Source: a virus. From it: DNA of 36,144 bases. The position numbers and the translations under genes were made by a program. The notes beneath the pieces are model-generated. The model made no database searches. It saw only the letters and a list, made by a program, of their open reading frames with translations, and was not told the DNA's origin. This document shows, in pieces, positions 1 to 36,144 of this stretch (positions within the stretch are counted from its first letter, which is position 1; each line of letters begins with the position of its first letter). The stretch spans positions 1 to 36,144 of the IMG/VR virus record IMGVR_UViG_3300013104_000473. The stretch is one strand, 5' to 3'.

Positions 1-530
1 AACCATCACCCTTCGCTACCAAACGTTGGGTGGCGGCCATACGCGGGTTGGTAGACCGGTCGCACTAGAACCCGGCGCCCACGAATGAGCCCCACGCATG
101 ACCACCATGAAATCCGAGCCCTGCAAAAGGGCTGCATACGGTGACGCCATGAGTCTAGAACGAAGCGGGCTACCAAACCCGATCACTGGTTTTCAGTGAC
201 CCGAGAACGATAAAAGCCACGGGCTAGACGCACAAGCCGGCGGATTCTGTCTTAGGTGTAGGGGGTGGCGCAAGGATGTGTAGGGTTTGGATGACTACAA
301 CAATACTTATTTAAACAAGCTCAGGGATTTGTGACTCGTGAAGCGCTTGTTCTACTACAAAGTTTCGATCGGACCGATGATGGATTGGGCATAGCCGCCT
401 ACTTGCTCCCCGGGCCGCTTGGCTATAGGTCTCGTTGCGCGTTGCTTTGTAGCAACTTTTAAGCATTCAATTACTTTCCCACTCAAAGCAGTACTGGTAC
501 GAGGCTCATCCCCTTCGTTAGCAGCCGGTG
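1..530. other. Gene-free left margin with hairpins
   Basis: I see no convincing gene here. The stretch holds short inverted repeats: CTACCAA at 16-22 pairs with TTGGTAG at 48-54, and TCACTG at 183-188 pairs with CAGTGA at 194-199 across a 5-base loop. The decamer GCTACCAAAC occurs twice (15-24 and 169-178). The rest is AT-richer and unremarkable. It could be a structured leader or a dispersed intergenic element of the host chromosome; nothing visible decides between these. Confidence 0.4.
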
Positions 531-758
531 ATGTCAGACGAGTATTCGTTATCCGATTATGAGCAGGGAAGAATTGACCAGAGTCAGCTTGGTCTAGAGA
601 CAGCTCTGGCGCTGACTCCTCATGCTGTCCATGACAAGGTGGGGGCTGAACCTGGGGTCAACGGTCTTAGTGCATTGCGGGCGATTAGCAAGAACGCTGG
701 GACCTCCGAGCAAGTGTTGGCCAGGCTGAAGGGAAAAATGGGGGCTAAGCTCAATTGA
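531..758 (+). CDS. Small hypothetical protein (paralogue A)
   Basis: A 75-residue acidic to neutral protein with no membrane segment or known catalytic motif. A GTG codon at 528 is also in frame, but the ATG at 531 gives a start (MSDEYSL) resembling the related small protein at 5848-6063. The two align along their length: EYSL near the N-terminus, a QL-x-LE-x-AL block, and a C-terminal I-x2-NAG-x3-Q-x-(I/L)ARL block. No good ribosome-binding site precedes it. Function unknown. Its position just before a restriction-type module, with its relative just after, suggests a marker of the same insertion hot spot or an accessory role, but that is inference. Confidence 0.55.
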   Translation: MSDEYSLSDYEQGRIDQSQLGLETALALTPHAVHDKVGAEPGVNGLSALRAISKNAGTSEQVLARLKGKMGAKLN

Positions 759-1078
759 CTAAAACCGTTTCGGGATCATTGCCGCCTGATCACTTTTCCC
801 GCCGTAAACGAACATTCAGAAAGGGCCGATTCGAGCTGCAATGCGAACGCTTATCATCGAAAATCAAGCTTTCGCAATAAAAGTCGATAATCTACGCCGA
901 GCAGCAGTGGCCTGACAGCCAATCGCTGTGCTATATGGTTTCTTACGCTTAGAACCGCCGACCACCGTCAGTGAAGGGGTTACAGCCAGTGACGGGCTAT
1001 AGCCAGTATCCGAAGCACGCAGCGAAATCTTCGCATAGACAATACCTAACACCTCACATAACAGCGGGAGAAAAGGAA
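759..1078 (+). other. Intergenic leader before the GHKL ATPase gene
   Basis: About 320 bases without a supported gene. It must hold the promoter of the downstream ATPase gene. A GATAAT hexamer at 885-890 could be a -10 element, but no convincing -35 partner is present. The frame of the ATPase is open upstream to 971, but that stretch is low in family-like sequence and lacks a ribosome-binding site, so I treat it as leader. Confidence 0.35.
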
Positions 1079-3115
1079 ATGAATGAAGCTACAAGAATGG
1101 AACCCGCCGAGTTACATATCGCCCCTTCCACAACCGAGCTATATACCTTATCCATCGATTTGAACGTACTTGAGCATCTAGGTATAAATCTATATAGCAA
1201 TGTTCCAGCAGTACTAACTGAAGTTGTTGCAAACGCATGGGATGCCAACGCAACGACTGTCGACATCCATGTCGACCCCGACCTTAACTTCATCTCCATT
1301 ACGGACAATGGCTTTGGTATGAAAGTCGAGGATATCAACAACAAATTTTTACGTGTAGGTTATAAAAAGCGGGCAGGAGATGTTGATCTAACACCTGCTC
1401 CTTTTTTGCGCCCCGTAATGGGACGAAAGGGGGTTGGCAAGCTCGCTCCGTTCTCTATCGCAGGATCTATTGAGGTCTACTCAACGTGTAATGGCACTAA
1501 AAGTGCTCTATCAATGAACGTCAATGATATCAAGAAGGCCGCTAGCGACAGAGATGACCAGGGGAACCCTAAAAAACCTGAGAGCTACCATCCTCAGCCT
1601 ATAGCTCCTACACACTGTCCCGAAACGAATGGTACAGTCATCCGTCTTTATGACCTTAAGAAAGATCGAATCAGAGTAGAAAACCTAGCGCAACGTCTTG
1701 CGAGACGTTTTTCTGTAGTTGGAACTTCTGAATTTACTGTCAAAATAAGCGGGAAGTCTTTAGACCCTAGGGAAATAACAAACCGAGATCGTGGCGATCT
1801 GGATAAACTTCAATATTTGTGGACTATAGGCGACTGGAAAAAACCTGACTGGGTCAATGGCGTAAAACGTGAAGCAACTCTCGAAGGTAGGCTGGAAGGA
1901 TGGGCCGAGGGCATTAATGTTAGAGGTTGGATAGGTACAGTAAATAAACCTAAAGACCTTGAGTCTGTCGCTGGAAATCTTAATGTAATCGTCATACTGG
2001 CTCGTGGCAGGCTATTCCAAGAGAACATTCTTGGCGACGTCAACGATGGTCGCTATTTTATGAGCTATCTAGTAGGACAAATTGAAGCGGATTTTCTAGA
2101 CAGCACTCCACAAGATGATATCGCCACCAGCGACCGTCAGCGCGTCAAAGAGGATGATCCTCGTTATGCGCTCCTTATTTCTTATCTGAAAAGCGCGTTA
2201 TCGAAAATTGAGGCAAAATGGAGTGAATGGCGCCCCCTTGACAGGGTCGCGGTAGTGAAAGTAACCAATGCAGCTGTCACAGAGTGGTTCAGTTCGCTCA
2301 AAGGTGTTCAATTAAACCAAGCGGAAAAGCTAATTGGTCGTATTGTCGCATTAGATTACGAAGATCCCGAAGAGGAAAAAATCCTGTTAAAGCACGCCGT
2401 TCTCGGATTTGAACGTCTGCGACTGACTGGCAACGCCAGCGAGTTATCCAATGCTGTGACAGTAGGCGCTTCCGCCCTTCTTCCGCTACTAGCCGACCTT
2501 GAAGCTGTTGAGGCGTCCCTCTACCGTGACATTGTGCTGGGTAGACTTGATGTCATTAAAGCATTTCTTACAAAAATAGAGGCTAACGATTTAGAAAAGA
2601 CGCTTCAAGAATTCCTTTTTAATCATCTTTGGTTGATTGACCCTTCATGGGAAAGAGTCTCAGGTTCAGAAATTATTGAGAAACCTGTAAATGCTGAATT
2701 CGAAAAGATCAAAGCAGACCTGACACTCGAAGAGATCAGAGGGCGCGTCGATATAAAATATAGAACTATATCTGGTAAGCACGTCATTATTGAGCTAAAG
2801 CGCCCCGATAGAAAAGTTTCGGTTGACGAATTGATTGAGCAAGGGCGCAAATACAAGAACGCTCTCATTAAATGCCTGCGCGAAAGGCAGAGACACAATG
2901 AACCTTATGAATTTATTTTCGTTCTTGGAACAAAACTCAAAGAGGACGATGACATTGAACAAACTGATTACGTCAGACTCCAGCTTGAATCAATTAAAGG
3001 AAGGGTTGTTCAATTCCAGAATTTGGTGACCAGCGCTCAAGAGGGTTATAGAGAATATCTGGATGCGAGCTCCAAGGTAGATAAAATTGGAAAACTCGTC
3101 AAAAGTTTTGAGTGA
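1079..3115 (+). CDS. GHKL (MORC/MutL-like) ATPase with C-terminal nuclease-like domain
   Basis: A 678-residue cytoplasmic protein. The N-terminus is a Bergerat-fold ATPase: N-box E48-x3-N52-x2-D55A, then DNGFGM at 76-81, then GRKGVGKLA at 115-123. These bind Mg-ATP and drive dimer clamping in MutL, MORC and Hsp90 relatives. The C-terminus reads D558-x13-E572-L-K574, the core of a PD-(D/E)XK nuclease, preceded by a FLFNHLWLIDPSW segment like those before Shedu-type nuclease cores. I chose ATG 1079 because GGGAG (1066-1070) sits 8 bases upstream; the frame opens earlier at 971 but without a site. The next gene, a Vsr endonuclease, overlaps its end, and a cytosine methylase lies beyond. MutL/MORC-type ATPases next to Vsr and methylase genes are known from computational surveys as predicted restriction systems. 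The likely role is ATP-dependent restriction of foreign DNA. Confidence 0.82.
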   Translation: MNEATRMEPAELHIAPSTTELYTLSIDLNVLEHLGINLYSNVPAVLTEVVANAWDANATTVDIHVDPDLNFISITDNGFGMKVEDINNKFLRVGYKKRAGDVDLTPAPFLRPVMGRKGVGKLAPFSIAGSIEVYSTCNGTKSALSMNVNDIKKAASDRDDQGNPKKPESYHPQPIAPTHCPETNGTVIRLYDLKKDRIRVENLAQRLARRFSVVGTSEFTVKISGKSLDPREITNRDRGDLDKLQYLWTIGDWKKPDWVNGVKREATLEGRLEGWAEGINVRGWIGTVNKPKDLESVAGNLNVIVILARGRLFQENILGDVNDGRYFMSYLVGQIEADFLDSTPQDDIATSDRQRVKEDDPRYALLISYLKSALSKIEAKWSEWRPLDRVAVVKVTNAAVTEWFSSLKGVQLNQAEKLIGRIVALDYEDPEEEKILLKHAVLGFERLRLTGNASELSNAVTVGASALLPLLADLEAVEASLYRDIVLGRLDVIKAFLTKIEANDLEKTLQEFLFNHLWLIDPSWERVSGSEIIEKPVNAEFEKIKADLTLEEIRGRVDIKYRTISGKHVIIELKRPDRKVSVDELIEQGRKYKNALIKCLRERQRHNEPYEFIFVLGTKLKEDDDIEQTDYVRLQLESIKGRVVQFQNLVTSAQEGYREYLDASSKVDKIGKLVKSFE

Positions 3116-3524
3116 ACACTCAAAAAAAATGCGCGCCGTAAGGCGCGCCAATACAAAGCCTGAACTCGCTGTACGAAAGGCACTTCATGCACAAGGCCTG
3201 CGATTTCGAATTCATCAGAAATCTCTACCGGGTACTCCCGACATAGTTTTAGCCCGACATCGTACCGTCATTTTTGTACATGGTTGTTTTTGGCACAGAC
3301 ATCAATATTGTCGATACGCATCAATTCCCAAGACCAGGCAGGATTTTTGGTCAGACAAATTTCAATCCAACATCGCGCGCGATAAAAAAAATGAAGCCCA
3401 ACTTTCGGAGTTGGGCTGGCGTGTCATCATAGTCTGGGAATGCGAAACACGGGAGTTAAACATTCTAAAAGATCGGCTTAAGCTATATTTTGGTTTCGAA
3501 GCACCGCAGCTTCGTAATCTCTGA
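3087..3524 (+). CDS. vsr: Vsr-family DNA mismatch/very-short-patch endonuclease
   Basis: A 145-residue endonuclease. Classical Vsr nicks beside T:G mismatches made by deamination of 5-methylcytosine and so protects methylated sites; in defence operons Vsr relatives may be the cleaving subunit. Visible family residues are E26, the catalytic D52 in LPGTPD, and H65, C67, W69, H70, H72 and C75 in the VHGCFWHRH block, which holds catalytic His and zinc ligands; a late WECE motif adds another Cys. Positions are one off from E. coli Vsr, which supports a start near TTG 3087, with AAGG at 3074-3077. TTG 3108 is an alternative. It overlaps the upstream ATPase gene by 29 bases, so translation is probably coupled. 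Its 3' end overlaps the convergent methylase gene by 47 bases. Confidence 0.88.
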   Translation: MENSSKVLSEHSKKMRAVRRANTKPELAVRKALHAQGLRFRIHQKSLPGTPDIVLARHRTVIFVHGCFWHRHQYCRYASIPKTRQDFWSDKFQSNIARDKKNEAQLSELGWRVIIVWECETRELNILKDRLKLYFGFEAPQLRNL

Positions 3525-4542
3525 CATGTTTCATTAAACTTTCGCCTATAACTTCGCCTAAACGAACAGGCACTGCATTACCGATCATTCGCCCTACCGT
3601 TTTAAAGGTAATCTCATCAGGCTTCATAAACTGATAATTTCTAGGGAAAGACTGAAGAATCGCCGCTTCTCTAAGTGATATCGCTCGAGCTTGCTGTGGG
3701 TGCCCAAATCGTCCATTGCCAAACCCGTAACATAACGTTGTCATCGTGGGGCTTGGCTCTTCCGCTTTCATTCTTCCGTATACACTACCGTAAGTTTTAC
3801 CACTCTCTTTACGATGACAAGCGGCTACAAGATGTGCAGGCCAATCACGCCATGTTCCTCCCTCACGAGAATGTAGAATGCGCTGCATATTGATGGGAGT
3901 GAGAGTAGCCGAACGATGCATCGGATCATCAGGGTCGCAATCACCGGCGGCTATTCTTGGAAGTCCTCCAATAACATCCATAACACTGACGGGTTGCCCC
4001 AAATGAGTAGGGGGTATGAGTTCTATTTCCCCTAACTTAGACGCCAGTAAAACATGACGCCGCCGCTGTTGTGGAAGGCCATACTCTACGCAGGATACTT
4101 TATTTGCCCAAATTTTATAATTTTGTTTTTCAAGGCTCTCAACAAAATCGTTATAAACTTTATGTTTAGTAACATCAGGCACATTTTCCATCGTGACCAA
4201 TTCGGGCTGAACTTCACGAATTAAACGAGCGAAGTGATACAGCAATGGCCACTTGCGGTCGCTGCTAGTGTCTTTTCCTTGATTGTAACTAGAAAAAGGC
4301 TGGCATGGCGCACATCCGGCAAGCAGTCGATAAGCACCCTCACCACGCTCGTACCATGCGTTCAGCTCGTCGCTGGATACCTTCTTAACGTCTTTAGCTA
4401 CGAATGCCGCACCATTATTTTCGCTATACGCAAACTCGCACTGGCGCTCAATATCGTAGCCTGCGTGCACGGTAATGCCGGCGTTTCTCATGCCTGCGGT
4501 TAAGCCGCCGGCGCCACAAAATAGGTCTACTGCGTCAATCAT
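3478..4542 (-). CDS. dcm: DNA (cytosine-5-)-methyltransferase
   Basis: A 354-residue enzyme that transfers a methyl group from S-adenosylmethionine to C5 of cytosine in a specific DNA site. The ordered C5 motifs are clear: motif I DLFCGAGG (6-13), motif IV with catalytic PCQ at 79-81 (nucleophile C80), motif VI ENV (119-121), motif VIII Q158-x-R160-x-R162, motif IX SLREAAILQSFP and motif X GNAVPV near 321-326. The target-recognition region (about 190-275) is short. No residue looks missing. It faces the Vsr gene tail to tail, as expected of a methylase and its repair or restriction partner. The target sequence cannot be read from the protein. It probably protects host DNA from the ATPase/Vsr module. 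Confidence 0.93.
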   Translation of the reverse strand: MIDAVDLFCGAGGLTAGMRNAGITVHAGYDIERQCEFAYSENNGAAFVAKDVKKVSSDELNAWYERGEGAYRLLAGCAPCQPFSSYNQGKDTSSDRKWPLLYHFARLIREVQPELVTMENVPDVTKHKVYNDFVESLEKQNYKIWANKVSCVEYGLPQQRRRHVLLASKLGEIELIPPTHLGQPVSVMDVIGGLPRIAAGDCDPDDPMHRSATLTPINMQRILHSREGGTWRDWPAHLVAACHRKESGKTYGSVYGRMKAEEPSPTMTTLCYGFGNGRFGHPQQARAISLREAAILQSFPRNYQFMKPDEITFKTVGRMIGNAVPVRLGEVIGESLMKHVRDYEAAVLRNQNIA

Positions 4543-4573
4543 GGTGAACGTAGTCTCTTAGTCGAGGCGCATT

Positions 4574-4921
4574 TTAGCCCTTCACGGCTTTAAGTCTAGG
4601 AGGGATTCTCTTCGGACTCAGCCAACCGTCTTGTAACGTGAACGTTACCTCGTCCTTCAGGAAGACATCTGCTGGGTACCGCTTAATTGAGGCTCCTAAG
4701 TAGCTTGCAACATCCTTCTCAAAATACTCGATTATCTCAACTTCCCAATAGAAGTACCCATGGTCTGTTTCTATCTCAAACGGAATGATAATTTTTGCCC
4801 ATTCGTTCCCTGAACGCTCTGGCTCATTCGCTTCCAGCTGAACAATTCCCTCACATGGGATGGGGTATTCACGCTCGCCGTAGACGTAGCTACCGTCTGT
4901 GCAGATTTCAATCCAATACAT
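4574..4921 (-). CDS. Hypothetical protein upstream of the methylase
   Basis: A 115-residue protein that I do not recognise. It is rich in aromatic and acidic residues (paired YFYWEVEIIEYFEKD near the middle) and looks like a small all-beta domain, with no membrane segment, signal peptide or Cys cluster. AAGGA lies about 9 bases before ATG 4921, so the start is well supported. The gene ends 31 bases before the methylase start on the same strand, so the two are probably co-transcribed. It may be an accessory, controller or immunity component of the restriction-type module, but no helix-turn-helix is visible and the function is open. Confidence 0.6.
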   Translation of the reverse strand: MYWIEICTDGSYVYGEREYPIPCEGIVQLEANEPERSGNEWAKIIIPFEIETDHGYFYWEVEIIEYFEKDVASYLGASIKRYPADVFLKDEVTFTLQDGWLSPKRIPPRLKAVKG

Positions 4922-5486
4922 TTTCTCATCCTTGCTGCACGATTAAGCACAATGATCGATCACGAGAAGAGCTACGTCAATCACCGCTTCTACCTGCATG
5001 CGACCCTCCAAAAGAAATGAAAAAGAAATGGGGACTGATTTATTTACCAGCCTCAAGACCTGCCAGCCCGCTCTTCCGATGCTCCCAAGCCCCACCTCCC
5101 CATTCCTGATAAACTCCCCCACCTCCCAGCCACACCGATTCCGTACCCCCAATGCCCCCAATCACCGCCACACCCGCCCCACTCTCCCGCCGTTTCTCCG
5201 TCGCCCCCATGATGGATCGGACTGACTCCATTTTTACCTCCCGCAAATAAAGGCCCAAACGCGTTGCCATCATCCCGCGTACCACTTGCGTACCAGCTCT
5301 GTTCTTCTACCTCCTTGTCCCATCCCCTCTGCCGACTGCGTTAGCAAATTTTAAGCAGCGGTTCTCGGCTCCAATCCTGGCACTGTCTATCGTCGGCTCA
5401 GGCGAGCTTTGTGAGAGTTAGACCGCATGCAAGGAAAGCCGGCCGATCTCCCCCTTTTTCGCCTTCCCCCGTTTTCAGGTTGACCC
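4922..5486. other. Gene-free stretch with low-complexity C-rich DNA
   Basis: No supported gene. On the plus strand 5040-5210 is C-rich and almost free of G, which opens spurious frames on both strands. The 20-mer AAATGGGGACTGATTTATTT at 5026-5045 resembles a motif I associate with dispersed gammaproteobacterial elements related to Y1 transposases; no transposase is present here. The promoter of the minus-strand pair 4921-3478 should lie at the left edge, but I cannot place its boxes. Confidence 0.35.
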
Positions 5487-5780
5487 CTGGGAAAAAGGTA
5501 ATTTTGGTAATTTTCTTTTTTATCCTCAAAAAAACCCAATAGAATCAGTATCTTATTGAGGATTGGCAAAGGTAATAATATGGTAATAGACAGGTTAGAA
5601 AATTACCCTTAGTCGTAGTAATTTCACTCACCTACGAAACCCTTTAAAATCAATGAGTTGCTGAAATATTACCTCCAGCCTTACCAAATATTACCTTCAA
5701 AGGTAATACCTCAAAGCCACGTTCTATAAGGGCTGCAGCGTTTTTTTCGCACTGACTTACCAAAATTACCTTTTTCCCAG
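5487..5780. repeat. 294-bp element bounded by a perfect 24-bp inverted repeat, filled with GGTAAT sites
   Basis: Bases 5487-5510 and 5757-5780 are exact reverse complements over 24 bases (starting CTGGGAAAAAGG). Inside, GGTAAT or its complement ATTACC occurs nine times: 5497, 5506, 5571, 5582 and 5702 on plus, and 5602, 5668, 5690 and 5765 on minus. Two near-copies (CTTACC) lie at 5680 and 5756. ATTACCTT (5690-5697) and AAGGTAAT (5700-5707) form a perfect palindrome with a 2-base spacer. No target-site duplication is obvious. It could be a multi-site operator, an iteron-like origin or centromere-type region, or a MITE-like remnant. The small gene at 5848 begins 67 bases later and may be under its control. 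Confidence 0.75.
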
Positions 5781-5847
5781 CCTCGAACTGAATTCCTACC
5801 CCTCAGGCCCCTGCTATGCTTCCTTCTTCACCAATGGAGTCGAGCGC

Positions 5848-6063
5848 ATGGCCAGCGAATATTCCCTCCCAATAGTTCTCGAAAAAATCTATGAAAATCA
5901 GCTCGCGTTAGAAGCCGCGTTGATGGAGTTGGTACTCCTATCGGAACAGCGTGGATACGATGTTGTCGGGGAGAACGCTCGCGGTGCTCTCGAGCGAATA
6001 GGCGAAAATGCAGGCTTTATTAAGCAGGGTATTGCCAGGCTGATCATGAACGAAAAAGACTGA
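5848..6063 (+). CDS. Small hypothetical protein (paralogue B)
   Basis: A 71-residue, mostly helical, acidic protein. GGAG at 5836-5839 lies 8 bases before ATG 5848, a good start. It resembles small proteins I associate with Pseudomonas accessory regions, and aligns with the product at 531-758 (EYSL; QLALEAAL; IGENAG; GIARL). It has no catalytic motif. It follows the GGTAAT repeat element and precedes the PARIS-like pair by about 200 bases that hold no gene. Function unknown. Confidence 0.7.
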   Translation: MASEYSLPIVLEKIYENQLALEAALMELVLLSEQRGYDVVGENARGALERIGENAGFIKQGIARLIMNEKD

Positions 6064-6269
6064 CTGCAGTAGCTGCGAGGCTCTACATAGCGGCCTATCT
6101 AATCCGATCGCTAATGCACGGAATGCGGAGGGCCAAACAGCCGGTATCGTGGCGTTTGAGAGGTCCCCCAAGGGATGAAATGCCATGGATTTCACTACGC
6201 GACATTCAAACCGTTTTCCGGCATGATGTCATTTTGCAGCCACCCAATATTAGCCAATCGAAGGAGTGA

Positions 6270-7586
6270 ATGGTGCACCTCATCAAATCTTTCACAATCG
6301 AAAAACTTTGGGGTCACGCCCCCACCATTAGTGTTAACTTGGATGATCAATTCAACTTTATAATCGGGCGTAACGGCACTGGAAAAACTACAGTAATCAA
6401 TCTACTTGCAGCGGTTTTAACCGTTGACTTCGAAAGACTTGACAGAATAGATTTTGAAAAAGTCACTATTGTTTTCAAAGAAGCAGGTAAACGTAAAAAC
6501 CCATCTGTTGAAGTCGTTAAAACTCAAAAAGAGGGTCTACCTTATTGCGATATAAATTACGCGATGAGGGAATCTTCCAAGGACGTCCCAGTCAACTATG
6601 ATGTTGATGCCCTCGAGCATGAGCGTTTTTATAGAGGCGCGCCACCACGAGTTATGAGAGAGCGACTTTTCAGGGAACGCTTTGCCGACATTCGTGAAAG
6701 CCTAAATTCATTAATTAAAGTATCTTGGCTATCAGTGCATCGCCACAGTGATGAATCACGATTGCATGAAGATCGGAAATTCGTACCAGCAATCGACCAA
6801 AAGCTCAGAGACCTTAACAACAGCTTAGTTCGCTACTTCTCAACCCTAACCAAAAAATATGCTGACCATACATTAGAGTTCCAAAGAAAAAGCTTCCTAT
6901 CTGTTTTAACACCAGATCGTGTTGAGTCGGTATTTAGTTTTGCCAAAAAATTAGACCTCGAGCAAGAACGAGCGACTCTGGGCGAAATCTTTCAAGTACT
7001 AGGTGTAGAACCAAGGCACTACAACCAAAAATTAAAGATCCATTTTGACAAGTTAACCAAATCCATTGAAACTACCAGGATAAACAGCCACGCGGTTGCA
7101 GTAGATGATTTCGCAACTCTCTATAATGCGTGGCGCGCACATTCTCTCGTCGCAGACTACGAAGAGCTTCAAGCCAAGAAAACAGAGATATTTAAACCGA
7201 GAGATTCGTTTATAGAGATCATCAACGTATTGCTGGAAGGGCGGAAAAAAATTTCACTCTCCGAAAAGAACGAGATCACTTTCAGCACTGAAGTTAAAGG
7301 AATCTCAAAGCAAGCCAAACGAAAAGATATTCTTCTTGAAGAGCTATCATCTGGAGAAAAACAACTACTGATTATTTTAGGAGAGGCACTCTTACAGCAA
7401 TCGACACCATCCATATACATTGCTGACGAACCAGAACTTTCTCTGCACGTATACTGGCAAGAACAGCTCACCTCTGCGATATCGCAATTGAATTCTAACG
7501 CACAGATAATCTTCGCTACACATTCCCCTGATGTTGTAGGTATCCACGAAGATAAAATAATAGACATGGAAGAGATTCTGGCATGA
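6270..7586 (+). CDS. ariA: PARIS-type ABC ATPase (AriA-like)
   Basis: A 438-residue SMC/ABC-type ATPase. Walker A is GRNGTGKT at 33-40; an ABC signature LSSGEKQ begins near 359; Walker B ends in ADEPE with D386-E387; a late ATHSPD gives the H-loop. The middle (about 100-330) is a helical insertion typical of OLD/PARIS-like ATPases. AAGGAG (6261-6266) precedes ATG 6270 closely; GTG 6273 would have better spacing. The stop overlaps the start of a DUF4435 gene as ATGA. In PARIS, AriA assembles a scaffold that holds AriB inactive until a phage anti-restriction protein such as Ocr is sensed, then releases it. The assignment rests on the ATPase-DUF4435 pairing; other ATPase-Toprim pairs are possible. 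Confidence 0.8.
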   Translation: MVHLIKSFTIEKLWGHAPTISVNLDDQFNFIIGRNGTGKTTVINLLAAVLTVDFERLDRIDFEKVTIVFKEAGKRKNPSVEVVKTQKEGLPYCDINYAMRESSKDVPVNYDVDALEHERFYRGAPPRVMRERLFRERFADIRESLNSLIKVSWLSVHRHSDESRLHEDRKFVPAIDQKLRDLNNSLVRYFSTLTKKYADHTLEFQRKSFLSVLTPDRVESVFSFAKKLDLEQERATLGEIFQVLGVEPRHYNQKLKIHFDKLTKSIETTRINSHAVAVDDFATLYNAWRAHSLVADYEELQAKKTEIFKPRDSFIEIINVLLEGRKKISLSEKNEITFSTEVKGISKQAKRKDILLEELSSGEKQLLIILGEALLQQSTPSIYIADEPELSLHVYWQEQLTSAISQLNSNAQIIFATHSPDVVGIHEDKIIDMEEILA

Positions 7587-8449
7587 AATTCACTCGTACC
7601 CGGAGCGGTCTTAAAAATTTTGGTCGATTCTTTGGTGCTGACTTAACACTTTATGTAGAGGGGCGGCTATTAACTCAGCTACCAATCGAAGACCCCACTA
7701 GACCTGATACCAAATTTTACAACGCTTTATGCTCGGAATACCTCAAGGGTAGAAAGGTTAAGGTAAAGCTTACGGGAAATAGAAAGAGTGCCCTTGGTTA
7801 CCATGAGAAAATCATAAAATCTTCCATACCAGACTCCTTGGTCATCGTCGATCGCGATTACGACGGCTTACTTGTTAGTCCTTTAGAAAAGCCAAAACTC
7901 ATATTAACCTACGGCTATAGCTGGGAGAATGATTTCTGGACAGAAGCGCTGATACTAAACACGCTTAACATTTCCACTGCTTCTGACGCAGGCGTAATAG
8001 ATCTTGCATCGACAAAATTGAGGCGAGCCTTACGCCGACTTGCCAAATTGAGCGCACTGAATGCTGCTGCGCATATTAATGGAAAATCTATATTTCCCGG
8101 AAAGAAAAACTCCAAAGGTTTGAACATTGATGGAGGTTCAATGTTCCCGATCTCTAAATCGGAGTTCCATCGACTCGCTAGTGGCTTACCCAGCATGTGC
8201 GAGGTAATGAAAAACGTTCACCACGCCGCCCTTGGAACTTGTCAAGAAAAAATCATTCAAGGACACCTCTTAGAGTATGTATCGCTCTTTCTCCTTTCAT
8301 ACACTTATACAATGTCCACTAGCACAATTTTAAAAAACAACACCATCTTGGTAAATATTGCTTTGAGTCTCTTTGCAGACAACCCAACTGCATATATCTC
8401 AACAAACGCCGACGATTATTATCGGAGAGAGTTTGCTCGCGCAATTTAG
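7583..8449 (+). CDS. ariB: DUF4435 Toprim nuclease (AriB-like PARIS effector)
   Basis: A 288-residue protein of the DUF4435 type. The Toprim-like core is visible: TLYVEG with E26, then VIVDRDYD with D90 and D92, followed by GYSWEND near 112-118. As I recall, the E. coli AriB active-site mutant is also at E26, which fits. In PARIS the freed AriB dimer cleaves host tRNA (tRNA-Lys in E. coli), stopping translation and phage growth. It starts inside the ATPase stop codon (ATGA), so the two are coupled. The C-terminal third is helical with no motif I recognise. Its actual substrate cannot be read from the sequence. Confidence 0.8.
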   Translation: MKFTRTRSGLKNFGRFFGADLTLYVEGRLLTQLPIEDPTRPDTKFYNALCSEYLKGRKVKVKLTGNRKSALGYHEKIIKSSIPDSLVIVDRDYDGLLVSPLEKPKLILTYGYSWENDFWTEALILNTLNISTASDAGVIDLASTKLRRALRRLAKLSALNAAAHINGKSIFPGKKNSKGLNIDGGSMFPISKSEFHRLASGLPSMCEVMKNVHHAALGTCQEKIIQGHLLEYVSLFLLSYTYTMSTSTILKNNTILVNIALSLFADNPTAYISTNADDYYRREFARAI

Positions 8450-8487
8450 TTACCAACGGATTATTAACTATTCAATCCCACATATTA

Positions 8488-8519
8488 CGTCCAAGTCTCC
8501 CGTGCAAGGGGCTTGGACG
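8488..8519 (+). terminator. Inverted repeat after the PARIS-like pair
   Basis: CGTCCAAG (8488-8495) pairs with CTTGGACG (8512-8519); CCC and GGG inside can extend the stem. It begins 39 bases after the ariB-like stop and is followed by a weak T-containing run (GTTTCC). It is placed as a transcription terminator would be, though the T tract is poor. Confidence 0.45.
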
Positions 8520-8809
8520 GTTTCCATGATTTTCCTCAATTGCGTGGAGATTAGTTGCCATTGAGCTGCCCTCCAAGCGTTTGACCAATGCTGAACTTTG
8601 AAAATCGCAAACCACCCGCAGCCCCAATTCCTGTGGCTTTCGGTTAATAATCTGCCTCTCCAAATAGATTCCGGAAACTCAATGATGCGACCCAAACAAA
8701 ACAGAAAAAGAGGTAAATCTTAGGTTTTTCAAAGCCCCTACCCTTGTAATCCGTGGGCTCCAAGCAGACCACCCTAATCCTGCCTACACGCGGCGCTAAT
8801 TAGAATCGC

Positions 8810-8842
8810 TGCAATCTTTTGCAAAATCTTGCATTCCGTGCA
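8810..8842. repeat. TGCA sites at helical-turn spacing
   Basis: TGCA begins at 8810, 8820, 8830 and 8839, so spacing is 10, 10 and 9 bases, with AT-rich flanks (for example TTTGCAAAATCTTGCATT). Two more lie at 8894 and 8911. The arrangement is like that in the phage repressor control region at 32733-32788, so it may bind the same or a related regulator. No gene start lies directly beside it. Confidence 0.4.
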
Positions 8843-9195
8843 ATTCGATCCCTCGTACCGATACCCATTGCGGCCCTGGACGGGATCGGCCTTTGCACTT
8901 TCCCCCCTTTTGCACAAAAGGATTACACAGAGCCCGCCGGCGGGAGGGGGATAAGTGCTTTTTCGGAAAAAATTTTCCTTCTGGATAGCTTTCTCAAACG
9001 CCTTTACCGTCGACCGTTCAGAAACCTGCAGAGTGCCAGACAGCGATACCAATGGTATTCAAGAGACTAAAGTGGAATTGGCAGCATGCACAGGTAACAA
9101 ATAGCCTCACACCCGCAAAATGCTGCCTGATCTCTCCCTACAGGATCGCTCTCACATTTCGTCTATGATTCATAGCCATTTTGCCTTGGTCGGTG

Positions 9196-9225
9196 TTGGC
9201 GAGCGCCTCCAAGCTTCGTTAGAAT
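9196..9225 (+). promoter_or_regulatory. Candidate sigma-70 promoter for the ParA-RelA/SpoT pair
   Basis: TTGGCG (9196-9201) and TAGAAT (9220-9225) are separated by 18 bases. Initiation would be near 9232, leaving a leader of about 120 bases before GTG 9355. Prediction by eye only. Confidence 0.35.
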
Positions 9226-9354
9226 GAAGGGGTGCTGTAGCTATATGTATTTGAAGCCGTGTGGCCGAGGGTTCTTCTCACCCAAATCGCGCAGCTGCTA
9301 AGCGTTTTTTGCATCGAAGCAATTGAGATACCAAAACCAACAAGGAGAGGCTGC

Positions 9355-10461
9355 GTGAAAGTTATTTCGGTTTTCAACAATAAAGGAGGAGTGGGCAAGA
9401 CAACTTTAACTTACCACTTGGCTCACGCTCTATCAGAATCCGGCAAGAAGGTACTGATGATCGATGCTGATCCTCAATGCAACTTGACGATCTACTCATT
9501 AGAGCAGGAAGTGGTACACGCTATTTGGGAAGCGGAGGATTCTTTCATAGATGAAGGATTCGAGTCATCGAAGGAAAGAGTCGGCACGATTCAGTTTGGA
9601 GTATTAAACGCAACTCCACGAAGCTTGCATTACCTACTAAAACCTACCGAGGAAGGTACAGGCGAACTGGAATACCTCCCCCCACCATACAGAATCAGCC
9701 CAAACCTAGACATTATTCCAGGCAGGCTCACACTGCACCTTTATGAAGAGAAAATTGCTAGCCGCTGGACTGATACCTATAGGGGCGAACCACTCGCAAT
9801 TAGAACCATTACCAAAATAAGATCTCTCGCCGAGCAGTATGCAAAAGAGCACGACTATGACTATGTCATAGTTGACACCTCGCCAAGCCTGGGCTCACTT
9901 AACAAAGTAATCATTTCTACAGTTGATGGTTTTTTTGTTCCTGCTTCTCCTGACTTGTTTTCTCTTTACGGCATTAGAAACATTGGCAAGGCCCTATCCT
10001 CTTGGAAAGATGAGTTTGAGATAATTTACAAACTAATATCGACGGAAAAAAGACATAGCTTTCCTGAAAAATTTGTAACCTTTCTCGGATACACCATCTA
10101 CAATGCAAAAAAATATAGTGGATACAATAACAAGTGGGACTTAGCCCAAGCGCATCTTAACTACGCCAACCAAATCCCTAGCACTATAGAGCAATGTATC
10201 GGTTATGATTTGCGCGCACATCTTTCCGCCGAACTTCTAGCTCAGCCTATTGGTGGAACAGTTGTTATGCACAGCCACAACACCTTCCCCTCGATGGCAC
10301 AGCATTACCACAAACCCATGTGGCAAGTACCTTCCCTCAAAAACATCGAAGAAGACCACGTTAATACTTTGAGGGGGGCGAGCCAACGGTACGAAGAAAC
10401 AAAGGGAAGCTATATAGCCTTTGGTGAGGATCTGATATCTCGTATTAAGCTACTGGACTAG
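9355..10461 (+). CDS. ParA-type P-loop ATPase paired with a RelA/SpoT synthetase
   Basis: A 368-residue deviant Walker A ATPase. KGGVGKTT spans 10-17 with signature K10; Walker A' region VLMIDADPQCN spans 33-43; a Walker B-like VIVDTSPSLGSLN has D174. Such ATPases dimerise on ATP and move or sense DNA or protein cargo. It is longer than simple ParA proteins, with inserted segments near 50-115 and a long C-terminal region (about 220-368). I chose GTG 9355 because AAGGAG (9342-9347) lies 7 bases before it; the open frame reaches back to 9259 without family sequence. No ParB gene or plasmid replication gene is nearby, so simple partition is unlikely. The RelA/SpoT gene follows after 4 bases, suggesting a sensor-effector or toxin-control pair. 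That role is inference. Confidence 0.8.
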   Translation: MKVISVFNNKGGVGKTTLTYHLAHALSESGKKVLMIDADPQCNLTIYSLEQEVVHAIWEAEDSFIDEGFESSKERVGTIQFGVLNATPRSLHYLLKPTEEGTGELEYLPPPYRISPNLDIIPGRLTLHLYEEKIASRWTDTYRGEPLAIRTITKIRSLAEQYAKEHDYDYVIVDTSPSLGSLNKVIISTVDGFFVPASPDLFSLYGIRNIGKALSSWKDEFEIIYKLISTEKRHSFPEKFVTFLGYTIYNAKKYSGYNNKWDLAQAHLNYANQIPSTIEQCIGYDLRAHLSAELLAQPIGGTVVMHSHNTFPSMAQHYHKPMWQVPSLKNIEEDHVNTLRGASQRYEETKGSYIAFGEDLISRIKLLD

Positions 10462-10465
10462 CACA

Positions 10466-11194
10466 ATGCCTAGAGAAGCGATTATCAATGCAGCTGTTGA
10501 AGCATATCAAAATGAAAAACATTTTTTTGAAAAGTTCTTAAACGGCGTTGTCGACTCTTTTAGGCTAGAGCCTAGTTTAAATCGTTACGGCAACCCTTTA
10601 ATCTACACAATCAAAAGCCGTCTAAAAGATTCCGCTCATTTAAAAGAAAAAATTTCCAGAAAATGGTCAGATGACAACCCTATAACAGCGGATAATCTTT
10701 TTCAGCAAGTAACCGATCTCGCAGGCGTGAGAGTTCTACATCTTTATCAAGACCAGTTCCCCGAAATTCACGCCCACATAATTAAGCAAGTAGAAGCAGG
10801 CGATTGGTTTTTCAGAGAGCCTCCAGTTGCTTATTCATGGGATCCTGAAGCCAGCAGATTCTTTGAGTCCTTGGGTCTCAGCGCAGTAACTAGGGAAACT
10901 TATTACACGAGCATTCATTACATTGTAAGCCCCAAGCAAAACTCCACAATATACTGTGAGATCCAAGTCAGAACTCTTTTTGAAGAGATATGGGGAGAGA
11001 TTGATCACACGATCAACTATCCAACGCCCACAAACAGTAGATCGTGCAAGGAGCAACTTCGAGTTTTATCTAAGCTGGTATCAACTGGCACTAGACTTGC
11101 TGACTCTATCTTTAGGAGTCAGAAGGAGTTGAACGAGCAAGAAGCGGAAGCGCGATCTAAAGTAGAGGCATCTGCTGACTCAGAAAAACCTTAG
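10466..11194 (+). CDS. Stand-alone RelA/SpoT-type nucleotide pyrophosphate transferase
   Basis: A 242-residue single-domain synthetase. RelA/SpoT motifs appear in order: R52-x-K54-x-S56-x3-K60 (ATP site), D84-LAG-x-R89, Y146-Y147-TS-x-H151 (G-loop and acceptor site), E165-I-Q167-V-R169-T170, and E178-x2-H181. This family moves pyrophosphate from ATP to GDP/GTP, and in toxic members to adenosine nucleotides or tRNA. There is no HD hydrolase domain and no TGS/ACT region, so it should be synthesis only. The tail (about 215-242) is charged and coiled-coil-like. Its start is 4 bases after the ParA-type stop, with no strong ribosome-binding site, so it is likely coupled. An uncontrolled synthetase would be toxic; the ATPase partner may restrain or trigger it. 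Known anti-phage toxSAS systems carry other antitoxins. Confidence 0.85.
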   Translation: MPREAIINAAVEAYQNEKHFFEKFLNGVVDSFRLEPSLNRYGNPLIYTIKSRLKDSAHLKEKISRKWSDDNPITADNLFQQVTDLAGVRVLHLYQDQFPEIHAHIIKQVEAGDWFFREPPVAYSWDPEASRFFESLGLSAVTRETYYTSIHYIVSPKQNSTIYCEIQVRTLFEEIWGEIDHTINYPTPTNSRSCKEQLRVLSKLVSTGTRLADSIFRSQKELNEQEAEARSKVEASADSEKP

Positions 11195-11215
11195 CCCGTC
11201 CCTAAGTCTCGCTAG

Positions 11216-11246
11216 TCCAGTGAATTGCTCTTGCAGTTCATTTGGA
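11216..11246. terminator. Hairpin between convergent operons
   Basis: TCCA-x-TGAATTGC pairs with GCAGTTCA-x2-TGGA around a TCTT loop, with one wobble. It lies between the 3' end of the RelA/SpoT gene and the 3' end of the prophage late operon, where a bidirectional stop is expected. There is no T tract. Confidence 0.35.
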
Positions 11247-11276
11247 CGCGGGGTGGCACCCGATTTCGCCCTAAGC

Positions 11277-12248
11277 TCATAGAGTTACGGCCTTTAACCT
11301 GACTCCTAGTCGATCTGTCGATGCAGCTGCAGTGATGAACGTAGTTGCGTTACCGGGCGGGGGTGTCGGACCATGTGTGTGCACTGCAAGCTGCATATTC
11401 ATCTCTTGCAGCAAATCAAGTATGTCGCACACGATCTTAAACAGGTTCACACCCTCGGATCCGATCCAATTCTTCGGCGCTTCCAGGCGCTGCCCTTCGC
11501 CGGCCAAGCTTCGGCGCAAGCCCTCAATACGTTCATGCATATCGCCACCCACCGTGGCGTTGTACTTCTGCCCCACGACCAGATTCAAGTCTCGGCCTGT
11601 CGCTTGGTGTAGATCATCCACCGCTGCCAGACTCGCGGAACCGCCCGACAGCAGCTTGAGCGCGCCCAGCGCCTCGATCGTCTTCACACCACCGACAGAC
11701 TCGGTCGAGTGGTCATCGACGGCCCGCGTGTGGCTCTGGAACTGCTCGCGGTTGTCCAGGGCCTCTACTTCGCGCTCTATCGCTTGATCCCGGATCTTGC
11801 CATCGGTCTGGCGTAACCAGTTGCCGTCCGCGTCGACGCGCTGCTGTGCCGTGCCGCTGTGCTGCCACACCTGGTCACCCTTCGGCACCCTCGGCATGCT
11901 CAGCCCGTGAGGCAAGATTGATTGAATGTAGGGCTTGTTCGGCAAGCCGTAGGCGAAGCACACCACAACGCGCGTGCCCTCCTCCGGAAAGGCATAAATG
12001 CCCATGTCCTCGCCCCCCGTAGGCAGCGGAAGCGGAACACCGGTAAGCGTCGGGATGGCCGGATCTGGCTCGTCATCGGCGCCCAGGACTTCAATATCGA
12101 CCGCGTAGCGCGGACGGAAGTCGTCGCAGATCCCAGCGTCCGCCGGCGCATCGGCCACGGCGATGACGCGGGCGAAGCGTGGCAGGTGGTAACCACCGGT
12201 GAGTTCGGGGAACTGGCGCTCTACAGCGCGGCGGATTGCGTCTTCCAT
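11277..12248 (-). CDS. V: Phage baseplate assembly protein V / spike
   Basis: A 323-residue protein that forms the membrane-piercing spike under the baseplate of contractile tails. The N-terminal half has an OB-fold-like region (GVPLPLPTGGEDMGIYAFPEEGTRVVVCFAYG, around 90-125), typical of gpV/gp45 proteins; the middle is a glycine-rich repeat region; an HTH motif at H290-x-H292 may bind iron as in P2 gpV. It is longer than P2 V (about 211 residues). It is the last gene of the minus-strand late operon and overlaps the hub gene by 28 bases. ATG 12248 is the natural start. Confidence 0.8.
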   Translation of the reverse strand: MEDAIRRAVERQFPELTGGYHLPRFARVIAVADAPADAGICDDFRPRYAVDIEVLGADDEPDPAIPTLTGVPLPLPTGGEDMGIYAFPEEGTRVVVCFAYGLPNKPYIQSILPHGLSMPRVPKGDQVWQHSGTAQQRVDADGNWLRQTDGKIRDQAIEREVEALDNREQFQSHTRAVDDHSTESVGGVKTIEALGALKLLSGGSASLAAVDDLHQATGRDLNLVVGQKYNATVGGDMHERIEGLRRSLAGEGQRLEAPKNWIGSEGVNLFKIVCDILDLLQEMNMQLAVHTHGPTPPPGNATTFITAAASTDRLGVRLKAVTL

Positions 12249-12925
12249 CGGATGGCCATCTGGTCATTAGCGAGCGCCACGCTGGTAATGCGCTCACCGT
12301 TGTTGATCGTTGCACCCGGTCGCAGGCCAGGAAGGGCCGCCACCATTGCGCTCTGGTTGCCCTGGTAGCCGTCGAACAGCTCCGTGGGGATCTGCAGCGC
12401 CGCCCGGGCGCCAAAAAAACTGTCGGCCCAACTGCCGGCGAACACTTCGCCGTTGCCCAGCTGGTGCCAGGTAAAGTCGGGAATACTGAACACTCGGGCC
12501 AGGCTGTCCATGGCCTGGTATCCGGCAGCAAGGCTGTAGAAGTACGGTGCCTTCACACCGGCGTATGGCCGATCGGGAACGCGAAAGCGCAGGCCCGTCT
12601 GCTCGCTGATGGCAGCCAGCACAGCGCGCAGATCGACATGACGCAGGTTCAACGGCAACGGGTTGGCCAGCACAGCAGCCAGCTCACGGCAGAACAGCAC
12701 CTGCTCTTTGGCATTGGCGGCGGTGCAACGCTCGACGTAGCCGATGAAGTGGCGCTGAAGCGTGCGGTCGTTGTAGCCGATATCCAGCGTCACCAACCCT
12801 TTCAGCGGCTCAGCAGACTGAACGGTGAAGTTCGCCCGCCCTGGACTGGTGGCGTCCAGCCGAACGTCTTCGTTGACCAAGCGAACAGGCGCGCCATTGA
12901 TCGACAGAACCTTGTGCAGTTTCAC
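12221..12925 (-). CDS. Phage baseplate hub / tail protein
   Basis: A 234-residue protein beginning with GTG at 12925, whose start overlaps the preceding stop as GTGA. The sequence resembles the N-terminal part of gpD/gp27-type hub proteins: a beta-rich region with bound-peptide-like FTVQSAEPLKGLVTLDIGY and a shorter second domain. Its position immediately before the spike gene fits a hub that anchors the spike to the tube. No enzyme motif is seen. The exact family is not certain. Confidence 0.65.
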   Translation of the reverse strand: MKLHKVLSINGAPVRLVNEDVRLDATSPGRANFTVQSAEPLKGLVTLDIGYNDRTLQRHFIGYVERCTAANAKEQVLFCRELAAVLANPLPLNLRHVDLRAVLAAISEQTGLRFRVPDRPYAGVKAPYFYSLAAGYQAMDSLARVFSIPDFTWHQLGNGEVFAGSWADSFFGARAALQIPTELFDGYQGNQSAMVAALPGLRPGATINNGERITSVALANDQMAIRWKTQSAAL

Positions 12926-13467
12926 GTCTGCTCACTCCCCAGCCACTTATCCACGCGGCCCAGCACCTTTTCAAAGCCGCTCAGTTCCGGGTTGTCGCTC
13001 GAACCTGAGCCGCCCCCACCTTCGCCCACCGCGCTGCCAGGGGCGCCCTGGGCGTCGACCTTGTTGCCGGCGCGTCGACCTTCGACCTTTTCCGGGTTCG
13101 ATTCGCGCTCGCTGAGGGTGAATTGCACCAGCCAGGCTTTCAGGTTGTCCGCCTCCCGGGCGCTGACGCCTTCGGAGAACTCCACCTGGCGCACGCCGAA
13201 CGCCTCGGCGGTATCGTTCACGACGCGGTACAGATGCAACTCCCCGCCGCTCGCCGTGGCTTCGGCCATGCGCATCAGGTCAGTCAACTGCACCCGATCA
13301 ACAAAGGGGATCATCAGCGACACGGCCAGCGTCTTGGGCTTGAACCCCTTGTGCGCTTTGTCGGTGTTGCTGGTCTGCCCGGACATGTCGCCGCTTTCGA
13401 TGCGCAGATTGCCGGTGACCTTTAGGTTTTTCCCCTGGACTTTTTGCCCGTCGAGTAACAGCGTCAT
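12922..13467 (-). CDS. Phage tail protein, baseplate-associated
   Basis: A 181-residue protein. I chose ATG 13467, which overlaps the preceding stop as ATGA; the open frame to 13542 runs through the upstream gene. The N-terminal half (MTLLLDGQKVQGKNLKVTGN and following) looks like a compact beta domain; the C-terminal part has a Gly/Ser-rich linker (GEGGGGSGSSDN) and a helix ending WLGSE. It resembles small tail proteins near the end of HP1-like tail operons. Precise role not known. Confidence 0.6.
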   Translation of the reverse strand: MTLLLDGQKVQGKNLKVTGNLRIESGDMSGQTSNTDKAHKGFKPKTLAVSLMIPFVDRVQLTDLMRMAEATASGGELHLYRVVNDTAEAFGVRQVEFSEGVSAREADNLKAWLVQFTLSERESNPEKVEGRRAGNKVDAQGAPGSAVGEGGGGSGSSDNPELSGFEKVLGRVDKWLGSEQT

Positions 13468-14387
13468 AGGCCCACCAGCTCCTGTACAAAACTCAGACCT
13501 TCCTTGGTGCCGACCAGCAGCATTCCCGCGCACTGCACCCACTCATGCCCCGGTGCGTCGCCGCTCAGCAGCGCCTGACGCAGCTCGCTGGAGTTGCCGG
13601 GGCCAATCAGGCGCGCCCGTATGCTGACGTCGGGGTTGTCCCCAGCCAGCAGGTTTTTCAAGTCAGCCAGTTGCTGATCGCGCCCCTGCTGCTGGGCAGT
13701 CTTGCGGGCGGACAGTGCGGCCAGATCGCCCAGCGGTGAACTGTCGGCGGCGTAGCCCTCTAGCACGGCCAGTTGGCCCGCCATGGATTGCTTGGCGGCC
13801 TTGACCACCGTGCAGCGTTCCAGTGGCAACGCTTGCCAGCGCGGCAACGGGCCGGCGCCGGGGATCTCCCACTTTTCGTTTTCCAGTTTCGCCAGGTGCT
13901 GGGCGCGGCGTTCTGTTCGCACTAGGTCAGGGATCGGCATCAAGGCGTTGAACCGCGACAGGCCGCTGGCCAACTGTTCCAGGCGCGTGCCCAGGAACAG
14001 AATCGACAGCGCGTATTGCGGCCCCGCTGGACGCCCGGAGTCGGTCGCGTCTTCCAACTTTCTTGCCAGGTGTTCCAGGACGTTCGGCGCCGACAGGAAA
14101 CGCTGGTAGCCCGCACCCTGGCCGATGCCGCTCTGGAATGGCGTCACCACCAGGCACGCCGGCACTTGGCCCAACTGTTCAGCCAGCGCCGCCCGACCGG
14201 CTTCAATGGCGCCTTTCGCGGCACCGCCTACCGGCCCCGGGTTGGTGTTGGCCAAGCCGCTCAAACCGGCCAGCCGTTGCGCGGTGCTGGTCAGCTCGCG
14301 GGTGGCCAGATCCTTGGCAGCGGACAGCCCGCCCATCCACTGCGTGGCCTGCTCCGGCCAGCGCATCGTCACCGGTGCCCAGGTCAT
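13464..14387 (-). CDS. Phage tail/DNA-circulation-like hypothetical protein
   Basis: A 307-residue, alanine- and leucine-rich, largely helical protein with no clear catalytic motif. ATG 14387 overlaps the stop of the fibre-assembly gene, and its own stop overlaps the next start as ATGA. Its place between the fibre genes and the hub and spike genes suggests a baseplate or tail-tip structural role. I do not recognise a named family. Confidence 0.55.
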   Translation of the reverse strand: MTWAPVTMRWPEQATQWMGGLSAAKDLATRELTSTAQRLAGLSGLANTNPGPVGGAAKGAIEAGRAALAEQLGQVPACLVVTPFQSGIGQGAGYQRFLSAPNVLEHLARKLEDATDSGRPAGPQYALSILFLGTRLEQLASGLSRFNALMPIPDLVRTERRAQHLAKLENEKWEIPGAGPLPRWQALPLERCTVVKAAKQSMAGQLAVLEGYAADSSPLGDLAALSARKTAQQQGRDQQLADLKNLLAGDNPDVSIRARLIGPGNSSELRQALLSGDAPGHEWVQCAGMLLVGTKEGLSFVQELVGL

Positions 14388-15091
14388 GCCGGCGGCGTCC
14401 AGGTGATGGCTTTCATCGCCTTGAGGTCTTTGTCTTTCAGCGCGCTGGCCACTGCCTGACGTAGCGTCTCGGCCTGTTGCTGCGCCGCCTGCCGAAACCG
14501 CACCAGGTCATGACTGACCTTCTGCAGTTGGGCAATCGTGTGCGGTCTGAAGGCCAGCACCTGATCAGCGTCGTAGCACGGATAGGCGTCATCCATCCCT
14601 AGCAGCACCTGACCGTTCAGGTTCACCTGGTCTTCGATCGCACTGCTGTAGCGGTACACCTCGCCCAAGGCGCTAGAGTTGAATCCGCCGGCGATGTACG
14701 CCGCGCAGTCGGTGGCGATCGCCTGCAGTTTTTTGTCCCGAAGTGCGGTCAGCACGGCATCGATGTCGTCAACCCATTCGCCGTTCTTCCAGATCTGGTT
14801 CGGCCCGGGCTTTTTCATGGTGAAGCCTGCCGGCACCGGTTCGAAGCCTTCCAGAGTTCGCGGCTCGCCGGTCTCGGTGCTGTACACCACGACGCCGCCG
14901 AAGAAGTCCACCAGTTGCCAGTCAGTGCCATTCCACCAGGCAGCTTTATGTTCCGGAATCGCCGGCGGCGCTGTTTCTACGCAACCGCCGGGGATCAGAT
15001 AAACGCCCGGCTCCAGCGGCGACTCTTCGGCCTGCACCGCACCGACAAAGATGCCCAGATGGTTGGTCTGATAGACGAGTTTTTCAGTCAT
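14384..15091 (-). CDS. Tail fibre assembly protein
   Basis: A 235-residue protein. The N-terminal half has the WNGTDWQLVDFFGGVVVYSTETGEP layout and IWKNGEWVDD typical of fibre-assembly and DUF4376-like proteins, which chaperone trimerisation of the adjacent fibre. The C-terminal half is helical. I chose ATG 15091; a TTG at 15103 is also in frame and would overlap the fibre stop. It lies directly behind the fibre gene, the usual place for this chaperone. Confidence 0.72.
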   Translation of the reverse strand: MTEKLVYQTNHLGIFVGAVQAEESPLEPGVYLIPGGCVETAPPAIPEHKAAWWNGTDWQLVDFFGGVVVYSTETGEPRTLEGFEPVPAGFTMKKPGPNQIWKNGEWVDDIDAVLTALRDKKLQAIATDCAAYIAGGFNSSALGEVYRYSSAIEDQVNLNGQVLLGMDDAYPCYDADQVLAFRPHTIAQLQKVSHDLVRFRQAAQQQAETLRQAVASALKDKDLKAMKAITWTPPA

Positions 15092-15099
15092 GCTCGATC

Positions 15100-16758
15100 T
15101 CAATACTTGATGCAGAAAAGTAAGGCCATGTTCTTCGGCCGGGTCTCAGTACCACCGGCGGCGGCCACGGTCACGCCGTGGGTGTGTGCGCCGCCGGCGC
15201 CAACACCGACGTTGTGCGCGTGACTACCAGCGCCATCCATTCCGACGCCGTGCTGGTGAGCGCCTGCCAACGACGTTTCGTGAGCACCGCCGGCCTGTTG
15301 AACGGAGTTGATTCCTCCAGAGCCTTGACCAATACCGGGCGAGCCTGGGGCGGAGTGACTGTGCCCGCCCTGGACGTCTGTCCACGCTCGGTGGGCATGG
15401 AGGCCCTGGGCGTCTGTCCAAGCAGCGTGGATATGGTCGCCAACCGCCGCAGCCGACGCCGTATGCGCGTGAGAATGGATCATCATGTCTTGAAAAACGC
15501 CAAACGCACGATTGGGATCCAGCCCCCGCCCATCGTCATAACCACGCAGAAACAGCCCGCGCAAATCAGGCAAGTTGAAGGTGGTTGTGCCGTCACCCTC
15601 GCCGTAATAGGTATTGATGCGGGCGAACAGATTTTTGTAAGTGGTACGCGAAACCGCAGCCCCGTTGCACTTCAGCCAACCGACCGGTGCCGCAAACATC
15701 GCGAACGGGCTGACCATTCCCGTCATGGTCTCTGCCATCTGTTGCTGTGACTTGTTCAGCGCGGCGGTGGTGGCAAGAATCTCGCTGCTGTTGGTCGCGG
15801 GGTCATCGCTCTTGGCGTTGGGCAGGTTGCCCAGTTTCACGTCTTCCTTGGTCGTGCCCCGGGCACGGAGCAGCGGATAGTCGCCGGTGCGCGACGCGAA
15901 ATATTTAACCAATGCGCCACCAACTGGCTCGGCGTCCCGCAAGTCCACGATGTTGCTGGATGAAATGAAGTCAGCCAGCGGCACGCAGTAGTGGCGTACG
16001 CCGGCGGCATCGGTGTAATCGGCCTGCTCGCCGAACACCACTTTCCAAGCGGCCACCCGATCGCTCAACCGACGCTCCAGCCACACGTCCAGCCAGATTT
16101 TGCCTACCGGAATCACACCGGTGACGGCTTCGGATTTGGCGATCGCCACGCGGATGCCTTCGACAAAGGCAGTGCCGCCATTGATCTGATAACCCGAATC
16201 CACCTTTTCGAAGATCAGCGAGTTGCTGAAAAAGAACGCACGTCCGTACAGGTTGCGATTACTCAGGCGCTCGCGCTCATCGATACCGGCCAGGCGCACG
16301 GTAAAGTCGTGCTGCCAGGTGCTGGCATCGATCTTCACGCCGGTAAGCTGCATCGCACCATCAAACGCCACCAGGAAATTGCGGGTGAGGTTGTTGCCGA
16401 TCTGCAACGGTGGGATGTTCCTGCGCTTCTGCTGCAGTGGGACGTATGAGACGGCAAACAGCAAGCCATCCGCATCTTCAAGACCGACATAGTTGAAGTC
16501 CCAGTCGCCGATGTCCGAGCCGATTTGGGCGCTGTACACGATCTGGTTCGGATTGACGAATCCTCGGTTTTCCTCGGGGATGTCGTAGACATGAACAATC
16601 TGTCCCGCCGGCGGCTTGCCAGCAGCACGATTCACCGGGGTCTCAGGCTTCAAGCCTGGTACGTTGGCAAAGATGAACTTGCTGATAATCAGCGGTTTTT
16701 TCTGGCTTTGCTTCAGGGCAATCTGGCCTTCGCCGGCCAAAGTAATACTGGCGCTCAC
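15100..16758 (-). CDS. H: Phage tail fibre with collar domain and His-rich tip
   Basis: A 552-residue receptor-binding fibre. The N-terminal ~150 residues look like the P2-family tail-attachment domain (DUF3751 type). A phage collar domain lies around 350-420 (GWLKCNGAAVSRTTYKNLFA... GDGTTTFNLPDLRGLFLRG). The C-terminal ~110 residues (about 427-540) are Gly/Ala rich with many H-x-H motifs (HSHAH, HIH, HAH, HSHS, HQH, HTH), as in T4 gp12/gp37-type tips that chelate iron along a trimer axis. GTG 16758 has GGAG 7 bases upstream. AWTDAQG/AWTDVQG is a short tandem repeat in the tip. It binds the host surface; the receptor is unknown. Confidence 0.85.
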   Translation of the reverse strand: MSASITLAGEGQIALKQSQKKPLIISKFIFANVPGLKPETPVNRAAGKPPAGQIVHVYDIPEENRGFVNPNQIVYSAQIGSDIGDWDFNYVGLEDADGLLFAVSYVPLQQKRRNIPPLQIGNNLTRNFLVAFDGAMQLTGVKIDASTWQHDFTVRLAGIDERERLSNRNLYGRAFFFSNSLIFEKVDSGYQINGGTAFVEGIRVAIAKSEAVTGVIPVGKIWLDVWLERRLSDRVAAWKVVFGEQADYTDAAGVRHYCVPLADFISSSNIVDLRDAEPVGGALVKYFASRTGDYPLLRARGTTKEDVKLGNLPNAKSDDPATNSSEILATTAALNKSQQQMAETMTGMVSPFAMFAAPVGWLKCNGAAVSRTTYKNLFARINTYYGEGDGTTTFNLPDLRGLFLRGYDDGRGLDPNRAFGVFQDMMIHSHAHTASAAAVGDHIHAAWTDAQGLHAHRAWTDVQGGHSHSAPGSPGIGQGSGGINSVQQAGGAHETSLAGAHQHGVGMDGAGSHAHNVGVGAGGAHTHGVTVAAAGGTETRPKNMALLFCIKY

Positions 16759-16767
16759 AGTGCGCTC

Positions 16768-17292
16768 CTACAGGCTGGCGACCAGCGTTTGCTGGTCGTT
16801 GTTGAAGTCGAAAAGGGCGATTTGCAGCCCCACAGGGGTAATGGTCACGAAGTCATAACGCCGGCAGGTGCGCCCGTATTGCTGGATCAGCACCCGCAAC
16901 AACTCCGGATTAAGTGACAGTTGCGCATTGCTGAACTTGAGCAGCACCACGTCCCAGTCACGCCCAGGCTGCCGCTCTTCGATCTCGACGTAGCCCACGC
17001 CCAGGCGCTCGAAAATGCGCTTCATGCCGGCGGTACTGCCGGCGTCCACGGAGTTCACAAAGGCGTACTTCACACGCAGCCGGAACAGGGCTTCCGGCTC
17101 ACCGGTGAAGCGAGTCACGTCGCGTTGCCAGGCCCACAATTCAAGAATGCTCAGGTGGCAGGTGTCGGGGTCGATCTGCAGATAAGGCCAGCGCAACCAA
17201 CCCGCAACGGTTTCCCACCAGGACTGTGCGGCCGCAACCAGCTTTGTCAGCTCGGTGCCGCCGAGCCAGAACGGCAATTTGAGCTTTATCAC
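16768..17292 (-). CDS. I: Phage tail protein I
   Basis: A 174-residue baseplate protein close to P2 gpI in length (176). Typical gpI sequence includes ILELWAWQRDV near 50 and an internal VNSVDAGSTAGMKRIFERLG. It forms the outer baseplate wedge with gpJ. GTG 17292 overlaps the gpJ stop as GTGA, so the two are translationally coupled. Confidence 0.85.
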   Translation of the reverse strand: MIKLKLPFWLGGTELTKLVAAAQSWWETVAGWLRWPYLQIDPDTCHLSILELWAWQRDVTRFTGEPEALFRLRVKYAFVNSVDAGSTAGMKRIFERLGVGYVEIEERQPGRDWDVVLLKFSNAQLSLNPELLRVLIQQYGRTCRRYDFVTITPVGLQIALFDFNNDQQTLVASL

Positions 17293-18461
17293 TTCATCAC
17301 CACCGTCAGGCTCTGCAGGCGCGGGATCGACAGGCCGCTAACGATGTCAGCGACGGGGGTGAATTTGACCGCCTCAATGCCGGGAAACTGCTTGTGCAAC
17401 TCTTCCGTCAATCGGCTGGTACTGAATCGCGACTGCGGATAGGTCAGCGTTGGCTGATAGTCCCGGGGCGTGCTCTCACGAAAGGCCGCACGGATGAACA
17501 ATTCGATCTCCTGTTTCAAGCTGGAGACCTGTTCCGGTGTGTGGTTCGCGAACGGCCAGACGGTCACCGCAATGCTGACCAGCGTTTCTGGCATGACCAT
17601 GGCCAGCAGATCATCACCGTGCCCATGGTTGCCCTGGTCGCGGATATGGGCGTTGATTTGAGCCAAATAAGTCGCCGCCGGCACACCGGCATCAAACAGC
17701 ACATAGGCGTTCGCGCTACCTGGGCCACGGGGCGCGCCGTGTTCGAAGTACACGCCATCCGGACGCACGCCCGGGAAGGCGGAAATCATGGCGCGATACA
17801 CCGCGTCGGTGTGCCACTGATTGACCGCCGAGAACTGGTTGCGCACTCGCAGGCGCAACTGGTCGTTCGGTTCCGGATCGGCCCCTGGGGACTCCAGCCA
17901 GCCGTCTTTGTTCACCACCTGCACGATGCCGGGAATCGGAACCGGCAGGATCGCGTAGTACCCCGGCGCCAGGTTGAAACCACTACCGGCCTCGACTGCC
18001 TCCACGGGAACGTCCAGCTGCAGCTGGCCCTGCTGGAACGTCGCCGGCGCCGTCGTAACAAGTTTGTAGACGTTGCCATTGATCGCGGCAGACTGCACCA
18101 CGATGCCCTTTTCCAACTCCATCACGCCGTCCGGAATGGCCCGGGTAAACAGCAATTTGCCCTTTGCCTTGGTCGCGCCCTTGCGCTCGACGTTGACCGC
18201 CCATGCCAGCGTGTCCAGCCAGGCGTCGACCGCCGTTTTCACAAAGAAGTTGGGCAGCACGGTCAGGCACAGGAAATCCAGCAGCCACAAAACCGGCTTG
18301 GTCACCAGTGCGGTCATCACTCGCCAGAATGGGGAATAGCTGCTGGTGTTGGCGACTTTCGCGCCCTGGGCTTCAACCTCTTTTTCCCATGCCGCCTTTA
18401 GCCCCGCCTCGGTGGTCGGAATGCCGGTATCGGCGATCACCTTTTTGAAATCGACGTTCAC
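17289..18461 (-). CDS. J: Baseplate J-like wedge protein
   Basis: A 390-residue baseplate wedge protein. It has the gpJ layout: an N-terminal helical part, a middle beta domain (LEKGIVVQSAAINGNVYKLV and PGSANAYVLFDAG), and a C-terminal domain with EIELFIRAAFRE and an ending like the Mu gp47/P2 J family. It is longer than P2 J (about 302). GTG 18461 overlaps the preceding stop as GTGA. Two hydrophobic stretches near 50-75 are part of the fold rather than a membrane anchor. Confidence 0.87.
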   Translation of the reverse strand: MNVDFKKVIADTGIPTTEAGLKAAWEKEVEAQGAKVANTSSYSPFWRVMTALVTKPVLWLLDFLCLTVLPNFFVKTAVDAWLDTLAWAVNVERKGATKAKGKLLFTRAIPDGVMELEKGIVVQSAAINGNVYKLVTTAPATFQQGQLQLDVPVEAVEAGSGFNLAPGYYAILPVPIPGIVQVVNKDGWLESPGADPEPNDQLRLRVRNQFSAVNQWHTDAVYRAMISAFPGVRPDGVYFEHGAPRGPGSANAYVLFDAGVPAATYLAQINAHIRDQGNHGHGDDLLAMVMPETLVSIAVTVWPFANHTPEQVSSLKQEIELFIRAAFRESTPRDYQPTLTYPQSRFSTSRLTEELHKQFPGIEAVKFTPVADIVSGLSIPRLQSLTVVMK

Positions 18462-18775
18462 AGACTTACCTCGATCGATCCGAATTTGATGGTTTTGGCG
18501 GTCACCAGGTACACACCTGGCGCCTGCTCGGTGATACGCGCCGTTCCCGGCACCAGGCGCACGTCCTCTTCAACCAGCAGTTCCATCTGCTGGATGCAGT
18601 CGCGCTGACGCAGGCGATCGCGTTCGGCCACCAGCGTCACCAACAGCCCGCTGTCGCGGATCATGTGGGCGATGTCCTGGGCGATACAGGCACGGTCGTC
18701 GACCAGCAACGGCTGGTGCGACAGATCCAGCGCCAGGTCGTTGTCGACGATGAGCAGATCCACGTACTCGCTCAT
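18458..18775 (-). CDS. DUF2590 family phage baseplate protein
   Basis: A 105-residue protein matching the DUF2590-type sequence (MSEYVDLLIVDNDLALD, then repeated acidic helices). It sits where gpW, a baseplate wedge component of the gp25 type, is found in P2, between the tape measure gene and J. ATG 18775 overlaps the tape-measure stop as ATGA. The family is seen in HP1/K139-like phages; the gpW-like role is inferred from position. Confidence 0.72.
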   Translation of the reverse strand: MSEYVDLLIVDNDLALDLSHQPLLVDDRACIAQDIAHMIRDSGLLVTLVAERDRLRQRDCIQQMELLVEEDVRLVPGTARITEQAPGVYLVTAKTIKFGSIEVSL

Positions 18776-20757
18776 CCGCCTACCGCCATCGCAACCATGT
18801 TTTCCATCTCCAGCGGCGTCATCTGCTTGCCGGTGTGAATGTTCACGTTCTCCACATGCGTGCCCTTGTTCTGGCTGCTGTTGTTGTTCTGGATGCTGGT
18901 CAGCAGGCCACCCGGCGGCACCGCCGACGGGCGCGCCGGCGACAGGCTTGGAATGGCCGCATTGATGGTCTGTTGGGCTTTCTGCGCAGCGTTGGCGGTG
19001 TCGGAAGCGCTGGCAGCGGCGTCGACGCCTGGCACCTCGGGCATACCGCCAAAGCGCGCTTCGATATTCACGCCCGGGATGCTGTTCAGCAGCTCGATCA
19101 CGCCGTTAACGGCCTTGGTGAAAATGCCGACGATGCTGTCCCACGCGGCCTTGGCCATGCCCGACCAGCCGCCCATGGAGTTAAACCAGTCGGATAGTTT
19201 CTGGAGCTTGTCGGCGACGAACTGAAACGCGGCCGTGTTCATCAGGGCGCTCGTCCACTCCTTCCAGAAGTAGACCGCCGCCACAATGACCGCCACCAGG
19301 GCGACGATCCCGACCACTATCCACACCACCGGGTTGGCCAGCAGCGCCGCGTTGACCAGCCAGATCGCGCCCTGCCACAGCATCATGGCGCCGCGAATCA
19401 GCGCCAGGCCGGCGCTCAGCGTGTAAATCACGGCGACGTAAGCCAGGATCGCCAGCTTCTGCAGGATGAACACCGCGACGGTGCGCAGCCCCATCAGTTG
19501 GAAGACTTTCCAGACGGTCAGCATTCCCAACCAGGTCATGCGGGCAATGCCCACCACCATGGTCAGCGCCGACATCGCGGCGACGATGCCCATGATCGTC
19601 AGCGCAGTGATGCCGATCACGCGGGTGATGTTCGGGAACAGCTGCGACCAGCGCACCAGGGTTTTACCGATGTCCACCATCTTGGCCATGAACGGCGACA
19701 GCACCGGGATCAGCACCTGACCGAACACCACTCGCATGACTTCGACCAGGGAAGCCCACTGTTGCCACGGGTCAACCATCGCCCGGGCCATCTGCTCGGC
19801 GTTCTCCAACCCGCGCACCTTGCCCAGCTGCTCGATGCCGTTGCGCAGCCGATCGGTGTCCTTGGCCAGCGCGCCGATCACCTGGGCGCCTTCGCCGCCG
19901 AAGGCCTCCATCAGCTTGGCACCCGCCGACGCGCTGGTGAGGTCGCCGAACTTGCCCTGGAGCTTGTCCAGGATGGTCATCATCGGCAGCACCTTGCCCT
20001 GCTGGTCGGTGAACTTCATGCCGAGCTTTTCGGAGGCGGCGCCGATGTTCTCGAAAAACGCCTTGTAGCGTCCGCCGGCGTCGCCGCCCTCCATGGTGCT
20101 GCTCAGCGTGCCGATCACCGCCATCTGTTCAGCCAGGTCGACGCCGGAAGTCGTGGCGATCGCCCCGGCTTCCTTGAAGGCGTCTTTCATGGCTGCGCCG
20201 CTGGTGCGGAACAGTTGCACAGCCAGCGCCGTCTGGCCGCCGAGCTTTTCCACCCACGCGCCCTTCCCCATCGCATCGGCTTGGGACTTCTGCAGGTTGT
20301 AGAGCGTGCCGACGTATTCGCCCATGGTTTCGGCGTCGGTCTTGGTGGCCTTGGCCAGCAGGTTGCTGGTGTTGGTGAAGGTCGCCAGCTGGTTACCGGC
20401 CAGGCCTTTGATGGCGCCCTCGATCAGGTAGGCGGACGCTACAAAGTCCTTGGCGTTCTCCCCGTAGTTCACGGCGAACTCCAGCGACTTGGCATTGAGC
20501 GCAGACAGCGCGTCCTCAGCCACGCCCAGCGATCGGACATCGCCCAGGGCGCGATTGACTTCCAGCGCCGGTTCCATGGATTCGCGAATCGCGTCCACGC
20601 CCGCCGTCCGCCCACCGAGGCCCAGGCCGATCGTCTTGATGTGCTTTTCACTTTGATCGGCAAGCTCGGAAAAGCCCATTTTCACCTTGCCCAGGGGCGC
20701 GGTGACCTTGTCCTGCAAGCTGAGAATGAAAGCCAGGCTGGCGCTACGGTCTGCCAA
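18772..20757 (-). CDS. T: Phage tail tape measure protein
   Basis: A 661-residue protein that sets tail length inside the tube. The N-terminal region is helical (MADRSASLAFILSLQDKVTA); the middle has a strongly hydrophobic stretch at about 379-497 (for example VVWIVVGIVALVAVIVAAV and WLVNAALLANP) thought to enter the host membrane; the C-terminal part is Ala-rich with SLSPARPSAVPPGG. It starts with TTG at 20757 directly after the chaperone-extension frame. Length is shorter than P2 T (about 815). Confidence 0.88.
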   Translation of the reverse strand: MADRSASLAFILSLQDKVTAPLGKVKMGFSELADQSEKHIKTIGLGLGGRTAGVDAIRESMEPALEVNRALGDVRSLGVAEDALSALNAKSLEFAVNYGENAKDFVASAYLIEGAIKGLAGNQLATFTNTSNLLAKATKTDAETMGEYVGTLYNLQKSQADAMGKGAWVEKLGGQTALAVQLFRTSGAAMKDAFKEAGAIATTSGVDLAEQMAVIGTLSSTMEGGDAGGRYKAFFENIGAASEKLGMKFTDQQGKVLPMMTILDKLQGKFGDLTSASAGAKLMEAFGGEGAQVIGALAKDTDRLRNGIEQLGKVRGLENAEQMARAMVDPWQQWASLVEVMRVVFGQVLIPVLSPFMAKMVDIGKTLVRWSQLFPNITRVIGITALTIMGIVAAMSALTMVVGIARMTWLGMLTVWKVFQLMGLRTVAVFILQKLAILAYVAVIYTLSAGLALIRGAMMLWQGAIWLVNAALLANPVVWIVVGIVALVAVIVAAVYFWKEWTSALMNTAAFQFVADKLQKLSDWFNSMGGWSGMAKAAWDSIVGIFTKAVNGVIELLNSIPGVNIEARFGGMPEVPGVDAAASASDTANAAQKAQQTINAAIPSLSPARPSAVPPGGLLTSIQNNNSSQNKGTHVENVNIHTGKQMTPLEMENMVAMAVGG

Positions 20758-20762
20758 TGTCG

Positions 20763-20903
20763 TTACCCGTTCAGCGCAAGGGCAATGCCGTTAGCCACGG
20801 CAAATTCCATGCGTCTCCAGTGTTCGTCCTCCAGCCACTTGGCCGTCCCCATCGCCTCGGGCGTGGGTTCGACACCAGGTAGCCAGCGGTTCGTCAGGGC
20901 CAT
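20763..20903 (-). CDS. DUF6890-like small protein / chaperone frameshift extension
   Basis: Reading the minus strand, ATG 20903 opens a 46-residue frame with WLPGVEPTPEAMGTA and RRMEFAVANGIALALNG before TAA at 20763-20765. It resembles the DUF6890 family between chaperone and tape measure genes. The same frame is open back to a slippery run at 20951, so it can also be read as the C-terminal part of a -1 frameshift product of the chaperone gene. Whether it is made alone, as a fusion, or both is not decided here. Confidence 0.65.
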   Translation of the reverse strand: MALTNRWLPGVEPTPEAMGTAKWLEDEHWRRMEFAVANGIALALNG

Positions 20904-20926
20904 CAGTTGGCCCAGGCCGTTTTCGC

Positions 20927-21217
20927 TCAGGCGCTCAGCGTGCTCGAGCGCTTTTTTACGATCACCTCAACGTTGGGCGCGTATTCCTCCAGCAACGCGC
21001 CGGCCAACTGCATCACCATCACCGGGTTGGCCAGCAGCGGTTTCAGCGTGGCCTTTTCCTCTTGCTTGACAGTGGTCATCAACAGGTTGTTGCCCGGGGC
21101 GACCTTGTTGGTTTGGGTCAGGGCGTTGAAGTACTTGGTCACGTCCGCCGGTGTCAGGTTGAAGGTGAATTCGCTTTCGCCGACTTCCAGGGTGATTTCG
21201 GTGTTTTGTTGGCTCAT
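20927..21217 (-). CDS. Phage tail assembly chaperone (short form)
   Basis: A 96-residue protein that coats the tape measure protein while the tube is built, like P2 gpE. Sequence shows MSQQNTEITLEVGESEFTF and a helical core ending in KKRSSTLSA. ATG 21217 overlaps the Rz stop as ATGA. Near the 3' end the frame reads GTA AAA AAG, giving slippery A-AAA-AAG (20951-20957). A -1 shift there would yield a 151-residue form (89 residues plus 62). The long/short ratio controls tail building in P2-like and lambda-like phages. Confidence 0.8.
   Translation of the reverse strand: MSQQNTEITLEVGESEFTFNLTPADVTKYFNALTQTNKVAPGNNLLMTTVKQEEKATLKPLLANPVMVMQLAGALLEEYAPNVEVIVKKRSSTLSA
20951..20957 (-). other. Slippery heptamer for -1 programmed frameshift
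   Basis: On the minus strand AAAAAAG is in the X-XXY-YYZ register of the chaperone frame (GTA AAA AAG). The -1 frame beyond it is open for 62 codons to TAA 20763. Its place before the tape measure gene matches the known frameshift site of P2 E/E'. A downstream pseudoknot was not checked. Confidence 0.7.
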
Positions 21218-21729
21218 GGGGTATCGCTCTTTTTGAGATTGGGAAAAGTGGTGTCCTGGTGCGCGGGCGATCGCTGGCACACGCCACGGACGTATTGCTG
21301 CAGTCCGACGATCATTTGCCGGCTTTGGGCGAGTTGATCTCGGAGGGTGAAATAATCCGGTCGAGCGTCTGCTGAGAGTTCGGCGCGGCCTGCATTAGCC
21401 ACGCGGGCGGTGCCGGCGGTGGCGGACACAGATCCGGAGGCGGGACAGGTGGCGCTGACGTACAGCCGGCCAGTGCCATCGTCAACAGCGCGGCGCAGGC
21501 GTTCGTTTTCAGTGCGTGCATCGGTCAATTCCTTGGTGTTTCGTTGGTCGATCGCGTCCCGTTCGGCGAGCATTTCGCCGCTGATGCGTGCCGCTTCCCG
21601 CAGGCCGCTGGCCTCCCATTTCGCGCTGTCGCGCTCGCGTCTGGCTTCGTCGCGCTGACCTTCGAGTACGTCGAAACCGATCCAGGCGACCAGGCACAGC
21701 ACGACCAGGAATAAGGCTTCGCGCAGCAT
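21214..21729 (-). CDS. Rz: Rz-like i-spanin
   Basis: A 171-residue inner-membrane spanin. One N-terminal membrane helix (EALFLVVLCLVAWIGFDVL, about 4-22) is followed by a periplasmic coiled coil (about 25-100, repeated E-R-x-D). With the lipoprotein Rz1 it fuses inner and outer membranes in the last step of lysis. ATG 21729 shares its A with the endolysin stop (TGATG). A complete Rz1-like gene is nested inside it in another frame. Confidence 0.82.
   Translation of the reverse strand: MLREALFLVVLCLVAWIGFDVLEGQRDEARRERDSAKWEASGLREAARISGEMLAERDAIDQRNTKELTDARTENERLRRAVDDGTGRLYVSATCPASGSVSATAGTARVANAGRAELSADARPDYFTLRDQLAQSRQMIVGLQQYVRGVCQRSPAHQDTTFPNLKKSDTP
21312..21521 (-). CDS. Rz1: Rz1-like o-spanin lipoprotein nested in Rz
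   Basis: A 69-residue outer-membrane lipoprotein, wholly inside Rz in another frame. The signal sequence ends in lipobox L17-A18-G19-C20, followed by a proline-rich region (APPVPPPDLCPPPPAPPAW), as usual in Rz1. AAGGA lies 8 bases before ATG 21521. After cleavage and lipidation at Cys20 it would sit in the outer membrane and pair with Rz through the periplasm. Confidence 0.82.
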   Translation of the reverse strand: MHALKTNACAALLTMALAGCTSAPPVPPPDLCPPPPAPPAWLMQAAPNSQQTLDRIISPSEINSPKAGK

Positions 21730-22262
21730 CAATAGCCCTCCGCACACAGCCGGGATTCGGCCAGCCTGCGGTTGTGCAGACCCGGCACAAAGCGCTTCTG
21801 GCCCTTGGCGTCAGTCACATAGGCCCACACCGGCGTCTTGCCGTCCGGCGCCCAAGCCAGCGCTTTGCAGCCCTCGGCGATGCGACCGGCGTTGATAAGC
21901 GCGACCGCTCGACTGGCGCAGGTGCTGGTCACGCCGAAGTTGTGGCCGTGACTGGTCAGCGCGTCGAACGTGTTCTGGCCCACGTTCGGGTTCGTGATGC
22001 ACTCGGCCAGCTGCAGCTGCGTTTTGCGGATCACCAGCTGCTCCACCTCGGCGCACTTGGCGGGCGACCAGTAGTCGCCGACGACGACCGGGTACGGGCT
22101 CGTGAACCGGGTGATGCCTTTGCAAACCGTGGGCAGTCCGCCGGCGAGCTTGTCCGCGTAAGCGGTGTTCTGGCCGTTGCCTTCCCAAGTGCCTAGGAAG
22201 ATCACCAGCGGCGTGCTGGCCAGCGCGATCACGCCGGCCATGATCCTGCCGCGCAGGCTCAT
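21729..22262 (-). CDS. SAR-type endolysin (lysozyme-like)
   Basis: A 177-residue phage lysozyme that cuts peptidoglycan. An N-terminal hydrophobic helix (about 7-25) looks like a signal-arrest-release anchor. It is followed by E27, D37 in YAD and T45 in TVCKG, which match the E-D-T triad of GH24 lysozymes by spacing. ATG 22262 overlaps the holin stop as ATGA; a GTG at 22271 is in frame but less fitting. The holin and spanin genes next to it complete the lysis cassette. Confidence 0.83.
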   Translation of the reverse strand: MSLRGRIMAGVIALASTPLVIFLGTWEGNGQNTAYADKLAGGLPTVCKGITRFTSPYPVVVGDYWSPAKCAEVEQLVIRKTQLQLAECITNPNVGQNTFDALTSHGHNFGVTSTCASRAVALINAGRIAEGCKALAWAPDGKTPVWAYVTDAKGQKRFVPGLHNRRLAESRLCAEGY

Positions 22263-22555
22263 TGGAACCACACGCGCAACAGTGCCGGCACGACCATCTG
22301 CAGTACGGCTCCAACCAGCGTCAGGATGGTCAGCAAGCGGCCAACTTTGGCGCCAATGTCATTCACCGCAACGGTCAGCGTCTGCTGGCCGGCGTTGAGT
22401 TCCGACAGCTGGCCCGCCATGTGTTCGAAACCCTGCTCCAGCTTCGTGACACGGGTCGGGACGGTTTCGTGGCGGTCTTCCAGCTCGCCCAGCCGGTGTT
22501 CGAAGACAGCGAATTTCTGTTCCAGCGCTCCGAGGCGCAAGGCGTCAGTGGTCAT
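22259..22555 (-). CDS. Phage holin-like protein
   Basis: A 98-residue protein with an N-terminal coiled coil (LEQKFAVFEHRLGELEDRH) and one C-terminal membrane helix (LLTILTLVGAVLQMVVPALL, about 74-93). This layout fits a single-segment or XhlA-like holin that times lysis. ATG 22555 overlaps the preceding stop as ATGA. The open frame to 22657 runs through the zinc-finger gene and is not the start. It lies directly before the endolysin, which supports the call. Confidence 0.72.
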   Translation of the reverse strand: MTTDALRLGALEQKFAVFEHRLGELEDRHETVPTRVTKLEQGFEHMAGQLSELNAGQQTLTVAVNDIGAKVGRLLTILTLVGAVLQMVVPALLRVWFQ

Positions 22556-22764
22556 CGGCGTGTACTCTTCTCGACGTCCGTCTGGCACGGGACGCACCGG
22601 GTTATGCCGCCGTGCGCCTGGCGCGCCGGCGGGATTGGTTTGTCGCAGTCCTGGCAATGGGTCAGGCTCGGCCCGACCGGCACAGCCTTGCTCAGCTGGG
22701 CCTTGATCGCCTGGTCACGTTGGCGTTGCTCCAGCTCCTGGGCGCGGTCGAACCAGTCCACCAT
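22552..22764 (-). CDS. TraR/DksA-type zinc-finger protein
   Basis: A 70-residue protein with a helical N-terminus and a four-Cys finger: C37-x2-C40-x16-C57-x2-C60, the TraR/DksA pattern. Such phage proteins can bind RNA polymerase in its secondary channel and mimic ppGpp-DksA effects, but the role here is not shown. ATG 22764 shares its base with the tube-protein stop (TGATG). Its place inside the late operon, before the lysis cassette, is typical of this phage group. Confidence 0.78.
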   Translation of the reverse strand: MVDWFDRAQELEQRQRDQAIKAQLSKAVPVGPSLTHCQDCDKPIPPARQAHGGITRCVPCQTDVEKSTRR

Positions 22765-23216
22765 CAGCGCAGCCCCTCAATCTCAGTCGCAGCCAGGTAC
22801 GGCACGCCGTTGATGTGGATGAAATCAGGGCTGGTCACGTCGAACGGAACCTTGTGTTTGGACTTCTCGCCGCCCTTCGGGTCAATCGCCAGCAGGCTGG
22901 ACAGCTTCACCTTGCAGCCGAACGCTTCCACCCGCAGTTCCTCGTCTTCGCCGGCCTTGGCGAAGAACACCGCGTCGAAGGGTTTGAGGCCTCGGAAGCT
23001 GCCCGCCGATCGCGCCGCGTCGATCAGCAGATTGAAGTTGGTGGTATCCAGCTCGAATTCGCCTGCAGCGGCCACGTCACCGTCCACGGTGCCGTCCGGC
23101 ACGCCCCGGGTTTGGGCCACTGCAGAGTTATCGGTGATATCCAAAGTGCAGCTTTCGACGTGCAGCGCGATATCGCCCAGGCTCACATCAAAATTCTTGC
23201 CGCCAATCTTCGCCAT
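22764..23216 (-). CDS. Phage tail tube protein (DUF2597-like)
   Basis: A 150-residue beta-rich protein with the DUF2597-type N-terminus MAKIGGKNFDVSLGD. It lies after the sheath gene where the tube protein (gpFII in P2) is found. AGGAG lies 8 bases before ATG 23216. The product should stack as rings inside the sheath to make the DNA channel. Confidence 0.77.
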   Translation of the reverse strand: MAKIGGKNFDVSLGDIALHVESCTLDITDNSAVAQTRGVPDGTVDGDVAAAGEFELDTTNFNLLIDAARSAGSFRGLKPFDAVFFAKAGEDEELRVEAFGCKVKLSSLLAIDPKGGEKSKHKVPFDVTSPDFIHINGVPYLAATEIEGLR

Positions 23217-23222
23217 GGGGCG

Positions 23223-24338
23223 TTACTCCTGTTTGTCGGTGGAAAGATCCAACGCGATATTCGCGGTCAGGTCTTTCGGGCAGTTGTGGGGCTTGAGCTT
23301 GATGTAGGCCGCGACCTTGGTTTTCGTCTCCCAGGTCAGCACCAGATCGCCGTCCTTCGGCGGCTCAATGTCACCCGGGAACACTTGACCCGCGAACGTG
23401 GTGGACTTGGCCATGGCGCGCAGTGGCGCCATCAACTGGTTGGTGTTGACGGCCATGCTGTTGGGGGTGTTGTTCAAGCGGCGATCGGCAACGCGGCGAA
23501 TCAGCAGCGGGCGGATCTGGCGAGCGGCCTTGTCGGTGATTCGCAGGTATTCCACGACCTGAAAGTCACTGCCGGGGGTGTCCAGCATGTTGCCGTCGCC
23601 CCAGTACACGCCTGGGTAATCCGGATAGGTCTGCGAAACCGAGTAGCGCGCCCGATCCAGCTCGCTGCGCACAGCCGAGGTCAGCGGGACTTTGTCGCCA
23701 TCGATCGGAACAGGGCCGAGGCCCAGCACGGCACCGGTGGCCACGCGCATCGGGCTGTCAGCGATGCTCACAGAAGCGTTTGCCAAGCGACCGGCCAGCA
23801 CGCCCAGGTCATTGCCATGCAATTGCGGCACGACCAGCACACGCGGCGCCGCCAGATTGGCCAGCAGCCCTTTGCGCTCGCTGACGTATTGCGCCCAGGT
23901 CTGTTCGGCAGTGATGCCAGGCACGGAGGCCATAACAAACACGCGGCGCCCGTAGGTGTTGTTCAGTGCGATCGCCGCGTCATGCATGGCCGACAGTTCA
24001 GCGGCAGCGGTTACCGGCTTGGTAATCACCACGGCTTCGACGGAGTAGCCCTGTTGTTGGGCCTTTTCCAATGCGCTAGCCCAATCGCCCTCGGCGGCGA
24101 TCGGAGCCGCCACGCACGCCCAGCGCTGGCCACCATTGAGCTGGGCGGCGGTGATTTGAGCTTTCAGATCGCTGGCTGGAACGCCCAGTTCGGCGTCCAG
24201 ATCGCTGTCCATGTTCAGCGGCAGGATCTGTCCGACGTTCTTGCCGGCGGGGCCAATGAAAAGAAAGTAACGCTCAATCTCGCTCACAGGCCCCTGGCCC
24301 AGGTTGAGATTGTCGACGGTGACTTGACCGAGTGCCAT
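23223..24338 (-). CDS. Phage tail sheath protein (DUF2586-like)
   Basis: A 371-residue sheath protein of the DUF2586 type (MALGQVTVDNLNLGQG start; WGDGNML near the middle; KVAAYIKLKPHNCPKD near the end). It contracts to drive the tube through the cell envelope. GAGG lies 7 bases before ATG 24338. The open frame to 24728 passes through the preceding gene and is not a better start. DUF2586, DUF2590 and DUF2597 together point to the HP1/K139 branch of P2-like phages. Confidence 0.85.
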   Translation of the reverse strand: MALGQVTVDNLNLGQGPVSEIERYFLFIGPAGKNVGQILPLNMDSDLDAELGVPASDLKAQITAAQLNGGQRWACVAAPIAAEGDWASALEKAQQQGYSVEAVVITKPVTAAAELSAMHDAAIALNNTYGRRVFVMASVPGITAEQTWAQYVSERKGLLANLAAPRVLVVPQLHGNDLGVLAGRLANASVSIADSPMRVATGAVLGLGPVPIDGDKVPLTSAVRSELDRARYSVSQTYPDYPGVYWGDGNMLDTPGSDFQVVEYLRITDKAARQIRPLLIRRVADRRLNNTPNSMAVNTNQLMAPLRAMAKSTTFAGQVFPGDIEPPKDGDLVLTWETKTKVAAYIKLKPHNCPKDLTANIALDLSTDKQE

Positions 24339-24349
24339 GCAGTGCCTCG

Positions 24350-25033
24350 TTAGCGGGGTGAAGTTAGGATTTGTTGCAACACCTGGCGAATCAGCAGGTC
24401 GGTGTCGCGTTCGGTTTCGGCGCCGATGAACTGGCGTTTCGGGAGCGTGATTTCCCAGCTCTGCGCGCCCGACGACTCGCTGCGCTGGTCGTCCAGGATG
24501 CGGATCAACAGACCCGCCTTGGCGTAATTCACATGTTCTTGAATCCACGCCACGGACGGCCTGGTCAGACTCTTTTTGCCGGCCTGGCGCACGCGAAAAC
24601 CCAACCGACGCAAGCGCTTGGCTTGTTTCTCGGTCGCAGCCAGGCCAGGTGGGGTTTTGTTCCAGCGGCGCATCTGCGCGGCGGTGCGGCGCTCGCTGAC
24701 GCCGTAGTGCTGCTGGGCGGCGACCCATCGGGTCAGGGCGTTTTTCCAGCCCAATTCCGCTTCATCAGCGGTCACGCGGGTGACCACCATCAGCTTGGCC
24801 AGGCCGGCTTCCATCTTCTTTTTGCCCTTGCTCTCGCCCTGGCGCGGGGCGAACGCCGAACCGTCCACGTTCTGCTGGGCGCGCTGACGCTTGCGGCTCA
24901 TCGTCAGCACGCGCTTGGTCACCTGGTTCAGCAAACGCCGGCGCAGTTGTGGCGGCAAAGCCAGCAAGGCCAGTTGCTCACGCACGCCCAAGCGCCCCCG
25001 GACGTCGAGTTCGAACGTGCTACGCCCCGCCAC
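24350..25033 (-). CDS. S: Phage virion morphogenesis protein (gpS-like)
   Basis: A 227-residue tail-completion protein. GTG 25033, with GAGG about 10 bases upstream, is the best start; it overlaps the gpR stop region by 14 bases. The sequence begins AGRSTFELDVRGRL and has a basic helical middle (LTMSRKRQRAQQN) and a C-terminal core like the gpS/gpG family. It is longer than P2 S (about 150), as in HP1-type phages. The open frame to 25225 is a shadow of gpR. Confidence 0.77.
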   Translation of the reverse strand: MAGRSTFELDVRGRLGVREQLALLALPPQLRRRLLNQVTKRVLTMSRKRQRAQQNVDGSAFAPRQGESKGKKKMEAGLAKLMVVTRVTADEAELGWKNALTRWVAAQQHYGVSERRTAAQMRRWNKTPPGLAATEKQAKRLRRLGFRVRQAGKKSLTRPSVAWIQEHVNYAKAGLLIRILDDQRSESSGAQSWEITLPKRQFIGAETERDTDLLIRQVLQQILTSPR

Positions 25034-25472
25034 TGGTGGCCACCTCGCCGCGCTCAGCGACCCACAGGTCAAACGGAATGAACGCCCACGTCTTGCCGAA
25101 GGCATGGATCTCGCCGTCCGGTTCTTCGGAGAGATACTGCGGTTCGACGAATTCCAGCGTGACTTCCACGTCGAACAGATCGCTGTCCAGGGGCTCGACA
25201 GCGAATTCCGGCGCCGGCAGTTCATGGTGGTCGCGATCGGCGTCGTAGTTCTCCAGCCAACTGCCCACCAGGGCCATCATGCGGGCGGGATGGGCCGCGA
25301 ATCGCTCCAGGACGATCACGGCGCGATAGTGCATATCGGCAAAGTGCATGCCGTCGACGTCGGGTTTCCAGATCAGCGACAGCTTGACCCGCTCCGTCCA
25401 GCTGTCGAGCTGTTCAGGCTCGACCAGGCGGCGCTCCAGCAGGTAGGCGGTCAACGCCTGCAGCTTGGTCAT
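25020..25472 (-). CDS. R: Phage tail completion protein R
   Basis: A 150-residue protein close to P2 gpR (155). The N-terminus is helical (MTKLQALTAYLLERRLVEPE), and the body is beta-rich with PLDSDLFDVEVTLEFVE. It joins the head to the finished tail. ATG 25472 overlaps the gpL stop as ATGA. Confidence 0.78.
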   Translation of the reverse strand: MTKLQALTAYLLERRLVEPEQLDSWTERVKLSLIWKPDVDGMHFADMHYRAVIVLERFAAHPARMMALVGSWLENYDADRDHHELPAPEFAVEPLDSDLFDVEVTLEFVEPQYLSEEPDGEIHAFGKTWAFIPFDLWVAERGEVATSGGA

Positions 25473-25930
25473 AGCAATTTCGCCGTGATGCGGCCACGGC
25501 CCTGCAGGGCGCGCACAGCCTGCTGACTGAATGCCAGAAACGTGTCTTCACGCTCCGGCGCTTCCTTGCCGGTGTTCTCGGCGCTCTCGCGGCGGGTCAC
25601 GGTGGCGAACTGCTGCAGGGCGCTGGCCTTGGCGCGGCAATACACGGCGCGCTTGTACAGCTTGGCTTTGAATGCACGCTCAGGCAGCAGCATCGGATCG
25701 GCTGTTTCCACGGCGACGATGCCCGCTGCCAGCCAACTGGTTTTGAGCTTGGCCAGGTCGGTATTGACCTCGGCCATCGCGATAAACAAAGCGTCGGTCA
25801 GCAGGTCGCCCAGGAACTCCGCCGGCAGGCGATAGCCCTTCTGAAACTCGGCCACGGAGAGGTTCGGCCAAAAGCCGTCGTTCTCGATCGCCTGTTCCAC
25901 AACAGTGGTGGGTTTCCCGGAAAAGCTCAT
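25469..25930 (-). CDS. L: Head completion/stabilization protein L
   Basis: A 153-residue head-completion protein like P2 gpL (about 169), which stabilises filled heads. The gpL-type start (MSFSGKPTTVVEQAIENDGFWP) and an acidic helical body are clear. Upstream, 100 bases with a G9 run (plus strand 26015-26023) separate it from gpM, a rare gap in this tight operon. Confidence 0.78.
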   Translation of the reverse strand: MSFSGKPTTVVEQAIENDGFWPNLSVAEFQKGYRLPAEFLGDLLTDALFIAMAEVNTDLAKLKTSWLAAGIVAVETADPMLLPERAFKAKLYKRAVYCRAKASALQQFATVTRRESAENTGKEAPEREDTFLAFSQQAVRALQGRGRITAKLL

Positions 25931-26030
25931 TGCTGACCGCTCGAATTAGGGCGGGGAAACTGTTTTTCGTGGGGCTGTCCATGAATGGCAGACACACGTC
26001 CACAGTTCCCCGCTGGGGGGGGGTAGTCGG

Positions 26031-26750
26031 TTATTGGGCGCCGGTGACGGCGGGTGTTTGTTTGGCGATCGCTTTGCGGCACTTCGCAATGCGCGTTTCG
26101 TTGCCGGCTTTCGCGTACAGCACGGTGGAGCGCTCCAAGTGCTCGAGCGCGGTTTCCCACTGTTCAGCCTCCATGGCGCGCATGCCGATCAGCTTGTGGA
26201 ACTTGCTCGGGATTTGTTCGGGCAGATCCCATTCACCGTCGACACGCGGCAGAAGGTTGGTCAGATACGGCTCCGGACTGCGCTCCGCGTTGTATTCACG
26301 GAAAGCCCAGTCGATCACCGCGTCAGCGACGAACGTCTGCACGTTGCGCTTAAAGCGCTCCGGCATTTCCTGGCCCTGCTCGATCGCGAAGTCCGCCAGT
26401 TCCAGACCGTCTTCGAACTGCTCGGTGTCGAACAGCCAGACCATCACCTGCACCAGGACGGGGTTCGGCATCACCAGGCCCGAATCCATGTAGCGCTGGA
26501 TGAAGTCCTGGTACTTGGGCAACAGTTCCTCACGCTTGAGTGCCTGCCGTCCGGCCAGTCCCTTGATCGCGCTCAGGCGTTCCAGGTCTTGCGCCATTGC
26601 CGCCTCCTGCAGGAGCAGGTGCTTTTTGGCATTGGCCGGACTGCTCAGGGCTTCCGCCGGCGAATACGCCAGCGGTGCCGCTGCAGCAGCGATCACTGCA
26701 GCGGTTCCCTGCGCCAAAGTGCGGCGCTTGTGGGCAAGAGCCAGGCTCAC
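26031..26750 (-). CDS. M: Phage terminase small (endonuclease) subunit
   Basis: A 239-residue protein like P2 gpM (247), which cuts cos and works with gpP. GTG 26750 overlaps the capsid stop as GTGA, so this start is preferred over the longer frame to 26912. The sequence shows SLALAHKRRTLAQ, an Ala-rich segment, then a helical core with LPKYQDFIQRY and an acidic C-terminal domain. The assignment rests on length and position between capsid and gpL genes. Confidence 0.82.
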   Translation of the reverse strand: MSLALAHKRRTLAQGTAAVIAAAAAPLAYSPAEALSSPANAKKHLLLQEAAMAQDLERLSAIKGLAGRQALKREELLPKYQDFIQRYMDSGLVMPNPVLVQVMVWLFDTEQFEDGLELADFAIEQGQEMPERFKRNVQTFVADAVIDWAFREYNAERSPEPYLTNLLPRVDGEWDLPEQIPSKFHKLIGMRAMEAEQWETALEHLERSTVLYAKAGNETRIAKCRKAIAKQTPAVTGAQ

Positions 26751-27769
26751 TTCACCAGCTCCACGTTTTCGGTCAGCGCGATCTTTTCCAGCTGCTCGAT
26801 CACGTAGCCCTCGTTGCGGCTGTTGTAATCCTCGACGCGGGAACGTTTCGGGTTGTCCACGGTTTGCTTGCGCCAGCTGGAGTCCTGGAAGTAAATCGAC
26901 AGGTTGTCCCAACTGGTGACCAGCACGCCGTTGACCGGGAAGAACGGCACGCTAAAGCTCGGCAGACCGCCGTAGGTGGCGATCACCTGGGCGTCCTCGA
27001 TGCGTTCTTTCTCGGTCGGGGTGTCGCCCTGTTTGGCGTACAGCTTGGCCTTGTCAGCGGCCAACAGGTCGGAACCGATGATCGCCACTAGGTCGCCGCC
27101 ATCGCGCAGACGCTCGTCCACCATTTGCTTGGTGTCATGCACCAGGGCGTCGAGGTTTTCGTAATCACCACCCGGCCCCATGGTGACCTTGCCAGGCGTC
27201 TTGCCTTCCTTGAGTACCTGCTGCGGCGCCTGTTCGCGCAGTTGCTGCAGCCAGCCTTTGTTCACGTCCTGCAGCATCGGGTAGGCGCCGATGTCGGTCT
27301 GCGCTGCCGCGTGGGTGCCGTGGAAACCGACCATGATGCGATCCAGGGCGATTTGCTTCTGCACTGCATCGGAATAGCGCTTGTGGAAGTCCGGGAATTT
27401 GGCCCAGGCATCGATCTTCGCGTAAGGCAGGCCCACGTCCGATTCGGTCGATGACAGTTCGTAGGTGCTGTCATCGAGCGCGGACGCATCTTTTGCTTCG
27501 CGGTCGGTGGTCTTGGTGTTGGTGCGACCAGTCACCGGGCCGGATACGCCCAGGAAAACCTTTTGACCCTTGATCTCGCTCACGCCGATGACGTTGATAC
27601 GCGAGAGGAAGTCCGATTTTGCCGTGATGGCGTCGTTAAGCTCTTGGGCTACCGACGGTTCCACGCTGAACTGTTTGCTGGCCAGGTCGACGCCGTAGGT
27701 TTCGGCGAGGGCAAGCTGCAGCTCGGCGTACATTTTCGCGCCATAGGCGCTCAGGGAATGAGCAGCCAT
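26747..27769 (-). CDS. N: Major capsid protein
   Basis: A 340-residue capsid protein of the P2 gpN type (357). HK97-like features include an N-terminal helical arm, SRINVIGVSEIKGQKVFLG, and a C-terminal VEQLEKIALTENVE-type ending. It starts two bases after the scaffold stop (TGA-CC-ATG). The scaffold protease should trim its N-terminus, giving a mature shell. Confidence 0.92.
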   Translation of the reverse strand: MAAHSLSAYGAKMYAELQLALAETYGVDLASKQFSVEPSVAQELNDAITAKSDFLSRINVIGVSEIKGQKVFLGVSGPVTGRTNTKTTDREAKDASALDDSTYELSSTESDVGLPYAKIDAWAKFPDFHKRYSDAVQKQIALDRIMVGFHGTHAAAQTDIGAYPMLQDVNKGWLQQLREQAPQQVLKEGKTPGKVTMGPGGDYENLDALVHDTKQMVDERLRDGGDLVAIIGSDLLAADKAKLYAKQGDTPTEKERIEDAQVIATYGGLPSFSVPFFPVNGVLVTSWDNLSIYFQDSSWRKQTVDNPKRSRVEDYNSRNEGYVIEQLEKIALTENVELVK

Positions 27770-27771
27770 GG

Positions 27772-28695
27772 TCAGAGCACCCGCGCTTTGGATTTGTCAG
27801 TCGGGCCGGAATTGCGCGGCAACTGACGTCCGGTGGAGGTGTTCTGAAGCGCAGTGAACTGCTTCTGCAGGCTGGTCAGCGCTGCAAGCACTGCCTTGTT
27901 GCCGCCGCCGTTGCGCTTGAATTCGCGCTGTTCCTCGGCCGTGGTGACGATCTCGTCGACAGCCGTGCTGACGTCATCGATCGGGGCTTGATCGGGTTCC
28001 GGTGCGTCTTCGGCGGCAGGCTCGATCACAGCCTGAATGCCGGCAGCGACGACCAGCAGCTGGGCCAGCAGGGCTTTCAAGGCCGTTGCGGTAGCTTCAT
28101 CCATTGGGGGTTTGCTCTCGGTTGGGGTTTGCGGAGTGGTTTCGGTGGGCGTGTCTTCAATGCCGAAACGCTGGAACAGGCGGGTAAACATGGCGGCCAG
28201 GCGCCCGATCTCGCCCTGCGGCTCGGTTTCACGCAGGGGGCCGAGTTCTTGCGAGGCGGCGTAGTACGCGGCGCGGCTGGTGCGATTGGAGAAATACAGC
28301 TCTTGCGTGCCGAGGCTCGCCGGCGAATCAGTCACCGCCAGGCCAGTCAGATAGGCCTTTCCGCTGCCGGCGAAATTCGGGGTGATTTCAATGCTGCTGA
28401 ACAGCTTCTGGCCTTGGTCGTTGAGGTACAGAAGGCGATCGTTCGGTTTCAGCTGAGCTTCCAGCGCGATTTGGTCAGGCTCCAGATCCTCGCCCTCTTC
28501 AACCAAACGCACGGCAAAAACGGTGCCGTGGGAACCTGGCCAGCGTTCGTGGTCGCACCAGATCACCGCCGTGTATTTGGCAGGCGTGTAGGTCTCGGCG
28601 ATATCGCGCAGTTCCTGGGGCAGAATCTCGCGGCCATCGACGGTCGGGCCGCTCGTGGCAACACGTTTCCAGTAGGAGACAAGGGAACGGGGCAT
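27772..28695 (-). CDS. O: Capsid scaffolding protein / maturation serine protease
   Basis: A 307-residue GPO-type protein that directs capsid assembly and cleaves capsid, portal and itself. The protease triad is D20, H49 and S124 by alignment with P2 gpO (D19, H48, S107); S124 lies in TDSPASLGT. The C-terminal half is Pro/Thr-rich then acidic and helical, as in scaffold domains. ATG 28695 lacks a clear ribosome-binding site. It heads the minus-strand late operon. Confidence 0.9.
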   Translation of the reverse strand: MPRSLVSYWKRVATSGPTVDGREILPQELRDIAETYTPAKYTAVIWCDHERWPGSHGTVFAVRLVEEGEDLEPDQIALEAQLKPNDRLLYLNDQGQKLFSSIEITPNFAGSGKAYLTGLAVTDSPASLGTQELYFSNRTSRAAYYAASQELGPLRETEPQGEIGRLAAMFTRLFQRFGIEDTPTETTPQTPTESKPPMDEATATALKALLAQLLVVAAGIQAVIEPAAEDAPEPDQAPIDDVSTAVDEIVTTAEEQREFKRNGGGNKAVLAALTSLQKQFTALQNTSTGRQLPRNSGPTDKSKARVL

Positions 28696-28857
28696 GGTGA
28701 GTGACTGCGCTCAATCGTTGAATGAGCCGCCACGATAGGGAGCCGATTTGCCCCAAACAAACGGTTGGTTTTCGGCGTTCTCCTATTTTCCGGATATAGG
28801 CGAATGATGGGATTTAACCCCGCGTTTCCGGCGTTTTCGCCGCATAGACTGCGGCCC
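28696..28857. promoter_or_regulatory. Divergent late-promoter region
   Basis: A 162-base gap between the divergent scaffold and terminase genes, where P2 has its late promoters. A dyad CCTAT (28782-28786) / ATAGG (28796-28800) with TCCGGA in the middle could bind an Ogr-type activator. No -10/-35 pair is clear on either strand. Site assignment is by position and symmetry only. Confidence 0.5.
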
Positions 28858-30900
28858 ATGAACTACCCGACCGAAGTAAAAGAAGCCGCAAAACGCCTTT
28901 ACCTGCGCCGCTGTTCGGTGAAGGAAATTCAGGCGCATTTGAAGCTGCCTAACATCCGCATCGTCTACTACTGGATCCGCCAAGGCGGCTGGGACGAGAT
29001 GCTTACGGATGAAGAACCGCTGAGTGCCGTCAACCGGCGAATCACCCTGATTCTGGAAAAGATCGATCCGCTGACTGATGCCGAGCTGAAAGAGCTGGAG
29101 CGGCTGACAAGCCTGCTGGAGCGCTTAAAAAAGCTGGCAGCGAAACCCGCGTCGACTGAGCCGTCAGATCGTCCGGACGGGCCTCGCGAGCGTCCACAAG
29201 GTCAACGCCGTGAACGTGGCGAGGGCGGCGGCAAGAAGCGCGAGAAAAAAGCGAAGAACGACATCAGCGGCCTTACCGAAGTGGACTTCCTGGATAAGTT
29301 CATCTCGAAAATGTACGGCTAGCAGAAAGAGCTGTTCGAGGCGAAACAGAACCCGCTGACCCGCCGTGTCCGGAACATCCTAAAGAGCCGTCAGGTCGGT
29401 CTGACCTACTACTTCGCCGGCGAAGCGTTCATGGATGCCGTGTTGAGCGGTGACAACCAGGTGTTCCTGTCGGCCAGCCGATCGCAATCCGAGATTTTCC
29501 GCAGCTACATCATCCAGTTTGCCCAGCAGTGGTTCGGCATCGAGCTGACCGGCAACCCGATCACCTTGAGCAACGGCGCCGAGCTGCGCTTCCTCAGCAC
29601 CAACAGCAGCACCGCCCAGGGCTACCACGGGCACGTCTACGTCGACGAATACTTCTGGATTCGCGACTTCGAAAAGCTAAGCACCGTCGCCAGCGCCATG
29701 GGCACCCACAAGAAATGGCGCAAAACCTATTTCTCGACGCCCAGCGCCGTGTCGCACCAGGCGTATCCGTTCTGGTCGGGCGACGAATTCCGCAACAGCA
29801 AGCGCGGCAAAAAGGCCGGCGGCGAATGGCCGAGCGAGGCGGCTTACACGCAGGGCGCGCTGTGTCCGGACGGTCAGTGGCGCAAGACGATCACCCTGGA
29901 CGATGCGATCGCAGGCGGCTGCGACTTGTTCGACCTTGAGCAGCTGCAGCTGGAGTACGACGAGGACAAATTCCAGCAGCTGTTCTACTGCAAGTTCATC
30001 GACAGCACCCAAAGCGCATTCAGCCTCAAGGATCTGGAGCGCTGCTATTCGGATCTGTCGTTGTGGGAGGACTACAACCCGGATCTGGATCGTCCGTTTG
30101 GCAACAGCCCGGTCTGGCTGGGCTACGACCCGAGCCGAACACGCGACGACGCCACCTGCGTGGTCATCGCGCCGCCACTTGAACCCGGGGCGAAGTTCCG
30201 GATTCTGGAAAAGCACAGCTGGCGTGGCCACTCGTTCACCTACCAGGCCGCGCAGGTCAAGAAGCTGACCGAGCGCTTCAACGTGCAGCACATCGGCATC
30301 GATGTCACCGGCGTGGGTTACGGCGTGTTCGACCTGGTGCGCGACTTCTACGCCAAGGCAACGCCGATTCACTACAGCCTGGAGGCGAAAAACGCCCTGG
30401 TGTTGAAGGCCCAGGACACGATTCAAGGCAGTCGCATCGAGTGGGACGCGGGCTGGACGGACATCGCCCAGGCGTTCCTGACCATCAAGCGCGGCGCCAC
30501 CAACAGCGGCCAGATCACTTACAGCGCATCCCGTACCGAGGCCACCGGTCACGCCGACATTGCCTGGGCGGTGATGCACGCCCTCTCCAACGAACCTTTG
30601 AACACCAACAAGCGGCGCCGTAGCCGCTACGTCACGAGTAACCAGAACAGCCATGGCCAACCGCAAACGCAGAAAGCACCACGTAGCCCAACCACAGCAA
30701 CAGCCGATGCGCTCGTTTACGTTCGGGGAGCCGGAACAAGTGCTGTCCGGCAACATCGGCGAGTACGTGGGCGTGTTCCCCAGCGACGACGGCAAGATCT
30801 ACAAGCCGCCGGTGTCGCGGGCTGGGCTGGCCAAGCTGCTGCGCGCCAATGCGCACCACGGCGCCATTCCGAAGTTCAAGCGCAACCTGTTGCTGCGTGA
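28858..30900 (+). pseudogene. P: Phage terminase large (ATPase) subunit, interrupted
   Basis: The large terminase packages DNA using ATP. ATG 28858 gives MNYPTEVKEAAKRLYL, a helix-turn-helix-type N-terminus, but an amber TAG at 29320-29322 stops it after 154 residues. The same frame then continues with full family sequence: QKELFEAKQNP, KSRQVGLTYYFAGEAF (ATPase loop), VYVDEYFW (Walker B) and nuclease-domain acids in GYDPSRTRD. Family members often have Tyr at the amber position, so one base change explains it. The frame also overruns into the portal gene to 30900; a TAA at 30639-30641 one frame away would give 594 residues, close to P2 gpP (590), suggesting a 1-base loss near the end. Sequencing error is an alternative to decay. 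GHVYVDEYF and the rest look otherwise intact. Confidence 0.85.
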
Positions 30901-31681
30901 GTTCATCGCCTCAGCAGGCTGCAGCACAGAGACGATGGGACGCGCCGGACTGGACTACATGGTGTTTGGTGAAGCGTACTTCTACAACGACACCAACGCA
31001 TTCGGCCAGGTGCTGGAGCTGCAGCACCTGCCGGCAATCAACATGCGCGTGAAGGTCGACGGCGGCTACGTGATGCTGCTGCCCGACAACAAGGAAATGG
31101 AGTTCGAGGCGCACGAAATCTCCCACGTCCTGGACTACGACGTGGAACAGAACATTTACGGGATTCCGGACTACCTGGGCGGCCTGCAGGCGTTGCTGCT
31201 GAATGAGGCCGCCACCCTCTTCCGCCGGCGCTACTACAGCAACGGCGCGCACGCCGGCTACATCTTCTACACCAACGATCCCGACCTGACCGAAGAGGAC
31301 GAAGACGAGCTGCGCGCCCAAATCAGCGCCAGCAAAGGCGTGGGCAACTTCCGCTCAATGTTCGTCAACATCCCCAACGGCAAAGAGAACGCGATTCAGA
31401 TCATCCCCGTGGGTGACTTCCAGGCGAAAGACGAGCTTGAGAAAGTGAAGAACATCACCCGAAACGATGTCATCGCGGCCTGGCGGATGAACCCCGCGCT
31501 GGCCGGCATCATCCCGGAGAACACCGGCGGGTTTGGCGACATTGAAAAGATCGATCGCGTGTACACCAGCAACGAGATTCGACCGATTTGCCAGTTGTTC
31601 AATCAGCTCAATGACCGGTTACGCGAAGACAGGCGCTTTAGCTGGAAACCTGCGCCAGATGCAGCGGATATAACTGCATGA
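30653..31681 (+). CDS. Q: Phage portal protein
   Basis: A 342-residue portal of the P2 gpQ/PBSX type (P2 344). It forms the dodecameric ring for DNA entry and exit. The sequence shows NIGEYVGVFPSDDGKIYKPP, then ISHVLDYDVEQNIYGIPDYL and RNDVIAAWRMNPALAGI, typical of the family. Its first 248 bases overlap the run-on terminase frame. Late-operon partner genes lie across the divergent gap. Confidence 0.9.
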   Translation: MANRKRRKHHVAQPQQQPMRSFTFGEPEQVLSGNIGEYVGVFPSDDGKIYKPPVSRAGLAKLLRANAHHGAIPKFKRNLLLREFIASAGCSTETMGRAGLDYMVFGEAYFYNDTNAFGQVLELQHLPAINMRVKVDGGYVMLLPDNKEMEFEAHEISHVLDYDVEQNIYGIPDYLGGLQALLLNEAATLFRRRYYSNGAHAGYIFYTNDPDLTEEDEDELRAQISASKGVGNFRSMFVNIPNGKENAIQIIPVGDFQAKDELEKVKNITRNDVIAAWRMNPALAGIIPENTGGFGDIEKIDRVYTSNEIRPICQLFNQLNDRLREDRRFSWKPAPDAADITA

Positions 31682-31755
31682 GACACCTTTCGGAGCGAAT
31701 GCCACTAAAATTATGGCAATATGGTGGCGATCAGCTGCCCCTGGGGAGGGACACT

Positions 31756-32013
31756 ATGAGAGTTGTATGCAAGTGCGGCCACAAAGGCCGGATTGCTTCA
31801 CGGGAAGAGGTAACGACGGAGTTCGTAAAACTCTATTGCCAGTGCCTGGACGCGAAGTGTGGGCATACGTGGGTGTCGAACCTGACTTTCTCACACACGC
31901 TAAGTCCTTCATCGCAGACTTTCGAACGCATGTTGATCGATCGGTTTCGCGAGTTGCCAAGGGCGAAGCAGCGGGAGCTTTTCGAGCAGTTGGGATCGCA
32001 GGCGGTAGCGTAG
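31756..32013 (+). CDS. ogr: Ogr/Delta-like late transcription activator
   Basis: An 85-residue zinc-finger protein. Cysteines C5, C7, C30 and C35 (with C28 nearby) fit the Ogr/Delta finger that recruits RNA polymerase to phage late promoters; the first pair is C-x-C, not C-x2-C as in P2 Ogr. GGGGAGG (31743-31749) lies 6 bases before ATG 31756. A longer frame from 31678, overlapping the portal stop, is less likely because the finger should be N-terminal. It should switch on the divergent late operons. Confidence 0.77.
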   Translation: MRVVCKCGHKGRIASREEVTTEFVKLYCQCLDAKCGHTWVSNLTFSHTLSPSSQTFERMLIDRFRELPRAKQRELFEQLGSQAVA

Positions 32014-32021
32014 GTACAAAC

Positions 32022-32043
32022 CGCCAACGCTACAGCGTTGGCG
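32022..32043. terminator. Strong hairpin after ogr
   Basis: CGCCAACGC (32022-32030) and GCGTTGGCG (32035-32043) form a perfect 9-bp stem with a TACA loop, between the convergent ogr gene and the small minus-strand gene. A second small stem, TCATTC/GAATGA, lies at 32051-32065. No T tract follows, so it may be a bidirectional or factor-assisted terminator. Confidence 0.5.
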
Positions 32044-32068
32044 ATCGGGATCATTCAAAGAATGACGT

Positions 32069-32254
32069 TCAGCCCCCTACTTTTTCCTTTGGGTTGATTG
32101 CCAGTATCTCGGCCACGCGACGAACCTGCTGCTGTTCAACGCGACTCAGCCGACGATACAGATCGATCAGTCGACGCTCGATGTCTGTGAGGACGGTACT
32201 TTCCGACCCGACGTGTTCGAGGTTGATTTGATCGTTCTTCTTGCGATCCAACAT
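32069..32254 (-). CDS. Small hypothetical phage protein
   Basis: A 61-residue charged helical protein with IERRLIDLYRRLSRVEQQQVRRVAEIL. GGAG lies 8 bases before ATG 32254, a good start. It sits between ogr and the repressor gene on the repressor strand, so it may be expressed in the lysogen. No known family is recognised; a DNA-binding or repressor-assisting role is possible but unproven. Confidence 0.6.
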   Translation of the reverse strand: MLDRKKNDQINLEHVGSESTVLTDIERRLIDLYRRLSRVEQQQVRRVAEILAINPKEKVGG

Positions 32255-32355
32255 GCTAACTACTCCATAAAGTGCATTGCTGAATCGACGTTATCGGGGC
32301 GGCAAACCGCATTGGAATGGAAGCGCGACTAATGAGTCATGAGCTTTGTTGCAAG

Positions 32356-32706
32356 TTACGGCCGGTGGCGGGCCGCATCGTCAGCCATAGCTTCAAGGAA
32401 ACGGCGAATCGCTTTTTGATCTTCTTCAGAAATGCTGCGGAACTGCTTAATCAAGCAGTCTTCGATTTCACTCAACGCACTTTCAGCGAGGTTTGTACGA
32501 ACGCCGGTAAGGATGTAAGGAACGTCAAAGCCGAACTGCGAGGCAACCTTACTCAAGTAGGGAGCTGGAGCATCACTTGTCCCGGCTTCGTAATTCGCTT
32601 GAGTTCGTTTCACAACGCCAATTGCGTCGGCAATCTCAGCTTGGGTCATGCCGCAGCGCTTCCGTTCTTCCTGCAGGCGAGAACCAATTTCTTCAGAAAG
32701 ATGCAA
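32356..32706 (-). CDS. Xre-type phage repressor (C-like)
   Basis: A 116-residue repressor with an N-terminal helix-turn-helix (MTQAEIADAIGVVKRTQANYEAG, about 20-42) and a short helical C-terminus (EEDQKAIRRFLEAM). It has no LexA-type peptidase Ser-Lys region, so it is unlikely to be inactivated by RecA self-cleavage, as in P2 C. The start is TTG 32706. It diverges from the Cro-like gene across a region of phased TGCA sites, which it probably binds to hold lysogeny. Confidence 0.82.
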   Translation of the reverse strand: MHLSEEIGSRLQEERKRCGMTQAEIADAIGVVKRTQANYEAGTSDAPAPYLSKVASQFGFDVPYILTGVRTNLAESALSEIEDCLIKQFRSISEEDQKAIRRFLEAMADDAARHRP

Positions 32707-32790
32707 AATTATTCATCCCAAATATTTACAAATGCATCAAGATGCACCATTCTGCATTTCACACCACATGAAATTGCATGGATTTGCACT
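32707..32790. promoter_or_regulatory. Lysis-lysogeny control region with phased TGCA operators
   Basis: TGCA begins at 32733, 32743, 32753, 32775 and 32785, spaced 10, 10, 22 and 10 bases, and another at 32702 lies 31 bases before the first. All face about the same side of the helix. The 84-base gap separates the divergent repressor and Cro-like genes. P2-type repressors bind direct repeats spaced by helical turns, which fits. Promoter boxes are not placed. Confidence 0.72.
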
Positions 32791-33003
32791 ATGCCGAAGA
32801 TGAGTATTAGCGAGCAAGCCCGCCAGAAAGCGCGGAGAGCTCTAGAGAAGCGCGGGCAATCCGCGAAAGACTTTGCACTTCTACATGCGTTGAGTCCCAG
32901 CACCGTATACGCGGTGCTGAGTGGCCAAAGCCAATGTCGCCGTGGGGAGGCACACCGAGCCGCAGTATTACTCGGCATCAAAGACGGTGTGATTGAACAG
33001 TAA
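32791..33003 (+). CDS. Cro/Cox-like DNA-binding protein
   Basis: A 70-residue basic protein with a helix-turn-helix in LSPSTVYAVLSGQSQCRRGE (about 38-57). It resembles BcepMu gp16-type phage proteins and sits where cro or cox is found in P2-like phages, opposite the repressor. ATG 32791 has no clear ribosome-binding site and may be leaderless; ATG 32800 is an alternative. It likely turns off the repressor and may also act in excision. The longer frame to 32317 covers the repressor gene and is spurious. Confidence 0.7.
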   Translation: MPKMSISEQARQKARRALEKRGQSAKDFALLHALSPSTVYAVLSGQSQCRRGEAHRAAVLLGIKDGVIEQ

Positions 33004-33032
33004 TAGCGGCGCTCAACAGGGAAAAGTAGAAG

Positions 33033-33506
33033 ATGAAAAGCCTGATCCTAGATACTCGTAAAGAAGTTATGAGCGAGATCATCCGCAGCTATACCGGAGG
33101 ACGTGAGGCCGCTGCCGCACGCTTGGGACTGAAGCTTAAAAAGTTCGACAACCATGCCTACGAAAACGCCGGCTGCAGTCCTCTCAGCGACGCTCAAATT
33201 TTAATGCTCGAACAGGAAAGCGGCACTTATCACCTGGCGAACTACGTTGCATCAATGTACGGGGGCCGCTTCATCCCAGTCGCCAACCCGGAAACGCTGG
33301 ATAACGTCGAACTCTATGCCCGCTCCCTGCAGGTAGCAGCTAAACGCGGTTGCGTCGACCAGGCTATTGCTCAAGCACTTGAGGACGGATCAATCAGTGA
33401 GGAAGAAGCCGAACTGATTCTGGATGCCAACAACCTGCACTTAGCAGCCCGCCACGCCGAAGTATTGGCAGCGATCGCCCTCTACCGCGCAGGAAAATCC
33501 CAATGA
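33033..33506 (+). CDS. Phage regulatory CII-like protein
   Basis: A 157-residue regulator of the CII/CP76 type, recognisable from its start (KEVMSEIIRSYTGGREAAAARLGLK, an HTH-like region) and GCSPLSDAQILMLEQESG. Such proteins are found next to Cro genes in P2- and HP1-like phages and influence the lysis-lysogeny choice. Its stop overlaps the next start as ATGA. Confidence 0.75.
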   Translation: MKSLILDTRKEVMSEIIRSYTGGREAAAARLGLKLKKFDNHAYENAGCSPLSDAQILMLEQESGTYHLANYVASMYGGRFIPVANPETLDNVELYARSLQVAAKRGCVDQAIAQALEDGSISEEEAELILDANNLHLAARHAEVLAAIALYRAGKSQ

Positions 33507-33868
33507 ACAATCTGCCTGCAGTACAGGAATATCAGGACATGCTCAAAGCCGCAGCGTTGGTCTTTCTTGAGCGTCACCAATGCGAACACCTGAGCGACGA
33601 CCAGCAGCTGCTGAAACGCGCAGTCCAACACCTGGTTGCCGACTTTGACGTGCTGACTCCTACCGCCGAAAAAATGGTTCACCTGGCCTACAGCGATCTG
33701 TCTGTAGCCAGCGATCGGCAGCGTCTGGATGTTCTGACCAGCACGCCTACTCACACCGTTATCACGGACACAGGCACCGGTGAGGCGTGGGCCATCCCCG
33801 TCAGCCTGATCTATGAACGCATTCTGAACGCACCGGACAACGGGCGTTTCCGCATCACCACTCCGTAA
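33503..33868 (+). CDS. Hypothetical early phage protein
   Basis: A 121-residue protein, with a helical N-terminal half and a beta-like C-terminal half (TPTHTVITDTGTGEAWAIPVSLI). AGGA lies 8 bases before ATG 33503, which overlaps the CII-like stop. I do not recognise a family. Its position between regulator and primase suggests an early or replication-linked function. Confidence 0.68.
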   Translation: MNNLPAVQEYQDMLKAAALVFLERHQCEHLSDDQQLLKRAVQHLVADFDVLTPTAEKMVHLAYSDLSVASDRQRLDVLTSTPTHTVITDTGTGEAWAIPVSLIYERILNAPDNGRFRITTP

Positions 33869-33943
33869 CACCCGACTCCAAAAAATCCCGATCCCCCATT
33901 CCCGTGGGTTTGGGTGAGCTGCGCCCGAAATTGAGGTTTGACG

Positions 33944-34177
33944 ATGGAAAACGCCCTGAACATCCACGCAAAGCTGCCGCCGGAACAGGCTCAGGCACTC
34001 CTGGCCAACCTGCGCGAACAGTACCGTCTCAGCCTCAATGACCTTTGGTACGCAGACCAATACCGCTTTATCCCCGAAGGCCTGCGTCACGGTTCGATTC
34101 TCGCCAACTGCCCCGTGATGGCTGCTCAGAAACATCTGATCGGCGCCCTCTCCCACTGCCTTAAGAAAGTGAAGTAA
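33944..34177 (+). CDS. Small hypothetical early phage protein
   Basis: A 77-residue protein, helical throughout (KLPPEQAQALLANLREQYRLSL). GAGG at 33933-33936 lies 7 bases before ATG 33944. The gene ends 2 bases before the primase start, so the two are likely co-transcribed. No known family recognised. Confidence 0.68.
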   Translation: MENALNIHAKLPPEQAQALLANLREQYRLSLNDLWYADQYRFIPEGLRHGSILANCPVMAAQKHLIGALSHCLKKVK

Positions 34178-34179
34178 CC

Positions 34180-36144
34180 ATGAAAGAGCAACTGCGCGTC
34201 GACGTGCTTAAGCGCCTGCAAAACGATTACGGACTTAAGCAACGGTCAGACGCCCACTACATGCGCGGCGGAACTTGCCCGAAGTGCCGGCAGAAAACGC
34301 TGTACACCCGCATTCAGGCTCCGTGGCTGGTGATATGTGGCAGACCCGAGAAATGCGCCCACACAATGCATGTGAAGGAACTGTACGACGATCTGTTTGA
34401 GGACTGGAGCAAGCGCGCACCGATAACCGATCAAGATCCCAACGCTACTGCCCGTGCTTACCTGGAGTTCGCTCGGGGCTTCAACATTCAGTTGATCCAA
34501 GGCTGGTTCACCCAGGAAAGCTTCTACTCAGTCGAACACAACGCCGGCAGCGCGACGGTTCGCTTTGCGTTGGAAAAAGGCGGTTGGTGGGAGCGCCTGA
34601 TCGACCGACCGAGCCGCTTCGGCAAGATGAAAGCGCGCTTCAAATCGAAGGACAGCTATCGAGGTGTTTGGTGGTGCCCGCCCTGCGTGGATCTGCTCGA
34701 AGCCAAAGAAATTTGGATTGTGGAAGGCATATTCGACGCGATTGCCTTGGTGCATAACGATATCGCAGCCGTATCCGCCATGTCTTCGAATGCGTTCCCG
34801 GAGGAATCCCTACGGGCGCTCATTCGCGACCGTGAGGGGAAGCTGCCGAAGCTGGTCTGGGCGCTGGACAACGAACCAGGTGCACATGCCTATACCAAAC
34901 GCTGGGCCAAGCAGGCGCGAGCGCTGGGATTTGTTTGTGAGGCCGCGCAGATCCCTCTCCGTGACGGACGGAAGACCGACTGGAACGACCTGCATCAACG
35001 CTGGGGCTTTATCGACGACGAAAGCGAACGCGCTGACCAAATTGCCGCTGACCTCAAACAGGTACGTCACCAGGGCGCGCTGCTGTTGGCAGAGAGTGCC
35101 GCCGAGAAAGCCTTGCTGATGTACGACTGGAACAAGCGCGGTGAATTTCACCTGGGCTTCGGTAGCCGCCTGTACTGGTTCAAGTTGGACATGGAGAAGT
35201 TCAACCGGGCGATGCAGGACATCGAGGACAGCGAGAACCACGACGACCAATTGCTCAACCAGTCGCAACAGCGCGAGAAGGCTCTGCAGCAGTCAGGCAG
35301 CGTCGTCGAGATCGCCAACTGCTACCCACAGGCGCTGTACTTTCAACGCAACGAAGTCACCGACGAATCCTGGTACTACGTGCGTGTGGACTTCCCTCAC
35401 GACTCAGAAAGCGTGAAGAACACCTTCACCAGTGGTCAGCTATCAGCGGCCAGCGAGTTCAAAAAACGCCTGCTCGGCATGGCTGCCGGTGCCATGTACA
35501 CCGGCAGCGGCCAGCAGCTGGACAAGCTGATGAAGGATCAACTTTTTGGCATCAAAACCGTGTCCACGATCGACTACGTGGGCTACAGCAAGGAATACGG
35601 CTGCTACGTTTTTGGGGATCTTGCCATCAAGGATGGCACGATCTACAAAATCAACAGCGAGGACTATTTCGAGTTCGGAAAACTGCGGCTGAAATCGCTG
35701 CAGAAAGGCGTGCCGATCAAGCTGCAGCGTGACGGGAAGGACTTTAACGAGCAGTGGCTGCAGCTGCTGTGGACATGCTTCGGCGCCCAGGGTCTGGTCG
35801 CACTGGTGTTCTTCTTCGGTTCGCTGTTCTGCGAGCAGATCCGGGCGCGCTATCAGTCCTTCCCTTTTCTGGAAGCCACCGGCGAGGCCGGCGCCGGCAA
35901 AACCACCTTGCTTAACCTGCTGTGGAAACTGCTCGGCCGCGAGGGGTACGAAGGCTTCGACCCAATGAAGTCGACGAAAGCCGGTCGTTCGCGGTTGATG
36001 GGTCAAGTCGCAGGTATGCCTGTCGTATTCCTCGAAGCCGATCGGCACAGCGAGGATCGCTCTCACGCCAAAACCTTCGAATGGGACGAGCTAAAGGATT
36101 ACTACGGCGGCGGCACCTTGGCCACCAAGGGTGTGAAGACTGCC
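34180..36144 (+). CDS. Phage primase-helicase (zinc ribbon, Toprim, AAA+), 3' end cut off
   Basis: A replication protein of which 655 codons are in the window; the right edge cuts it. A zinc ribbon (C33-x2-C36 ... C53-x5-C59) is followed by a Toprim domain with E182 in WIVEGIFDA and D230 in WALDNEPG, which would synthesise primers. Near residue 568 Walker A GEAGAGKTT (K574) starts an AAA+ helicase domain like that of P4 alpha and DUF927-type proteins. ATG 34180 is 2 bases after the upstream stop. The gene probably drives phage replication; the C-terminal motor end lies outside the window. Confidence 0.87.
   Translation, partial: MKEQLRVDVLKRLQNDYGLKQRSDAHYMRGGTCPKCRQKTLYTRIQAPWLVICGRPEKCAHTMHVKELYDDLFEDWSKRAPITDQDPNATARAYLEFARGFNIQLIQGWFTQESFYSVEHNAGSATVRFALEKGGWWERLIDRPSRFGKMKARFKSKDSYRGVWWCPPCVDLLEAKEIWIVEGIFDAIALVHNDIAAVSAMSSNAFPEESLRALIRDREGKLPKLVWALDNEPGAHAYTKRWAKQARALGFVCEAAQIPLRDGRKTDWNDLHQRWGFIDDESERADQIAADLKQVRHQGALLLAESAAEKALLMYDWNKRGEFHLGFGSRLYWFKLDMEKFNRAMQDIEDSENHDDQLLNQSQQREKALQQSGSVVEIANCYPQALYFQRNEVTDESWYYVRVDFPHDSESVKNTFTSGQLSAASEFKKRLLGMAAGAMYTGSGQQLDKLMKDQLFGIKTVSTIDYVGYSKEYGCYVFGDLAIKDGTIYKINSEDYFEFGKLRLKSLQKGVPIKLQRDGKDFNEQWLQLLWTCFGAQGLVALVFFFGSLFCEQIRARYQSFPFLEATGEAGAGKTTLLNLLWKLLGREGYEGFDPMKSTKAGRSRLMGQVAGMPVVFLEADRHSEDRSHAKTFEWDELKDYYGGGTLATKGVKTA

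Follow-up and report, generated by a model that had tools for sequence, protein, structure and literature searches.

Four adjacent genes in a 36,144-nucleotide stretch of virus DNA, hereafter the window, encode a GHKL ATPase with its own nuclease-like domain, a Vsr endonuclease, a C5-cytosine DNA methyltransferase and a small orphan protein. This arrangement raises the question of whether the genes form a restriction system and which product would cut foreign DNA; a preliminary description of the locus had not decided whether Vsr repairs methylation damage or is the restricting nuclease. Our analysis indicates, with a probability of about 0.85, a phage-borne Type II-like restriction-modification (R-M) system of the BbrUII/HgiDII (paraMORC3) family, in which Vsr and the orphan would be accessories.

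Gene content of the module and family of the ATPase-nuclease

The module at 1079-4921 consists of four intact open reading frames, located as first described (Table 1). Profile searches clearly identified the ATPase, Vsr and the methylase, and the orphan is without a family. The Vsr frame opens at a TTG at 3087, and a second TTG, at 3108, overlaps the stop codon of the ATPase gene and is the likelier start. The orphan gene is located 31 bases upstream of the methylase gene on the same strand.

Table 1. Genes and predicted catalytic motifs of the module, in window positions
Feature	Positions	Strand	Evidence
paraMORC3 / BbrUII-HgiDII GHKL ATPase-nuclease, 678 aa	1079..3115	+	NF050001; HATPase_c_3; AlphaFold2 model with MORC3 fold
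GHKL ATP-binding motifs E48/N52/D55, D76xGxG80, G115RKGxGK121	1220..1441	+	near-invariant in 136 homologues; codon positions
Predicted PD-(D/E)XK active site E534, D558, E572-x-K574	2678..2800	+	conservation in 136 homologues; SduA_C / PDDEXK profile matches in family members
Vsr T:G mismatch endonuclease	3108..3524	+	TIGR00632; alignment with E. coli Vsr 1cw0
C5-cytosine DNA methyltransferase, 354 aa, convergent with Vsr	3478..4542	-	PF00145; target recognition domain (TRD) conservation
Orphan protein, 115 aa	4574..4921	-	kept in loci L002 and L012; no family match

The ATPase-nuclease matches NF050001, the NCBIfam equivalog model of the BbrUII/HgiDII restriction enzyme, with 749.2 bits (curated cut-off 550 bits) over residues 22-676 and model positions 1-658/659. 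The nearest PADLOC models are Type II restriction enzymes, and the Pfam model HATPase_c_3 is matched with an E-value of 1.4e-19. The domain order is GHKL, S5 plus helical regions, and C-terminal PD-(D/E)XK nuclease. In a PDB fold search with an AlphaFold2 model (pLDDT 80.6), the best solved fold was MORC3 (Z 24.8, rmsd 3.2, 295 aligned positions, match over residues 25-385), closely followed by Hsp90 proteins; this comparison spans residues 25-394, with the nuclease domain outside that span.

ParaMORC3 proteins with a C-terminal restriction endonuclease (RE)-fold domain were described by Iyer, Abhiman and Aravind in 2008 (PMC2292703). Their hallmark of GHKL motifs followed by an S5 domain is found in the window protein, in which the motifs are near-invariant relative to 136 homologues scoring at least 300 bits and the MORC3 ATPase fold covers the corresponding region. 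The second hallmark, an RE-fold domain with an E-D-ExK signature, is predicted from the conserved residues E534, D558, E572 and K574 and from PD-(D/E)XK profile matches in family members. D558 and K574 are present in all 136 homologues, and E572 is a glutamate in 134 and an aspartate in two. The Shedu profile SduA_C (PF14082) is the top Pfam match of the nuclease domain in 16 of 22 members. In the window protein, SduA_C and other PD-(D/E)XK profiles match weakly; SduA_C reaches 18.7 bits with the whole protein and 23.2 bits with the nuclease domain alone, which is below the gathering score of 27 and does not make it a Shedu member by Pfam. A PDB search with a nuclease-domain profile gave no solved relative.

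Two further assignments were discarded. The ATPase scores 37.2 bits against the MutL model TIGR00585, which has a cut-off of 180, and the GhXhhpXXRhl motif in the S5 domain of MORC proper is absent from the window protein and from all 152 family rows. Thus, the earlier label of a MORC/MutL-type ATPase holds for the fold, which is closest to MORC3, and has to be given up as a class, because the protein is neither a MORC proper nor a MutL. It is a paraMORC3 and a member of the named BbrUII/HgiDII family, and the system is already known in kind. The nuclease domain proposed for the ATPase is borne out by its conserved PD-(D/E)XK residues and by the published RE-fold of the group, and the likeness to computationally predicted restriction modules proved apt, since the module matches the paraMORC3 systems of that work (PMC2292703).

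The methylase partner and its predicted target

Related loci were collected by an alignment-based scan, which yielded 80 genome loci and 69 viral loci, with the ATPase mapped in 66 of the latter; a single-sequence search of the genome contigs had given no match. A C5 methylase is found near the ATPase in 61/80 genome loci and 65/66 viral loci, or 126 of 146 in total, near-copies being included in these counts. It lies within 1.9 kb of the ATPase, mostly abutting or overlapping, and the association is not due to chance. The two genes are co-conserved, and the ATPase-nuclease and the methylase make up the constant pair of the module. The minimal gene content pointed out in the preliminary description is not a novelty: the two-gene form of ATPase and methylase is the commonest arrangement, and the family already has a curated name. 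The identical four-gene cassette was found in L002, where the ATPase is 80% identical to that of the window.

The survey also retrieved more distant ATPase relatives, which are 24-26% identical. Among the close homologues, one paraMORC3 clade (L015 and L026, also L016, L017, L019, L025 and L096) is without a C5 methylase. In the two members examined, L015 and L026, the ATPase homologue is encoded in DISARM-like operons with DrmD-like helicases; the L015 operon also contains a DrmMI/Type IIG-like methylase and a KAP NTPase, and the L026 operon an AspBHI-like methyl-directed enzyme. The ATPase-nuclease seems to be a portable unit, used in Type II-like as well as DISARM-like systems, rather than tied to one target or system type.

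The window methylase is recognized by PF00145 (E-value 6.5e-49, 167.5 bits) and TIGR00675, in both cases above the cut-off, and its translation contains the PC and ENV motifs (APCQPF, MENVP). In a comparison of 105 partner methylases, drawn from bacteria, haloarchaea and phages, the mean identity to the window is 54% in the TRD and 49% in the catalytic half. This conservation supports one target shared by the family, because diverse targets would predict the opposite. M.HgiDII and M.BbrUII recognize GTCGAC (PMC5867850; PMC5005818), which is probably also the target of the window methylase; this prediction is derived from the family model and the published work and not from a sequence alignment to M.HgiDII or M.BbrUII. 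GTCGAC is not avoided in the window, which contains 24 sites compared with 9.1 expected from dinucleotide shuffles and 19.7 from a maximum-order Markov estimate. As the excess mostly disappears under the Markov estimate, the counts are uninformative and were dropped as evidence for the target.

Vsr, the orphan and the restricting nuclease

Vsr exceeds the cut-off of TIGR00632 (152.7 versus 97.85 bits), matches the Pfam Vsr model with an E-value of 1.2e-27 and aligns to E. coli Vsr (1cw0) with an E-value of 4.6e-34. The equivalents of the active-site residues E25, D51, H64, H69 and D97 are all kept, which fits the established role of Vsr in repairing T:G mismatches after deamination of 5-methylcytosine (PMC12907096). 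The cut could conceivably be assigned to this enzyme: Vsr would act as the restricting nuclease, or as a nicking subunit essential for restriction, and would be loaded on unmethylated targets by the ATPase in the role of a MutL-like recruiter. E. coli Vsr acts with MutL, itself a GHKL ATPase (PMC2292703), and the window vsr gene comes immediately after the ATPase gene and overlaps it, a placement that is the commonest for Vsr in the family. However, Vsr is encoded near the ATPase in only 26/80 genome loci and 18/66 viral loci (44/146 in total) and is missing from about 70%, and its place and strand vary between loci. A tree built from 122 distinct ATPases calls for many gains and losses of Vsr, with at least 15 changes in one Vsr group and at least 6 in the other required by the starred branches. 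L093 and L094, the nearest sister loci, share the convergent layout, contain no Vsr and, with 52-59 bases between the ATPase and methylase frames, have no space for one. In addition, the GHKL and nuclease residues are intact in the 136 homologues with or without Vsr. We therefore rejected Vsr as the restriction nuclease and consider such a role highly improbable. Because Vsr is optional, is absent from the sister loci and leaves the active sites of the ATPase unaffected, the role of restriction enzyme most likely falls to the ATPase-nuclease, with Vsr as an accessory nickase for T:G mismatch repair. The initial question is thus largely answered in favor of repair, as far as comparative evidence can indicate. 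In the sister loci, the ATPase-methylase gap is filled by a hairpin between A and T runs (L093:4330-4420, L094:7930-8020), which resembles a bidirectional terminator.

The nuclease domain could also be read in the light of Shedu. VcSduA has the same GHKL plus nuclease layout and is described as a stand-alone defence system (PMC12137116), and the prominence of SduA_C among the Pfam matches of the family points in the same direction. The paraMORC3 protein would then sense an infection cue instead of the methylation of a site, and the methylase and Vsr would serve only for self-marking or be incidental. We regard this as quite improbable, because the methylase partner is nearly universal, its TRD is conserved and the ATPase matches a restriction-enzyme equivalog. 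That the module is decaying, non-functional cargo is suggested by its deviating base composition (44-47% G+C versus 61%), and is scarcely credible when all frames are intact, the catalytic residues are kept and the whole cassette is preserved in L002.

In the favored R-M system, phage and host DNA would carry 5-methylcytosine, placed by the methylase at a fixed palindromic target that is most likely GTCGAC. The paraMORC3 protein would dimerize via its GHKL ATPase and engage DNA, and its C-terminal PD-(D/E)XK domain would cut unmethylated DNA, presumably in an ATP-dependent manner, and thereby destroy phage or plasmid DNA that enters the cell. In the related single-protein system VcSduA, ATPase and nuclease mutants each abolish phage defence (PMC12137116). 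Vsr would nick T:G mismatches that arise from deaminated target cytosines and thereby spare the target sites from mutation. A bolder version, which we consider unlikely, portrays the paraMORC3 protein as a MORC-like clamp that is gated by ATP, scans DNA, cuts only once it has sensed the methylation state of its site and is controlled by the phage-specific orphan, with or without Vsr. A clamp of this kind would restrict DNA by a mechanism other than simple Type II cutting and would serve as a model for MORC proteins.

The orphan has a 55% identical counterpart in the four-gene cassette of L002 and a 78% identical one in L012, where it is located at a prophage edge and the record stops right after it, so that any cassette beyond is not visible; in the distant L130, it is split over two frames. 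Its retention in L002 and L012 shows that it is a real, if rare, gene. It is absent from the other six ATPase-Vsr-methylase loci that were checked (L013, L014, L021, L028, L030 and L095) and has no match in Pfam, NCBIfam, PADLOC or PHROGs. Searches of plasmids, phages and 369 gammaproteobacterial genomes, the last run without a positive control, likewise found no match. The structural model is of low confidence and mostly beta, with one weak PDB match (E-value 0.017). Our guess is that this gene upstream of the methylase encodes a lineage-specific accessory, possibly a regulator.

Phage cargo and comparison with known systems

The remaining window is a P2-like phage with P2 capsid, scaffold, terminase, portal, sheath, tape measure, Ogr and CII genes, and its nearest phage is Pseudomonas phage UFJF_PfPro (77.6%). 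Downstream of the tail genes, positions 1-11,200 are low in GC and contain the module. In L002, the cassette is flanked by an integrase gene on one side and a gpD-like tail gene on the other, which supports its status as phage cargo. No attachment site was seen in the window itself. The prophage that carries the four genes as cargo is P2-like and of Pseudomonas type.

Other cargo accompanies the module. An AAA ATPase and a DUF4435 protein (6270-8449, plus strand), with matches to the AriA and AriB models, constitute a PARIS-like defence system adjoining the R-M module. Between the two lies a perfect 24-base inverted repeat (5487-5780) with arms 246 bases apart and TTACC/GGTAA-rich sequence between them. 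In the same low-GC cargo, a ParA-like ATPase gene is followed after 4 bases by a RelA/SpoT-domain gene (9259-11194, plus strand), and this pair may represent another defence or toxin module. Defence hotspots are a known feature of P2-like phages, and an anti-restriction protein acts as the trigger of PARIS (PMC9122126), which makes layered defence a plausible interpretation of an R-M module beside a PARIS-like pair.

A named but little-studied restriction family is thus shown as cargo of P2-like phages. The comparative evidence bears on the division of labour, in which the ATPase-nuclease would restrict, the methylase mark and Vsr act as an optional repair enzyme. Because the ATPase folds like the MORC proteins of eukaryotes, a phage-borne R-M pair of this small size may be a handy model for the control of DNA cleavage by MORC-type ATPases.

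Among known systems, the BbrUII/HgiDII Type II R-M systems (NF050001) share with the window the ATPase-nuclease, matched at full length above the cut-off, and the C5 methylase partner; the window adds Vsr and the orphan, and its target is a prediction. The paraMORC3 systems of PMC2292703 have the same GHKL, S5 and C-terminal RE-fold (E-D-ExK) architecture and belong to a group of families that occur beside cytosine methylases and Vsr, whereas the window cassette is without a helicase gene. VcSduA, a type I-D Shedu protein of Vibrio cholerae (PMC12137116), also fuses a GHKL ATPase to a Shedu-like PD-(D/E)XK nuclease; it is described without a methylase, in contrast to the window protein. In Escherichia phage PhiR44_1 (PV340563), a ParaMORC3 and Dcm pair is likewise cargo of a P2-like phage, with a convergent methylase and a 38% identical ATPase, but it lacks Vsr and the orphan and occupies another site in the phage. 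E. coli Dcm/Vsr also combines a C5 methylase with a Vsr repair enzyme; unlike the window methylase, Dcm is solitary, targets CCWGG and has no restriction enzyme.
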